DNA of 50,574 nt from Chitinophagales bacterium (GTDB taxonomy: Bacteria; Bacteroidota; Bacteroidia; Chitinophagales; UBA2359). The stretch is taken from contig JAEUUX010000042.1 in NCBI GenBank assembly GCA_016787295.1, positions 1-50,574 of the forward strand, read 5' to 3'. The notes below the pieces were generated by a model. That model was not told the origin of the DNA and did not search any database. It saw only the letters and a list, made by a program, of their open reading frames with translations. The position numbers and the translations under genes are program-made. Position 1 is the first letter of the stretch. Every line of letters starts with the position of its first letter. Positions 1 to 50,574 of the stretch are shown piece by piece.

Positions 1-166
1 CTTTGATGTTTTGAACTACTTCTTTGATGTTTTGAACTACTTCTTTGATGTTTTGAACTACTTCTTTGATGTTTTGAACTACTTCTTTGATGTTTTGAAC
101 TACTTCTTTGATGTTTTGAACTACTTCTTTGATGTTCTGAACTACTTCTTTGATGTTTTGAACTAC
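1..166. repeat. 21-bp tandem repeat array, left end of window
   Basis: About eight head-to-tail copies of a 21-bp unit with core GATGTTTTGAACTACTT. The copies are identical except for one T-to-C change in the unit near 121-140. The array runs off the left edge, so its real length is unknown. There are no spacers, so it is not a CRISPR. The unit is a multiple of three and gives an open frame in this register, but that frame has no gene-like character. It lies about 170 bp beyond the stop of the leftward envelope operon. A sister array closes the right end of the window. Confidence 0.95.
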
Positions 167-266
167 AATAAAGTAGCCTATTTTATCCCCACAATAACTT
201 TCTTTACAAAACCTTTCTCAATGGCAATATTTCTTTCGGGTCAAACAAACCCGCTCCTCTCCTACC

Positions 267-309
267 CAAAAAAATCAGACCCCCCACCAAAAATTTGGTA
301 GAGGGTCTG
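267..309 (-). terminator. Rho-independent terminator of the PorV/TonB operon
   Basis: Read on the minus strand, CAGACCC...ACCAAA pairs with TTTGGT...GGGTCTG (plus positions 276-309) with a short AT loop and one or two mismatches. A run of about seven U follows (plus 268-274). It lies 25 bp beyond the stop of the PorV-like gene. Confidence 0.75.
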
Positions 310-333
310 TTATATTTATTGCTAATGTTTCGC

Positions 334-1419
334 TTATTCGGTCTCCAAATCAGGCGAAGCAGCGAGGTCGAGTCTCACGCCCAAGGTGTGTGTTCCTTGA
401 TAAGGATTAGAGGCTTTGAAGCTATAGTCGACACCAATGCGAGGACCATCTTTTTTCAAAGGCACATTCACCGATACGCCCGCGCTCAAACCTGTATAGG
501 CAGATGAACGTTCGTTGGGGTTAAGGCTGCCCGAAATGCCATTTTCGTAGCGGTAGCCACCACGTAGCATAAACATTTCTTTGTAGGCATACTCTAAGCC
601 GCCACCAATAAAGTCTTTGGTGAAAGAGTTAGAGGTAAAGTTGGCTAACAAAGTAATGCGATGTTTTTTGGCAGCTAACAAAAAGTCATAGCCCGCACCG
701 ATGTTCAATTGCGAAGGCATCTCAAATTTTTCGGAGCGTTGCTGAACAGTCAGGTTGTAACCTTGTGGCGAAGTAAGTTGGATCGCCATACCATCGCCCG
801 AAAAACGCATAGGTGTTCCGATGTTGCGCAACGCAATGCCAAAGTGCATATTGTTGTCTTTGCCTGTCACGTATTGAATGCCCATATCCATGCAAATACC
901 AGAGGCTTTTACGTCGGAGATAGACTCGTTTACCAACGTACCCATGAAACCAACATGGATACTTTCGGAGAACGAGCGGGCATAACCAATACTCACATTG
1001 AGCAATTGTGGGCGGAAAGTAGCACCAGAATTACCTTCGGGTGCATCAATGGTGGTTATAGGGATTTCGCCAAACCCCATAGACATCATGCTCAAACCGA
1101 TGACACTGCCTTCGCCAATGCGTTGAGCAAAACCAAAAGCATTGATGCTAATATCGCTACCTTTGAGGTATTGAGAATTGGCGAACACGACTTGGGTTTT
1201 GTTCAAAAATGCCAAACCACCCACATTGCTGCGCATCGCTTCAATACCTTTGACAGTGGAGCTATTCATACCATGAAAACCACCACTTTGTCCCCAAGGA
1301 TTGATGAGCAGTTCTGTTGCCCCTGCTTGTCCCGCTCGGTCGCGGTTGCCTGCCCAGATGTTGGCAGCGGTAGCAACGAAAAGGAATAAAGAAAATAATA
1401 GAATGTTTATTTTGCGCAT
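334..1419 (-). CDS. PorV/PorQ family outer-membrane beta-barrel protein
   Basis: 361 residues. An N-terminal signal peptide (residues 1 to about 23, KINILLFSLFLFVATAANIWA) is followed by GQAGATELLINPWGQSGGFH, the typical start of PorV/PorQ (UPF0164, FadL-like) barrels. The rest alternates short strands with Gly and aromatic residues and ends in a strand (GTHTLGVRLDL). In known T9SS organisms PorV shuttles cargo from the translocon to the attachment complex, while other paralogues have unknown roles. It is the last gene of a leftward operon, 96 bp after the large secreted protein and downstream of a TonB receptor. The same three-gene order recurs in Bacteroidota, so it may be a dedicated partner of the upstream secreted protein. 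That link is inference. Family assignment is good; an exact orthology to PorV is not claimed. Confidence 0.8.
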   Translation of the reverse strand: MRKINILLFSLFLFVATAANIWAGNRDRAGQAGATELLINPWGQSGGFHGMNSSTVKGIEAMRSNVGGLAFLNKTQVVFANSQYLKGSDISINAFGFAQRIGEGSVIGLSMMSMGFGEIPITTIDAPEGNSGATFRPQLLNVSIGYARSFSESIHVGFMGTLVNESISDVKASGICMDMGIQYVTGKDNNMHFGIALRNIGTPMRFSGDGMAIQLTSPQGYNLTVQQRSEKFEMPSQLNIGAGYDFLLAAKKHRITLLANFTSNSFTKDFIGGGLEYAYKEMFMLRGGYRYENGISGSLNPNERSSAYTGLSAGVSVNVPLKKDGPRIGVDYSFKASNPYQGTHTLGVRLDLAASPDLETE

Positions 1420-1450
1420 ATTAATTTTGTTTAGAAAAAATGAACAAGTG

Positions 1451-1503
1451 TAATGAGGTAGCTAATGCCATAGTACATCGCTACAGCATTAGCTTGCTCA
1501 TTA
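1451..1503 (-). promoter_or_regulatory. Intercistronic stem-loop, PorV gene 5' region
   Basis: AGCTAATGC (1460-1468) pairs with GCATTAGCT (1486-1494). Outside a 2x2 internal loop, TAATGAG (1451-1457) pairs with CTCATTA (1497-1503). This gives 16 base pairs closing a 17-nt loop and filling most of the gap between two operon genes. There is no U-run, so it is more likely a processing, stability or attenuation element than a terminator. Confidence 0.6.
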
Positions 1504-1515
1504 TGTTTGAACTTT

Positions 1516-4500
1516 TTAGAATACGTCCAAATCGATAGGACGGCTAATACAGAACCATTTGAGGGTACGCTCTACGCCCAAATCAGGTGCTTCGACGTGG
1601 ATAAGGTACACACCACTCGATATTGGGATATTTTTGAAGTTGGTCAAATCCCAATCGACCGAGTTGATTTTTTTAGTGCTTGTTTCGTTACCCACAGAAG
1701 TATCCAAACCAGTATTGTCTACTTTTATTTGTTCTATCAAAGTACCTTCGAGGGTGAAGATAGAGATAGTGGCGCGCGAAGGCAAGTTGGTGATGCGAAC
1801 GCGGTTGTCTAACTGCGAATTTTCGTACTTAGAAAACGCATAGTATGGATTTGGTACGATTTGCACCATATCCAAGGCATTTTTCGCTACTTCGGTTTGT
1901 TGCACTTTGGCAGCATAGTTGCCCATATCAAATTGATAGCGATACAGTCTCTGAATAGTATCTAATTGTCGATAGGGGTTGGTCATGCGAACTTTCATCG
2001 TGGCTACTGACGGAATAATGCCGTCTGCTACTGATTTAAGTGCAAAACCACCTGACAACATAGTGGTAGAAACATACATACAGTTGCGGTATACTGCCTC
2101 TTTGTTGGCAAGATAATCCTCTTCGTCGGTGGCTAATTCGCTTGCTACTAAACTGCTGTGGATAGCTTGTCCGCCGTCGTAGCGGCTGTTCATCACATAT
2201 ACATAATGTTCGCCACCATAGCGCAAGTTGTTACCGCTTGGACCAAAAGTACTAGTCATCACGCGGTCAGAAGGATTCCAAATCATGTCTTTACCGTTGT
2301 CAGTTCCATAGAAAGAGTTTTCGGAGAACATTACGTTAAGGCGTTCGCCGGTCTCTACATTGATGGCATAACCGGGGAACCAAGAATAACCTACATCTTC
2401 GGCAGCATATAGCTCGGCAGCATTGGTAGTTGTAAAGCTACTATTGCTATCAGCAGTAAAGAATGTGAAAGCCGCCGCAGTCACACTGCTACCACTTGCA
2501 TTGGTATAGGCAACACTCGAAGCAGACGTACCACCAACATAGTAGGTTTTACCAGACTGCAAATTACCTGATATAGGGCTGGCATAGTTATTGCCATCTT
2601 TGTTCCAAGAAGCATGGTGGCGAAGGTTGTTTTTCTCGGCTTTACCTTCAGAGATAGCTGTGCTTTTTGCCATTTCCACCACTGCACATTTTGTCCATTT
2701 GGATTTGTCGGGTGTGAAAACAATATCTACGCTTTGCATTTCTGCCAAGGTGTAAGGAATACCGTTGGGGAAACAATCGGAACAAGCAGGTGCTAATAAA
2801 GGTTGTTGGTCAGACAACGGTTCTTTGTTCACCAAGCAATAAGGTGCTAATTTGCCATCTACCAGCGATTCATAATACTGTTTGGGATCATAATAACTGT
2901 TGATGCTAAAACGGTGGTCGCTATAAGCGGCTTTATCAAATTCTCCTGAACGAATCCAGTTGTAAATACTTTGTCCATCTGTGTCTTGGATAGGTGCTAA
3001 CCATTGTTTTTGAACCTCGACAAAGTTTAGACTGGAAGTAATCGTAGCATCAGTAGTATTGCTGGGGAAGTTTTTCTGTTGCATACCAATAGCAAAACCA
3101 TGACTGCCAATTGTCCAACCACCAACAGCTTCTTCATCGAATTTTCTGATAGAATCTGCTGAATGGAATACCTCGCCAGTCGTTAAATCAGTTAAAGTCC
3201 AGTAAGCTTGGGTTGTAAGGGTTTTTCTAATAGGTAAAAACCCAGATGGTATATATACTAGTGCATTATTAACATATTGTTCTACATATGTGGTATCGGC
3301 AGTATTAACCAACTTCAATTCGTATTGGTGCGGTTTGACTTTTACAGGGTCAAAAATTCGGAGGAAAATAGGTGTGAAACCGCCTTTGTAGACCGGGTCA
3401 GCGGCAAAACCATTTTGTAGGATTTCGCTAATACTTTCTTCGGTCAGTTCCAAATTAAGTCCGCCACAACCAAAACCATCTAATTGCGTAACATCAGGCG
3501 AATCGCCATATTCTGAGCCTAATACGATGCCGTCAAACTGTGGTGTAGGACGGTGTGGTACCGCACTATATTTTTTGATATTATTACGTCCTACCAAATA
3601 AGGCGTTTTTTGTCCGCCTGCTGATGGATTGGCAGGGTCATAAGGGGTATGCTTATTGTAGGCATACGCAATAGCTGAATAGTAGTAGGCTTTGTTGTTT
3701 ACTAAGCGTTTATCGCCCACAGCAAACAAATCTTCAGTGATCTTGAAAGTATGACTTATACCCGCATCAGGAGACTCTACTTCCAAAGAAGCAACTTCGC
3801 TAACCAAGTCTCCATCAAAGGTATAATTAATCAATTTACTAACACCATTGTCAATATCTACTATTGCTACCAAACGCGCACGATCGGGGTTTCCAAATTC
3901 TGAAGACGAGACAGTAGCATCGGCTAATTGATACAATTTGTAACCTTCGAAAAAATACAAAGAGTCAGGAATACCAGCAGCTCGCAATACGGGGTCTGCC
4001 TCACGGTAGCCTTCGTTGGCGTTGTTAGATTTGTTGGGGTCGTTCCACAAACCAATTACTATTTCTTGGTCTAATTCGCGGATAGCCAATTCGGGAGCAT
4101 CGGAACCGTCAAGCAAATCGAAACAGTTATCGAACAAGGCTTGTGCTTTTTTATCAGCACGCAACAACAAGTCAAAAGCGGGACAAGGGTGAACAGCACC
4201 ACGTGTCCAAACAACTCCCACAATAACATCGTTCACAGCTCCCGGTTCCAAAACAAAAGGACCAGAAGACTGTAAGAAACGACGGTCAGCAGGTGTGTTG
4301 CCATTGGCACACTCTGACCATGCCTCCAAATCTGTGACAGGATCAATAGAGCCACTTGCCCAAGTTGGGTCGCTTGGGAACATATAGGGATAAGGTAGGG
4401 TACCACCTTTACCTGTTCCGCCAAAAGTAAATGGCGTACCGTCTTTCCAAACACCCGCTAAATAGCCATAGAAGTGTGAGGCATTTTCGGGATTTCCTGT

Positions 4501-5640
4501 ATCGGAAAAGTCATTGTTATAGTAAACAAAGGCAGACATACCTAATTCTTCATAAACGGGTGTTCCATCAGCATTGGTACCTATGCGTTTTTTGGGTCCT
4601 TGGAAAAAGTCAACACCCAAATAAGGTGGATTTTCGCCATAAAAACCTTCGTCAACCGCATCACCATTATATACAACACCCAAACCTTCGGTAGGCACGC
4701 AACCCACAAAGTCGTCGGTATATTGTCCCAAATCGGGGTCTACCCATTGCCCAAAATAGGTGCTGTCTAAAGGTGTGGCAGAAAGGTTATCAACAGTATA
4801 GCGATAGAAAGTCATGTTGTTTACTTCGTCGTTGGTCTGGAAACCAAATGCCAAAGCACCTACCTCCAAGCCAATCGCCTCGCCACCTGTTTCGGTGTGT
4901 GAATTACCTCTGTCGTTGAATACCCACCATATCATTTGGTCGGCATAAGAGGGTTTACAGTCCAAGATAACCGGATAGTCGCCATCAAGTGGGTCATAGA
5001 CACCATCACCTGTTCTGTCCCAGAAAGGAGCTAAGTTTTTGTTAGCGGGCAGGTCAAAGGTATTGTAATCACCAAAATATGGGTTATTTTTTGCGGGCCA
5101 ACTCATGATATTAGTAGGCACTTGCGAGGCAGAAGAGATTAAGCCATTTTCATAGCGGCTCACAAAATCGGCTATTTCGGTACCATATACTGTCCAGAAA
5201 CGGTCATAGTCATTACACGTTTCGGCAGTAGTTTGTCCATTAGCATCTAATGGACCAGGAAAAAAGTCGTTACCTGTTTGGCGATATGTTTGTGCTGCCA
5301 CTTTCAAAGCGCCTGTGGCTCCGTCGATACCACCAATCCACAAAGCACCTGCATAAATGGAGTGCAAAGAAGGCAATCCTGAATTGATAGGCACTTTGGG
5401 TACTTCATATTTGGCTTCGCTTGCTACAGGATCCCACCAAAGGTCGCCACCGGTCAAAAGGCGAGTCCTTACGTTATTAATGGCAAGTTCTATTTGTGCG
5501 GTAGAGGCATTACAATCGGCAACTTCTGTTTTTTGGCTGGTATTGGGGTGTTTCCCTGTTTGACCAACGTTTTGTTTAGCCGCAACGATGTGGCTCGCGC
5601 ACAAGAGTACTATCCATATCAATAGTCGGTTAGTATTCAT
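1516..5640 (-). CDS. Very large secreted protein with T9SS/FlgD-like C-terminal domain
   Basis: 1374 residues with an N-terminal signal peptide (MNTNRLLIWIVLLCASHIVA). The body is rich in Gly, Asn, Asp and aromatic residues and has no enzyme motif I recognise. The last ~110 residues begin with IVPNPYYAFSKYENSQLDNR, continue with TNLPSRATISIFTLEGTLIE and contain ISSGVYLIHVEAP. That is the beta-sandwich pattern of T9SS sorting and FlgD-like domains, so export by the type IX system and a surface location are likely. It sits second in a leftward operon, 116 bp after the TonB receptor and 96 bp before the PorV-like barrel. The arrangement suggests the three proteins work together at the outer membrane, but the substrate is unknown. 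The signal peptide supports the chosen start. The family is recognised by layout, not by a named domain. Confidence 0.75.
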   Translation of the reverse strand: MNTNRLLIWIVLLCASHIVAAKQNVGQTGKHPNTSQKTEVADCNASTAQIELAINNVRTRLLTGGDLWWDPVASEAKYEVPKVPINSGLPSLHSIYAGALWIGGIDGATGALKVAAQTYRQTGNDFFPGPLDANGQTTAETCNDYDRFWTVYGTEIADFVSRYENGLISSASQVPTNIMSWPAKNNPYFGDYNTFDLPANKNLAPFWDRTGDGVYDPLDGDYPVILDCKPSYADQMIWWVFNDRGNSHTETGGEAIGLEVGALAFGFQTNDEVNNMTFYRYTVDNLSATPLDSTYFGQWVDPDLGQYTDDFVGCVPTEGLGVVYNGDAVDEGFYGENPPYLGVDFFQGPKKRIGTNADGTPVYEELGMSAFVYYNNDFSDTGNPENASHFYGYLAGVWKDGTPFTFGGTGKGGTLPYPYMFPSDPTWASGSIDPVTDLEAWSECANGNTPADRRFLQSSGPFVLEPGAVNDVIVGVVWTRGAVHPCPAFDLLLRADKKAQALFDNCFDLLDGSDAPELAIRELDQEIVIGLWNDPNKSNNANEGYREADPVLRAAGIPDSLYFFEGYKLYQLADATVSSSEFGNPDRARLVAIVDIDNGVSKLINYTFDGDLVSEVASLEVESPDAGISHTFKITEDLFAVGDKRLVNNKAYYYSAIAYAYNKHTPYDPANPSAGGQKTPYLVGRNNIKKYSAVPHRPTPQFDGIVLGSEYGDSPDVTQLDGFGCGGLNLELTEESISEILQNGFAADPVYKGGFTPIFLRIFDPVKVKPHQYELKLVNTADTTYVEQYVNNALVYIPSGFLPIRKTLTTQAYWTLTDLTTGEVFHSADSIRKFDEEAVGGWTIGSHGFAIGMQQKNFPSNTTDATITSSLNFVEVQKQWLAPIQDTDGQSIYNWIRSGEFDKAAYSDHRFSINSYYDPKQYYESLVDGKLAPYCLVNKEPLSDQQPLLAPACSDCFPNGIPYTLAEMQSVDIVFTPDKSKWTKCAVVEMAKSTAISEGKAEKNNLRHHASWNKDGNNYASPISGNLQSGKTYYVGGTSASSVAYTNASGSSVTAAAFTFFTADSNSSFTTTNAAELYAAEDVGYSWFPGYAINVETGERLNVMFSENSFYGTDNGKDMIWNPSDRVMTSTFGPSGNNLRYGGEHYVYVMNSRYDGGQAIHSSLVASELATDEEDYLANKEAVYRNCMYVSTTMLSGGFALKSVADGIIPSVATMKVRMTNPYRQLDTIQRLYRYQFDMGNYAAKVQQTEVAKNALDMVQIVPNPYYAFSKYENSQLDNRVRITNLPSRATISIFTLEGTLIEQIKVDNTGLDTSVGNETSTKKINSVDWDLTNFKNIPISSGVYLIHVEAPDLGVERTLKWFCISRPIDLDVF

Positions 5641-5677
5641 TGTATATTATTTTTGTTTTTTTTAGAAAGAGATTATA

Positions 5678-5732
5678 CTAATAGCTATGCTCACGATGTA
5701 GGTGTTGTTTGGTATCGCAACATGGCTATTAG
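5678..5732 (-). promoter_or_regulatory. Intercistronic stem-loop after the TonB receptor gene
   Basis: CTAATAGCTATG (5678-5689) pairs with CATGGCTATTAG (5721-5732): 12 pairs including one G-U wobble, closing a 31-nt loop. It lies between the stop of the TonB receptor gene and the start of the large secreted protein. It has no U-run, so it may be an RNA processing or differential expression element. Confidence 0.5.
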
Positions 5733-5756
5733 CAGAGTACGAAAGAAATGGATAGA

Positions 5757-8700
5757 TTAGAAAGTAAGAATAGCGCCTACACGAATACGGCGAGGAATGC
5801 TATAATTGTTCGGGTCTTGTATTTTCATACGATACTGGTCGATAAAAGCTTGGGCGTTGGTTTGCGAAGCGATAATTTCTTGACCTTGTGCCGAAGAAAT
5901 GAAACCGTCATCTAAGGCGCTACCTGTATAACTATATACGCCGATGATGTTTTGGGTGTTCAATAAGTTTTGGGTCAAGACATATACACTAAATCCGGGA
6001 GCGTTTTTGTCTCCGTTGGTTTTGAATTTAAATTCTTTTTCCAAACGGGCATCAATACGGAAGTTGAATGGCAAACGCGAACCGTTGATAGTGCCGTCCA
6101 ATGCACCGCGCGAACGCACACCAAATTGTGCTTCAGGTGTGGGATTGGCTTGTTGTGTATAGGGTTCGCCTGAACGCGCACGCAAGATAACGTTTAAGTT
6201 GGTATATGACAAGATGTTTTTGCCAAACAATTTGGGACCATTGTAGTCTTTACCACCACCAAAACCATAGTCTGCACTAACATTGATGAGATGACGCGAG
6301 TCGTAGCTCAAAGGGAAAATACTTCGCAAATTAGGACGACCAAAGTCAATCAAGTTGGCTTGTGAACGGTCTCCTGAACCTGTACCATCAGCAAATTGCA
6401 AAGTATAGTTGAACGTCATACGTAAGTTTTGGGTACGACGAAGGTCATAGTTAAAGTCAAATCCTTTAACCGTACCAAAGTCGATGTTGTTATAGGTATT
6501 GTAACCATTCACAGGATAAGTATTGTTAACACGATAAAGTTGTACCATGTCTTTCAACTCGCGATAGAAACCCGAAATGGTCAAAGCAGATGTTTTGCTC
6601 AATTTTTGTTTGAAACCGATTTGGTAATCGATGGTTCGTTCGGGTTTGAGGTTGGGGTTGTCAATCACGCCACCAGCACCTACTGTTTGTTCAAAGAAGT
6701 AGTAATCTTTGGCAGTTGGCATAAAACGGTCTTGTGGGCGTTGTGCCAATACATCGTAGTGAGCAAAGAATATGGCGTTTTCAGACAATTCGAACGAGAA
6801 GGCTACACGAGGCGATACAGAAATCTGTGGATTATAGTCCGTGAATGCCAAAGAAGTATTGTAATTAGGTGTTTTGTGACCGTTTTCCAATTGACCTTCA
6901 ATGAGGTATGGGATAGTCTGTGTACCTGTTTGCAATACGCGTGGGTCTTCTACTGCCAAACCGTCTTTGTTGTACCATTGGTTGCCACTGCGATAGCCTG
7001 TAATAGCTGTTGGGTCTTCTTCGCTATCCACATACACCACATAGTCGTCACCGACGGTAGTGGGATGTGCGCCAAATTCGGTCACTTCGCTGGCTGTTTT
7101 CACACCATACAAAGGAGAATAAATATCTTTAGGCACTTTTTGGTTCGCATCAAAGCGATCAACACGTACACCTATATTGAAAATCAAATCTTTAAACGCA
7201 AATTTATCTTGCACAAAACCTGCCATATAGATAGGACGGAAAGCACCCAAAGGACGTGTATAGATACCTTTTTCGGCATCAAAAGCTGTCCAATAATCTT
7301 GGAAATCAGGTTGTGTAGCAAAAGAATTGCCGGTATAGTCATAACCTGCGTAGGTATAACTGCTGTTGTTACCATCATTAGAAAGTTCGTCGGGTGACAA
7401 CATATCCAAAGAGTATTCATCAGGACTGTGGGAATACACATCTGCAAATTGCAGCGTACTATAACCAAATTTATCACGGAACTGTTTGTCAAAATAGCTT
7501 TGTCCTGTTGTCGTAAGATTATAGATGATACTATCATTTTCGCTAAACAACAAACCAGATTCGCCATTATATTCGGCTAAAGGAATTTGCTGACCATCGA
7601 TAAGCAAAATAGGATTAGCCAAATCTAAGCCGATGCCATTGCCATAACGCCCAACATTGTTAAACATCAAGCGCCACAATTGTTCGGGAGCTAAGAAAAA
7701 CTCGCGGTCGATACGTTGTTCATATTCAAAACCAAACTCAATGGCGTGTTTGTTTCGTTCGCTACCTGCTTTTTTCAAGTCGAATGAACCGTTAAAGGTC
7801 AAACGGTATTGATCGTTGTTGGAGAAACCATAGCTACCCCAAGGTGTACCGGGGACATAAGTAAGGTTATAGGCAGAGTACAATGAAGCACCTGCATAGT
7901 CTCCATTGATATAACCCCCATTGTTCAGGATTTGAAAGATGTTAGAATAATAGCTAGCTCCGTCATCGCCTGCCAAGGCAAAATAGTTGAGGTTGTGTGC
8001 ATCTTTTTCGGGATTAACACCGCCTGCTTCATACGTCACTAAGGTATCGGCATAACCTACCATAGTCCAGCCTTGCAAGTTTCCTACTTTTTGTTGTTGA
8101 AAAATTGGTGAGCCATACGATTTGAATTTACCTGCATAGCCATATTCAAACAAATTGTCTCCAAAAATAGGGTCTTTTTGTTTAGAGGTAGAGCGTGTAT
8201 AGTCGAACTGTACAGAGTAGTACGCATTTTGCAATGGTGAGGCTTTTCTCGTTTCACCTTCTTTGGGTGGGGCAGGATTAGCAAAGCGTTGTGTAAAACG
8301 AGCATAACCACGATACACATTGGCAGTTACCAAAGGACTGTGTTCCCAGTTATAAACTTCATAACGACGCATCAAGTCGCGATAGCCCGCACTACGTCCA
8401 ACAGCACCACCTTTTTCTATGTTCAAGTTACCGCCCAACACAAAGTTGATATTGGTGACAGGCTGAAAATCTATTTTTCCTGCCAACGAAATATTATCTT
8501 TGGTAACGTTTTGTTTTGCCTTAACTTTTTCAAAATTTTCGGCAGTCAACAAATCTACTACTTTTGTAAAACCGGTATTGTTTTCAGAACGTACTAATGG
8601 CGTGGCAGTAATGTCTGCCAATACGTCGTCTTTCACTTTCCAGATGCCAACAGCAGAAGGGTCGTCGTCTTTTTCGTGCAAATACTCACCCGATACGAAG

Positions 8701-9521
8701 AAACCCAACAAGGTGCGGCGATTAGATTTGTCTTTGCCTATTTTGGCAATCGGACCTGCCAAGCTAAAGTTCGCCAAATTGTAGTCGTATGCTTCTAAGA
8801 ATTTAGAAGTGACCAACTCGATACCACCCGAAAAAGTAGAGGACGGACCACGAGTCGTGATGTTAATAACACCACCTGTCGCATCACCATAACGAGCAGG
8901 TAAACCGCCCGTGATAACCGACAACTGCTCGATGGCAGACGCAGGCAAGGTCGATGACCCGCGCACTTTGATACCATCAATATAGTAGTCTGTTGCTTCG
9001 GCACGCGCACCACGCACGTTCAGGTTGCTACCTTCATCGGCTTGGTATACACCCGCCGTTTGAGAAGCGATGGACTGAACGTTACGTGTAGGGAGGTTCT
9101 GAATTTCTTCTTTGGTAATCGTTCCTCCTGTTGCTGTCTCGTCTGTTTGTAACAGAGGCACTTTATAGGCAACAATCTCTACTACGTCCAATACCGTGCC
9201 TTCTTCATTTAACTGTACATCTAAGAAAGTAATTTTATCAGTACGCACCAATACTTTCTCGATTTGTTGTGTTGCATAGCCAACAAATGACACTTTGACC
9301 GTATACTCACCCGCAGGAATGGGTTTAATGGAGTAGAAGCCGTCAAAGTCTGTTGCTATACCCGCCAACGCTCCATTGATGGTCACATTGACATTGGCAT
9401 ACGGAATCGGTTCGCCACTTTTGGCATCTGTTACCTTTCCTTGAATCTCGCCCGAAGCCTGCCCAAAGACAAGCACCGAACTGAACAAGCAAAGGAATAA
9501 GAGGGTTAAAATTTGCTTCAT
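5757..9521 (-). CDS. TonB-dependent receptor with carboxypeptidase-like regulatory domain
   Basis: 1254 residues from the chosen ATG at 9521. That start is placed directly before a clear signal peptide (MKQILTLLFLCLFSSVLVFG); a longer in-frame start at 9644 adds 41 residues that do not look coding. Order: a CarboxypepD_reg-like beta-sandwich (about residues 22-110, GEIQGKVTDAKSGEPIPYAN), a plug (about 120-235, with IQNLPTRNVQSIASQTAGVY, LNVRGARAEATDYYIDGIKV and GGLPARYGDATGGVINITT), then a long barrel ending in RIRVGAILTF with terminal Phe. Receptors of this type import ligands across the outer membrane using TonB energy. No SusD partner is present; instead a large T9SS-type protein and a PorV-like barrel follow. 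It is the first gene of that operon. The ligand cannot be told from sequence. Confidence 0.92.
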   Translation of the reverse strand: MKQILTLLFLCLFSSVLVFGQASGEIQGKVTDAKSGEPIPYANVNVTINGALAGIATDFDGFYSIKPIPAGEYTVKVSFVGYATQQIEKVLVRTDKITFLDVQLNEEGTVLDVVEIVAYKVPLLQTDETATGGTITKEEIQNLPTRNVQSIASQTAGVYQADEGSNLNVRGARAEATDYYIDGIKVRGSSTLPASAIEQLSVITGGLPARYGDATGGVINITTRGPSSTFSGGIELVTSKFLEAYDYNLANFSLAGPIAKIGKDKSNRRTLLGFFVSGEYLHEKDDDPSAVGIWKVKDDVLADITATPLVRSENNTGFTKVVDLLTAENFEKVKAKQNVTKDNISLAGKIDFQPVTNINFVLGGNLNIEKGGAVGRSAGYRDLMRRYEVYNWEHSPLVTANVYRGYARFTQRFANPAPPKEGETRKASPLQNAYYSVQFDYTRSTSKQKDPIFGDNLFEYGYAGKFKSYGSPIFQQQKVGNLQGWTMVGYADTLVTYEAGGVNPEKDAHNLNYFALAGDDGASYYSNIFQILNNGGYINGDYAGASLYSAYNLTYVPGTPWGSYGFSNNDQYRLTFNGSFDLKKAGSERNKHAIEFGFEYEQRIDREFFLAPEQLWRLMFNNVGRYGNGIGLDLANPILLIDGQQIPLAEYNGESGLLFSENDSIIYNLTTTGQSYFDKQFRDKFGYSTLQFADVYSHSPDEYSLDMLSPDELSNDGNNSSYTYAGYDYTGNSFATQPDFQDYWTAFDAEKGIYTRPLGAFRPIYMAGFVQDKFAFKDLIFNIGVRVDRFDANQKVPKDIYSPLYGVKTASEVTEFGAHPTTVGDDYVVYVDSEEDPTAITGYRSGNQWYNKDGLAVEDPRVLQTGTQTIPYLIEGQLENGHKTPNYNTSLAFTDYNPQISVSPRVAFSFELSENAIFFAHYDVLAQRPQDRFMPTAKDYYFFEQTVGAGGVIDNPNLKPERTIDYQIGFKQKLSKTSALTISGFYRELKDMVQLYRVNNTYPVNGYNTYNNIDFGTVKGFDFNYDLRRTQNLRMTFNYTLQFADGTGSGDRSQANLIDFGRPNLRSIFPLSYDSRHLINVSADYGFGGGKDYNGPKLFGKNILSYTNLNVILRARSGEPYTQQANPTPEAQFGVRSRGALDGTINGSRLPFNFRIDARLEKEFKFKTNGDKNAPGFSVYVLTQNLLNTQNIIGVYSYTGSALDDGFISSAQGQEIIASQTNAQAFIDQYRMKIQDPNNYSIPRRIRVGAILTF

Positions 9522-9612
9522 ACTGTTTATTTTATAGTTTGTGATTTCGTTAATCAATAATAGTGTAAGCAAGACTGCTGCGTTAAAAAATGTTAAAGCA
9601 GTTTTCAGTCCG

Positions 9613-9620
9613 CAAAAGTA
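9613..9620 (-). promoter_or_regulatory. -7 element of the TonB receptor operon
   Basis: On the minus strand this reads TACTTTTG, matching the Bacteroidota -7 consensus TAnnTTTG, about 90 bp before the ATG at 9521. No good -33 TTTG is visible at the usual spacing, so the call rests on one box. The rest of the gap (9621-9905) shows no gene or clear structure. Confidence 0.45.
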
Positions 9621-9905
9621 GTTTTTTTTTGTAAGCAAGTTCACCTTTTTTGCATTTTATTGTGCTATACCACCACAAAATTTACAAAAACCATACAATT
9701 GCCTATCAAACACCCATCAAACGTAACCTTTGACAAGGGCTTTAAGCGAAATAAAAACACACCAACAAAGCATATACAAAAAACAAATTATTTTTTATTA
9801 ACAAGCAATGGTTTCCTACCACACAGTATAGCAATGACATAAAAAACCAGCGAAAGGCATGGCAACCAAACCACTTTGGGAACCACACTAATAGTTTGAT
9901 AGTGT

Positions 9906-10838
9906 CTATTGTGCGAAATGTTGAATGATTTTTTTTGCCAAAACATCGGCAATTTTGAAGCTCGAATTTTGTGTAATGCCTGCCAAATGTGGTGTCAATA
10001 CTACATTAGGCAATTTTCGCAAACTATCCATCTGCTCTTGCTCCAAAGCAGAAAAAGTAGCTGGCTTTTCGTTTTCAAACACATCTAAACAAGCCCCTTT
10101 TACCTTACCACTATGTAAACCGTCGAGCAAAGCCGCTGTATCGACAATGCCACCACGCGACGTATTGACCAAATAAAAATCGTTCTCGAAGCGGTCGATA
10201 AAATCTCGGTTCACTATATGGTGCGTTTCGGTGTTCAACGGTAAGTGGAAACTCACAATGCTTGCTCGACCGAAAATCGTTGCCATATCTACTTCTGCCA
10301 AGAAAGGTGTAGCAAAGCCAACTTTGTATTTGTCATAGCCCAACAAAGTTATACCAAAACTTGACAAACGTTGTGCAACAGCGCTCCCCATATTGCCATA
10401 ACCAATAATTCCAAGGGTGTGTTGCATCAGTTCGGTGCCAGCATTGAGGTTGCGCTGCCAAATACCTTGCTGCATTTCGGCATGAGATTTGGTAATATTG
10501 TGCAACAAAGCCAACAACATACCTATCGTATGTTCTGCCACCGAGTCGCGGTTGCCTTCGGGAGAATTGAAGCACACAATATGGCGTTGTTGCGCAAAAG
10601 CGGTATCTATCAACTCCATGCCTGACCCCACGCGTCCCACAAATCGCAAACGAACTGCTTTTTCTAACAAAGCACTATCTACGCGAATACTGCTCCGTAC
10701 CACCAAACCATCATACTCCTCAATGATTTGTGACACCTCTTCATAAGTAGTCGCTGGAAGATGCGTACATACCCAATTTTGTTCGCTTAACTGTTGTTCC
10801 AAAGTCGGGTGAATAGTTTCTGTAATGAGGATTTTCAA
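9906..10838 (-). CDS. D-3-phosphoglycerate dehydrogenase-like 2-hydroxyacid dehydrogenase
   Basis: 310 residues from a TTG start at 10838. Family features in order: an N-terminal substrate-binding start KILITETIHPTLEQQL, the SIRVDSALLEKA and RFVGRVGSGMELID segment, the Rossmann NAD motif LGIIGYGNMGSAVAQRLSSF, the NTSRGGIVDTAALLDGL segment, and the VVLTPHLAGIT histidine of the Glu-His relay. The family oxidises 2-hydroxyacids with NAD; members close to SerA make 3-phosphohydroxypyruvate for serine synthesis, but the exact substrate is not certain here. No ACT domain is present. An upstream in-frame ATG at 10913 adds 25 AT-rich residues that are not family-like. The TTG sits exactly where relatives have Met and a -7 box lies 8 bp upstream, so I prefer it. 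It is transcribed alone, about 170 bp from rsmA. Confidence 0.85.
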   Translation of the reverse strand: MKILITETIHPTLEQQLSEQNWVCTHLPATTYEEVSQIIEEYDGLVVRSSIRVDSALLEKAVRLRFVGRVGSGMELIDTAFAQQRHIVCFNSPEGNRDSVAEHTIGMLLALLHNITKSHAEMQQGIWQRNLNAGTELMQHTLGIIGYGNMGSAVAQRLSSFGITLLGYDKYKVGFATPFLAEVDMATIFGRASIVSFHLPLNTETHHIVNRDFIDRFENDFYLVNTSRGGIVDTAALLDGLHSGKVKGACLDVFENEKPATFSALEQEQMDSLRKLPNVVLTPHLAGITQNSSFKIADVLAKKIIQHFAQ

Positions 10839-10846
10839 TGTTTGTG

Positions 10847-10854
10847 CAAATTTA
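10847..10854 (-). promoter_or_regulatory. -7 element just before the hydroxyacid dehydrogenase TTG start
   Basis: Minus strand TAAATTTG fits the TAnnTTTG consensus. Only 8 bp separate it from the proposed TTG start, which would make the transcript leaderless or nearly so. No -33 box is evident. Confidence 0.35.
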
Positions 10855-11010
10855 AGTGGATATTTTAAAATAGGGAAATAAAAAATTGCCCTTTTATCGA
10901 AGTATATAGACAAATAAAAAATTTATAAAACACTGATAATCAAGGTTTTATTTCAAAAAAAACGCATTTTTTTGCTATATTTTGCCACTTTTTTATAGGG
11001 CTAAAAAAAG

Positions 11011-11781
11011 CTAATTAGGTTGCCAAGCATTGGCTAATTGTATAAATTCTGCCACCCCCAACTGTTCGGCGCGACGGTCGAGCCATGCCACAGGAAATTG
11101 TGAGGTGTCAAACGACAAAGCTCCCAAAGCGTTGCTCAATTTTTTTCGGCGTTGATTAAAAGCTGTTTTTACCACCGTTTTAAAGTATCTTTCGTTCTTA
11201 ATCAAGCCATCATATTGCCCATTTCGCACCAACCTAATGACCGCCGATTGTACTTTGGGCGGTGGGTCAAATTCGTGTGGTGCTACCGTAAAAAGGTATT
11301 CGCCCGAATAATAGGCTTGCAACAGAACACTCAAGATACCATATTCCTTGCTGTTGGGAGGCGAAACGATGCGCTCCGCCACTTCTTTCTGAAACATACC
11401 CACCATGCACCTTACTTGGTCTTTGTAGTCCAATATTTTGAACATGATTTGGGAAGAAATATTATACGGGAAATTACCTATGATAGCAAATTGCTCTGAT
11501 GCAAATTGATCAAAACGGACGTGCAACACGTCTTGTTCAATAATTCTATCGCGCAAAATAGGAAATTTTTGTCGCAACAATTGTGGTAGGCGCGCGTCCA
11601 ACTCTACCAAATGTAAATCAACATCGGCGCGTTGTACCAGATATTGTGTCAGAATTCCTTCGCCCGGACCAATCTCAAATACTTTTTGTGTTGAGTCCAT
11701 AATAGGCAAAGCTCGTACAATATCGGCAGCAATTTGGTTATTATGCAGAAAATGTTGTCCTAATTGTTTAATTTTTTTCAC
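11011..11781 (-). CDS. rsmA: 16S rRNA (adenine1518/1519-N6)-dimethyltransferase RsmA (KsgA)
   Basis: 256 residues from the GTG at 11781. The conserved N-terminus KKIKQLGQHFLHN follows directly, which is why I chose it over the upstream ATG at 11841 that adds 20 unlike residues. SAM-binding motif I is VFEIGPGEGILTQYL. The catalytic motif IV IIGNFPYNISSQIMFKI is the NLPY variant of adenine dimethylases, and PPPKVQSAVIRL and FNQRRKKLSNAL are also family hallmarks. The enzyme dimethylates two adjacent adenines near the 3' end of 16S rRNA during late small-subunit assembly. It appears monocistronic with a good promoter at 11860-11892. Confidence 0.95.
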   Translation of the reverse strand: MKKIKQLGQHFLHNNQIAADIVRALPIMDSTQKVFEIGPGEGILTQYLVQRADVDLHLVELDARLPQLLRQKFPILRDRIIEQDVLHVRFDQFASEQFAIIGNFPYNISSQIMFKILDYKDQVRCMVGMFQKEVAERIVSPPNSKEYGILSVLLQAYYSGEYLFTVAPHEFDPPPKVQSAVIRLVRNGQYDGLIKNERYFKTVVKTAFNQRRKKLSNALGALSFDTSQFPVAWLDRRAEQLGVAEFIQLANAWQPN

Positions 11782-11859
11782 AAAGGTTATATTTTTTAAA
11801 AAAACAGCGCAAAATACAAACAATTCGCCGTACTTTTGCACGGTTTAGCTTGGCGGGTG

Positions 11860-11892
11860 CAAAAGTATTATTTTTTTGCTTTTTTTGCCAAA
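11860..11892 (-). promoter_or_regulatory. rsmA promoter
   Basis: On the minus strand TTTG (plus 11889-11892), a 21-bp spacer and TACTTTTG (plus 11860-11867) match the Bacteroidota -33/-7 pattern. It leads to a start about 70 bp upstream of the preferred GTG. A mirror-image TACTTTTGCAC lies on the plus strand at 11831-11841. Confidence 0.6.
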
Positions 11893-11941
11893 TTATCCGT
11901 TATATTACTGACTAAAAAAAACTTTGTACTGTTACATCATT

Positions 11942-13396
11942 ATGAAATTACAAACCGTTTCAACTACTGAAAATTACACTACTGTTGTTTATATAACCGA
12001 TGAAACCACTAATTGGGAACATCTTCCTCTTAATTCGTCGGAATCTTATTATATCCAACAACAAATCGAAAAAAAAGTTTTCACTAATACTTTAAATCGA
12101 TATACCAATACCCTAATTATTGTTTATCTTGACAAAGGCAAATCCCCTACCGAAAGCCGTTTTTTGGAAAATTGTCGTATGTCAGGAGCAGAAATTACCA
12201 ATTTTTGCAACCGCAATAAATTTAGCAGCATAGCTGTTGCCAACGAAAGTGACAAACACAATGCCGCCAACGCCTTCGTCGAAGGCATGTACCTCGCCAA
12301 TTACCAATTTATCCATCACCGCAAAGATGCTGCTACTATCAAAAATGCGCTATCCGAAATAGCCGTCTTAGAAGATGCGATGACCAAAGCCGAGTTAGCA
12401 GAACTACAGCATGTTTTAGAAGGTGTTTGTTATGCCCGCAATTTAATCAATGAACCACTTAACTATATGACCGCCACAGATTTGGCAAATGCAATGGAAA
12501 AAATGTGCAAAGAAAGCAAATGCAAAGTAAGTGTTCTGCACAAAAGCCAAATAGAAAAAGAAAAAATGGGTGGTTTATTGGCAGTCAATCGCGGTAGTAT
12601 TGACCCTCCTACTTTTACCATTATAGAATGGAAACCCAAAAATGCGGTCAATAAACAGCCTATCGTACTAATCGGAAAAGGGGTGGTTTTTGATACAGGC
12701 GGACTAAGCCTCAAACCAACTCCCAACAGCATGGATTATATGAAATGCGATATGGCAGGAGCAGCAGGCGTAGCAGGTGCTATGTATGCTATTTCGAAAA
12801 ACAAATTGCCTATTCATGTTGTTGGTTTAGTACCCGCCACCGATAACCGTCCTGGTGTAAAAGCGTATGTTCCTGGTGACATCATTGCCATGCGAAGCGG
12901 CATGACCGTCGAAATGCTCAACGCTGATGCCGAAGGACGCATGATTCTTGCCGATGCCCTCGATTATGCTAAACAATATAAACCCGAATTAGTTATCGAT
13001 ATTGCTACCTTAACAGGAGCATTACTGTACATCCTTGGCGCACATGGTATTGGTCTGATGAGTAATACTGACCATAAGGATAAACAAGACCTTATTGAAG
13101 CCAGCCATCGTGTCTATGAACGTTGCCACGAACTGCCTATGTGGGAAGAATATCGCGATATGATGAAATCTGATATTGCCGACATTCGCAACGTACCCAA
13201 CGTAGCAGGGCAAGCAGGTACCATCACCGCAGGTAAATTTTTAGAAGCCTTTACCGATTATCCATGGATACACCTCGATATCGCTGGTATTGCTTGGAAT
13301 CATTCCAACAATGGCTACCGAATTAAAGGAGGCGAAGGTTCGGGCGTGCGCCTATTCTACGAATTTTTGAAAAACAGATGCCAACTCAAAGACTAA
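11942..13396 (+). CDS. pepA: Leucyl aminopeptidase, M17 family
   Basis: 484 residues from ATG 11942; an in-frame ATG at 11924 adds only MYCYII. M17 hallmarks are present: IGKGVVFDTGGLSLKP (Lys and Asp metal ligands, about residues 244-259), DMAGAAGVAGAMYA with the next metal Asp, and NADAEGRMILADAL (about 327-340), which carries the final Asp-Glu metal ligands and catalytic Arg. The N-terminal ~150 residues form the less conserved macrodomain-like part. The enzyme removes N-terminal amino acids from peptides in the cytoplasm with two bound metal ions and is usually a hexamer. The family motif is normally NTDAEGR; here Ala replaces Thr. It is followed after 27 bp by pdxA on the same strand, so the two are probably cotranscribed. 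Confidence 0.93.
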   Translation: MKLQTVSTTENYTTVVYITDETTNWEHLPLNSSESYYIQQQIEKKVFTNTLNRYTNTLIIVYLDKGKSPTESRFLENCRMSGAEITNFCNRNKFSSIAVANESDKHNAANAFVEGMYLANYQFIHHRKDAATIKNALSEIAVLEDAMTKAELAELQHVLEGVCYARNLINEPLNYMTATDLANAMEKMCKESKCKVSVLHKSQIEKEKMGGLLAVNRGSIDPPTFTIIEWKPKNAVNKQPIVLIGKGVVFDTGGLSLKPTPNSMDYMKCDMAGAAGVAGAMYAISKNKLPIHVVGLVPATDNRPGVKAYVPGDIIAMRSGMTVEMLNADAEGRMILADALDYAKQYKPELVIDIATLTGALLYILGAHGIGLMSNTDHKDKQDLIEASHRVYERCHELPMWEEYRDMMKSDIADIRNVPNVAGQAGTITAGKFLEAFTDYPWIHLDIAGIAWNHSNNGYRIKGGEGSGVRLFYEFLKNRCQLKD

Positions 13397-13423
13397 ACCC
13401 CTCAATGCAAGTCTAACTATCCA

Positions 13424-14965
13424 ATGGAAGAAAAAAAATCGCCGAATCCCAACAAAGGCAATGACCATAAAAAACACTCGCGTCACCGCCATCGTCACCA
13501 TAAATCGGGCAACCCTAACAAGGACAATCCACTCAAAGACGAAAAATTAGCGGTAGAAGACCCCAGCGTCGAAACAGAAAAAAGTATTGCCGCACCTACT
13601 CCCCTACCCTCTGCCCCAGCACCGCCTAAGAAAAATCACGAAAAACCTCTCAAACACAAAGAAAAAGGTGGCTCCGAAAAACAAGAAGCTAAAACCCCAC
13701 CACCACCTACCAACAAAGCCACAAAAATTGCAGCGGCAATGGAATTCGAAACCAATGCCGACTATCATCTTTCTGTTGCCGACTTTGGTGGTGAAGATGC
13801 TCAAACAGTAGTTGCCACCGATACCATCGATGACGAAAATGACCATAATACAGACACCCCTATCGATGTGGGTGACTTGCCGCGCATTGGCATTACCATT
13901 GGAGATATTAATGGTGTGGGTATAGAAGTGATTCTAAAAACATTCGCCGATTTGCGGGTGTGTAATTTTTGTGTGCCTATTCTATATGGTTCGTCACGAG
14001 CAGTATCTTATCACCGAAAAGTTTTGCAACGCGAAGACGTTGGTTACAACATCATTCCTAATCCCGACCGAGCCAAACCAAAGGTATTGAATATCCTCAA
14101 TTGTTGGAACGAAGAGGTATCTATACAACTTGGTCAGGCAACAAGCGAGGCAGGGGTCTATGCTTTTAAAGCCTTAGAAATAGCTACCGCAGATTTGGAA
14201 GATGGTAAAATCGATGCTCTGGTAACGGCTCCTGTCAACAAACATTTGGTTAACTCCGAAGAAGTGCCTTTTAAAGGACATACGGAATATTTGACCGAAA
14301 AATTTGAAGCACAAGAAAGTCTCATGTTTCTTGTAAGCGACACTTTAAAAGTAGGTTTAGTAACCAACCATTTGGCTATCAAAGACGTTGCAAAGCACAT
14401 CACCGAACACAATATCATGCAAAAATTGCAAATTATGGACAATAGTTTGCGACAGGATTTTGGTATTGTTCGCCCCAAAATTGCGGTCTTGGCACTCAAT
14501 CCACACGCAGGCGACTCGGGGCTAATTGGCACAGAAGAGCAAAACATTATTATACCTGCCCTCGAAAAAGCTCAAAACAAGCATAATTTGTTGGTTTTTG
14601 GACCTTTTTCTGCTGATGGTTTCTTCGGTTCCCAAATCTACAAACAGTTCGATGCAGTATTGGCAATGTACCACGACCAAGGGTTAATTCCTTTTAAATC
14701 ATTAAGTTTTGGTCATGGTGTCAACTTCACAGCAGGATTGCCCATCGTGCGTACCTCGCCCGACCATGGTACTGCATTTGATATTGCAGGCAAAAACATA
14801 GCTAACGAAGAATCTTTTCGACGGGCTATTTACCTTGCCCTGGACGTGATGAAAAATCGCGAAAATTTTGAGGAAATGATCAGCAAACCGCTCCGGAAAC
14901 GTTCCTCTTATATCAAAGAACTTGCCAACGCCGACGACGAAGCTGTTGTCGACGAAGGGCAATAA
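13424..14965 (+). CDS. pdxA: 4-hydroxythreonine-4-phosphate dehydrogenase PdxA with disordered N-terminal extension
   Basis: 513 residues, against about 330 for usual PdxA. The enzymatic domain starts near residue 153 (PRIGITIGDINGVGIEVILK) and has the metal histidine motifs GHTEYLTEKF, LNPHAGDSG and MYHDQGLIPFK plus the end motif TSPDHGTAFDIAGKN. PdxA oxidises 4-phosphohydroxy-L-threonine with NAD in the DXP-dependent pyridoxal phosphate pathway. Residues 1 to about 150 are low complexity: first Lys, His and Arg rich (HKKHSRHRHRHHKSG), then Pro and Lys rich, then acidic. They have no fold I recognise. The frame is continuous with the enzyme and no better internal start is visible before the domain. 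A short C-terminal acidic tail is also present. Likely cotranscribed with pepA. Confidence 0.92.
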   Translation: MEEKKSPNPNKGNDHKKHSRHRHRHHKSGNPNKDNPLKDEKLAVEDPSVETEKSIAAPTPLPSAPAPPKKNHEKPLKHKEKGGSEKQEAKTPPPPTNKATKIAAAMEFETNADYHLSVADFGGEDAQTVVATDTIDDENDHNTDTPIDVGDLPRIGITIGDINGVGIEVILKTFADLRVCNFCVPILYGSSRAVSYHRKVLQREDVGYNIIPNPDRAKPKVLNILNCWNEEVSIQLGQATSEAGVYAFKALEIATADLEDGKIDALVTAPVNKHLVNSEEVPFKGHTEYLTEKFEAQESLMFLVSDTLKVGLVTNHLAIKDVAKHITEHNIMQKLQIMDNSLRQDFGIVRPKIAVLALNPHAGDSGLIGTEEQNIIIPALEKAQNKHNLLVFGPFSADGFFGSQIYKQFDAVLAMYHDQGLIPFKSLSFGHGVNFTAGLPIVRTSPDHGTAFDIAGKNIANEESFRRAIYLALDVMKNRENFEEMISKPLRKRSSYIKELANADDEAVVDEGQ

Positions 14966-15050
14966 TGGCAGCTCTCCTTCACCTAATCTGTGTGCGTATC
15001 TGCTGTTATGAGGTTAAAATCCGAACACCGATTTCATTGTGCTATGTCTT

Positions 15051-15168
15051 GTTCGAATGGCGAAGCGCGTTAGGGATGTGGAGGGTGGCGTTAGCCAGTG
15101 CGGAGAGCAACGCAGCACCAAGCGAAGCGAAGCCCGTAACAGCCCGCCCGTTAGGGAACGCCCAAAAA
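15051..15168 (+). repeat. Dispersed GC-rich intergenic element, subtype A
   Basis: About 118 bp. It starts GTTCGAATGGCGAAGCGCGT, continues with GGTGGCGTTAGCCAGTGCGG and ends near GGGAACGCCCAAAAA. It is roughly 90% identical by eye to the copy at 39864-39982 and shares both ends with subtype B copies at 26583-26694 (minus) and 31736-31838. It is far more GC-rich than its flanks. No open frame or transposase is attached. It lies between the convergent pdxA and DUF1501 genes. The rest of the gap (14966-15050) shows nothing. Confidence 0.85.
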
Positions 15169-15206
15169 TAAAAATAATGCCACTTTCGCCAATGCTAATG
15201 CAAATA

Positions 15207-15246
15207 TAAAAAAAGTAGCTCCTTTTTTGAGGGGCTACTTTTTTTC
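15207..15246. terminator. Bidirectional terminator between pdxA and the DUF1501 gene
   Basis: AAAAAAGTAGC(T)CC pairs with (A)GGGGCTACTTTTTT around a T-rich loop, flanked by an A-run on the left and a T-run on the right. It can therefore stop transcription from both convergent genes. Confidence 0.8.
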
Positions 15247-15267
15247 TTTAGGGGGGATTGTCAATAT

Positions 15268-16773
15268 TTATGGCAAAACTTGTTGTACTTCCAAACTACC
15301 TGCTGTACCACTATCCCACTGTACGGTCAGTTGATTAGTGCCTTGTCCCGCAACGATGGTGCCACCTACCACCGTCCAGTTAAACGTGCCTCCTTCGGTA
15401 GGTGAGTTGGCGGTATAAACAAAAGTATTGCTGCCACAAGCTTGATCATTACCACTGATGGTGGGAGTAGGCAAGGTACAAGCATTGCAATTTTGGGTCA
15501 AAATAGGTAGTGTAGCAAAATCTTGTAGCAGAACCGACTGTGTGTCTTCGGGCGAATTGCATAACCATTCGCTCAACATAGTGGCATAGATAGAACGAAA
15601 ATCGTATTGGTGCGGGATATTATCATCTTCGTCACTTGTTGCGGGAATATCTGGTGTTACTCCCAACACACCACCTGCAATAGGTGTACCAAAAACAAAA
15701 TGTGGTGACGATGTGCCATGGTCGGTACCTGTGCTACCATTTGAGATGATGCGTCTGCCAAATTCTGACAAGGTCATGCCCACTACACGATGGTCGAGTT
15801 GCAACAAACTAAGGTCGTTCATAAAAGCACTAATAGCACCGGATAACTTACTAAGCAGTTGAGCATGAGCGCCTTGTGTGGTATCCCAACTTTCTACCTG
15901 TCCAGCATGTGTATCAAAACCATCTATACCCACCAAATAAACACGCGTTTTCAGACCACCTGCAATTAGGCGCGCCACGATGCGCAACTGCTCCGCTAAT
16001 TGGTTGTCGGAAGGATAGCTTCCCAAATTGGCAGACGCATAATAGGCATTTTGGACAGTGGTGCCGTAGGTGTTTGACTGTTGGGCAATGAGGCGCAAAT
16101 ATGCCAATTGTTCGCCCCATTGTGTATTAGGAGTAGGTTCGGTGGTGCCGGTGGCAAGATTATAAAACCATGTAGGGTCAGAAACAGCCATGCAAGTATT
16201 AGCTACCTCGCCCTGAAAAAGCAAACTTTGATTAGACCCAATGCCAATAGCCAAAGGGTCGGGCATGTCCGTTGTGGGATAGTCAACGGGATAGCCCGGA
16301 TATTGTTGTTCCAAATAACGCCCCATCCAGCCCGTGCTGAGATATTGGTCGGTATTAGAAGCTGTTAGCCAAATATCGGTTGACCTAAAGTGCGAAAAAT
16401 CGGGATTGGGATAGCCCACCGATTGAATGATTTTCAGTTTGCCGTCGTTGAACAATTGCTGCATACCTGTCATAGCTGGATGCAGACCAATAGTCGTAAC
16501 ACCGTTGAGCGGCAAAACGGCATTTTCGGGGATAATGACATTGGAACGCACATTGTTGAGCGCAGCATATTTGTCTAACGGAATAACCGTATTTAGACCG
16601 TCATTGCCACCATATAAATAGACCAATACCAGCACACGGTCGGTTTCGACGGCTGTATTGGCTGTTGCTGCAATAAATGGGCTTGCGGCTAAGGTTTGGA
16701 CACAAAATCCGTTGAGTAGTGTGGGCAATACCACCGACCCTGTTGTATATTTAAGAAAATCTCGTCTTTTCAT
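15268..16773 (-). CDS. DUF1501 family protein with Tat-type signal and C-terminal PKD-like domain
   Basis: 501 residues. It begins MKRRDFLKYTTGSVVLP, a twin-arginine-like signal. DUF1501 features follow: VLVYLYGGNDGLNTVIPLDK, IGLHPAMTGMQQLF, DFSHFRSTDIW, GIDGFDTHAGQ and SEFGRRIISNGSTGTDHGT. The fold belongs to the alkaline-phosphatase/sulfatase-like group, but the activity is unknown. After a Cys-rich linker (CNACTLP) there is a PKD-like beta domain (SGNDQACGSNTFVYT...GTFNWTVVGG) that stops soon after its last predicted strand. The upstream gene (40 bp) is a DUF1800 protein; these families are commonly encoded side by side, so they probably act together in the cell envelope or outside the cell. 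Transcribed as the second gene of that pair. Confidence 0.88.
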   Translation of the reverse strand: MKRRDFLKYTTGSVVLPTLLNGFCVQTLAASPFIAATANTAVETDRVLVLVYLYGGNDGLNTVIPLDKYAALNNVRSNVIIPENAVLPLNGVTTIGLHPAMTGMQQLFNDGKLKIIQSVGYPNPDFSHFRSTDIWLTASNTDQYLSTGWMGRYLEQQYPGYPVDYPTTDMPDPLAIGIGSNQSLLFQGEVANTCMAVSDPTWFYNLATGTTEPTPNTQWGEQLAYLRLIAQQSNTYGTTVQNAYYASANLGSYPSDNQLAEQLRIVARLIAGGLKTRVYLVGIDGFDTHAGQVESWDTTQGAHAQLLSKLSGAISAFMNDLSLLQLDHRVVGMTLSEFGRRIISNGSTGTDHGTSSPHFVFGTPIAGGVLGVTPDIPATSDEDDNIPHQYDFRSIYATMLSEWLCNSPEDTQSVLLQDFATLPILTQNCNACTLPTPTISGNDQACGSNTFVYTANSPTEGGTFNWTVVGGTIVAGQGTNQLTVQWDSGTAGSLEVQQVLP

Positions 16774-16813
16774 AGCTAAATGAATTGGAATGTTTAAAAA
16801 TGGGTATATGCAA

Positions 16814-18517
16814 TTACATCAATTGGTATTCTTCCAACTGCATGATTTGTCTATACATTGCCCTAAGACGGCTATGCACAGTGCCATACGCCATTTCGTC
16901 GGTGGGATTTGCCAAATAGTTGTTCCAAGCGTCTGTCCAATAATAATCGGAGGACTCGCCGGACAAAAGGTCATTTTTCAGGCTTTGTTTTACGGTGTCG
17001 GATACAGGTACTGCCAACATCAAGCCCAACACATTGTTGATTAACAAATTGGGGTCGGCGGCGTTGGGTATTTGGGTGGTTAGGGCAACGGGGTCGATGC
17101 GATATACCGTGCCAAAAACATCGAATCCCCAATACAACATGCGGTCGGAGTTCATAGCTCGTTTGGGAAGTGTGGCTGTTGTTGCCCATTGCTTGTTATA
17201 CGAAGGTGCTTGATAATAGGCGGGCCAACCAGCAACATTAGGCGGGTCGCCAATGCCTTGTAACATATCTTCGGCAGTCCAATATAGGTGTTTGCGCAGT
17301 TCATATCCATCAGTAGCGGTGGGCGGAAGTTGGAAGTCAAATTCCCTGAACGCACCCATCATATAATCCATCGGCGATTTGATGATAGCTCCGCGATTAG
17401 CCATATCAAAAAAGTGTTCGCTTTTGAGCAAGGCTCGCAAAACGGGTTTGATTTCGTAGTTGTTGTTGCGAAAAATATCAGCCAACGGAGCAATAACCAA
17501 GTCTTCTACACTTTGGTCGATGGTGTGGTATACAAAGAATCGATAAATTTTTCGACAAACATGTTTGGCACATTCGTTTGTAGCAAAAACCATGTCCAAC
17601 AATTGGTCTAATTCATTGGCACCGTCTGTCCCGCTTTGCCCTTGAATGAGGGTATTGTTGTAGAAGTCCGAAAACTGTTTGTCACCCGTATCATGCGCCC
17701 AAACTGCAAAGGTAGAAGTCAGACCGCCTGTATCCCAATTGACCGACCAACCTGTTAGGACACGTGCGGCGGCTTGTACATCGTCTTCTGTATAAGCCGA
17801 ATCGGGTCCTTTGCCAATACAAAACAGTTCTTGCAATTCGCGCGCATAGTTTTCGTCGGGCTGATATTGGTTGTTGTAAGTACCATTGAGATAATACAAC
17901 ATCAGTGGGTCGGTGGTCACTTCACGCACCATTGTTTTGAAATTACCCAAAGCCCTTTGTCGCAAGATATTGAAATGACGATAGCTGAGTCGGGCATCAA
18001 AAATAGCGAAAGTTTCGGTGGCTAAATGATTGTGCCAAAACAGAATCATTTTTTCGTGTATGCTGCTATTTTGATTAATTGCCAAATCCAGTAGATATGA
18101 TTTGTAGGAAAGTTCGCGCCAATACTCAATATTTTGTCCATGTGGTGCATTGACCCATGTTTCGCCAAGCGGTACGTTGGTATCATTAATATCATAACCC
18201 GCATTGTTATAGTCATTCACGGGGTCGGGAGGTGTGGGAGCTTCGGTCAATAACAACTCAACGGCATCGTCTAAAGATAGGTTTTTGAACGTATTGTAAG
18301 ATGCCATAGAAGTACCATACAAAGTACGACGCAAAAGGTGCAAGATTTCTTTTTTGCCATACGTTCCTGTATAGAGATTGATACCTGTGGTAGTGGGCGG
18401 ACGCGGAGCCACTACTGCCACTGGTGGAGGGATAGCCGCTCTATTGAGAGGAGTAGGCGCAGGCAACAGTTGTTTTTGCAATGCCAATCGCCTAAAAAAT
18501 TGTCTTCTGTTTTCCAT
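16814..18517 (-). CDS. DUF1800 family protein
   Basis: 567 residues from the ATG giving MENRRQFFRRLALQKQ; an ATG six codons upstream (18535) is also possible. DUF1800 features: LLRRTLYGTSMASYN near residue 60, ILFWHNHLATETF, RELQELFCIGKGPDSAYTED and AARVLTGWSV, then a conserved C-terminal part with LLKSEHFFDMANRGAIIKSP and DMLQGIGDPPNVAGWPAY. The molecular function is unknown. The N-terminus has an RRQFFRR motif but only a weak hydrophobic stretch, so the export route is unclear. It precedes the DUF1501 gene by 40 bp, and one promoter (18650-18682) probably serves both. Confidence 0.87.
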   Translation of the reverse strand: MENRRQFFRRLALQKQLLPAPTPLNRAAIPPPVAVVAPRPPTTTGINLYTGTYGKKEILHLLRRTLYGTSMASYNTFKNLSLDDAVELLLTEAPTPPDPVNDYNNAGYDINDTNVPLGETWVNAPHGQNIEYWRELSYKSYLLDLAINQNSSIHEKMILFWHNHLATETFAIFDARLSYRHFNILRQRALGNFKTMVREVTTDPLMLYYLNGTYNNQYQPDENYARELQELFCIGKGPDSAYTEDDVQAAARVLTGWSVNWDTGGLTSTFAVWAHDTGDKQFSDFYNNTLIQGQSGTDGANELDQLLDMVFATNECAKHVCRKIYRFFVYHTIDQSVEDLVIAPLADIFRNNNYEIKPVLRALLKSEHFFDMANRGAIIKSPMDYMMGAFREFDFQLPPTATDGYELRKHLYWTAEDMLQGIGDPPNVAGWPAYYQAPSYNKQWATTATLPKRAMNSDRMLYWGFDVFGTVYRIDPVALTTQIPNAADPNLLINNVLGLMLAVPVSDTVKQSLKNDLLSGESSDYYWTDAWNNYLANPTDEMAYGTVHSRLRAMYRQIMQLEEYQLM

Positions 18518-18649
18518 GTTTGATAATTTTAACAAGTAGAATAAACCAGAAATAAATCGCTATTATAAAGGTGTTTTTTAAAAATGGAGGTAAGTTAGTG
18601 TTTTAATAAATAACTTGTTGGAACGTGACAGAAATTTTACGAAAAATGG

Positions 18650-18682
18650 CAAAAATAGCTTTTTGAAGCGTTTTTTTTACAA
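18650..18682 (-). promoter_or_regulatory. Candidate promoter of the DUF1800-DUF1501 pair
   Basis: Minus strand TATTTTTG (plus 18650-18657) fits the -7 box, with TTG (plus 18680-18682) 22 bp upstream as a loose -33. It is about 130 bp before the DUF1800 start. Confidence 0.4.
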
Positions 18683-18712
18683 TTGTTCTAGTTTTTGAGG
18701 TGGGCTAAAGCA

Positions 18713-18752
18713 AAAAAATCCCTTATTGGACTGTTAGCAGCCCAATAAGAGA
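18713..18752 (-). terminator. Terminator of the DUF3108 gene
   Basis: On the minus strand CTTATTGG (plus 18742-18749) pairs with CCAATAAG (plus 18722-18729) around a 12-nt loop and is followed by GGGATTTTTTT. It lies about 25 bp beyond the DUF3108 stop. Confidence 0.75.
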
Positions 18753-18777
18753 TTAATAGAAATAAGAAAATAGCTGG

Positions 18778-19626
18778 TTATTTTATCTTAGAAGTAAGGG
18801 GGTGTTTTAGACCACTGTAGTTGTTCAAATAGGCTTTAACATATCCTACCGATAAGGCAGATTCAACATAAATAGGCAAGCGATTTGCGTCGTCAGTAGT
18901 ATATATAACCATGTCTTCACCACCTTTGAACGCATTGCTTTCTAACAAAAGTGGTGCAAATTTGGTGCAACGGAATGTACCAAAATCGGTTTTAATGTTC
19001 TCCTTGCCTTTGTATTTGAGATAGATAGGATAGATTTCGCCGTCGAGAAACACGTCCATATTTACTACATCGCCTACTTTCATGCCTGAATAATCGATGC
19101 AACGCGAATAATAAACAGCCGACAAAAGGTCTTGCGAACAAGTAGGGATATTAACCGTTTTGTTTTGCAATTTGGTTTTGCCTTTGGTTTTGTGGTAATT
19201 AATCAACACCTGATTTTTTTCGGGATAAAAAGTATAGAGGTGTTGAATGGTATAACCACCTTCGTTCACATCGCGCAAAAATTTCAAGGGGCGCAAAGTA
19301 GTTGGTTCAATATAAGTTTCATAGCGGTCGCGCACTTTATAGAACCAGTCAAAAGCACGAGCTGTTTTACCATTGGCAACAGCATGTAACGAGGAACGTC
19401 CATTGACGGTCTCGTTTTTTAGCGAAAAATCTACTGTGCCGGCTTTCATCCAAGCAGCCGTCCAGTTATAATAAATAGTATAACTTGCGGATTCGCCCGC
19501 TTGAAAAACATTATTCTTGAGGTCGCAAGTGTAATTAATGTGACCGCCTGTTTCGGCTTCAGCGGTCTTTTGATACGTCATTGTACATAACAACAATAGT
19601 GTTATGATAAAAAGAAATGGTTTCAT
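18778..19626 (-). CDS. DUF3108 domain-containing secreted protein
   Basis: 282 residues from the second ATG (MKPFLFIITLLLLCTMTY), which starts the signal peptide; the first ATG at 19641 adds five residues. The mature part shows the DUF3108 pattern: FQAGESASYTIYYNWTAAWMKAGTVDFSL, then RAFDWFYKVRDRYETYIE, LRPLKFLRDVNEGGYTI, SAVYYSRCIDYSGMKVGDVV, and FRCTKFAPLLLESNAFKGGE with VYTTDDANRLPIYVE. This family adopts a beta-rich, lipocalin-like fold thought to be periplasmic or membrane associated; its ligand is not known. It is leftward, about 110 bp after the peroxidase gene, and has its own strong terminator. Confidence 0.85.
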   Translation of the reverse strand: MKPFLFIITLLLLCTMTYQKTAEAETGGHINYTCDLKNNVFQAGESASYTIYYNWTAAWMKAGTVDFSLKNETVNGRSSLHAVANGKTARAFDWFYKVRDRYETYIEPTTLRPLKFLRDVNEGGYTIQHLYTFYPEKNQVLINYHKTKGKTKLQNKTVNIPTCSQDLLSAVYYSRCIDYSGMKVGDVVNMDVFLDGEIYPIYLKYKGKENIKTDFGTFRCTKFAPLLLESNAFKGGEDMVIYTTDDANRLPIYVESALSVGYVKAYLNNYSGLKHPLTSKIK

Positions 19627-19734
19627 AGTTATAGGTCGCACTTATTGAATAATAACAACTTTTAGACGATTTTGTTGTGCGATACGTTTAATTTCGCCAC
19701 AAAAATTTTGCCATTTTTATGCAAAATGCTTATT

Positions 19735-20751
19735 TTAAGGCAAAAAAAGCGAATTTTGGCAAAAAGATGTATCTGTTAAGGCATATAAAAACTGTATCAG
19801 GTCGTTTTTTTGCTGCTCGGTTAGCGAAAAGCCGCGCAGCACGGGGTTTTTGTTGGGGTGTTGTTCGCCACCTTTGGCATAATGTTCTACCACTTCGGAA
19901 AGCGTTTTTTTGCTACCATCGTGCATATAAGGTGCAGTTTGGGCAATGTTGCGCAGGCTTGGCACTTTGAATTTTGCTAAATCCTCGCTTTTTCGCGTAA
20001 AATGGATTCTGCCCGAATCGGGATACACTTCATAGAGACCGTTGTTTTGAAAACTTTGGTCAGTGAACAAAAAACCGCTATGACACGTGGCACATGCCAA
20101 ACTATCAGACAAAAATAATTGATAACCACGTTGCTGGCTCGTCGACATGGCGTAAGGTTGTTGCTCCGATACATAACGGTCATACGGACTATTGCCACTC
20201 AACAAACTTCGCTCAAAAGTAGCAATGGCACGTGTAATAACAAAAGGATCGGGTGGTCGTTGATAGGCTTTTTGGCTCAAGAATACTATGTCATTTTGCT
20301 CGTTCAAACGTTCAGCAATGGCGTTGATATCAAAATCAAATTCATGGTGTGCCATAATAGGTACGAAAACCTGTCTTTCCAAATCGGGAACGCTACCTTC
20401 GAACAAAAGATCGGTTTGATAACCAATGTTGGCGATGGTGGGCGCGTTGCGTTTGCCTATGCTACCTGCTGTCCCCTCACTAAAAGCGACGGTATCAGCA
20501 AAAGCAAATTGTGGCAAATGGCACGAAGCACAAGATAGTTTGTTGTCGCGCGACAAAGCCGTGCTATAAAACAATTTTTTACCCAATAAAATGCGCTCGG
20601 CAGTTGGGGCATTATCGGCGGGAAAAATAATAGGCGGAAAACCTGCGGGATAAACGGGTTCGTAAATTGGTTCGATGGGTTCTTTTTGGCAAGAAGATAT
20701 ACAGTACAATAGCATACTGAGTGCCAAAATCCTTAGTGGTATGCGTTGCAT
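19735..20751 (-). CDS. Di-haem cytochrome c peroxidase (MauG/CcpA-like) lipoprotein
   Basis: 338 residues. A lipoprotein signal (LLYCISSC, lipid Cys about 21) is followed by two c-type haem motifs, CASCH (residues 74-78) and CATCH (220-224), as in bacterial di-haem peroxidases and MauG. Other family segments: GKKLFYSTALSRDNKLSCAS, NAPTIANIGYQTDLLFEGSV, FKVPSLRNIAQTAPYMHDGS (the conserved MHDG turn with the distal Met) and LTEQQKNDLIQFL. Such proteins reduce hydrogen peroxide or oxidise protein-bound substrates in the periplasm. The substrate cannot be chosen from sequence. It is leftward, upstream of the DUF3108 gene, and preceded by a fragment of the dispersed repeat. Confidence 0.9.
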   Translation of the reverse strand: MQRIPLRILALSMLLYCISSCQKEPIEPIYEPVYPAGFPPIIFPADNAPTAERILLGKKLFYSTALSRDNKLSCASCHLPQFAFADTVAFSEGTAGSIGKRNAPTIANIGYQTDLLFEGSVPDLERQVFVPIMAHHEFDFDINAIAERLNEQNDIVFLSQKAYQRPPDPFVITRAIATFERSLLSGNSPYDRYVSEQQPYAMSTSQQRGYQLFLSDSLACATCHSGFLFTDQSFQNNGLYEVYPDSGRIHFTRKSEDLAKFKVPSLRNIAQTAPYMHDGSKKTLSEVVEHYAKGGEQHPNKNPVLRGFSLTEQQKNDLIQFLYALTDTSFCQNSLFLP

Positions 20752-20784
20752 GGTGGTCGTGTTCTGTTTGAGTTATTTTGTCGG

Positions 20785-20826
20785 AGCCCGCAACAATCCG
20801 CCCGCCAGGGAACGCTCAAAAAAAAT
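20785..20826 (+). repeat. Truncated copy of the dispersed GC-rich element
   Basis: Only the right end remains: AGCCCGCAACAATCCGCCCG, then CCAGGGAACGCTCAAAAAAA, matching the terminal ~40 bp of the full elements with several changes. It lies in the 133-bp gap between the peroxidase gene and the subtilisin gene. Confidence 0.6.
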
Positions 20827-20884
20827 TTTGATGCTGATATATCAGGATATTTAACCGACTGAATGTTTTATAGACATATATATC

Positions 20885-23302
20885 CTATTCCACCGACAGT
20901 TGTACTTGTAGTTGGTAGTCACCTGCTCCTGTTTGGCAGCGCACCAAGATGTAGTACAAACCGGCAGACACATCGTCCAAAGCGATGGTTTCGTTGGCAG
21001 CCTTGGAGATACCACGTCCATCGTAGTCGTTCCAGCGTGGAGCTTTAGCTTTTTTTACATAAACGTCAATGTTGGCTTTGGCACTCGAATTAACCTTGAC
21101 CTGTAGGCGTTTGCCAATGCTCAATTTATAGTAAGCCGACGGTTGACCGACTTTTGAGAGTTGTGTGGTGGCTTTGGCGGTCAACGAAAGTGGGCGCGCG
21201 TTGGTGGCAATGGTGTTGAAATTGGCTACCATTTCACACATTCCTGCTCCTTGATAGGCACGCAACAAAAGGTAATAACTACCCGAATTGACTTGGGCAA
21301 TGCTGATTCGTTCGGAAGAACCTTCGTCGGCGCTCGAAAAATCATAGATACGTTTGCTGGGGTCGGGCAGTGCATTGCGTTTGATATAAAGGTCAAAGTC
21401 GTTGCCACTGGTGGAGCTATCCAACTGCACATTGAGCGTTCCACCAATTTGTAGGGCATAGACATGCTCTTGTCCTGCGGCAGAAAAAGTGGCGCTACGT
21501 TGGGCGCTCAAAGGCAAAACCATAACAGTTGGATTTGTTGTGTTATTAGTTTGAGGAGTATTGCTCGTATTTGTAGTGTTTGAAGTACTGGCTATGGGCG
21601 AACCACTACTATTATTAATAGCAGCAGGATTTTGCGCTTTTTGCACCGCTTTGAGTGCATTGATTCGTCCAAAACCAAAGTATACCGAATGTCCATTGGC
21701 GCTATAGTCACTCGCGCTACCGATTTTGTCGGTGGTATTTTCCAATATGTTTTTAACTTGCTGGGCGGTAAGTTGTTTGTTGGCAGACAAAACTAAGGCG
21801 GCAACACCTGCTACCAAAGGACAAGCGCTCGATGTTCCTCCGAAAGAATAGGTATAATCGCCTTCGTCATAACCCTTAAAACCAATTTGTCCGTCGGGAA
21901 GGTCTATGGTGCCTGTCACGTCGGCGGTGGTGATACCTGCCCCTCCTGCACCGTTCGAGGGTGCGCAGATAGAGATGGATTTACCATAATTGGAGTAGGT
22001 AGCTTTTTCGTCTTTGCTGTTCGAAGCTGCTACGGCAATCACATTGGGGTGCGTGGCAAAACCTGTATATTGGTCGGGTTTATAGGCATTGATATTGCGG
22101 TTGGTGTTGCCTGCTGCAAAAACAATAACACAACCCTTGCCGTTGCGTCCTTCGGTGGCGCAACGCTTGATGGCGTTGAACATGCGCGTCGACATAACAA
22201 ATTCGGAGTCCGCCGACCCCCAACTATTGCTTACCACATCGGCTTTTTTTTCCATGCAATAGTTAAACCATTTTTCTACTTGGCTATCCGATATGCCCGA
22301 AAATCGCAAAGGCATGAGTTTTGACATAGGTGCAACACCAACAATACCTATGCCATTCGCCGAACCCACGGCTACACCCGCGCAACAAGTGCCATGCCAA
22401 TCGCCTAAACGCGGATTAGGGTCAGTCGTTTCAGTTTCAAAGTCGTAGGGAGCAACCACCTTGTTGCTGCCACCCAAATCAGGGTGTTGGAGGTCGAAGC
22501 CGCTATCTATGACGGCTACCACAATTTGGGGGTCGCCCATATTGCCCAAGTGTTCCCAAGCATCAATAACTTTGGCATCGGCACCTTTTTTGAAAGAGGT
22601 AGGAGACCATTCGCCGTGCTGCCCTGTGTTGCGCAAATGCCACAAATCTGACAGCAATTCGTCAGATGGCATAGTGAAAGTCGCATAACTCGGACGGCTA
22701 ATCAAGTCGGGTTCGGCTATGCTAACAGCAGGATTTTGCTGCAATTGCACCACTATACCAATAGCCATAGCAGGGTCGGCTTGGAGAATATATTCCATAA
22801 TCCCTCGTTGTTCTTTTATCTGCCAAGCATAACTTTGTAGCACTTGTTGGCGTTGGGTCATCGAGGTATTGTTGTTGAATACCAAATAAATTTCACCTGA
22901 TGGGATGAGGGCTTCGGCTTCGTTTTTGTCCGAAAAATGATATACCGCAAAACCGTCTTGTGCCTCGTTTGCATTAGTGGCAGAACGGCTTTTGGTGGCT
23001 TGTATATCTATGAGCGCGAAGCCATTTAACGTATCTTGAGCAGATTCGTTATTGGACTCCATTCCGCCGCGACTTTTGGTGGCGTGTTGTGCCACAAAAC
23101 GTTGACTTTTGTTGAGGGTGACAGTGGTGTTGCCATAGCGCAAAACTGTAGTGTCGGCATTTCGGGCTGGTGCCTGCTGCGGACTTGGTGGAGCGGTATG
23201 GGTTGGCAAATCCGTATTGGGGTTTTCTTCGTTAGATTTAAAGATAGAGGTAAGCCAACGTACAAAACCTGTCAGCTTATTGGTAGGTTTTTCTTGAGAC
23301 AT
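20885..23302 (-). CDS. Subtilisin-like (S8) serine protease with two C-terminal PPC-like domains
   Basis: 805 residues. Catalytic triad: Asp266 in VVAVIDSGFDLQHPDLGG, His303 in DWHGTCCAGVAVGSANG, Ser491 in FGGTSSACPLVAGVAAL; oxyanion Asn399 in VFAAGNTNRN. Residues 80-220 resemble an inhibitory propeptide (ending in AVSIAEPDLIS). After a Ser/Thr/Asn linker (about 565-600) come two PPC-like beta domains (about 605-700 and 705-805, with DFDLYIKRNA and NIDVYVKKAKA), usual in secreted proteases. The N-terminus MSQEKPTNKLTGFVRWLTSI has no signal peptide and no T9SS C-terminal domain is seen, which is odd for this layout. The motif ATKSR occurs twice in the N-terminal part. It is monocistronic with a strong promoter. 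Confidence 0.92.
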   Translation of the reverse strand: MSQEKPTNKLTGFVRWLTSIFKSNEENPNTDLPTHTAPPSPQQAPARNADTTVLRYGNTTVTLNKSQRFVAQHATKSRGGMESNNESAQDTLNGFALIDIQATKSRSATNANEAQDGFAVYHFSDKNEAEALIPSGEIYLVFNNNTSMTQRQQVLQSYAWQIKEQRGIMEYILQADPAMAIGIVVQLQQNPAVSIAEPDLISRPSYATFTMPSDELLSDLWHLRNTGQHGEWSPTSFKKGADAKVIDAWEHLGNMGDPQIVVAVIDSGFDLQHPDLGGSNKVVAPYDFETETTDPNPRLGDWHGTCCAGVAVGSANGIGIVGVAPMSKLMPLRFSGISDSQVEKWFNYCMEKKADVVSNSWGSADSEFVMSTRMFNAIKRCATEGRNGKGCVIVFAAGNTNRNINAYKPDQYTGFATHPNVIAVAASNSKDEKATYSNYGKSISICAPSNGAGGAGITTADVTGTIDLPDGQIGFKGYDEGDYTYSFGGTSSACPLVAGVAALVLSANKQLTAQQVKNILENTTDKIGSASDYSANGHSVYFGFGRINALKAVQKAQNPAAINNSSGSPIASTSNTTNTSNTPQTNNTTNPTVMVLPLSAQRSATFSAAGQEHVYALQIGGTLNVQLDSSTSGNDFDLYIKRNALPDPSKRIYDFSSADEGSSERISIAQVNSGSYYLLLRAYQGAGMCEMVANFNTIATNARPLSLTAKATTQLSKVGQPSAYYKLSIGKRLQVKVNSSAKANIDVYVKKAKAPRWNDYDGRGISKAANETIALDDVSAGLYYILVRCQTGAGDYQLQVQLSVE

Positions 23303-23339
23303 ATTGTAAAATGCGTTAAATACATGGGGGTTTATTGGG

Positions 23340-23371
23340 CAAAATTACAACTTCTTGACATAAATGCCAAA
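23340..23371 (-). promoter_or_regulatory. Promoter of the subtilisin-like gene
   Basis: Minus strand TTTG (plus 23368-23371), 20-bp spacer, TAATTTTG (plus 23340-23347): a close match to the Bacteroidota consensus, about 40 bp before the start codon. Confidence 0.7.
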
Positions 23372-23419
23372 ATAGTGCGAAAAAAAAATAAAAATTTATT
23401 TCGTTTGTCAGAAATGACG

Positions 23420-23427
23420 TAATTTTG
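23420..23427 (+). promoter_or_regulatory. -7 element upstream of recF
   Basis: TAATTTTG, 47 bp before the TTG start of recF. A TTTC about 18 bp upstream is a weak -33. It is divergent from the protease promoter. Confidence 0.4.
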
Positions 23428-23474
23428 CGGCTTTTAAAGGCATAATATCGTTTTTTCATCATAAAAAGGCAATT

Positions 23475-24584
23475 TTGCAACTCCAAAATATAACGCTCAC
23501 CAACTATAAGAACTATGTTCAGACAAACCTTAGTTTTTGTCCGACGGTCAATTTGATTGTCGGCTTAAATGGGGCAGGCAAAACCAATTTGTTAGATGCC
23601 ATTTATAGTTTGTGCGCGTGCAAAAGCTATTTTAACTATAGCGATGGGCAAAATATCAGGCATGACAGCAATTTTTTTAGGATAGAAGGCAATTTTTTGG
23701 TCGAAAATAAGTCCGAAAATATTGTGTTTACCTATTCTGTCCAAAAGAAAAAAGATTTTATGCGCAACCGTCTTAGCTATGACAAATTATCTGACCATAT
23801 TGGTTTGTTGCCTTTGGTGATGATTGCTCCCGACGACATTGCTTTGGTCAAAGAAGGTGGCGAACTGCGCCGCAAACTGTTAGACACTACTTTGTCGCAA
23901 CTAAGCTCCGATTATCTGCACACACTCATCCTATATAATAAGGTATTGCAGCACCGCAATGCTTTGCTCAAGCAATTTGCCGAGCAACGACTCTACGATG
24001 CCACACTTTTACAAAGTTTCGACACCCAACTGTTGGCAACAGGACGCACCTTGCACCAACACCGCCAAACTTTTATCGCTGCCCTAAATCCGCTTTTGCA
24101 ACAACACTATGAACACATTAGCAACGGACGCGAAACCGTTAACGGACACTACGAATCGGCTTTGAACCAAAAAGATTTTGCGCTGTTGCTCGCCGACAAC
24201 CTCACTGCCGACCGCCTACAACAGCGAACCACCGAAGGCATACATCGCGACGATTGGGTGTTTCAGAGTAATGGTTTTGCTTTAAAGAAATATGGTTCAC
24301 AAGGACAACAAAAATCGTTTTTGATTGCCCTAAAGTTGGCAGTCTACCAATATATCTACCAACAAAAACAGCAACAACCCATCTTGCTGCTTGATGATAT
24401 TTTCGACAAATTGGACGCACAAAGAATTTACCAACTATTGCGCCTCACCTCTCATAATCCTGCTTTTGGGCAAGTGTTTATCTCCGATACACAAGCTACC
24501 CGCTTAGAAGCAATTTTTCATGACCTCAAGGTGGTCTATAAAAAGTTTTTGGTGGAAGATGGTGTTGTGACGGTTTTTGAATGA
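23475..24584 (+). CDS. recF: DNA replication and repair protein RecF
   Basis: 369 residues from a TTG start; the conserved RecF N-terminus (LQNITLTNYKNYVQTNLSF) follows at once and no ATG or GTG fits. Walker A is GLNGAGKTN (about 30-38), the RecF body includes PDDIALVKEGGELRRKLLD and LLQQHYEHIS, and the C-terminal part has SQGQQKSFLIALKLA (ABC signature region) and Walker B ILLLDDIFDKLD. RecF is an SMC-like ATPase that helps load RecA on gapped DNA through RecO and RecR. It is followed after 111 bp by aroE. The neighbourhood is not the dnaA-dnaN cluster seen in some phyla. Confidence 0.94.
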   Translation: MQLQNITLTNYKNYVQTNLSFCPTVNLIVGLNGAGKTNLLDAIYSLCACKSYFNYSDGQNIRHDSNFFRIEGNFLVENKSENIVFTYSVQKKKDFMRNRLSYDKLSDHIGLLPLVMIAPDDIALVKEGGELRRKLLDTTLSQLSSDYLHTLILYNKVLQHRNALLKQFAEQRLYDATLLQSFDTQLLATGRTLHQHRQTFIAALNPLLQQHYEHISNGRETVNGHYESALNQKDFALLLADNLTADRLQQRTTEGIHRDDWVFQSNGFALKKYGSQGQQKSFLIALKLAVYQYIYQQKQQQPILLLDDIFDKLDAQRIYQLLRLTSHNPAFGQVFISDTQATRLEAIFHDLKVVYKKFLVEDGVVTVFE

Positions 24585-24695
24585 GAGGAGACAGAAGGTA
24601 AATGAGAAAACAAATACACCTTCTACTCGCCCAAAATTAATAAAAAAACACCTCCACTCTCTCCGATTCAATTTCTTTCCGTATTTTCTTATCTT

Positions 24696-25466
24696 ATGAG
24701 TAAATATCAATTTGGGATCATTGGTTTCCCGCTTGGACATTCGTTTTCGCCCCAATATTTCAATGACAAATTTAGGCGTGAGAACATTCACAATTGTAGT
24801 TACCAATTATTTCCCTTGCCCGATTGCAGCGAATTTGGTACGTTATTGTCCGAAAACCCCCATTTGTGCGGCTTAAACGTGACTCTTCCACACAAGGAGA
24901 ACATCATGGCACATTTAGATGCCCTTGACGAAACCGCCCAAAAAGTGGGTGCGGTCAATTGTATCAAAATTTCTCACCACCATTGTGTTGGTTACAATAC
25001 CGACTGTTTGGCGTTTGAGAAAACCCTTTTGCCTTTGCTCCAACCCCATCATCAGCAGGCTTTGGTGTTGGGCTATGGCGGCGCTGCCAAAGCAGTGGGT
25101 TATGTATTGGAAAAAAACAACATCGCCTTTCGCTATGTTTGTCGCCAATCCCACAACGAAAAGTGCATGACCTACAACGATTTGAGTGCCGAAATCTTGC
25201 AAACACATCACCTCATTGTCCAAGCCACACCATTAGGCATGTATCCCGAAGTGCATACTTCGCCCCCGATAGATTATAGCCAATTGGGTAGCCAGCATTT
25301 GTGTTACGACTTGATATATAATCCAGCCGAAACCCAATTTTTGAAACAGTGTGCCGAACAAGGCGCAGCTACCAAAAACGGTTTGCAAATGCTCTATCTA
25401 CAAGCCGAAGCAGCGTGGCAGATTTGGAAAAAGAAAGACGCTGAAGTATTCGCCAATTTTTCGTAG
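24696..25466 (+). CDS. aroE: Shikimate dehydrogenase (NADP+)
   Basis: 256 residues, slightly shorter than usual. Substrate loop FGIIGFPLGHSFSPQYFN (Ser pair binding shikimate), catalytic Lys in CGLNVTLPHKENIM (about residues 58-71), VGAVNCIK with Asn, GYNTDCLAF with Asp, the nucleotide loop VLGYGGAAKAVGYVL and the QATPLGMYPE segment are all present. The C-terminal NGLQMLYLQAEAAWQIW closes the active site. It reduces 3-dehydroshikimate to shikimate in aromatic amino acid synthesis. tsaC/sua5 follows after 14 bp, so cotranscription is likely. Confidence 0.95.
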   Translation: MSKYQFGIIGFPLGHSFSPQYFNDKFRRENIHNCSYQLFPLPDCSEFGTLLSENPHLCGLNVTLPHKENIMAHLDALDETAQKVGAVNCIKISHHHCVGYNTDCLAFEKTLLPLLQPHHQQALVLGYGGAAKAVGYVLEKNNIAFRYVCRQSHNEKCMTYNDLSAEILQTHHLIVQATPLGMYPEVHTSPPIDYSQLGSQHLCYDLIYNPAETQFLKQCAEQGAATKNGLQMLYLQAEAAWQIWKKKDAEVFANFS

Positions 25467-25480
25467 CTAATTTTTCTCTT

Positions 25481-26461
25481 TTGATAGGTACTTCCATTGT
25501 TCAAGCAAAAATGCTTTTGGAGCAAGCTAAAGTAGTGGCTATCCCAACCGAAACGGTATATGGTCTGGCAGGCAACGCCCTCGACAAAGCCGCTGTAGCA
25601 CAAATATTCCACATCAAAAACCGTCCTTTTTTTGACCCGCTTATCGTTCATACACACAGTTTAGCGGGCATCGACGAGTTGGTGCAGGAATTTCCTGTGG
25701 CTGCGCGGCGTTTGGCAGAACAGACAATGCCCGGCGCCGTGACTTTGCTGCTACCCAAACGCTCCCACATTCCCGATTTGGTGACATCAGGTTTGCCCAA
25801 CGTAGCCGTTCGCATACCCAATCACCCTCTGACCTTAGCTTTATTGTCGAGTTTATCCTTTCCGCTTGCAGCTCCGAGTGCCAATCCCTTTGGCTACATT
25901 AGCCCCACCACCGCCCAGCACGTCGCCGACCAGTTGGGTGATAGGCTTCCCTATATCTTGGACGGTGGTGCATGTAGTATTGGCATAGAGTCGACCATCG
26001 TTGGCTTTCCGAACCAACAAGCCACCATCTACCGAATGGGCGGCATGACCATCGAGTTGTTGGAAGACCTATTGCAGCAAAAAATCGTATTGGCTCCGCA
26101 ACAAAGCAATTCGCCGCAAACAGCGGGACAGTTAGACCAACATTATTCGCCCACCGCTCCCATGTTGTTAGGCAACATCGAGCAACTAATAAACACCCAT
26201 TCAGACAGGCAACGCATTGGCGTTTTGAGTTTTCAAAACCCCTATTTGCACCTACCGAATGTGGTGGAGCGGTTTATTTTGTCTCCCGACGGCGATATGA
26301 TAATAGCCGCGCAACATCTTTTTGCCGCTATGCGTTACTTAGATGCCCAGCATCTCGACCTCATCATAGCAGAACCCTTACCCGAAATAGGTCTTGGACG
26401 CGCCATCAATGATAGGTTGCGCCGCGCCGCTGCCAAAGCCACACATTTTCCGCCATTGTAA
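25481..26461 (+). CDS. L-threonylcarbamoyladenylate synthase (Sua5 type)
   Basis: 326 residues from a TTG start 14 bp after aroE. Relatives begin IGTDI..A..LL, matching IGTSIVQAKMLLEQ here, which supports the TTG; the next ATG (25511) would remove this segment. The YrdC/TsaC domain (about 1-200) has VVAIPTETVYGLAGNAL, KNRPFFDPLIVH, PGAVTLLLPKRS, APSANPFGYISPTTAQHV and GIESTIVGF. A linker with SPQTAGQLDQHYSPTAPMLL leads to the C-terminal Sua5 domain (about 215-326). The enzyme makes threonylcarbamoyl-AMP from threonine, bicarbonate and ATP for the t6A37 modification of tRNAs. The two-domain form corresponds to Sua5/YwlC rather than single-domain TsaC. Confidence 0.92.
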   Translation: MIGTSIVQAKMLLEQAKVVAIPTETVYGLAGNALDKAAVAQIFHIKNRPFFDPLIVHTHSLAGIDELVQEFPVAARRLAEQTMPGAVTLLLPKRSHIPDLVTSGLPNVAVRIPNHPLTLALLSSLSFPLAAPSANPFGYISPTTAQHVADQLGDRLPYILDGGACSIGIESTIVGFPNQQATIYRMGGMTIELLEDLLQQKIVLAPQQSNSPQTAGQLDQHYSPTAPMLLGNIEQLINTHSDRQRIGVLSFQNPYLHLPNVVERFILSPDGDMIIAAQHLFAAMRYLDAQHLDLIIAEPLPEIGLGRAINDRLRRAAAKATHFPPL

Positions 26462-26480
26462 AATAATCATGATTAAACCC

Positions 26481-26518
26481 CAAAACCTCCTCTACCGCAA
26501 AGGTCAGAGGAGGTTTTG
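26481..26518. terminator. Stem-loop between sua5 and the ABC ATPase gene
   Basis: CAAAACCTCCTCT (26481-26493) pairs perfectly with AGAGGAGGTTTTG (26506-26518) around a 12-nt loop. The stem is very stable but has no long U-run beyond the stem on either side. It is the likely end of the recF-aroE-sua5 transcript. Confidence 0.65.
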
Positions 26519-26582
26519 AGCGTTGGAAACACAGACATAAAACTATTTTTATAGTTATTTATGCCTTTGTTCGAAATTATTA

Positions 26583-26694
26583 TTTTTTGGGCGTTTCCCT
26601 GCGGGTCGGGCTTTACAGGGCTTCGCTAACGCTACGGTGCAAGCACCAGCCTGCGGCTGCCCTTACAATCCCTAACGCGCTTCGCCACTCGAAC
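26583..26694 (-). repeat. Dispersed GC-rich intergenic element, subtype B
   Basis: Reverse-oriented copy of about 112 bp. Read on the minus strand it starts GTTCGAGTGGCGAAGCGCGT, has the subtype B centre GCAGCCGCAGGCTGGTGC and ends in CAGGGAAACGCCCAAAAAA. It lies between convergent sua5 and the ABC ATPase gene. The nearest relative is the copy at 31736-31838. Confidence 0.85.
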
Positions 26695-26753
26695 GATAGA
26701 TGTTTTTTGGCTATCTTTCGAAGTTTCTTTTAAAAAAATGCAAATACAACAAA

Positions 26754-28556
26754 TTAATTCGCTCCCGCACCCAATCGTCCCATACGTTTTTGGATGTCCT
26801 CCAAGCGTCCTTCGGGAATAGCAGCGATTAGTTTTTTGGTATATTCTTGTTGAGGATTATTGTATACGTCATCGGCATAACCCATTTCCTCTATTTTACC
26901 TTTGTTCATCACCACCATACGGTCAGACATAAACTTCACTACCGACAAGTCGTGCGAAATGAAAATATAAGTAAATTGGTATTTTTGGCGCAACTCGATA
27001 AGCAAGTTCAATACCTGTGCTTGTACCGACACGTCAAGTGCCGACACCGATTCATCACAAATAATAAATTTGGGTTCCAAAGCCAAAGCACGAGCAATAC
27101 AAATACGTTGGCGTTGTCCGCCCGAAAATTCGTGTGGATAGCGGTTCAGATGGTCAGGCGACATACTAACCGTAGTCAATAAGTCGGCGGCTTTCTCCAA
27201 ACGCTGTTTGTCGTTGGCAAGGATATTATGAATTTTCAATGGCTCGATAATAGCATCGCCAATCGTCATACGCGGATTAAGTGATGAATAAGGGTCTTGG
27301 AAAATGATTTGCATATTTCGACGCATAGCTTTAAGCGCTTGTTTATCCAAATCAAAAATAGATTTACCATCATAAATCACCTTTCCTTCGGTAGCAGGAG
27401 CAAGGCGCAAAATTGTGCGTCCGAGTGTGGTTTTGCCACAACCCGATTCGCCCACCAAACCCAACGTTTCGCCCGGTTTAATGTCAAAACTCACATCGTC
27501 GACCGCTTTGACCCATGAAGTTACTTTTCCGAAAAAGTTTTTTTCAGTAGGAAAATAAGTTTTCAGGTTTTGGACTTGCAGGATAGGCGCTTGTTGTTCC
27601 AAAGACATCAAACGGCGGCTCGTTTCTTCGGGAGAGATTTCTACCGCTTTCAAGGCATCTTCCACCGAATTGATTTTTGTGACCATGTTACCTTGTGCAT
27701 CGAAGCCCATAAAGTCACTTACAACCGGCAATTTGCTCAATCGTTTGCCCAAAGGCGGACGACATGCCATCAAACCTTTGGTATAAGGGTGTTGTGGGTT
27801 GTTAAAAATATCTAATACCGAACCTTGTTCCACAATTTTGCCTTTATACATCACCAAAACGCGGTCTGCCACTTCGGCAATAACTCCCAAATCGTGTGTA
27901 ATAAACATAACAGACATACCTACCTCGTGTCTCAAATCGTTCATGAGTTCGAGAATAGTTTTTTGCACCGTTACGTCCAAAGCGGTTGTGGGTTCGTCGG
28001 CAATCAAAATACTCGGTTTACATGCCATTGCCATCGCAATCATCACACGCTGCTTTTGTCCACCTGATAATTGGTGTGGGTAGGCATCAAATATTCGCTG
28101 CGGATTAGGCAATTTCACCTCTTCGAACAAAGCAAGTGTACGTTGTTTGGCTTCTTCGGCACTGACTTTTTGGTGCAGTTGAATAACTTCTACCACCTGA
28201 TAACCACAAGTAAAGACAGGGTTGAGGGAGGTCATTGGTTCTTGGAAAATCATAGAGATTTTGTTACCTCTATATTTACGCATGTCATCGATAGACAACT
28301 TAAGTAGGTCGATAGGTCCTTTTTCAGGGTCATGGTAAATAATCTCGCCACCTGCAATTTCGCCGGGGGGCATAGGAATCAGTCGCATAGCAGATAGACA
28401 ACTCACGGATTTTCCCGAACCCGATTCGCCTACAATACCCAATGTTTCGCCTTTGTATAGGTCAAAACTAACGTCGTCGACAGCTTTAACTAAACCACTT
28501 TCGGTATGAAAGTACGTTTTTAGGTTTTTTACCTGTAATAATAGCTCTTTTTTCAT
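26754..28556 (-). CDS. Oligopeptide/dipeptide-type ABC transporter ATPase, OppD-OppF fusion
   Basis: 600 residues with two complete nucleotide-binding domains. First: Walker [15 protein letters not shown] (about 41-54), Q-loop with [12 protein letters not shown], signature [16 protein letters not shown], Walker [17 protein letters not shown], switch His in MFITHDLGV. Second: [15 protein letters not shown] (about 365), [54 protein letters not shown]. Each has the Opp-type extension ([14 protein letters not shown] and [14 protein letters not shown]). This single-chain form powers peptide or nickel-type importers (compare YejF, DdpD/F). No permease or binding protein is nearby, so the substrate is unknown. 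In the second domain DES replaces the usual DEP, which is common in OppF. Confidence 0.93.
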
Positions 28557-28701
28557 TACTTGGATTTGCTTTTTCGGTGATAGTGAAAACTTTGTAAAAG
28601 TTATAATAATCGTTTAGTAAAAAAATTTTATGAAACCGCTAAATTTCTACCTATAATAAACACAGTTTATCGTTGCGTTTGGCAGACAAACAAATAACAC
28701 C

Positions 28702-28845
28702 TTATTTTTTTGAAAGTAGCTTTTTTAATTCTGCTATTTCTTTGTCTTTGTTTTGCAGTTCCTGTTTTTGGTTTTGCAGCTCTTAGTCTAAGTCTTCCAT
28801 TAGATATTTAAAAACGGTGTCGTAGAGTGGATTGGCTATTAGCAT
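28702..28845 (-). pseudogene. Internally deleted remnant of a PD-(D/E)XK (Rpn-like) transposase-family gene
   Basis: Read on the minus strand from an ATG at 28845 the frame gives MLIANPLYDTVFKYLMEDLD, a TAA stop, then ELQNQKQELQNKDKEIAE and LKKLLSKK before a second stop. The first part matches from memory the start of Bacteroidota PD-(D/E)XK nuclease-family transposases (ANPIYDVVFKYLMED type). The second matches their C-terminal coiled coil. The nuclease core between them is missing, so the two ends are joined in the same frame with a stop at the joint. It lies 16 bp beyond the lipA stop. The preceding stretch 28557-28701 shows nothing. A chance match to only one end would be weak; both ends together make a relic likely. 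Confidence 0.6.
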
Positions 28846-28861
28846 GGTGAATTGTTATAGT

Positions 28862-29719
28862 TTATATTAGATGTTTTTCGGCATGGTAGGAAGACCGCAC
28901 CAGAGGACCACTTTCGCAATAGAGAAAACCTTTCTCCAAAGCTACTTCTTTATAATGAGCAAAAACATCGGGATGAATGTATTCGGCAAGGGCGAGATGG
29001 TTTTTGGTGGGGCGGAGGTATTGTCCCAAAGTCAAAATTTCGCAACCATGCTCAAGCAGGTCGTCCATTGCTTGGTAGACTTCGTTGGTGGTTTCGCCCA
29101 AACCGAGCATGATACCCGATTTTGTTCGCAGTCCTTCGGCGCGCGTGCGTTGTATTTGTTCGAGGCTGCGGCTATATTTGGCTTGTGGTCGCACAAGGCG
29201 GTAGAGACGTTGCACGGTTTCCATGTTGTGTGATACCACTTCGGGACGTTCTGTCAAAACGGTATACAAATTTTCCCAACGAGCTTTGAAGTCAGGAATA
29301 AGGGTTTCGAGGGTTGTGCTGGGGCTGGCATGGCGCACTTCGCGTATGGTTGCCGCCCAAATTTCTGCGCCACCATCTTTCAATTCGTCGCGATTGACGG
29401 AGGTAATGACACAATGTTTTACGCCCATCAAACGGACTGCTTCGGCAACGCGTTGTGGCTCTTCGTGGTCCAATTCGGTGGGTCTGCCAGTAGCAACAGC
29501 ACAAAAAGAGCAAGAACGCGTACAAACGTTGCCTAGTATCATAAATGTAGCCGTCCCTGCTCCCCAGCATTCGCCCATATTGGGGCAGTTACCACTTTCG
29601 CAAATGGTATGAAGGCGATATTGGTCAACAATTTGGCGGACTGAACGATAGGTTTGTCCAACAGGCAATTTGACGCGCAACCATTCGGGTTTACGCTCTA
29701 CTACAGGAAGTTCTATCAT
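28862..29719 (-). CDS. lipA: Lipoyl synthase
   Basis: 285 residues. Auxiliary 4Fe-4S cluster cysteines C40, C45 and C51 lie in [12 protein letters not shown], the radical-SAM triad C66, C70 and C73 in CTRSCSFC, and the C-terminal auxiliary-cluster serine in [11 protein letters not shown]. Other family segments are [32 protein letters not shown] and GLGETTNEV. The enzyme inserts two sulfur atoms into octanoyl chains on lipoyl domains of 2-oxoacid dehydrogenases and the glycine cleavage system. lipB is not nearby. The start gives the expected N-terminus ([10 protein letters not shown]). Confidence 0.96.
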
Positions 29720-29945
29720 ATTTTTTTTAATAAGATGTTAGGCGATGGGTGTGACAAGGTGCTTTGGTGTAGATAAAAAATATTGTGCTTAATGATATAG
29801 TAAAAATTTGCTCAATAGTACTAAATTCTGGTTTTTTATCGTCAAAAATACATTTGTAGGGGCAGGTTATGCCCCCCAAAGTACAGAAAAAACCCATTTT
29901 ATCGGCTTAAAACCAAATTTGGCTACAAAATTAAGCAATAATCCG

Positions 29946-29953
29946 TATTTTTG
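29946..29953 (+). promoter_or_regulatory. Candidate -7 element in the gap before the TIR gene
   Basis: TATTTTTG fits TAnnTTTG and is followed by GCGCAAC; a TTTG lies 24 bp upstream, longer than ideal. The gap 29720-30179 otherwise holds only AT-rich sequence and a short frame (29808-30026) without gene-like features. Confidence 0.35.
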
Positions 29954-30179
29954 CGCAACAATGTGCAAGTTTTTTTTCAAAAAAATTACAATTCTCTTAA
30001 ACTATGCAATGTTTCCCGATTCTTAACGTTTAATAGCCCTCCAAAGACAAGTCTCACTAAATAGCCAAACTGCTATAATATGGCATGTGTTTGGAGATTT
30101 AATACAAAAGGTTATTATCAAGATGGAAACACAATTTTGAAGAAAAAACTACTCATTGAACTCCTAAAAATTTACCGTT

Positions 30180-31625
30180 ATGACAACAAGCGGCAAAAAT
30201 ATTAAAGTTTTTGTGGTTTATGCTCCCGAAGATGCAGATTTGATGCAAGAACTACAGGAGCATTTGAGCATTCTGAAAAGGCAAGGCATGATTAGCGTGT
30301 GGAGCGAAGCCAATATCGCAGCAGGCGAAGACTGGGCGTTGCGCAAAGCTGATTTGTTGGCGCAATCCCAATTGATTTTGTTGCTCATCAGCTCCGATTT
30401 TTTAGCCTCCGACAATTTATATAATACAGCCGTCGTGCAAGCTATGACACGCCACAATAGTGGTGAGGCTTGTGTGGTGCCTATTGTGGTGCGCGATTGT
30501 TTGTGGCAAACGAGCGCTTTTGCCAATTTGGTGCCTTTGCCCAAAGGAGGTTATCCTGTGACCGACTTACAACATTGGCGCACGCGCGACGCTGCCTTTC
30601 GCAATGTTGCCGAAGGTTTGACAAAAGTGATTGATAATTTTAAATTGCAAAGCGATGGAAATTATAAATTTGAAAAACCTATTACCATTGAAATTCCGCT
30701 CTACAACCAACTCAAAAGACACACGCCCGATTATGCTAACATCATTGCCATTAGTTTGATTGTTTTGTTGAGTCTGACTGCCATTTGGTTGTATTGGAAA
30801 CAAAAACAAGATGAAGTGCAAACACCACCAATAAATCCTATTTTGAAACCTATTCAAGGTTTGTGGGTTAATCCTAACAACCACATTGTGGCAAAATTGT
30901 TGTTTTCGGGCGACGAAGTGGAGGTTTTTAGTGTTGATGAAACGCAAAACTATTCGTGGGGTATTGAGCGGGTGAGTATTGCTAATTCGCGCAAATTGAC
31001 GGTGGATTATGCCGATTGGGATATCCAATTTAGTTTGCTTTTGGAAGAAAAACGCTCCGATAATGTGCAAGATACATTGTGGTTTTTATATAAAGTGGAT
31101 ACAACCGCCACACCACTCACTATTTTGAATATTCCTTTGGTGCGACCACAAATTGCTGCCGAAGCTATGAAAAATGGCAATAAGCACACTAATACAGACA
31201 CTACACAAAAACCAATGGATAGCGTACCCAATCATCGGGGTGCTAATCCTTATCAAAAAGTGGAGAGTGCTGTGGCAATGCCTGTTGATACGAATACTGT
31301 TTCGCTGCGAACATTGCAGATTTCACCCAAAAAGTTGATAAAAGAAAGCCAACAGGTTACACCCAATAATCGCACTGTTCCTGCTTCTTCAAACATTAAA
31401 AAACCCTCTAAGACTCAAACGGTTAGAAATACGGTGAAGCAAACGCATAGTGAAAGTGTGCAAGATTCGACTACTTATACGATTACTATTCCGTCGATTA
31501 GTATTGACCTAAGCCCGATTTATCAAATTTTGTCTGATACTTTTCAAAAGCGGAATAATTATAAGGCTGTTCGGGATACATCTGTTTCTTTAATTAATCG
31601 CTATCATTTGTCTAAGAGCAAGTAA
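30180..31625 (+). CDS. Membrane-anchored TIR-domain protein
   Basis: 481 residues. Residues 8-150 are a TIR domain of the bacterial effector type: KVFVVYAPEDADLMQELQEH, LSILKRQGMISVWSEANIAA, LILLLISSDFLASD, and VVPIVVRDCLW followed by VPLPKGGYPVTD and VAEGLTKVI. A transmembrane helix at about 187-206 (NIIAISLIVLLSLTAIWLYW) separates it from a ~270-residue C-terminal part that I do not recognise. That part starts with a beta-rich segment (IQGLWVNPNNHIVAKLLFSG) and continues as a Ser/Thr/Lys-rich low-complexity stretch. In catalytic TIRs a Glu follows SDFxxSDYCY; the aligned residue here is Ala84 (DNLYNTAVVQAM). NAD cleavage is therefore doubtful and a scaffold or sensor role is possible. Monocistronic with its own terminator. 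Confidence 0.82.
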   Translation: MTTSGKNIKVFVVYAPEDADLMQELQEHLSILKRQGMISVWSEANIAAGEDWALRKADLLAQSQLILLLISSDFLASDNLYNTAVVQAMTRHNSGEACVVPIVVRDCLWQTSAFANLVPLPKGGYPVTDLQHWRTRDAAFRNVAEGLTKVIDNFKLQSDGNYKFEKPITIEIPLYNQLKRHTPDYANIIAISLIVLLSLTAIWLYWKQKQDEVQTPPINPILKPIQGLWVNPNNHIVAKLLFSGDEVEVFSVDETQNYSWGIERVSIANSRKLTVDYADWDIQFSLLLEEKRSDNVQDTLWFLYKVDTTATPLTILNIPLVRPQIAAEAMKNGNKHTNTDTTQKPMDSVPNHRGANPYQKVESAVAMPVDTNTVSLRTLQISPKKLIKESQQVTPNNRTVPASSNIKKPSKTQTVRNTVKQTHSESVQDSTTYTITIPSISIDLSPIYQILSDTFQKRNNYKAVRDTSVSLINRYHLSKSK

Positions 31626-31637
31626 GTCTTGAGTAAA

Positions 31638-31673
31638 ATTGCACAAAAATAATGAACTTTTTGTGCAATTTTG
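31638..31673 (+). terminator. Terminator of the TIR gene
   Basis: ATTGCACAAAAA (31638-31649) pairs perfectly with TTTTTGTGCAAT (31658-31669) around an 8-nt loop, then TTTTG. It begins 12 bp after the stop codon. Confidence 0.75.
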
Positions 31674-31735
31674 CAATTGGGTATGCTATCGTGTGGGCGG
31701 GCGTTAGCCGCCGCAAAAAAGAAATGGGTGTAAAA

Positions 31736-31838
31736 GTTCGAGTGGCGAAGCGCGTTAGGGATTGTAGGGGCAGCCGCAGGCTGGTGCTTGCACCGTTAGC
31801 CCCGTAAAGCCCGACCCGAAAGGGGAACGCCCAAAAAC
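31736..31838 (+). repeat. Dispersed GC-rich intergenic element, subtype B
   Basis: About 103 bp starting GTTCGAGTGGCGAAGCGCGT, with centre GCAGCCGCAGGCTGGTGC and end GGGGAACGCCCAAAAA. It is slightly shorter than the copy at 26583-26694 because the segment between CACCGTTAGC and CCGTAAAGCC is contracted. It lies between convergent TIR and rpsT genes. A short GC-rich piece just upstream (31692-31713, GGGCGTTAGCCGCCGC) may be another fragment. Confidence 0.85.
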
Positions 31839-31965
31839 ATGTCTGATTGGACAAGAGGATTTAGATGGAACAGGTGTTTTTTGGGGGTGATATTAGATGT
31901 GCCAAAACAAAAAAATAGGCACCAAAGAGTTTGATGCCTATCCATAGAAATAGTTTAGCGATGGT

Positions 31966-32223
31966 TTATGATGCCATTGCTCTTACATGTTTCATTAATT
32001 TTGATTTTAAATTGGCGGCTTTATTTTTGTGAATAATATTGCGTTTTGCCAATTTATCTATCATACTGATAACACTTGGTAATTTTTCTGCTGCTTCTTC
32101 AGCGTTGTGGTTCAGACGAAGTGCCTTAATCGCATTACGGGTTGTTTTTTTGTAATAGCGGTTATGTAGGCGGCGTTTTTCGGTCTGACGGATTCTTTTC
32201 TTAGCCGATTTGTGGTGAGCCAT
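31966..32223 (-). CDS. rpsT: 30S ribosomal protein bS20
   Basis: 85 residues, normal length. MAHHKSAKKRIRQTEKRRLH with NRYYKKTTRNAIK and the C-terminal KLAKRNIIHKNKAANLKSKL are classic bS20. It binds the 5' domain of 16S rRNA early in small-subunit assembly. It is very basic and entirely helical. A -7 box lies at 32266-32273. Transcribed alone between the TIR gene and gapA. Confidence 0.97.
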   Translation of the reverse strand: MAHHKSAKKRIRQTEKRRLHNRYYKKTTRNAIKALRLNHNAEEAAEKLPSVISMIDKLAKRNIIHKNKAANLKSKLMKHVRAMAS

Positions 32224-32265
32224 AAATTATGCTACAATTTTTATGCTTAATTAAATTTTAGGGTG

Positions 32266-32273
32266 CAAAGGTA
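32266..32273 (-). promoter_or_regulatory. -7 element of rpsT
   Basis: Minus strand TACCTTTG followed by CACC, about 40 bp before the rpsT start. The nearest TTTG upstream is only 12 bp away, so the -33 box is uncertain. Confidence 0.5.
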
Positions 32274-32403
32274 CGTTTTTTTCAGCAAATTTGTTGCATC
32301 TTGCCCAAAATTTTATTTATTTTTCTTAATTTTGGGACAAAAATTGGCTTATTGGTTGTGAAAAAGGCTTTTTGAAGGTGCAACGGGCTTGTTCTTTGTT
32401 TTT

Positions 32404-33408
32404 TTAGAGGCTCAACATTTTGAATGTGAGTTCGGCGAGGCGGGTGGAATAGCCTGCTTCGTTGTCATACCAGCCTGTGATTTTTGCCATACTACCCAAA
32501 ACGATGGTCATATCGGAGTCGAAAATGCAGGAGTGTGTATTGCCTACGATGTCGCTCGATACTAAGGGGTCGGTGCTGTATTCCATGATTCCTTTTAGGC
32601 TGCCTTTGGCGGCGGCTTTTCGGAAGGCTTCGTTGATTTGTGCGACTGTGGCGGGTTTTGCCAATACCACATTGAGGTCGGTCAAAGAGCCTGTGATGAT
32701 GGGAACGCGTGTGGCAACGCCTGTCAATTTGCCTTTGACGGCAGGAATAGCAATACCAACGGCTTCGGCTGCTCCTGTGGTGGTGGGGACGATGTTGGCG
32801 GCTGCGGCGCGGGCGCGGCGAAGGTCTTTGTGGGGTGAGTCTTGCAGGCTTTGGTCGGCGGTATAGGCGTGGACGGTGGTAAACAGTCCTTCGACAATAC
32901 CGAAGTTTTCGTGCAATACTTTGACCATTGGTGCCAAACAGTTGGTGGTACAAGAGGCATTGGATACGACAATATCATCGGCTGTTAGTTCATGATCGTT
33001 GATACCCAAAACGATGTATTTGATATTGCCTTTGCCGGGTGCCGAAATCAACACTTTTTTAGCGCCTGCTTTGAGGTGGAGTTCTGCATCTTCGCGTTTA
33101 GTAAAACGACCTGTGCATTCGATAACAATGTCTACGCCTAATTCTTTCCATGGTAGTTTGCTGGGGTCTTTTTCGGCGTAGGCATGAATTTTTTTGCCTT
33201 TGATGGTGATGCTATTGGCATCGGCGCTCACATCGCCTTGAAAAATACCGTGTGCAGTATCATATTTGAAAAGGTGCGCCAAAGTGGGGTTATCTGTAAG
33301 GTCATTAATGGCGACAATTTCGACATCTTTGGGCATTTTTTTGAGTAAAGCACGTGTTACTAAACGCCCGATGCGTCCAAATCCGTTAATGGCAATTTTT
33401 TTTGACAT
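32404..33408 (-). CDS. gap: Glyceraldehyde-3-phosphate dehydrogenase, type I
   Basis: 334 residues. NAD fold start KIAINGFGRIGRLVTRALL, catalytic Cys about 153 in SNASCTTNCLAPMVKVLHE, catalytic His in TTVHAYTADQSLQD, the S-loop with RRARAAAANIVPTTTGAAEA and the C-terminal GWYDNEAGYSTRLAEL. It converts glyceraldehyde-3-phosphate, NAD and phosphate to 1,3-bisphosphoglycerate in glycolysis. The adenine-ribose loop reads AINDLTDNPTLAHL, with Asp, consistent with NAD preference. Monocistronic with a strong promoter. Confidence 0.96.
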   Translation of the reverse strand: MSKKIAINGFGRIGRLVTRALLKKMPKDVEIVAINDLTDNPTLAHLFKYDTAHGIFQGDVSADANSITIKGKKIHAYAEKDPSKLPWKELGVDIVIECTGRFTKREDAELHLKAGAKKVLISAPGKGNIKYIVLGINDHELTADDIVVSNASCTTNCLAPMVKVLHENFGIVEGLFTTVHAYTADQSLQDSPHKDLRRARAAAANIVPTTTGAAEAVGIAIPAVKGKLTGVATRVPIITGSLTDLNVVLAKPATVAQINEAFRKAAAKGSLKGIMEYSTDPLVSSDIVGNTHSCIFDSDMTIVLGSMAKITGWYDNEAGYSTRLAELTFKMLSL

Positions 33409-33453
33409 GTTATTGGGAGAGTTTTAAATATTAGAACTTGTTAAAAATCGGTG

Positions 33454-33485
33454 CAAAGGTACAATAATTTGCCGATTTTACCAAA
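33454..33485 (-). promoter_or_regulatory. gap promoter
   Basis: Minus strand TTTG (plus 33482-33485), 20-bp spacer, TACCTTTG (plus 33454-33461), then CACC: near-perfect match to the Bacteroidota consensus, about 45 bp before the start. Confidence 0.75.
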
Positions 33486-33551
33486 AGTTTTGTGTATGAT
33501 TTGGTTGATATGTCGTAATAACTGTGTCATGCTGGGATTTAATATAGCCTA

Positions 33552-33583
33552 AAAAAAAACCCCACCAACAAGGGCAGGGTTAT
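33552..33583 (-). terminator. Terminator of the small T9SS cargo gene
   Basis: On the minus strand AACCCTGCCC and GGTGGGGTT form an imperfect hairpin followed by at least eight U. It is about 30 bp beyond the stop at 33615. Confidence 0.65.
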
Positions 33584-33614
33584 TTACATTCTGAAATAGT
33601 GTGTTTTTATATAC

Positions 33615-34229
33615 TTAATGAATCACCTGAATTTTTTGTGTAATGCGTTGTTGTGGTGTTTCGGCAACGAGTAGATACATACCATTGGGTAGGTCTCCAA
33701 CCGAAATTTGTACGTAATCGGCATAGGCGGGGTATGAAACCACATACACTATTTGACCCATGGTATTGAGCAAATAGAGTTGTGTTTCTTCGGTAAGAGA
33801 CAGATGCACTTGCAATTCATTGGCAACAGGATTAGGATAGGCTCCAAAGGTAGCCAAAGTAGCCATTTCGATGCCTGTTGCGCTATTGGCAGTTGTGTTT
33901 TCGGCAACAGTGGTAGTGTTGTTAACACTAATGGTGGTGTTGCCTAAATCTCTAACAGTATTGAGGTCAGACGAAAGGTCTGTTGGTGTTGCACTAATAC
34001 TGTTAGGTTTTCCGTCGCGGGGGTCTGTTGTTTCGGCTGTTTCTGTTCCGCTTTCGTCGTCTTCGTTATTGGTGCCAACATAAGGATTGGTCAAAACGAC
34101 ATTAGATAAGAAAACATTAGTAACAGGTTGTGATATAGGCGGAGCGGTTTCTTTTTGGTCTCTATCATTGGTAGCATAGAGCAATTGAAAAGAAAACAAT
34201 ACAAATAAAAAAAGGAGACATTTTTTCAT
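33615..34229 (-). CDS. Small secreted protein with T9SS type A sorting domain
   Basis: 204 residues. Signal peptide KKCLLFLFVLFSFQLLYA, then about 110 residues of Thr/Asn/Asp-rich low complexity (ETAPPISQPVTNVFLSN, TTISVNNTTTVAENTT) with no recognised domain. The C-terminal ~75 residues are a type A sorting domain: AYPNPVANELQVHLSL, LYLLNTMGQIVYVV, LPNGMYLLVAE, ITQKIQVIH. It is therefore expected to be carried across the outer membrane by the type IX system and released or anchored at the surface. The low-complexity body suggests a stalk, adhesin or filler role, which is inference. Monocistronic. Confidence 0.85.
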   Translation of the reverse strand: MKKCLLFLFVLFSFQLLYATNDRDQKETAPPISQPVTNVFLSNVVLTNPYVGTNNEDDESGTETAETTDPRDGKPNSISATPTDLSSDLNTVRDLGNTTISVNNTTTVAENTTANSATGIEMATLATFGAYPNPVANELQVHLSLTEETQLYLLNTMGQIVYVVSYPAYADYVQISVGDLPNGMYLLVAETPQQRITQKIQVIH

Positions 34230-34295
34230 AGTGGTGACCGTATTAAAATTAAGAATAAAAAGAGGGAGGTTATTTTATTGGAACAATATTGCACG

Positions 34296-34327
34296 CAAAT
34301 TTACAACATTATTCTGATGCTGCCAAA
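34296..34327 (-). promoter_or_regulatory. Promoter of the small T9SS cargo gene
   Basis: Minus strand TTTG (plus 34324-34327), 20-bp spacer, TAAATTTG (plus 34296-34303). The leader would be about 60 bp. The rest of the gap up to 34585 is AT-rich with no other feature seen. Confidence 0.6.
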
Positions 34328-34585
34328 AAAAGAAATTGCGGTTTGTCGAGTTTTATGTCTAACAAAATTTTTTTTGTTTATTATATAAATAGCTGATTAT
34401 CAATAACTTATGTTCATTTTTTGGTGTTGTGATACTGAATTTTATCTGTTTTTTTGTTTAAAAACAAAAGCATCTACAAGCCGTATTTTATCTAAAAAAC
34501 GCAAGAAAAAACATTATGGTTGCCTAAAAAATATTTTTTTCAAAAAAAAAATTCGTTCGATGCGCTAATTTTCGAAAAAAAGCCG

Positions 34586-34593
34586 TACCTTTG
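34586..34593 (+). promoter_or_regulatory. -7 element of tRNA-Arg
   Basis: TACCTTTG followed by CACC, 19 bp before the mature tRNA. The -33 region has only TTCG at a long spacing. Confidence 0.55.
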
Positions 34594-34612
34594 CACCCGC
34601 ATTGACGTAGTA

Positions 34613-34686
34613 GCACTCATAGCTTAACTGGATAGAGCACTTGACTACGGATCAAGAGGTTAGGGGTTCGAATCCCTTTGAGTGCA
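34613..34686 (+). tRNA. tRNA-Arg (anticodon ACG)
   Basis: 74 nt without encoded CCA. Acceptor GCACTCA pairs with TGAGTGC, discriminator A. The anticodon stem is CTTGA/TCAAG with loop CTACGGA, anticodon ACG at 34647-34649. The T arm is GGGGTTCGAATCCC. ACG should be edited to ICG and read CGU, CGC and CGA. Confidence 0.96.
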
Positions 34687-34733
34687 TTCTTTTTTTTAAA
34701 TTGGGCAATTGCTAAGTAAAATTATGCTTGGCA

Positions 34734-34764
34734 TTGTCCAATTTTGTTTTTTGTCTTATCTTTG
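34734..34764 (+). promoter_or_regulatory. Promoter of the LptF/G-like gene
   Basis: TTG (34734-34736), 20-bp spacer, TATCTTTG (34757-34764). It lies 52 bp before the TTG start codon and just after the tRNA-Arg gene. Confidence 0.55.
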
Positions 34765-34816
34765 CGCAGCTAAAAATGGCATTTTATACTTGAGATTGTA
34801 ATTTAATTCATTTCCT

Positions 34817-36292
34817 TTGAAAAAAATAGATCAACTTCTCCTGCGTTCCTTTATCGGACCTTTTTTGCTGACCTTTGGCATTGCCATGTTTGTCCTTATC
34901 ATGCAATTTCTTTGGAAATATGTCGATGATTTGGTGGGCAAAGGTTTGGATAATGTCGTATTAGCCAAATTGATATTTTATCTTTCGGCAAGTGTTGTGC
35001 CTTTGGCGCTGCCTATTGCCATTTTGTTGTCGGCTATTATGACGCTCGGCAGTTTGGGCGAACACTACGAATTGGTGTCGTTCAAATCGGCGGGCGTATC
35101 GCTGTTTCGCATCATGCGTCCGTTGCTCATCTTGACACTTGGCTTGAGCATGGGAGCATTTTTGTTTGCCAATTATGTTTTGCCTGTTTCCAATCTAAAG
35201 TTTATGACCTTGCTGTATTCTGTGACCAAAAAACGCCCTGCCTTGAACATCAAAGAAGGTGTATATTATAATGGTATAGATGGTTATGTGATTCGGGTGG
35301 GCGAAAAAGAAGAAGGTAGCCGTTTTATGAACGACGTGCAGATATACGACCACAGCGAAGGGAAAGGTAATACGCGCGTGTTGCTTGCCAAGCGTGGCGA
35401 AATGTATACAACCAATAACGAAAAATTTATGGTGTTTCGCCTCTTTGATGGTGTGCAATATGAAGAACCACGCAACGGCAGTAGTGTACAACGCGGCAAT
35501 ATGGAATTTATTCGCACCTATTTTAAAGATTACGAAATGGTGTTTGACCTATCCGATTTTGATTATGCCGAAGCCAACGAATCGATGTTCAAAAACAACC
35601 AAAAACTGCTCAATGTGCAGCAACTGTTTTCTGCCGCCGACTCCATCGAGGAAGCTAACAACAATCGAAGCAAAGTGTTTTATCGCAACTTAAATCCTTA
35701 TTTTGCTTTTTTGCGTGATACCGCTTTTTTGAACAAAGTAGCACAATTGCCTACACCCAACTTGTCGGACTCGCTGCGCAACGACACCACCGGTTTGGCG
35801 TTTCTGCAACAACTGCCATTCAAAGACAAAGAACACCAACGCAATGCACTCGACCGCGCCGAAAATCTCGCCCGCAATGTTAAAACCCTCAACCCCAATG
35901 CCACGATGATGGGCAAAAGCGAACGCAAAAAAATTACACGCTACCTCATCGAAGGACATTTGCGCATCACCTTGTCTTTGGCTTGTTTGGTTTTGTTTTT
36001 GATTGGCGCACCTTTGGGAGCTATCATTCGCAAAGGTGGTGTGGGTTTGCCGATGGTGGTAGCTATTTTGTTTTTCATGTTGTTTCACATTTTGTCCACG
36101 ATGGGCAAAAAGTTTGCAGAAGAGCAGCAATTAACACCTTTTTGGGGTATGTGGTTAAGCATTTTTATCCTCACACCTTTGGGAATTTTTCTTACCTACA
36201 AAGCCATGCACGACTCCAATTTGTTCAATTTAGACTATTATTTGCAATACCCCAAACGCTGGTGGGAAAAAATTAGAACCAAATTTAACTAA
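34817..36292 (+). CDS. LptF/LptG family lipopolysaccharide export permease
   Basis: 491 residues from a TTG start giving KKIDQLLLRSFIGPFLLTFG, the usual N-terminus of the YjgP/YjgQ family. Transmembrane helices lie at about 15-35, 55-80 (VVPLALPIAILLSAIMTLG) and 100-120, then three more near the C-terminus (LRITLSLACLVLFLIGAPLG, GVGLPMVVAILFFMLFHILS and a final one). Between them is the periplasmic jellyroll part with LNIKEGVYYNGIDGYVIRVG. The family moves LPS from the inner membrane to the periplasmic bridge together with LptB and LptC. At 491 residues it is longer than the ~360 of enterobacterial forms; the extra sequence is a predicted charged helical insert around residues 275-385. Whether it acts as LptF or LptG cannot be told from this gene alone. 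Confidence 0.88.
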   Translation: MKKIDQLLLRSFIGPFLLTFGIAMFVLIMQFLWKYVDDLVGKGLDNVVLAKLIFYLSASVVPLALPIAILLSAIMTLGSLGEHYELVSFKSAGVSLFRIMRPLLILTLGLSMGAFLFANYVLPVSNLKFMTLLYSVTKKRPALNIKEGVYYNGIDGYVIRVGEKEEGSRFMNDVQIYDHSEGKGNTRVLLAKRGEMYTTNNEKFMVFRLFDGVQYEEPRNGSSVQRGNMEFIRTYFKDYEMVFDLSDFDYAEANESMFKNNQKLLNVQQLFSAADSIEEANNNRSKVFYRNLNPYFAFLRDTAFLNKVAQLPTPNLSDSLRNDTTGLAFLQQLPFKDKEHQRNALDRAENLARNVKTLNPNATMMGKSERKKITRYLIEGHLRITLSLACLVLFLIGAPLGAIIRKGGVGLPMVVAILFFMLFHILSTMGKKFAEEQQLTPFWGMWLSIFILTPLGIFLTYKAMHDSNLFNLDYYLQYPKRWWEKIRTKFN

Positions 36293-36319
36293 ACTTCTAT
36301 ATCATTCAACAACACAAAA

Positions 36320-36388
36320 CTCCCAAAGGTTAAACATCATAAATACCTGATAATCAAGCACTTATAACGACCTTTGGGAGATTTAACC
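36320..36388 (+). promoter_or_regulatory. Mutually exclusive stem-loops upstream of the Pcs-like gene
   Basis: CTCCCAAAGGT (36320-36330) pairs perfectly with ACCTTTGGGAG (36370-36380). GGTTAAA (36329-36335) can instead pair with TTTAACC (36382-36388). The two stems overlap at GGT, so only one can form fully. No U-run follows. The region lies between the permease stop and the Pcs-like start. Confidence 0.4.
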
Positions 36389-36410
36389 AAAATCTATAAT
36401 AGGTATTAGC

Positions 36411-37121
36411 ATGACCAATACTTCTTCTTTGTTCGCCAAAACGATGGCGATGGTTGTTCACCTTTTCACGGCAAGCGGCTTAGTAGTTGGCTTTTGGGCA
36501 TTGATTGCCCTCGAAAAAGAACACTGGAAAACCGCTACTTTGCTCATGTTGCTCGCCTTACTCATTGATGGCATAGATGGCACTTTTGCCCGTATGTTTC
36601 GGGTCAAAGAAGTGCTACCCAATTTTGATGGCAAGACAATTGACTATGTAATAGACTTTTTTACCTACGCCATTTTGCCTGCCTATTTTCTCTACAAAGC
36701 CCACCTTTTGCCGCCCCAACTCGAAGCCATTGGTGTGGCGATGGTGCTTTTGGTGTCGGCTATCTATTATGGCAAGGAGGGTATGGTGTCGGAGGGCTAT
36801 CATTTCATTGGTTTTCCTGTGATGTGGAACGTGGTGGTATGGTATATGTTTTTCATCTTTTCACTGTCACCTTCGCTCAACTTTTTGGCGATAGTATTTT
36901 TTAGCATACTGCATTTTGTACCCATCAAATACCCTTATCCGAGCCGCACGCGCCAATACCAACTGCTCAATATCATCATGACGGCTTTGTTGTTTGTTGC
37001 CTTAGCCTACAGCATCTATCGCTCTCCCGAAAAAACTTATTGGAACTATTTGGCAATAGTGCCGATAATATACTATGCCATTGTGAGTCTCCTATACACT
37101 TTCCAAACCCCCAAAGCATAA
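36411..37121 (+). CDS. Phosphatidylcholine synthase-like CDP-alcohol phosphatidyltransferase
   Basis: 236 residues, the length of bacterial Pcs, with about eight hydrophobic helices. The CDP-alcohol phosphotransferase motif is complete: DGTFAR, 12 residues, then GKTIDYVID (DG..AR..G...D...D), about residues 54-84. The N-terminal HLFTASGLVVGFWALIAL and the segment following the motif (FFTYAILPAYFLYKAHLLPP) match Pcs rather than PgsA or PssA. Pcs condenses CDP-diacylglycerol with choline to give phosphatidylcholine in the inner membrane. A related function on another alcohol cannot be excluded. A methyltransferase gene follows after 9 bp, and a structured leader precedes. Choline uptake genes are not in the window. 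Confidence 0.78.
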   Translation: MTNTSSLFAKTMAMVVHLFTASGLVVGFWALIALEKEHWKTATLLMLLALLIDGIDGTFARMFRVKEVLPNFDGKTIDYVIDFFTYAILPAYFLYKAHLLPPQLEAIGVAMVLLVSAIYYGKEGMVSEGYHFIGFPVMWNVVVWYMFFIFSLSPSLNFLAIVFFSILHFVPIKYPYPSRTRQYQLLNIIMTALLFVALAYSIYRSPEKTYWNYLAIVPIIYYAIVSLLYTFQTPKA

Positions 37122-37130
37122 ATCTCTGCG

Positions 37131-37805
37131 ATGTTCATCAGAAAAATAGGGTTATATGTCTATTATTTTGTGCGTTCGTGCCGCAGTCGCGGACTTTGGG
37201 CAACGCTGCAAATGATGTGGCACGAATATTACCAAGAAAAACGCTGGAAAATCAACACCTTGACCATCGAAGAACTGCACGGTTTGGAGTTGGCAAGCAC
37301 CGCCTCCGAAGCGCACCACTACCAAGCAGCAAGCTATTATGTGATGCAACAATTGGTGAAACACCTGCCTTTTGCTCCCCAACAAAGCACTTTTATAGAC
37401 TTTGGCGCGGGCAAAGGGCGAGCATTGCTATTGGCTGCGGAGTGGGGTTGTAAACGAGTCATTGGCGTAGAGTTGGCAAAAGAATTGTGCGAATTTGCCC
37501 AACAAAATATAGCAAAAGTAGCGCACCAATTTCCGAACACGCAATTTGAGGTGGTGTTTTGCGATGCCACGCAATACGAAATCCCGCGCGATGCACAGTT
37601 GTTTTATTTTTTCAATCCCTTTGGTGCGGGTGTGCTACAACAGGTTTTGGAGCGTATCAAACAATCGGTAGCACAATTTCCGCGCCCTATTTGCATACTT
37701 TACCTCAATCCTGTGTATAGCCAAACCGTTACCGAAGCAGGTTTTAAGGTGCATTATACCCTAAAAAAGTGGCGGTATGTTGAGGCGGTTTTGTATGTGG
37801 GGTAA
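37131..37805 (+). CDS. Class I SAM-dependent methyltransferase
   Basis: 224 residues. After a helical N-terminal ~75 residues, motif I is FIDFGAGKGRALLLAAEWG, followed by an acidic motif II end VIGVELAKELCEFAQQN, VVFCDATQYEIP (motif III region) and FYFFNPFGAGVLQQVLERI (motif IV/post I). The fold is clear but the substrate is not; nothing marks it as a phospholipid N-methyltransferase. It begins 9 bp after the Pcs-like gene, so cotranscription is likely and a lipid-related role is possible but unproven. Confidence 0.75.
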   Translation: MFIRKIGLYVYYFVRSCRSRGLWATLQMMWHEYYQEKRWKINTLTIEELHGLELASTASEAHHYQAASYYVMQQLVKHLPFAPQQSTFIDFGAGKGRALLLAAEWGCKRVIGVELAKELCEFAQQNIAKVAHQFPNTQFEVVFCDATQYEIPRDAQLFYFFNPFGAGVLQQVLERIKQSVAQFPRPICILYLNPVYSQTVTEAGFKVHYTLKKWRYVEAVLYVG

Positions 37806-37848
37806 GGGGTGAATATGTACCATTGCTTTGATAACATATCATAAACAG

Positions 37849-38289
37849 TTAGTTTGATATATTTCGCAATAATTCTTTTGTTTCAATGGCAATAGTTGGA
37901 CTATCCAACAAACCAAGAATGATTTGTCCATAATGGGTTTCAGAAATGATGCCTTTATATTCTAGCAAATTATTTTCATATAACGTTGTAAATTCTTCAA
38001 TGGTGTATTCAAAATAAGTATTGCAATCCACATATGTATCTTTGGTCAAACCATTTTCAGTATCTGGTTTTATCCAAACTAAGGTACTGTGTAGGTTTAA
38101 TTTTTCGATTCGTTTTCTGCGTTTATCTTCTTTGTCAGATGTGCAACATACCAAAACGACAGTGCTTGTATCTACTATCATTACACATACAAAATAGTGA
38201 GGAATGGCAGTATTAAGTTGAGAACTCGAAAAATAGTACACTTTTCGTTGTCCAATACTTTGCACAAAAAAATCTACAGGCAACTTCAT
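37849..38289 (-). CDS. Putative toxin partner of the Panacea-domain protein
   Basis: 146 residues; I do not recognise the family. The N-terminal half is beta-rich (GQRKVYYFSSSQLNTAIPHY, FVCVMIVDTSTVVLVCCTSD), somewhat reminiscent of MazF/PemK-like barrels, followed by a charged segment (KEDKRRKRIEKLN). The C-terminal half is helical (EYTIEEFTTLYENNLLEY...LLDSPTIAIETKELLRNI). Its ATG overlaps the TGA stop of the upstream Panacea gene by 4 bp (ATGA), so translation is probably coupled. Panacea-domain antitoxins are known to pair with many unrelated toxin folds, so toxin function is inferred from position only. The pair faces the convergent methyltransferase gene. Confidence 0.55.
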   Translation of the reverse strand: MKLPVDFFVQSIGQRKVYYFSSSQLNTAIPHYFVCVMIVDTSTVVLVCCTSDKEDKRRKRIEKLNLHSTLVWIKPDTENGLTKDTYVDCNTYFEYTIEEFTTLYENNLLEYKGIISETHYGQIILGLLDSPTIAIETKELLRNISN

Positions 38290-38876
38290 ACCAAATTACT
38301 AATGATTTGATTTTCTAAAAATACCTCTTTGTTCAATTCAAGCAATTCGTCATCTTGGTCAAATAGAGGATGTGCGTTGTTGTTATTTCCAAAAAAATCG
38401 GAATAACTCATTTCGAAGCGGGACGAATGTCCGATTTGCAGGCTTGTTTCAAATTTTTGCCATTCAGGATATTGGTGCGAAAGTTCCGACAATGTAAACT
38501 CGTCTAAGTTACCAAAATTTTCGTAAACAAGTTCCATAACCTTCAAATCACTTTCCGAAAAAACGTTTTTTGGGAAGTCGTTTTTAACAGCAACATTATA
38601 ACGTCCTACGTTTTCTAACACTTGGTCGCGCAGTTCTTTTTCTGACTCAACCAAATAGTTTGAGTCATCAGCAAGGTCTTTGGTGCTTGAGGGAACGGGT
38701 CCTTTGGGCAATGCAAAATAAACATCATTCAATATAGGACGACCATATTGGCGCAAATGAAGCCTATCTGAAAGCCATATTAATTTGAAAGCTTTCATTT
38801 TGTTGATAACACCTCTTTCTTTTTGAGCAAAAAAAGCAAGGGAAGAAACAGCCTTTTTGTAGTTAAAACCTACCAT
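38286..38876 (-). CDS. Panacea-domain (DUF4065/SocA-like) putative antitoxin
   Basis: 196 residues. The N-terminal part contains the DUF4065/Panacea pattern: AVSSLAFFAQKERGVINKMK, AFKLIWLSDRLHLRQYGRPI and NDVYFALPKGPVPSSTKDLA, as in SocA and other PanA antitoxins. Residues about 100-145 form a helical continuation (FSESDLKVMELVYENFGNLD, ELSHQYPEWQKF). The C-terminal tail is acidic and Asn-rich. In characterised pairs this domain neutralises the partner toxin. The downstream gene overlaps by 4 bp. A promoter at 38904-38934 serves both. Confidence 0.82.
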   Translation of the reverse strand: MVGFNYKKAVSSLAFFAQKERGVINKMKAFKLIWLSDRLHLRQYGRPILNDVYFALPKGPVPSSTKDLADDSNYLVESEKELRDQVLENVGRYNVAVKNDFPKNVFSESDLKVMELVYENFGNLDEFTLSELSHQYPEWQKFETSLQIGHSSRFEMSYSDFFGNNNNAHPLFDQDDELLELNKEVFLENQIISNLV

Positions 38877-38903
38877 AGTACTATAAATTTAGGTTATACG
38901 CTG

Positions 38904-38934
38904 CAAAGGTACGAAATATTGAGCATTCTCCCAA
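38904..38934 (-). promoter_or_regulatory. Promoter of the Panacea gene pair
   Basis: Minus strand TTG (plus 38932-38934), 20-bp spacer, TACCTTTG (plus 38904-38911), about 30 bp before the start codon. No clear operator palindrome is seen. Confidence 0.6.
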
Positions 38935-39103
38935 CCCAAAAAACCGTTTTCCAAAACATTTTTTTAATAGCAATATATATTTCTTCGGTTGCACTACGTT
39001 TTTTTGTAGTCACCCTTTTCTCGATACCAAAGCACCGAAAATTCGGTTTTTATTTACAACAAACTACACAGCAAAAAAAAAATGAAAAAAAATTGGGAGA
39101 AAT

Positions 39104-39134
39104 TTTGTCAGTAAAAAAAAAAGCCTTACCTTTG
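39104..39134 (+). promoter_or_regulatory. Promoter of the tRNA cluster
   Basis: TTTG (39104-39107), 19-bp spacer, TACCTTTG (39127-39134), then CACC, 33 bp before the first tRNA-Gly. It is one of the best consensus matches in the window. Confidence 0.75.
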
Positions 39135-39167
39135 CACCGCTTTAGAAGTCAAGGAGCAAATATTGAC

Positions 39168-39240
39168 GCGGAAGTAGCTCAGTTGGTAGAGCATAACCTT
39201 GCCAAGGTTAGGGTCGCGAGTTCGAGTCTCGTCTTCCGCT
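39168..39240 (+). tRNA. tRNA-Gly (anticodon GCC), copy 1
   Basis: 73 nt. Acceptor GCGGAAG/CTTCCGC, discriminator T, no encoded CCA. Anticodon stem TAACC/GGTTA with loop TTGCCAA, anticodon GCC. T arm GCGAGTTCGAGTCTCGT. Identical to the two following copies. Confidence 0.97.
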
Positions 39241-39332
39241 CTCTTTTTCTTATCTGTTCATGACTTTTTTGCAGCATAGTTCTATGTTTTGTTTTTCATA
39301 GAATTTTTCTTTGTTAGTGGTATTATCATCAT

Positions 39333-39405
39333 GCGGAAGTAGCTCAGTTGGTAGAGCATAACCTTGCCAAGGTTAGGGTCGCGAGTTCGAGTCTCGTCTT
39401 CCGCT
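39333..39405 (+). tRNA. tRNA-Gly (anticodon GCC), copy 2
   Basis: Identical over 73 nt to copy 1, separated from it by 92 bp of unrelated AT-rich spacer. No separate promoter box is clear, so it is probably part of one transcript. Confidence 0.97.
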
Positions 39406-39490
39406 CTCTTTTGCTCGTAGCGTAAAAAAAGAGGGTATTTCTACTGCAATTATAGGTTTGTTATTTGTTTGTTGTTTTTCAAAGTATCAT

Positions 39491-39563
39491 GCGGAAGTAG
39501 CTCAGTTGGTAGAGCATAACCTTGCCAAGGTTAGGGTCGCGAGTTCGAGTCTCGTCTTCCGCT
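39491..39563 (+). tRNA. tRNA-Gly (anticodon GCC), copy 3
   Basis: Identical over 73 nt to copies 1 and 2, with an 85-bp spacer before it and 30 bp before tRNA-Leu. Confidence 0.97.
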
Positions 39564-39580
39564 CCGTATTCTTTATCAAT

Positions 39581-39692
39581 AAAAACCCTTTTTGCTCAGG
39601 TGGTGGAATCGGTAGACACGCAGGACTTAAAATCCTGTGGCCTCAACAGCCGTGCGGGTTCGAGTCCCGCCCCGAGCACTCAAAGGGTTTTT
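39581..39692 (+). promoter_or_regulatory. 11-bp inverted repeat bracketing tRNA-Leu
   Basis: AAAAACCCTTT (39581-39591) ends 2 nt before the tRNA, and AAAGGGTTTTT (39682-39692) starts 3 nt after it. The two are perfect complements, so the precursor can extend the acceptor stem by 11 pairs. A T-rich tract follows. It may act in processing or as a terminator with the tRNA as its loop. Confidence 0.55.
39594..39678 (+). tRNA. tRNA-Leu (anticodon TAA)
   Basis: 85 nt with a long variable arm (TGGCCTCAACAGCCGT). Anticodon stem CAGGA/TCCTG, loop CTTAAAA, anticodon TAA. T arm GCGGGTTCGAGTCCCGC. The acceptor is GCTCAGG against CCCGAGC, so positions 5 and 68 form an A-C mismatch. Discriminator A as expected for Leu; no encoded CCA. 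Confidence 0.95.
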
Positions 39693-39709
39693 TTATTTTT
39701 TTTTGTTAG

Positions 39710-39742
39710 AAGGATAGTCCTCATGTTGGATTATCCTTTTTT
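39710..39742 (+). terminator. Terminator of the tRNA cluster
   Basis: AAGGATAGTCC (39710-39720) pairs with GGATTATCCTT (39728-39738), 11 pairs with one G-U, around a 7-nt loop. It runs into TTTTTT from 39737. Confidence 0.75.
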
Positions 39743-39863
39743 GTTTTTCGATAAGCTGACGAAAAACGAGTAATAAAGTAAACAAAAAATATTCTTGTAG
39801 TGTTCTATTTTGTTGGATTTTGTCGGAATAAATTGCTATTATTCGGAAGGATATGATAAGTTT

Positions 39864-39982
39864 GTTCGAGTGGCGAAGCGCGTTAGGGATGCGGAGGGTG
39901 GCGTTAGCCAGTGCGGAGAGTAACGCAGCACCAAGCATAGCGAAGCCCGTAGCAGCCCGACCCGCAGGGAAACGCCCAAAAA
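39864..39982 (+). repeat. Dispersed GC-rich intergenic element, subtype A
   Basis: About 119 bp starting GTTCGAGTGGCGAAGCGCGT, with GGTGGCGTTAGCCAGTGCGG in the middle and CAGGGAAACGCCCAAAAA at the end. Closest to the copy at 15051-15168. It sits between the tRNA cluster and a lipoprotein gene on the same strand, the only full copy not between convergent genes. The remainder of the gap (39983-40241) shows no gene. Confidence 0.85.
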
Positions 39983-40241
39983 AATCAATGCATTATTATC
40001 GACTATTTAACCCAAATGAAACAGTAGCATAAAAATAAAGATTTTCTTCAATAAATCATTTGGAAACCTACTCAAGAACCATTACGCACGACTCTAATGC
40101 GTCTTAACAAGCACTATTATCTCCAAAACTTGCATACGGAAAGTTTAGTTCGAAAAAAAACACTACAAATTCCGCACAATAATTTTTTTTCGCCGCTAAA
40201 AAGCCTTAATATTGCAACCCAATTTAAGGGTATCAATGATA

Positions 40242-41441
40242 ATGAACATAAAATATCGCCTATTGATAGGTGTATTATGCTTGTTGGGTATACAAGCGTG
40301 CCAAAATATACCACAAAATACACCCACCGCTTTACTATCCCAAAAGTTACCTTTGTTGCACCATGCCATTTCCGACACCAGTCAACTGAGTGTTTTGGTA
40401 GAATGTTATTTGCAAAGCTTACATACGGCAGCCGACTCTGTTAAAACAGAAACAGAGTTGTTGTATTTGTTCGAAGAACGTTCCGATTTGCAACAACAAC
40501 TACATATCAAATTGCTGGATTCTTTGGCTGCTAATCAACACCATTTTTATTTTGACCAAAATGGTGATGCCTTAGAGAAAGAATTGCGCGTTTTGGGTTT
40601 AAAACCTATTATTGCCGAGCGTATCTATGTCGGTTTAGCTCCTGTACCTATGGTGCAAGACTTGGTCAAACGTTTAGCAAGTCCTGCTTGCCGGCTATAC
40701 ATCGATGCGCTGAACGAATGTGGCACTTCAAAAGGAGGTTATTATTATCCCTATACCGACCTGAATGGGAGAGTAAAATTGTTGACTATTGCAGAACAAT
40801 TGCTCCAACAATATCCCCATAGTCCCTATACAGTGGCTATAGAGCCATTTTTTCGTGATGCTCTCAATGTATTGACCGATATTCATGCTGTAGCAGAGTT
40901 TGATACCAGCACCACTATCATCGCCTTTGGGCTAAATAGCGAACCTTATCCCACAGCAACCGACACTTTTTATCATCATCGTTTTGTAGAAGAAAAAAGA
41001 GACTCTCGCTACCGAACGGTCGTGCAATCTATATTGAACAACCTCTCTACCATTCAACTTAACTACTATTTTCAACCACGCGAATTGTATATGATTGTAA
41101 CCGACTGGTATCCTTATGTGCAAACCGATGGCATATACACCTTTACCCCCTCTGATACACTAATGTCGTGCTGTCCAACAGCCACCCAACAACGCAATCA
41201 ATATATAGACGCAGGTATAGACATACCACATGTGGCATTGCTCCACGTAGGAAATACCAAGCAAAAAATTTGTGCTTTGGCGTATCGTTTTTATGCAGAT
41301 AAAGCCGCCGCCGAAGCCCAACTCGAATATGCCCACCATTTAGCTGGGCATGGTGTTGATTTGGTCACTCTCAAATGCGATATTGCTCACTATTTAGAAA
41401 ATCCACCTTGGCGCATTATTGCCATCGAAAAGTCTTGCTAA
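40242..41441 (+). CDS. Putative lipoprotein of unknown family, paralogue 1
   Basis: 399 residues from ATG 40242 (MNIKYRLLIGVLCLLGIQAC), which places a lipobox-like GIQAC at the end of the hydrophobic stretch; upstream starts at 40236 and 40212 lengthen it. No known domain is recognised. It shares an ordered set of motifs with the next gene: ALEKELRVLGLKPIIAERIY then VGLAP, SKGGYYYPYTDLNGR, EQLLQQYPHSPYT, ALNVLTDIHAVAEFDT, a YPTATD block, DAGIDIPHVALLH, and a Cys-Ala-Leu-Ala-Tyr-Arg-Phe-Tyr-Ala-Asp segment. The two are therefore duplicates. It is probably anchored to the periplasmic face or outer membrane. Confidence 0.7.
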   Translation: MNIKYRLLIGVLCLLGIQACQNIPQNTPTALLSQKLPLLHHAISDTSQLSVLVECYLQSLHTAADSVKTETELLYLFEERSDLQQQLHIKLLDSLAANQHHFYFDQNGDALEKELRVLGLKPIIAERIYVGLAPVPMVQDLVKRLASPACRLYIDALNECGTSKGGYYYPYTDLNGRVKLLTIAEQLLQQYPHSPYTVAIEPFFRDALNVLTDIHAVAEFDTSTTIIAFGLNSEPYPTATDTFYHHRFVEEKRDSRYRTVVQSILNNLSTIQLNYYFQPRELYMIVTDWYPYVQTDGIYTFTPSDTLMSCCPTATQQRNQYIDAGIDIPHVALLHVGNTKQKICALAYRFYADKAAAEAQLEYAHHLAGHGVDLVTLKCDIAHYLENPPWRIIAIEKSC

Positions 41442-41547
41442 AATAATTTGTCAATTATTGTTGTCTGCTTGCGACACCTCAAAAACTATGTTGGCTTTAT
41501 AATATCGCTCACGCATCATTTTAACACCGCCAAACCTTTTTTATTGT

Positions 41548-42705
41548 ATGTTATTGCGATTGATTGCAACTCTTTGCTTGGTGCTTGCGTTTTTGGGTTG
41601 TCACCCCACAGACTCTAACGAAACCGCCAACATATCCCTTCCTACTACTGTTTCGCCTAACGCACTACCCTTGTTTAAACAACAATTTCCGCGTTTATCC
41701 GACCTCCTACAAAACGATACTATCACCCAAAAAGTCGTAAGCCAATATGCCTACCGAGTGCTACAACAAAATGACACTTCCGATACAAGTTTGGAACAAC
41801 TCATCGACCAAAGAGCCATCATTATTGTCCTTCTGCACTCCAAAGTATTAGACCCTTTTTTTAGTAAAAATGATGCGTACTACAATTCTGAATCAGGGAC
41901 AGCCCTCGAAACCGAACTCAATCGCATGGGTATCAAAACGTTTGCAGCCGAAGGAATATATATTGGTCTGGCTCCTGCTACTTTGTTAGAAGCCAATTTC
42001 AGAAAATATGCCAGTCAACCACTCTATTTGTATCAACAATTTATTACTGCATCGGGCAATAGCATGGGCGGCGAATATCCTTATTCCAATTTACAAGCAC
42101 AAAGGGCAATGATAAACATTGGCGAACAACTTACACATCAATATCCCCAACATCAATATACAAAAAAAATACAATCTGAATTTAATACCGCTTTGCGGGT
42201 GCTGACCGATGTGCATACCGTACAAAGTTCGACAAGTGGTGTTATGTATATTGTGTCGGATTTATTGTTCCAACCCTACCCTACTGCCACTTCCGACGAA
42301 CAATATGCTGCATTTATAAAAGAATACCCAGATTCCAAATATAGTTCTCTTATCAAAAATATCTATGAACATCCTTCCGAAATTCGTCTTAATGATGACG
42401 AAGTTCCTCAACCCATATATTTGGTAATAATAGACTCTGGTTCGCCAAGTATGGAATATGCCGATTGCCAAACACTTGACCCCAAACGTAAGGATTTTTT
42501 AGACAAAGGCATTGATATTCCACATTTGTTTCCTATCAAAAAAAGCAATAATGATATGGAATGTGTTTTGTGTTATCGTTTCTTTGCTGACCCAAATAAA
42601 GCCCAAAAAGCCCGCGAGACCATCAAAAAACGCCTCAATAGTCGCAAGATACAGGTTCGCAAAGCGGTTTTTAGTACCGAAACACAAACTTGGGTGCTTG
42701 AATAG
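41548..42705 (+). CDS. Putative lipoprotein of unknown family, paralogue 2
   Basis: 385 residues. Lipoprotein signal MLLRLIATLCLVLAFLGC with Cys18. It aligns by eye along its whole length with the preceding gene: ALETELNRMGIKTFAAEGIY then IGLAP, NSMGGEYPYSNL, EQLTHQYPQHQYT, ALRVLTDVHTVQSS, YPTATS, DKGIDIPHLFPI and CVLCYRFFADPNKA. Identity looks like 25-35% overall, so the duplication is old. No function is suggested by motifs or by neighbours. It is separated from paralogue 1 by 106 bp. Confidence 0.7.
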   Translation: MLLRLIATLCLVLAFLGCHPTDSNETANISLPTTVSPNALPLFKQQFPRLSDLLQNDTITQKVVSQYAYRVLQQNDTSDTSLEQLIDQRAIIIVLLHSKVLDPFFSKNDAYYNSESGTALETELNRMGIKTFAAEGIYIGLAPATLLEANFRKYASQPLYLYQQFITASGNSMGGEYPYSNLQAQRAMINIGEQLTHQYPQHQYTKKIQSEFNTALRVLTDVHTVQSSTSGVMYIVSDLLFQPYPTATSDEQYAAFIKEYPDSKYSSLIKNIYEHPSEIRLNDDEVPQPIYLVIIDSGSPSMEYADCQTLDPKRKDFLDKGIDIPHLFPIKKSNNDMECVLCYRFFADPNKAQKARETIKKRLNSRKIQVRKAVFSTETQTWVLE

Positions 42706-42728
42706 CAACAAGTAAAGCATTTTTTTTG

Positions 42729-42736
42729 TACTTTTG
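42729..42736 (+). promoter_or_regulatory. -7 element upstream of the EGF-like lipoprotein gene
   Basis: TACTTTTG followed by CGCG, 82 bp before the start codon. No convincing -33 box at 19-21 bp. Confidence 0.4.
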
Positions 42737-42818
42737 CGCGTTTTTTCGATATTATGCGTTCCTCAAAGGCTATTTTATATGAGTCGTTCAATTATCATCT
42801 ATTAAATCTCATCCCCCC

Positions 42819-43730
42819 ATGCCACCCAAAAACCCATTCCATACCTTATATTATACCTTATTCATTGTCCTTTGTTTTTGGGCAATAAGTAGTCTACAAA
42901 GTTGCCATGACGATGACAGCCCTTGCAAAAACAGCACTTGTCCGCCGCACTCCCAATGTGTTGTTGATGTAGCGGGCAATGCGTCTTGTGCTTGTGATTT
43001 GGGCTATATCAAATCGGGTGACACCTGCAAATATGCGCCTTGTACCATTACTGACTGTTTTAATGGTGGTGTTTGTGAAGAAGACTCCCTCACACATGAG
43101 GCACACTGCCTTTGCCCCCCTGAATATATGGGCGAACATTGCGAAAAATTTAATCCTTGTTATGGTTTTCCTTGTGGTGAACATGGTGTTTGCGCTGTAG
43201 ATAGTTCGGGTCTGCCTTATTGCGACTGTGAGGAAGGCTATACAGGTGCCGACTGTCACCCCGACCCTTGCAGCAATATCATTTGCCCAAACAATGCAAG
43301 TTGCACCGATGGTATTTGTAACTGCCTTTTGGGATATACCAACGACCTCAACGGCGACAGCACACCCGACGGCGATACTTGTGTGCAAAAACGCGCCCGC
43401 TTAATTGGTAACTATATGGCAGTCCAAGCCTGCTCTTTTGCCGCCACACCAGCCGACTATTCCGTAACCATTACTCCTGACCCTGATAATGTACAAAAAA
43501 TCATCATAAACAATCTCCATAATGCAGGTAACGACTTTGAGGTAGAAGCATTTACAAGTACAACTATTTCATTCTATATACTCCAACAAAACTTTGCCAA
43601 CAATACCTATATCGCCACCACCAACAACGCTTTCATTAGCCTTTCTGACTCCACCATTACCATCTCCTACAAAATTATCACCTTGACCGACACCACCACT
43701 TGCGAAGGTCTACATTTGGTGCGCCAATAA
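42819..43730 (+). CDS. EGF-like repeat lipoprotein
   Basis: 303 residues. Hydrophobic leader with lipobox SSLQSC (Cys29). Residues about 35-190 carry four Cys-rich EGF-like modules, for example CPPHSQCVVDVAGNASCACD, CFNGGVCEED with CLCPPEYMGEHC, CGEHGVCAVD with CDCEEGYTGADC, and CPNNASCTDGICNCLLGYTN followed by DLNGDSTPDGDTC. The C-terminal ~105 residues are a beta-rich domain (RLIGNYMAVQACSF... TTCEGLHLVRQ) seen beside EGF modules in other Bacteroidota lipoproteins; its role is unknown. It is likely exposed on the outer membrane. hisS begins 21 bp later, so the transcript may run through. Confidence 0.82.
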   Translation: MPPKNPFHTLYYTLFIVLCFWAISSLQSCHDDDSPCKNSTCPPHSQCVVDVAGNASCACDLGYIKSGDTCKYAPCTITDCFNGGVCEEDSLTHEAHCLCPPEYMGEHCEKFNPCYGFPCGEHGVCAVDSSGLPYCDCEEGYTGADCHPDPCSNIICPNNASCTDGICNCLLGYTNDLNGDSTPDGDTCVQKRARLIGNYMAVQACSFAATPADYSVTITPDPDNVQKIIINNLHNAGNDFEVEAFTSTTISFYILQQNFANNTYIATTNNAFISLSDSTITISYKIITLTDTTTCEGLHLVRQ

Positions 43731-43751
43731 ACAAAACTTTTTTTTCGGAAC

Positions 43752-45146
43752 ATGTCAAAACCTACTATTCCACAAGGTACGCGCGACTTTGGAGCCACCG
43801 AACTCAAAAAGCGCTACTACCTCATCAATACCATCAAACAAGTGTTCGAATGCTATGGCTACACACCTTTGGAAACACCTACGATGGAAAACCTAAGCAC
43901 TTTGACCGGCAAATATGGTGACGAAGGTGAAAAACTGCTTTATCGCGTCCTCAATTCAGGGGATTTTTTGAGCAAAACCACGTCCGAAAATTTTACAGAC
44001 TACAAAAAACTCACGCCCAAAATTGCAGAAAAAGGCTTGCGCTATGACCTTACTGTGCCTTTTGCTCGCTATGTGGTGATGCACCAACACGAGCTAATTT
44101 TTCCCTACAAACGCTACCAAATACAACCTGTTTGGAGAGCCGACCGTCCGCAAAAAGGACGTTACCGCGAGTTTTATCAGTGCGATGCCGATGTTGTGGG
44201 AACAACCTCTTTGCTCAACGAAGCCGAACTGACACAAATGTATGATAGCGTTTTTGCCCAATTGGGCTTAAAAACCCTTATCAAAATCAACAACCGAAAA
44301 ATCCTACAAGCTATTGCACATTATGCCAATGCCGAAGATTCTTTGGTGTCGATGACCATTGCCATTGACAAATTAGACAAAATTGGGCGCGATGGCGTGG
44401 CGAAAGAATTGACACAACAAGGTTTTTCTGACCAACAAATCGAAGACATTTTTGGCTGTATTTTTTATGCCGATACGAGCAACGACGCTGCCAACAAAGT
44501 ACAAAATCTTGGACACATCGAATTGTTGCAACAAAAGTTTGCTGACCGAAACATCGAAGTGGGTTTGCGTGGCATAGCCGAAATGAAAACGGTTTTGCAC
44601 TACCTCGAATCTTATGCTTTTACTAACATCCTCGAATTTGATGCAACTTTGGCACGCGGTTTGGGCTATTATACAGGTACGATTTGGGAGGTGAAAGCCG
44701 ACGAAGGAACGCTGAAAAGTAGTATCGGCGGCGGCGGACGCTATGACGATTTGACCAGCATTTTTGGGTTAAAAAATATGTCTGGTGTAGGCATATCTTT
44801 TGGTCTCGACCGAATTTATGATATTTTGGAAGAAACCAACAAATGGCAACTTGCCAACCAAAGCCATGTGCGCTTGATTTTCATCAATTTTGGCGGAGAT
44901 GCCGAGCTGACTGCTTTCCAATATGTAGCCGAATTGCGGCAAAAAGGCATTGCTGTCGAACTGTATCCCGAAGCCACAAAAATGGACAAACAGATGAAAT
45001 ATGCCAACGCGCGCCAAATCCCTTTGGTGGGTTTTGTGGGTGAAGAAGAGCTAAAAAACCAGCAAATCAAGGTCAAAAATATGCAAACAGGCGAACAACA
45101 AAGCGTATCACTGACCGATTTATTGGGACTTTTGACACAAGTATAA
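43752..45146 (+). CDS. hisS: Histidyl-tRNA synthetase
   Basis: 464 residues. Class II motif 1 region (YGYTPLETPTMENLSTL), histidine-site LRYDLTVPFARYV, motif 2 YQIQPVWRADRPQKGRYREF, HisA motif LARGLGYYTGTIWEV, motif 3 GGRYDDL and MSGVGISFGLDRIYDIL, and a C-terminal anticodon-binding domain (VRLIFINFGG... QMKYANARQIPLVGFVGEEE). It charges tRNA-His in the cytoplasm. The gene is followed after 5 bp by a DNA methyltransferase, so these are likely cotranscribed. Confidence 0.96.
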   Translation: MSKPTIPQGTRDFGATELKKRYYLINTIKQVFECYGYTPLETPTMENLSTLTGKYGDEGEKLLYRVLNSGDFLSKTTSENFTDYKKLTPKIAEKGLRYDLTVPFARYVVMHQHELIFPYKRYQIQPVWRADRPQKGRYREFYQCDADVVGTTSLLNEAELTQMYDSVFAQLGLKTLIKINNRKILQAIAHYANAEDSLVSMTIAIDKLDKIGRDGVAKELTQQGFSDQQIEDIFGCIFYADTSNDAANKVQNLGHIELLQQKFADRNIEVGLRGIAEMKTVLHYLESYAFTNILEFDATLARGLGYYTGTIWEVKADEGTLKSSIGGGGRYDDLTSIFGLKNMSGVGISFGLDRIYDILEETNKWQLANQSHVRLIFINFGGDAELTAFQYVAELRQKGIAVELYPEATKMDKQMKYANARQIPLVGFVGEEELKNQQIKVKNMQTGEQQSVSLTDLLGLLTQV

Positions 45147-45151
45147 CTCCC

Positions 45152-46288
45152 ATGAAAGAACTCATTAACACCATCATAGCAGGCGATTGTATCGAAAATC
45201 TACAACGACTGCCCGACAATTCCGTCGACCTTGTTTTTGCTGACCCACCTTATAATCTACAGCTCAATGGTGAATTGTATCGCCCCAACCAAACCAAAGT
45301 AGATGCGGTGAATGACCACTGGGACAAGTTCGAATCTTTGGCAAAATATGACGAATTTACACAGCAATGGCTCGCCGAATGCCACCGAATCCTCAAGCCA
45401 ACAGGTAGTATTTGGGTCATTGGCACCTACCACAATATTTTTCGTGTGGGAGCCATCATGCAAAATCTCGATTTTTGGTTGTTGAACGATATTATTTGGG
45501 TGAAAACCAACCCAATGCCCAATTTCAAAGGCACACGATTCAACAATGCTCACGAAACCTTGATTTGGGCAACCAAATCGCAAAACTCAAAATATACCTT
45601 CCACTATCACTCCCTCAAAACCATGAACGACGACCTGCAAATGCGCAGCGACTGGCTCATTCCGATATGTAGTGGCGAGGAACGCATAAAACACAATGGA
45701 CAAAAAGCACATAGTACCCAAAAACCCGCCGAATTGCTCTACCGCATTATCCTTTCTACTTCTAATGTGGGTGATTTGATTGTTGACCCTTTTTTTGGTA
45801 GCGGCACCACAGGCGCAGTTGCCAAAAAACTCAAACGCAATTTCATTGGCTTTGAGCGCGAACCTTTCTATATCGATGTTGCCACACGCCGCATAGCACA
45901 AGTAGTGCCGATTGACCGTTCTTTGTTGGAATATCGCATCGAAAAACGCCCTCCCAAAGTTCCTTTTGGAGCGTTGGTCGAAAAAGGAATGGTCAAAATT
46001 GGAGAAATGTTGTACTCCAAAGACCAAAAATTTTCGGCACAAATCCAAGCCAATGCAAGTTTGCTTTCGGGTGACAAGGTAGGGTCAATACACAAAGTTA
46101 GCGCAGCATTATTAGGCAAAGAAAACAACAACGGTTGGGCATTTTGGTATGTCTGGCGCGACGAAAAAATGGTATGTATCGATGACTTGCGCTATCAATA
46201 CGAAAAACAATTTTTGCCCGCCAACCCAACTACTCTTTTGGCAGCAGAAACTTTAGTGCCTATTAGCGTCAACAGTTTTTTGGACTAA
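45152..46288 (+). CDS. CcrM-like adenine-N6 DNA methyltransferase (predicted GANTC)
   Basis: 378 residues, the size of CcrM (358). Beta-class order: motif IV DPPY at about 31-34 (LVFADPPYNLQLNG), the target region with NDHWDKF, WVIGTYHNIFRVG, IIWVKTNPMPNFKGTRF and HETLIWATKS, then motif X HSTQKPAELLYRII and motif I VDPFFGSGTTGAVAKKL. The C-terminal ~80 residues match the RAMA-type tail of CcrM: VEKGMVKIGEMLYSKDQKF, GDKVGSIHKVSAALLG, NNGWAFWYVW and CIDDLRYQYEKQFL. CcrM and M.HinfI methylate GANTC; specificity here is inferred from this similarity. A nuclease-like gene starts 12 bp later, so it may be part of a restriction-modification pair rather than an orphan regulator. Confidence 0.88.
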   Translation: MKELINTIIAGDCIENLQRLPDNSVDLVFADPPYNLQLNGELYRPNQTKVDAVNDHWDKFESLAKYDEFTQQWLAECHRILKPTGSIWVIGTYHNIFRVGAIMQNLDFWLLNDIIWVKTNPMPNFKGTRFNNAHETLIWATKSQNSKYTFHYHSLKTMNDDLQMRSDWLIPICSGEERIKHNGQKAHSTQKPAELLYRIILSTSNVGDLIVDPFFGSGTTGAVAKKLKRNFIGFEREPFYIDVATRRIAQVVPIDRSLLEYRIEKRPPKVPFGALVEKGMVKIGEMLYSKDQKFSAQIQANASLLSGDKVGSIHKVSAALLGKENNNGWAFWYVWRDEKMVCIDDLRYQYEKQFLPANPTTLLAAETLVPISVNSFLD

Positions 46289-46300
46289 TTTTATTTTTTT

Positions 46301-46942
46301 ATGACCTATACACACATCAACAACTATGTCTATGACTGTGCGCTTTGTCCTACGCGTTGTGACGGAAAAACTGTTGCTCAATTTGATTTTGAGCGCGATG
46401 TGCGGTTTTCCGAAGCCATCGAAAACCACGTCATTCAACATATCAACCAACAATATCCCCACCTCATTGCCACAAAAACTACCTGCGAAGGTTATCCCGA
46501 CATCGAAATAGCCTATCGCCATAGCCCCCAAACCAGCATCGCTTTTGTGGAAATCAAAGGACAAGCTCGTACTTTTATGGCAGTAGCCCGCCTACTACCA
46601 GACAGCGGCTTGCGCCCCTCCGAAACCATTGCTTTGAATTTAAGTGATTTGGAGCGCTATTTCCGAGTCAATGAACAAGAACAAAAACCGCTATATCTTG
46701 TATGGTGTTTGTTGCGTCGTCCTTGTATTGTTGGCATTGGCAACAAGAGTCACTTGTTTTTCTACCAAGATATTGCAGTTTTACAAAACATCAGAGAAAA
46801 GGACAGCGCTAACCATCGGCGCTTTCGGCGCGAATCGGGCAAAGGCGACGTGGTCAATGGTGTTCATAAAGGCGTTACGGTCAATTACCATTTCAGTTTG
46901 CAAGAGCTTTGTGAAGGCTTGCCCAATTTATCAAAGCTATAA
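46301..46942 (+). CDS. PD-(D/E)XK-like nuclease, possible restriction partner of the methyltransferase
   Basis: 213 residues; family not recognised by name. A PD-(D/E)XK core is visible: a helix with Glu (SEAIENHVIQHINQQYP), then CEGYPDIEIAYRH with Asp67, and SIAFVEIKGQARTF with Glu84 and Lys86. Later YLVWCLLRRPCIVGI and a helix follow, the usual beta-alpha continuation. The N-terminus has CALCPTRC (Cys13, Cys16, Cys20), and Cys62 lies just before the core, so a zinc or iron-sulfur site is possible. It lies 12 bp after a CcrM-like methyltransferase in the same orientation, which fits a type II restriction enzyme or a linked repair nuclease. Activity and specificity are inference. Confidence 0.6.
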   Translation: MTYTHINNYVYDCALCPTRCDGKTVAQFDFERDVRFSEAIENHVIQHINQQYPHLIATKTTCEGYPDIEIAYRHSPQTSIAFVEIKGQARTFMAVARLLPDSGLRPSETIALNLSDLERYFRVNEQEQKPLYLVWCLLRRPCIVGIGNKSHLFFYQDIAVLQNIREKDSANHRRFRRESGKGDVVNGVHKGVTVNYHFSLQELCEGLPNLSKL

Positions 46943-47143
46943 TGTTCACCCATATATTTCCTAAAACACTCGATTTGTCTTGCTTGCTACACCTAAATTA
47001 AGCCGTTATCTCCGTATTTTTGACTTACCATTAACCTTCAAAATGACACAAATACTCAGAATCAATGTACTAAACACCTCAAAAAACACCAAAAACTCGC
47101 CAACATCATTAAATTTTACCTATAGTATACACAATCAAAAAAT

Positions 47144-47167
47144 AAAATCGTACCTTTGCACGATTTT
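47144..47167 (+). promoter_or_regulatory. -7 box inside a hairpin upstream of secDF
   Basis: AAAATCGT (47144-47151) pairs with ACGATTTT (47160-47167), and a TACCTTTG -7 element (47151-47158) forms the loop. A T-run follows. It may be the secDF promoter, with the hairpin accidental, or a terminator for the upstream operon. No good -33 box is seen. The rest of 46943-47218 shows no gene. Confidence 0.45.
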
Positions 47168-47218
47168 TTTCACCCACCCAAAAGATATTTTTAAATAACC
47201 TTACAATAAGTATATTTT

Positions 47219-50200
47219 ATGCAGGGAAAAGGTTTGATAACAGCATTTGGCAGCATTATCGCGTTAATCTGTTTGTATCAATTATCGCTTAACTTCTTTG
47301 TGTCTAACACAGAGTCGAAAGCCGATAAGCATGCACAATCAAAAATTGGCAACGTTACCGACGAAACGCAAAAGAAAACAGAAACAGAGCGTTTCCGTCG
47401 TGCTTATTTAGACTCCGTTGGCAATAAATCTATCATACCGGGCGTGTCTTATGACTATGCTAAGGCTCACCAGCTCAATTTGGGTTTAGACCTTCAGGGC
47501 GGTATGAGTGTGGTATTACAAGTGTCGATGGAAGACCTCGTTCGCCGTATGGCAAATGGTAGCACTGACCCATCATTCGTTAAGGCTTTGGCAGATGCCA
47601 AAAAAGCACAACAAAGTAGCGACCGTGATTTCGTGACCCTTTTTGGCGAAGCCTACCAAGCCGCCAATCCCAATGGCAAGTTAGCAAGTTTGTTTGCAAC
47701 TTCCGAAAACAGTGGTAAAGTAGCGCTTAATGCCTCTAATGACGAGGTGCTGAACGTTATCCGCCAAGAATCAGATGCTGCTTTTGACCGAACCCTCCAA
47801 ATCATTCGTACACGTGTCGATAAATTTGGGGTGGCTTCGCCCAACATCAACGCCCAAAAAGGAGCAGGTCGTATTGTGGTAGAATTGCCCGGTGCGAACG
47901 AACCCGAACGTGTGCGCAAATTGCTCCAAGCCACAGCACAATTGGAGTTTTGGGAAATGTATACAAGTAGCAACGAAATTGGCAACGCTTTGGGCAATGC
48001 TAACCGCGAAATCAAGAAAGCATTGGACGCAAAAGGAAGTGGTGTTACCACAACGCCTGCCCCCGCTGCTACTGATTCTACTGCAACCCTTAGTCCCAGC
48101 AAAACAGACAGCACACAAACTGCCGCTGCTACACCTGCCAAAGATACAACTAAAAGTTTATTGGGCAGTTCCGATAGCAGCGCAACAACCGCCAAAGCCG
48201 ATTCTTTAGATAAAGAAAAAGCAATGCGCGAAAATCCCTTGTTTGCTATCTTTTCGCCCATACAACAAGGCGGAACACCCATCTTGGGCTATATCAAAGG
48301 AACAGATACGAGCAAATTCAACGAATACTTGTATTTGCCGGGCGTAAAACAACTTTTTCCGCCCAACCTCAAATTCATGTTTAGCGCCAAACCTATTCAA
48401 AGTGATGATGCCAACGCTCGTAATATCTACGAAGTATATGCCGTAAAAGGACGCAATGGCATGAAACCCGCTTTGGAAGGCGATGTAGTAACCGACGCTC
48501 GCGACAACGTCAACGCCAATCAAAAAGTGGTAGTGGAAATGGGAATGAACGCCGAAGGTGCGCAAAAATGGCGCAAAGTAACTGGCGAAAATATCGGCAA
48601 ACCCGTAGCCATTACCCTTGACAACTCGGTGTATTCTGCTCCAAATGTCAACCAAGAAATTGCAGGTGGCAACTCCGAAATCAGTGGTAGTTTTACACCC
48701 GAAGAAGCCAAAGATTTAGCCAATATCCTCAAAGCTGGTAAATTGCCCGCTCCTGCCAAAATCGTAGAAGAAGCTGTTGTGGGACCAACCTTGGGTAAAG
48801 AGTCTATTCGCAGTGGCTTATTGTCATTGATTGCTGGGGTATTAGCCGTATTAGCGTTCATGTTTCTCAACTATGCAGGAGCAGGTTTGATAGCTAACCT
48901 TGCCGTATTGCTCAACTTGTTCTTCATTTTAGGTATCTTAGCATCGTTTGGTGCTAACCTAACCCTACCGGGCATGGCGGGTATCGTATTGACGGTCGGT
49001 ATGGCGGTTGATGCCAACGTACTTATCTATGAACGTATCCGTGAGGAGCTGATGAAAGGTGTGACGCTTCGCAAAGCTGTTTCAGAAGGTTATTCCAAAT
49101 CATTCTCAGCTATCATCGACTCCAACCTAACTACCTTGTTGACTGCTTTTATCCTATTCTTTTTCGGTTTGGGACCTGTATTAGGTTTCGCCACCGTCTT
49201 GATTATAGGTATCTTCTCATCCTTGTTTACAGCAATTGGTGTGAGCCGCGTCATCCTCGAATGGTGGTTAAACAAAGGCAATGATATATCATTCTTCCGT
49301 CCTTCTACCTACGGTTTGTTCAAAAATATCAACTATGATTTTATGGGCAAACGTCGTATTGCATATGCCTTTACGTTGATCACTTTGGGTCTTAGTATTT
49401 TCTCGTTCTTGTTCAAAGGCTTCGAATTGGGCGTAGACTTCCAAGGCGGACGTAACTATGTGGTGCGTTTCGAAAAACCCGTTACTACTAACGAAATCGC
49501 AGAAGCCTTGACTGCTCCATTAGAAACACGTCCTATCGTTCGTACATATGGTGGCGATAACCAAGTGAAATTAACCACAACCTATCGTATTCACGAAGAA
49601 GGTACAGAAATCGAAAAAGAAATAGAAAGCAAAATCCAACAATTAGCAGCAAAATATGGCAAAGTAGAGATTATGAGTTCGCAAAAAGTAGGACCTTCCA
49701 TCGCCGATGATATTCGTCGTGGAGCTATTTTAGCAGCCGTATTAGCTATCTTGGGCGTATTTCTATATGTAGCCCTTCGTTTCCCTAACTGGAAATATGG
49801 GTTAGCAGCCGCTATTGCTATGGCGCACGATGCCATTATCGTAACAGGTTTGTTCTCTTTGTTTGCAGGTATTTTGCCATTCTCTTTGGAGATAGACCAA
49901 CACTTTATTGCCGCTATCCTCACCATTATTGGTTATTCGGTGAACGATACGGTGGTAGTATTTGACCGTATCCGCGAACACGTGAAAGAACACCCACATT
50001 CCAAACTGACCGATATTATTAATGCCGCCATTGGTGACACCTTGAGTCGTACTATTAATACATCAATGACCGTATTGATTGTGGTGCTTATTCTGTTCAT
50101 ATTTGGTGGTGATGCTACACGTGGTTTCGCATTTGCCTTGATTGTTGGGGTACTTATTGGTACTTATTCTTCTATTTTTGTGGCTGCACCTATCGTTGCC

Positions 50201-50296
50201 GACCTTAGTGCTTGGATAGAAAGCCGTCAACCTGCTAAAATAGAGCCTACACATCAAGAGCATACGACTACAACTCATACCAAATCAAAAGTTTAA
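47219..50296 (+). CDS. secDF: Fused protein translocase subunit SecDF
   Basis: 1025 residues. SecD half: N-terminal helix, LNLGLDLQGGMSVVLQV, P1 head domain, then LPAPAKIVEEAVVGPTLGKE and six helices with GMAVDANVLIYERIREEL. SecF half: GFELGVDFQGGRNYVVRF, a small P4 domain, and helices with GYSVNDTVVVFDRIREHV. It uses the proton gradient to pull proteins out of SecYEG on the periplasmic side. A low-complexity Ala/Thr/Ser insert at about 275-335 (TPAPAATDSTATLSPSK...) lies in the P1 region. Bacteroidota usually carry this fused form. Monocistronic, ending in a strong terminator. Confidence 0.96.
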   Translation: MQGKGLITAFGSIIALICLYQLSLNFFVSNTESKADKHAQSKIGNVTDETQKKTETERFRRAYLDSVGNKSIIPGVSYDYAKAHQLNLGLDLQGGMSVVLQVSMEDLVRRMANGSTDPSFVKALADAKKAQQSSDRDFVTLFGEAYQAANPNGKLASLFATSENSGKVALNASNDEVLNVIRQESDAAFDRTLQIIRTRVDKFGVASPNINAQKGAGRIVVELPGANEPERVRKLLQATAQLEFWEMYTSSNEIGNALGNANREIKKALDAKGSGVTTTPAPAATDSTATLSPSKTDSTQTAAATPAKDTTKSLLGSSDSSATTAKADSLDKEKAMRENPLFAIFSPIQQGGTPILGYIKGTDTSKFNEYLYLPGVKQLFPPNLKFMFSAKPIQSDDANARNIYEVYAVKGRNGMKPALEGDVVTDARDNVNANQKVVVEMGMNAEGAQKWRKVTGENIGKPVAITLDNSVYSAPNVNQEIAGGNSEISGSFTPEEAKDLANILKAGKLPAPAKIVEEAVVGPTLGKESIRSGLLSLIAGVLAVLAFMFLNYAGAGLIANLAVLLNLFFILGILASFGANLTLPGMAGIVLTVGMAVDANVLIYERIREELMKGVTLRKAVSEGYSKSFSAIIDSNLTTLLTAFILFFFGLGPVLGFATVLIIGIFSSLFTAIGVSRVILEWWLNKGNDISFFRPSTYGLFKNINYDFMGKRRIAYAFTLITLGLSIFSFLFKGFELGVDFQGGRNYVVRFEKPVTTNEIAEALTAPLETRPIVRTYGGDNQVKLTTTYRIHEEGTEIEKEIESKIQQLAAKYGKVEIMSSQKVGPSIADDIRRGAILAAVLAILGVFLYVALRFPNWKYGLAAAIAMAHDAIIVTGLFSLFAGILPFSLEIDQHFIAAILTIIGYSVNDTVVVFDRIREHVKEHPHSKLTDIINAAIGDTLSRTINTSMTVLIVVLILFIFGGDATRGFAFALIVGVLIGTYSSIFVAAPIVADLSAWIESRQPAKIEPTHQEHTTTTHTKSKV

Positions 50297-50328
50297 TTGT
50301 TTTTTTTATCCTTTGCATAAATAACGCG

Positions 50329-50362
50329 AAAAGCAGCCTCTTGATGAAGAGGCTGCTTTTTT
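50329..50362 (+). terminator. secDF terminator
   Basis: AAAAGCAGCCTCTT (50329-50342) pairs perfectly with AAGAGGCTGCTTTT (50347-50360), a 14-bp stem with a 4-nt loop and a U-run. It also works in reverse because of the leading A-run. Confidence 0.9.
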
Positions 50363-50443
50363 GTTTGTGTAATGTTTTTTGTTATAGGAAAAAAATAAGT
50401 TCACTACATCGCCAAATTTTAGATATTACACATAAACTAACTT

Positions 50444-50574
50444 CTTTGATGTTTTGAACTACTTCGATGATGTTTTGAACTACTTCGATGATGTTTTGAA
50501 CTACTTCGATGATGTTTTGAACTACTTCGATGATGTTTTGAACTACTTCGATGATGTTTTGAACTACTTCGATG
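50444..50574. repeat. 21-bp tandem repeat array, right end of window
   Basis: About six units reaching the right edge. The first unit is the same as in the left-end array (CTTTGATG start). All later ones begin CGATGATG, differing at positions 2-4 of the unit, and keep the core GATGTTTTGAACTACTT. Same orientation as the left array. It starts about 80 bp after the secDF terminator. Confidence 0.95.

Follow-up and report, generated by a model that had tools for sequence, protein, structure and literature searches.

A conserved, predicted PD-(D/E)XK-type nuclease of an unnamed family that keeps company with CcrM-like methyltransferases

Genes and features at the locus

The window, that is, the whole stretch of 50,574 nucleotides analysed here, carries a small nuclease gene directly behind a gene for a CcrM-like DNA methyltransferase. 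The coordinates of the nuclease gene, the length of its product and its spacing of 12 bp from the methyltransferase stop codon (46286-46288) are exactly those given in an earlier description made from the sequence alone (the sequence-only reading). The following features were assigned.

45152..46288, + strand: CcrM-like N6-adenine DNA methyltransferase, 378 amino acids, probable GANTC specificity (Pfam N6_N4_Mtase, 4.7e-67)
45932..46213, + strand: RAMA domain of the methyltransferase, residues 261-354 (Pfam PF18755, 3.2e-15, over the cut-off)
46301..46942, + strand: predicted PD-(D/E)XK nuclease of an unnamed family, 213 amino acids (ORF; 13 homologues; fold from the model of a homologue)
46337..46360, + strand: Cys13-x2-Cys16-x3-Cys20, three ligands of a putative metal site (invariant in 13/13)
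46499..46558, + strand: predicted nuclease core Asp67 ... Glu84-x-Lys86 (invariant in 13/13; model of homologue L005)
46724..46726, + strand: Cys142 of an RPC motif, putative fourth metal ligand (invariant in 13/13)
46859..46894, + strand: residues 187-198, C-terminal signature GxHxGVxVNYHF; no other highly conserved stretch of the nuclease family is as long

Judged by sequence comparison, the nuclease ORF is a real gene and more than a chance reading frame, because homologues from other phyla share 40-51% identity and the gene is under constraint between the sister genomes G016 and G018 (dN/dS = 0.17). Its base composition (GC 45.0%, third-position GC 45.3%) is like that of the flanking HisRS gene (43.7% and 45.6%, respectively). 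No match to the window nuclease was obtained in Pfam, NCBIfam or PADLOC (E <= 1), and no sequence relative among solved structures (E <= 10); six rows returned from solved structures with the nuclease profile (best E 0.23) were chance-like and were rejected. Seven members of the family were scanned for weaker resemblance, and the matches, all sub-threshold, were to VRR_NUC (best E 0.022) and to a phage Holliday-junction resolvase family (best E 0.0053). Going by these libraries, the family is thus an unnamed one, as had been supposed.

Residues 6-350 of the methyltransferase match the solved CcrM structure 6pbd (E 1.1e-137), and together with the RAMA domain this amounts to full-length similarity to CcrM, the C-terminal domain included; the NCBIfam CcrM model is matched at 7.4e-171, but with 567.8 bits against an equivalog cut-off of 830. 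GANTC is the probable target, because of the full-length CcrM match, a HinfI-family enzyme beside the relative in genome G1001 (see below), and published Chloroflexi methylomes: in three Chloroflexi genomes 88-99% of GANTC sites carry the methyl mark, and for two of the three a GANTC-type methyltransferase is listed that belongs to no restriction-modification system (PMC6329791). In the comparison of seven reference proteins, six are methyltransferases; the seventh, L058:4373-5620, is a spurious reverse-strand ORF. A Cys-rich ORF with EGF-like domains lies elsewhere in the window (42819-43730; Pfam EGF, 4.8e-8; teneurin-type EGF, 9.2e-9; both over cut-off).

Distribution, conserved residues and fold of the nuclease

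The nuclease family is represented by 13 homologues including that of the window, from the host family, Lachnospiraceae and Chloroflexota, so that 12 further genomes carry it. Two of these are of the host family (G016 and G018); homologues L004-L007 come from two Lachnospiraceae, one Anaerolineae and one Chloroflexales genome; the class of the Anaerolineae genome yielded three more carriers (4/298 in total, with the first one), and that of the Chloroflexales genome likewise three (credible total 4/158). A draw of Lachnospiraceae held the nuclease in 2/250 genomes, both known beforehand; of 395 genomes drawn from the host phylum, Bacteroidota to judge by the host's genes, only the window genome had the nuclease, apart from one match broken by stops (G275), and a draw of 400 genomes of the phylum Chloroflexota returned no new nuclease genome. 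The family is rare. G1027 gave a weak match over 56 positions (E 6.4e-4) that does not figure among the homologues; this genome, which has no methyltransferase match, is one of the 77 nuclease-negative genomes of the class of the Chloroflexales genome. Carriage by phages or plasmids was rejected, as plasmids, phages and viral contigs gave no nuclease match at the sensitivities used.

Eleven residues are invariant in the 13 aligned proteins (Cys13, Cys16, Cys20, Cys142, Glu41, Gly64, Pro66, Asp67, Glu84, Lys86 and Gln88), as are most positions of the C-terminal signature. Asp67, Glu84 and Lys86, which the sequence-only reading had singled out as the nuclease core, are all present among them. 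Its cysteine cluster stands in part: Cys13, Cys16 and Cys20 are retained throughout, but Cys62 occurs in the window protein only (1/13) and was rejected as a metal ligand. The fourth invariant cysteine is Cys142, within the RPC motif that had been overlooked.

Structures were predicted from the same five sequences, with the window protein placed first and then with L005 placed first. The window-first model is poor (pLDDT 44.6); its first 24 Foldseek rows are by title restriction enzymes, resolvases and defence nucleases (best E 0.039), which we take to be all PD-(D/E)XK proteins. The L005-first model (pLDDT 75.6, pTM 0.77) gave 16 Foldseek matches at E <= 0.001, namely 14 Holliday-junction resolvase chains and two SPARDA chains, and has the core fold of the archaeal Hjc resolvases (VIA-align: 1gef, Z 12.0 over 113 residues, 2.7 A; 2wcw, Z 11.7 over 115 residues). 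Its elements follow the alpha-beta-beta-beta-alpha-beta order (helix 24-44; strands 48-51, 60-63 and 70-79; helix 105-117; strand 122-128), with Asp59 just before strand 60-63 and Glu75 and Lys77 in strand 70-79. An Asp before the second core strand and Glu-x-Lys in the third is, in this model, the usual PD-(D/E)XK site; the Asp and (E/D)-x-K residues of the superfamily were found in 13/13 sequences and on the core strands of the L005 model. Prediction thus returned the proposed core and not a fold lacking it. The N-terminal Cys segment is modelled with low confidence (residues 11-25 below 50), and the four-Cys site, putatively binding zinc or an iron-sulfur cluster, is therefore argued from conservation only.

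The PD-(D/E)XK fold is known, as is the idea of a methylation-protected nuclease. In the libraries and literature searched we found no description of the sequence family, of its invariant four-Cys pattern or of its mostly unlinked CcrM-like company; none of the literature titles listed names the family, which does not prove its absence from print.

Linkage and co-occurrence with the methyltransferase

A GANTC-type methyltransferase is encoded in 13/13 nuclease genomes (E <= 3.4e-97); homologues consistently without it, the finding that would have spoken against the sequence-only reading, did not occur. Every carrier accordingly has a candidate protecting methyltransferase, as expected of a Type II restriction-modification system in any arrangement. 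Base rates were taken from nuclease-negative genomes at E <= 1e-60: the methyltransferase is present in 0/17 of the host family (all 17 sampled), 5/30 of the Anaerolineae draw (30 of 294), 1/30 of the Lachnospiraceae draw (30 of 248) and 63/77 of the class of the Chloroflexales genome (77 of 154); G471 (no RAMA part), G999 and G1032 (both partial) were counted as positive. The stratified chance that all carriers have the methyltransferase is 6.6e-9, or 7.4e-6 with sister copies collapsed, deeper relatedness being ignored in both figures. Co-occurrence in the Chloroflexales class is uninformative (P 0.46), since the methyltransferase is near-core there. Within genus g12, both genes occur in G016 and G018, though not at the same locus, and neither occurs in G011, a genome 99% complete.

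Placement beside the methyltransferase, the starting point of the sequence-only reading, holds for the window but not for the family, the two genes being on separate contigs in 10/13. Adjacent pairs were found in 2/13, in opposite gene orders: methyltransferase first in the window (12 bp), nuclease first in G452 (ATGA overlap). In the G1001 operon (L112:3863-6547) the methyltransferase comes first and the nuclease last, with one gene between them, for a HinfI-family restriction enzyme (NF045831, 284 bits, cut-off 175); a second CcrM-like methyltransferase is on another contig of this genome. In G450 and G473 no more than 300 bp separate the nuclease from a contig end, and a second linked copy is therefore possible there. 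An all-against-all comparison of the ORFs around the 13 nucleases, in which the near-identical gene orders of G016/G018 and of G509/G561 were set aside, showed that the loci share only the nuclease and the methyltransferase or its relative; such a relative is the RAMA-like fragment near the nuclease in G451. At L005:1739-1990 a stand-alone RAMA-like ORF of 83 amino acids adjoins the nuclease (Pfam 5.6e-8; 33.1 bits, below the cut-off of 35.2), perhaps what is left of a methyltransferase that was formerly linked. A polymerase-X-type gene (HHH_8, HHH_5, PHP; L047:6232-8605 and L048:4261-6629) precedes the nuclease by 14-16 bp in G016 and G018. In G453 it is flanked by two other N6_N4-type methyltransferase genes (L007:3972-7771), and the region looks like a defence cluster.

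A tree of 40 of the methyltransferases found, some on long branches, largely follows host group, with Lachnospiraceae apart; in the nuclease tree Lachnospiraceae group with the host family. The trees disagree on Lachnospiraceae, and the two genes have therefore not always moved together.

The HinfI family was found in 3/80 methyltransferase-positive genomes searched (G1001, G1010 and G1015; G999 and G1032 excluded from the count), one of them a nuclease carrier. G1010 has a CcrM-like methyltransferase with a HinfI-family enzyme (L119:216-2136), a second CcrM-like methyltransferase on another contig (L120), and no nuclease found in the genome; in G1015 the HinfI-family gene beside the methyltransferase is apparently split into two matches (G1015:C131:3000-3784). 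Other neighbours of CcrM-like methyltransferases in nuclease-negative genomes include a directly adjoining AbiEii-type toxin gene in G480 (L060:5387-6058) and, directly after the methyltransferase in G468, a protein with Schlafen/AlbA_2 and RecG-C-terminal-like parts (L061:5189-6562).

Proposed function and its alternatives

The reading that we favour, with little more than even confidence, is that of a restriction-type endonuclease against which the host is protected by GANTC methylation, from a linked or a resident enzyme; a restriction nuclease that relies on this methylation to spare its own genome would suit the finding that every nuclease genome, whatever the linkage, has a GANTC-type methyltransferase. 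The protein would be a metal-dependent PD-(D/E)XK DNA endonuclease whose four cysteines would bind zinc or an Fe-S cluster; it would cut DNA lacking GANTC methylation of the CcrM/HinfI type, and the CcrM-like methyltransferase would shield the host genome from it. The protecting enzyme would be encoded next door in the window and G452, and in most carriers it would be a solitary, resident one from elsewhere in the genome; the arrangement would be a separated Type II-like system. Several results count against restriction: separate contigs in 10/13, Holliday-junction resolvases as the nearest solved folds, the HinfI-type pair in G1001, for which a second nuclease is superfluous, the polymerase-X-type neighbour in G016 and G018, the disagreement of the two trees over Lachnospiraceae, and the lack of a GANTC depletion that could be ascribed to the nuclease.

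Separated systems and solitary restriction endonucleases have been surveyed by Ershova et al. (2012; PMC3488263), and the present nuclease, unlinked from its presumed protecting methyltransferase, resembles them. There, CcrM-like GANTC orphans are named as possible protectors under which a restriction gene may enter a genome, and all Type II candidates are said to remain unproven. That survey began from restriction genes annotated in REBASE (PMC3488263), unlike the present family, which is nameless in the libraries searched and known from its sequence. If our reading is true, the nuclease and the CcrM-like enzyme that shields the host would be a concrete candidate pair for a separated Type II-like system of the sort put forward in 2012 (PMC3488263), and solitary CcrM-like methyltransferases may have an immune side. 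Tentatively, and with clear reservation, one may go further: an incoming four-Cys nuclease might use the resident CcrM-like GANTC mark to tell self from non-self, regulatory methylation then serving as an immune password without a dedicated restriction-modification cassette.

Genome composition was of no help. Observed/expected ratios of GANTC are 0.82 in G000, 0.63 in G016 and 0.61 in G018; G011, without either gene, equals G016 (0.63). In G000 depletion is stronger for CTNAG and GTNAC than for GANTC. GANTC avoidance was therefore rejected as a footprint of the nuclease, there being no usable signal.

An alternative that we think unlikely is a repair or maintenance nuclease that reads the methylation state of GANTC, a MutH-like or Vsr-like companion of the methyltransferase with no part in defence; in the course of repair or replication such an enzyme might, with the same low likelihood, nick DNA whose GANTC sites are unmethylated or hemimethylated. 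It would explain co-occurrence regardless of linkage, and it draws on the resolvase-like fold, the constrained inheritance in G016/G018, the position directly downstream of a polymerase-X-type repair gene in these two genomes, which points to repair, and the nuclease as an extra gene behind the HinfI-type pair in G1001. Because that operon already has a HinfI-type enzyme, the nuclease there would be redundant or of other function; the G1001 operon and the polymerase-X-type neighbour leave room for an accessory or repair role. The patchy distribution of the nuclease suits defence better. MutL was searched for in 10 of the 13 nuclease genomes (G1001, G1002 and G1013 left out) and found in 9/10 (missed in G561). 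Its endonuclease motif is intact (DQHAAHE) in six of these nine, where no substitute for MutH is needed; the window genome, G016 and G018 have DQQAASE, without the His. These three are uninformative, because the His is also absent in 5/5 nuclease-free relatives of the same family (DQQ or DQK; DQQLASE in G011). A MutH analogue is thus not supported where MutL is informative. Vsr-like repair deals with deaminated 5-methylcytosine, whereas the neighbouring methyltransferase modifies adenine; such repair was set aside on that ground.

It is improbable that the protein is a restriction nuclease whose target is longer than GANTC or another sequence altogether, so that GANTC methylation would protect only in part or by coincidence; the two other methyltransferase genes close to it in G453 and the lack of a GANTC signal in genome composition would suit such a target, but around the other 12 nucleases no relatives of the G453 pair were found, except CcrM-like enzymes distantly related to one of them. 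A junction- or structure-specific nuclease unrelated to methylation, brought together with the methyltransferase by shared ancestry or mobile islands, is very improbable in spite of the Hjc-like fold and the weak VRR_NUC and phage resolvase matches, given that co-occurrence persists with sister copies collapsed (7.4e-6) and that the two adjacent arrangements have opposite order.

Among characterised systems, HinfI is one of those closest to the proposed restriction nuclease. The methyltransferase is of the same kind (CcrM/M.HinfI-type, GANTC), the nuclease adjoins it in some genomes, and both nucleases have a D...ExK-type site, that of HinfI having been read by eye. HpyAIV likewise has GANTC as its target. 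Scans of the window nuclease and three homologues gave no match to the HinfI family (NF045831) or the HpyAIV family (NF045832), and hhalign of the nuclease against two HinfI-family proteins gave a probability of 0.2%; homology to HinfI or HpyAIV was rejected on these grounds. If DNA unmethylated at GANTC is restricted, a further sequence family for that target would stand beside HinfI and HpyAIV, possibly with a metal cluster. Unlike the HinfI system, the present nuclease carries invariant cysteines and in most genomes lies apart from the methyltransferase, and both enzymes stand side by side in G1001. The adjacency of an ordinary Type II system is seen in the window and G452, with one gene between in G1001 and separate contigs in the other ten. 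Unlike the Hjc resolvases, the nuclease has its N-terminal Cys segment ahead of the aligned region, and no recombination gene is common to the nuclease neighbourhoods compared. The SPARDA complex contains a similar PD-(D/E)XK-type domain (9qcc and 9jt2; Z 8.7-10.2) in what is presumably its nuclease chain; in contrast to SPARDA, the present nuclease is small and stand-alone, and shares only the methyltransferase among the neighbours compared.
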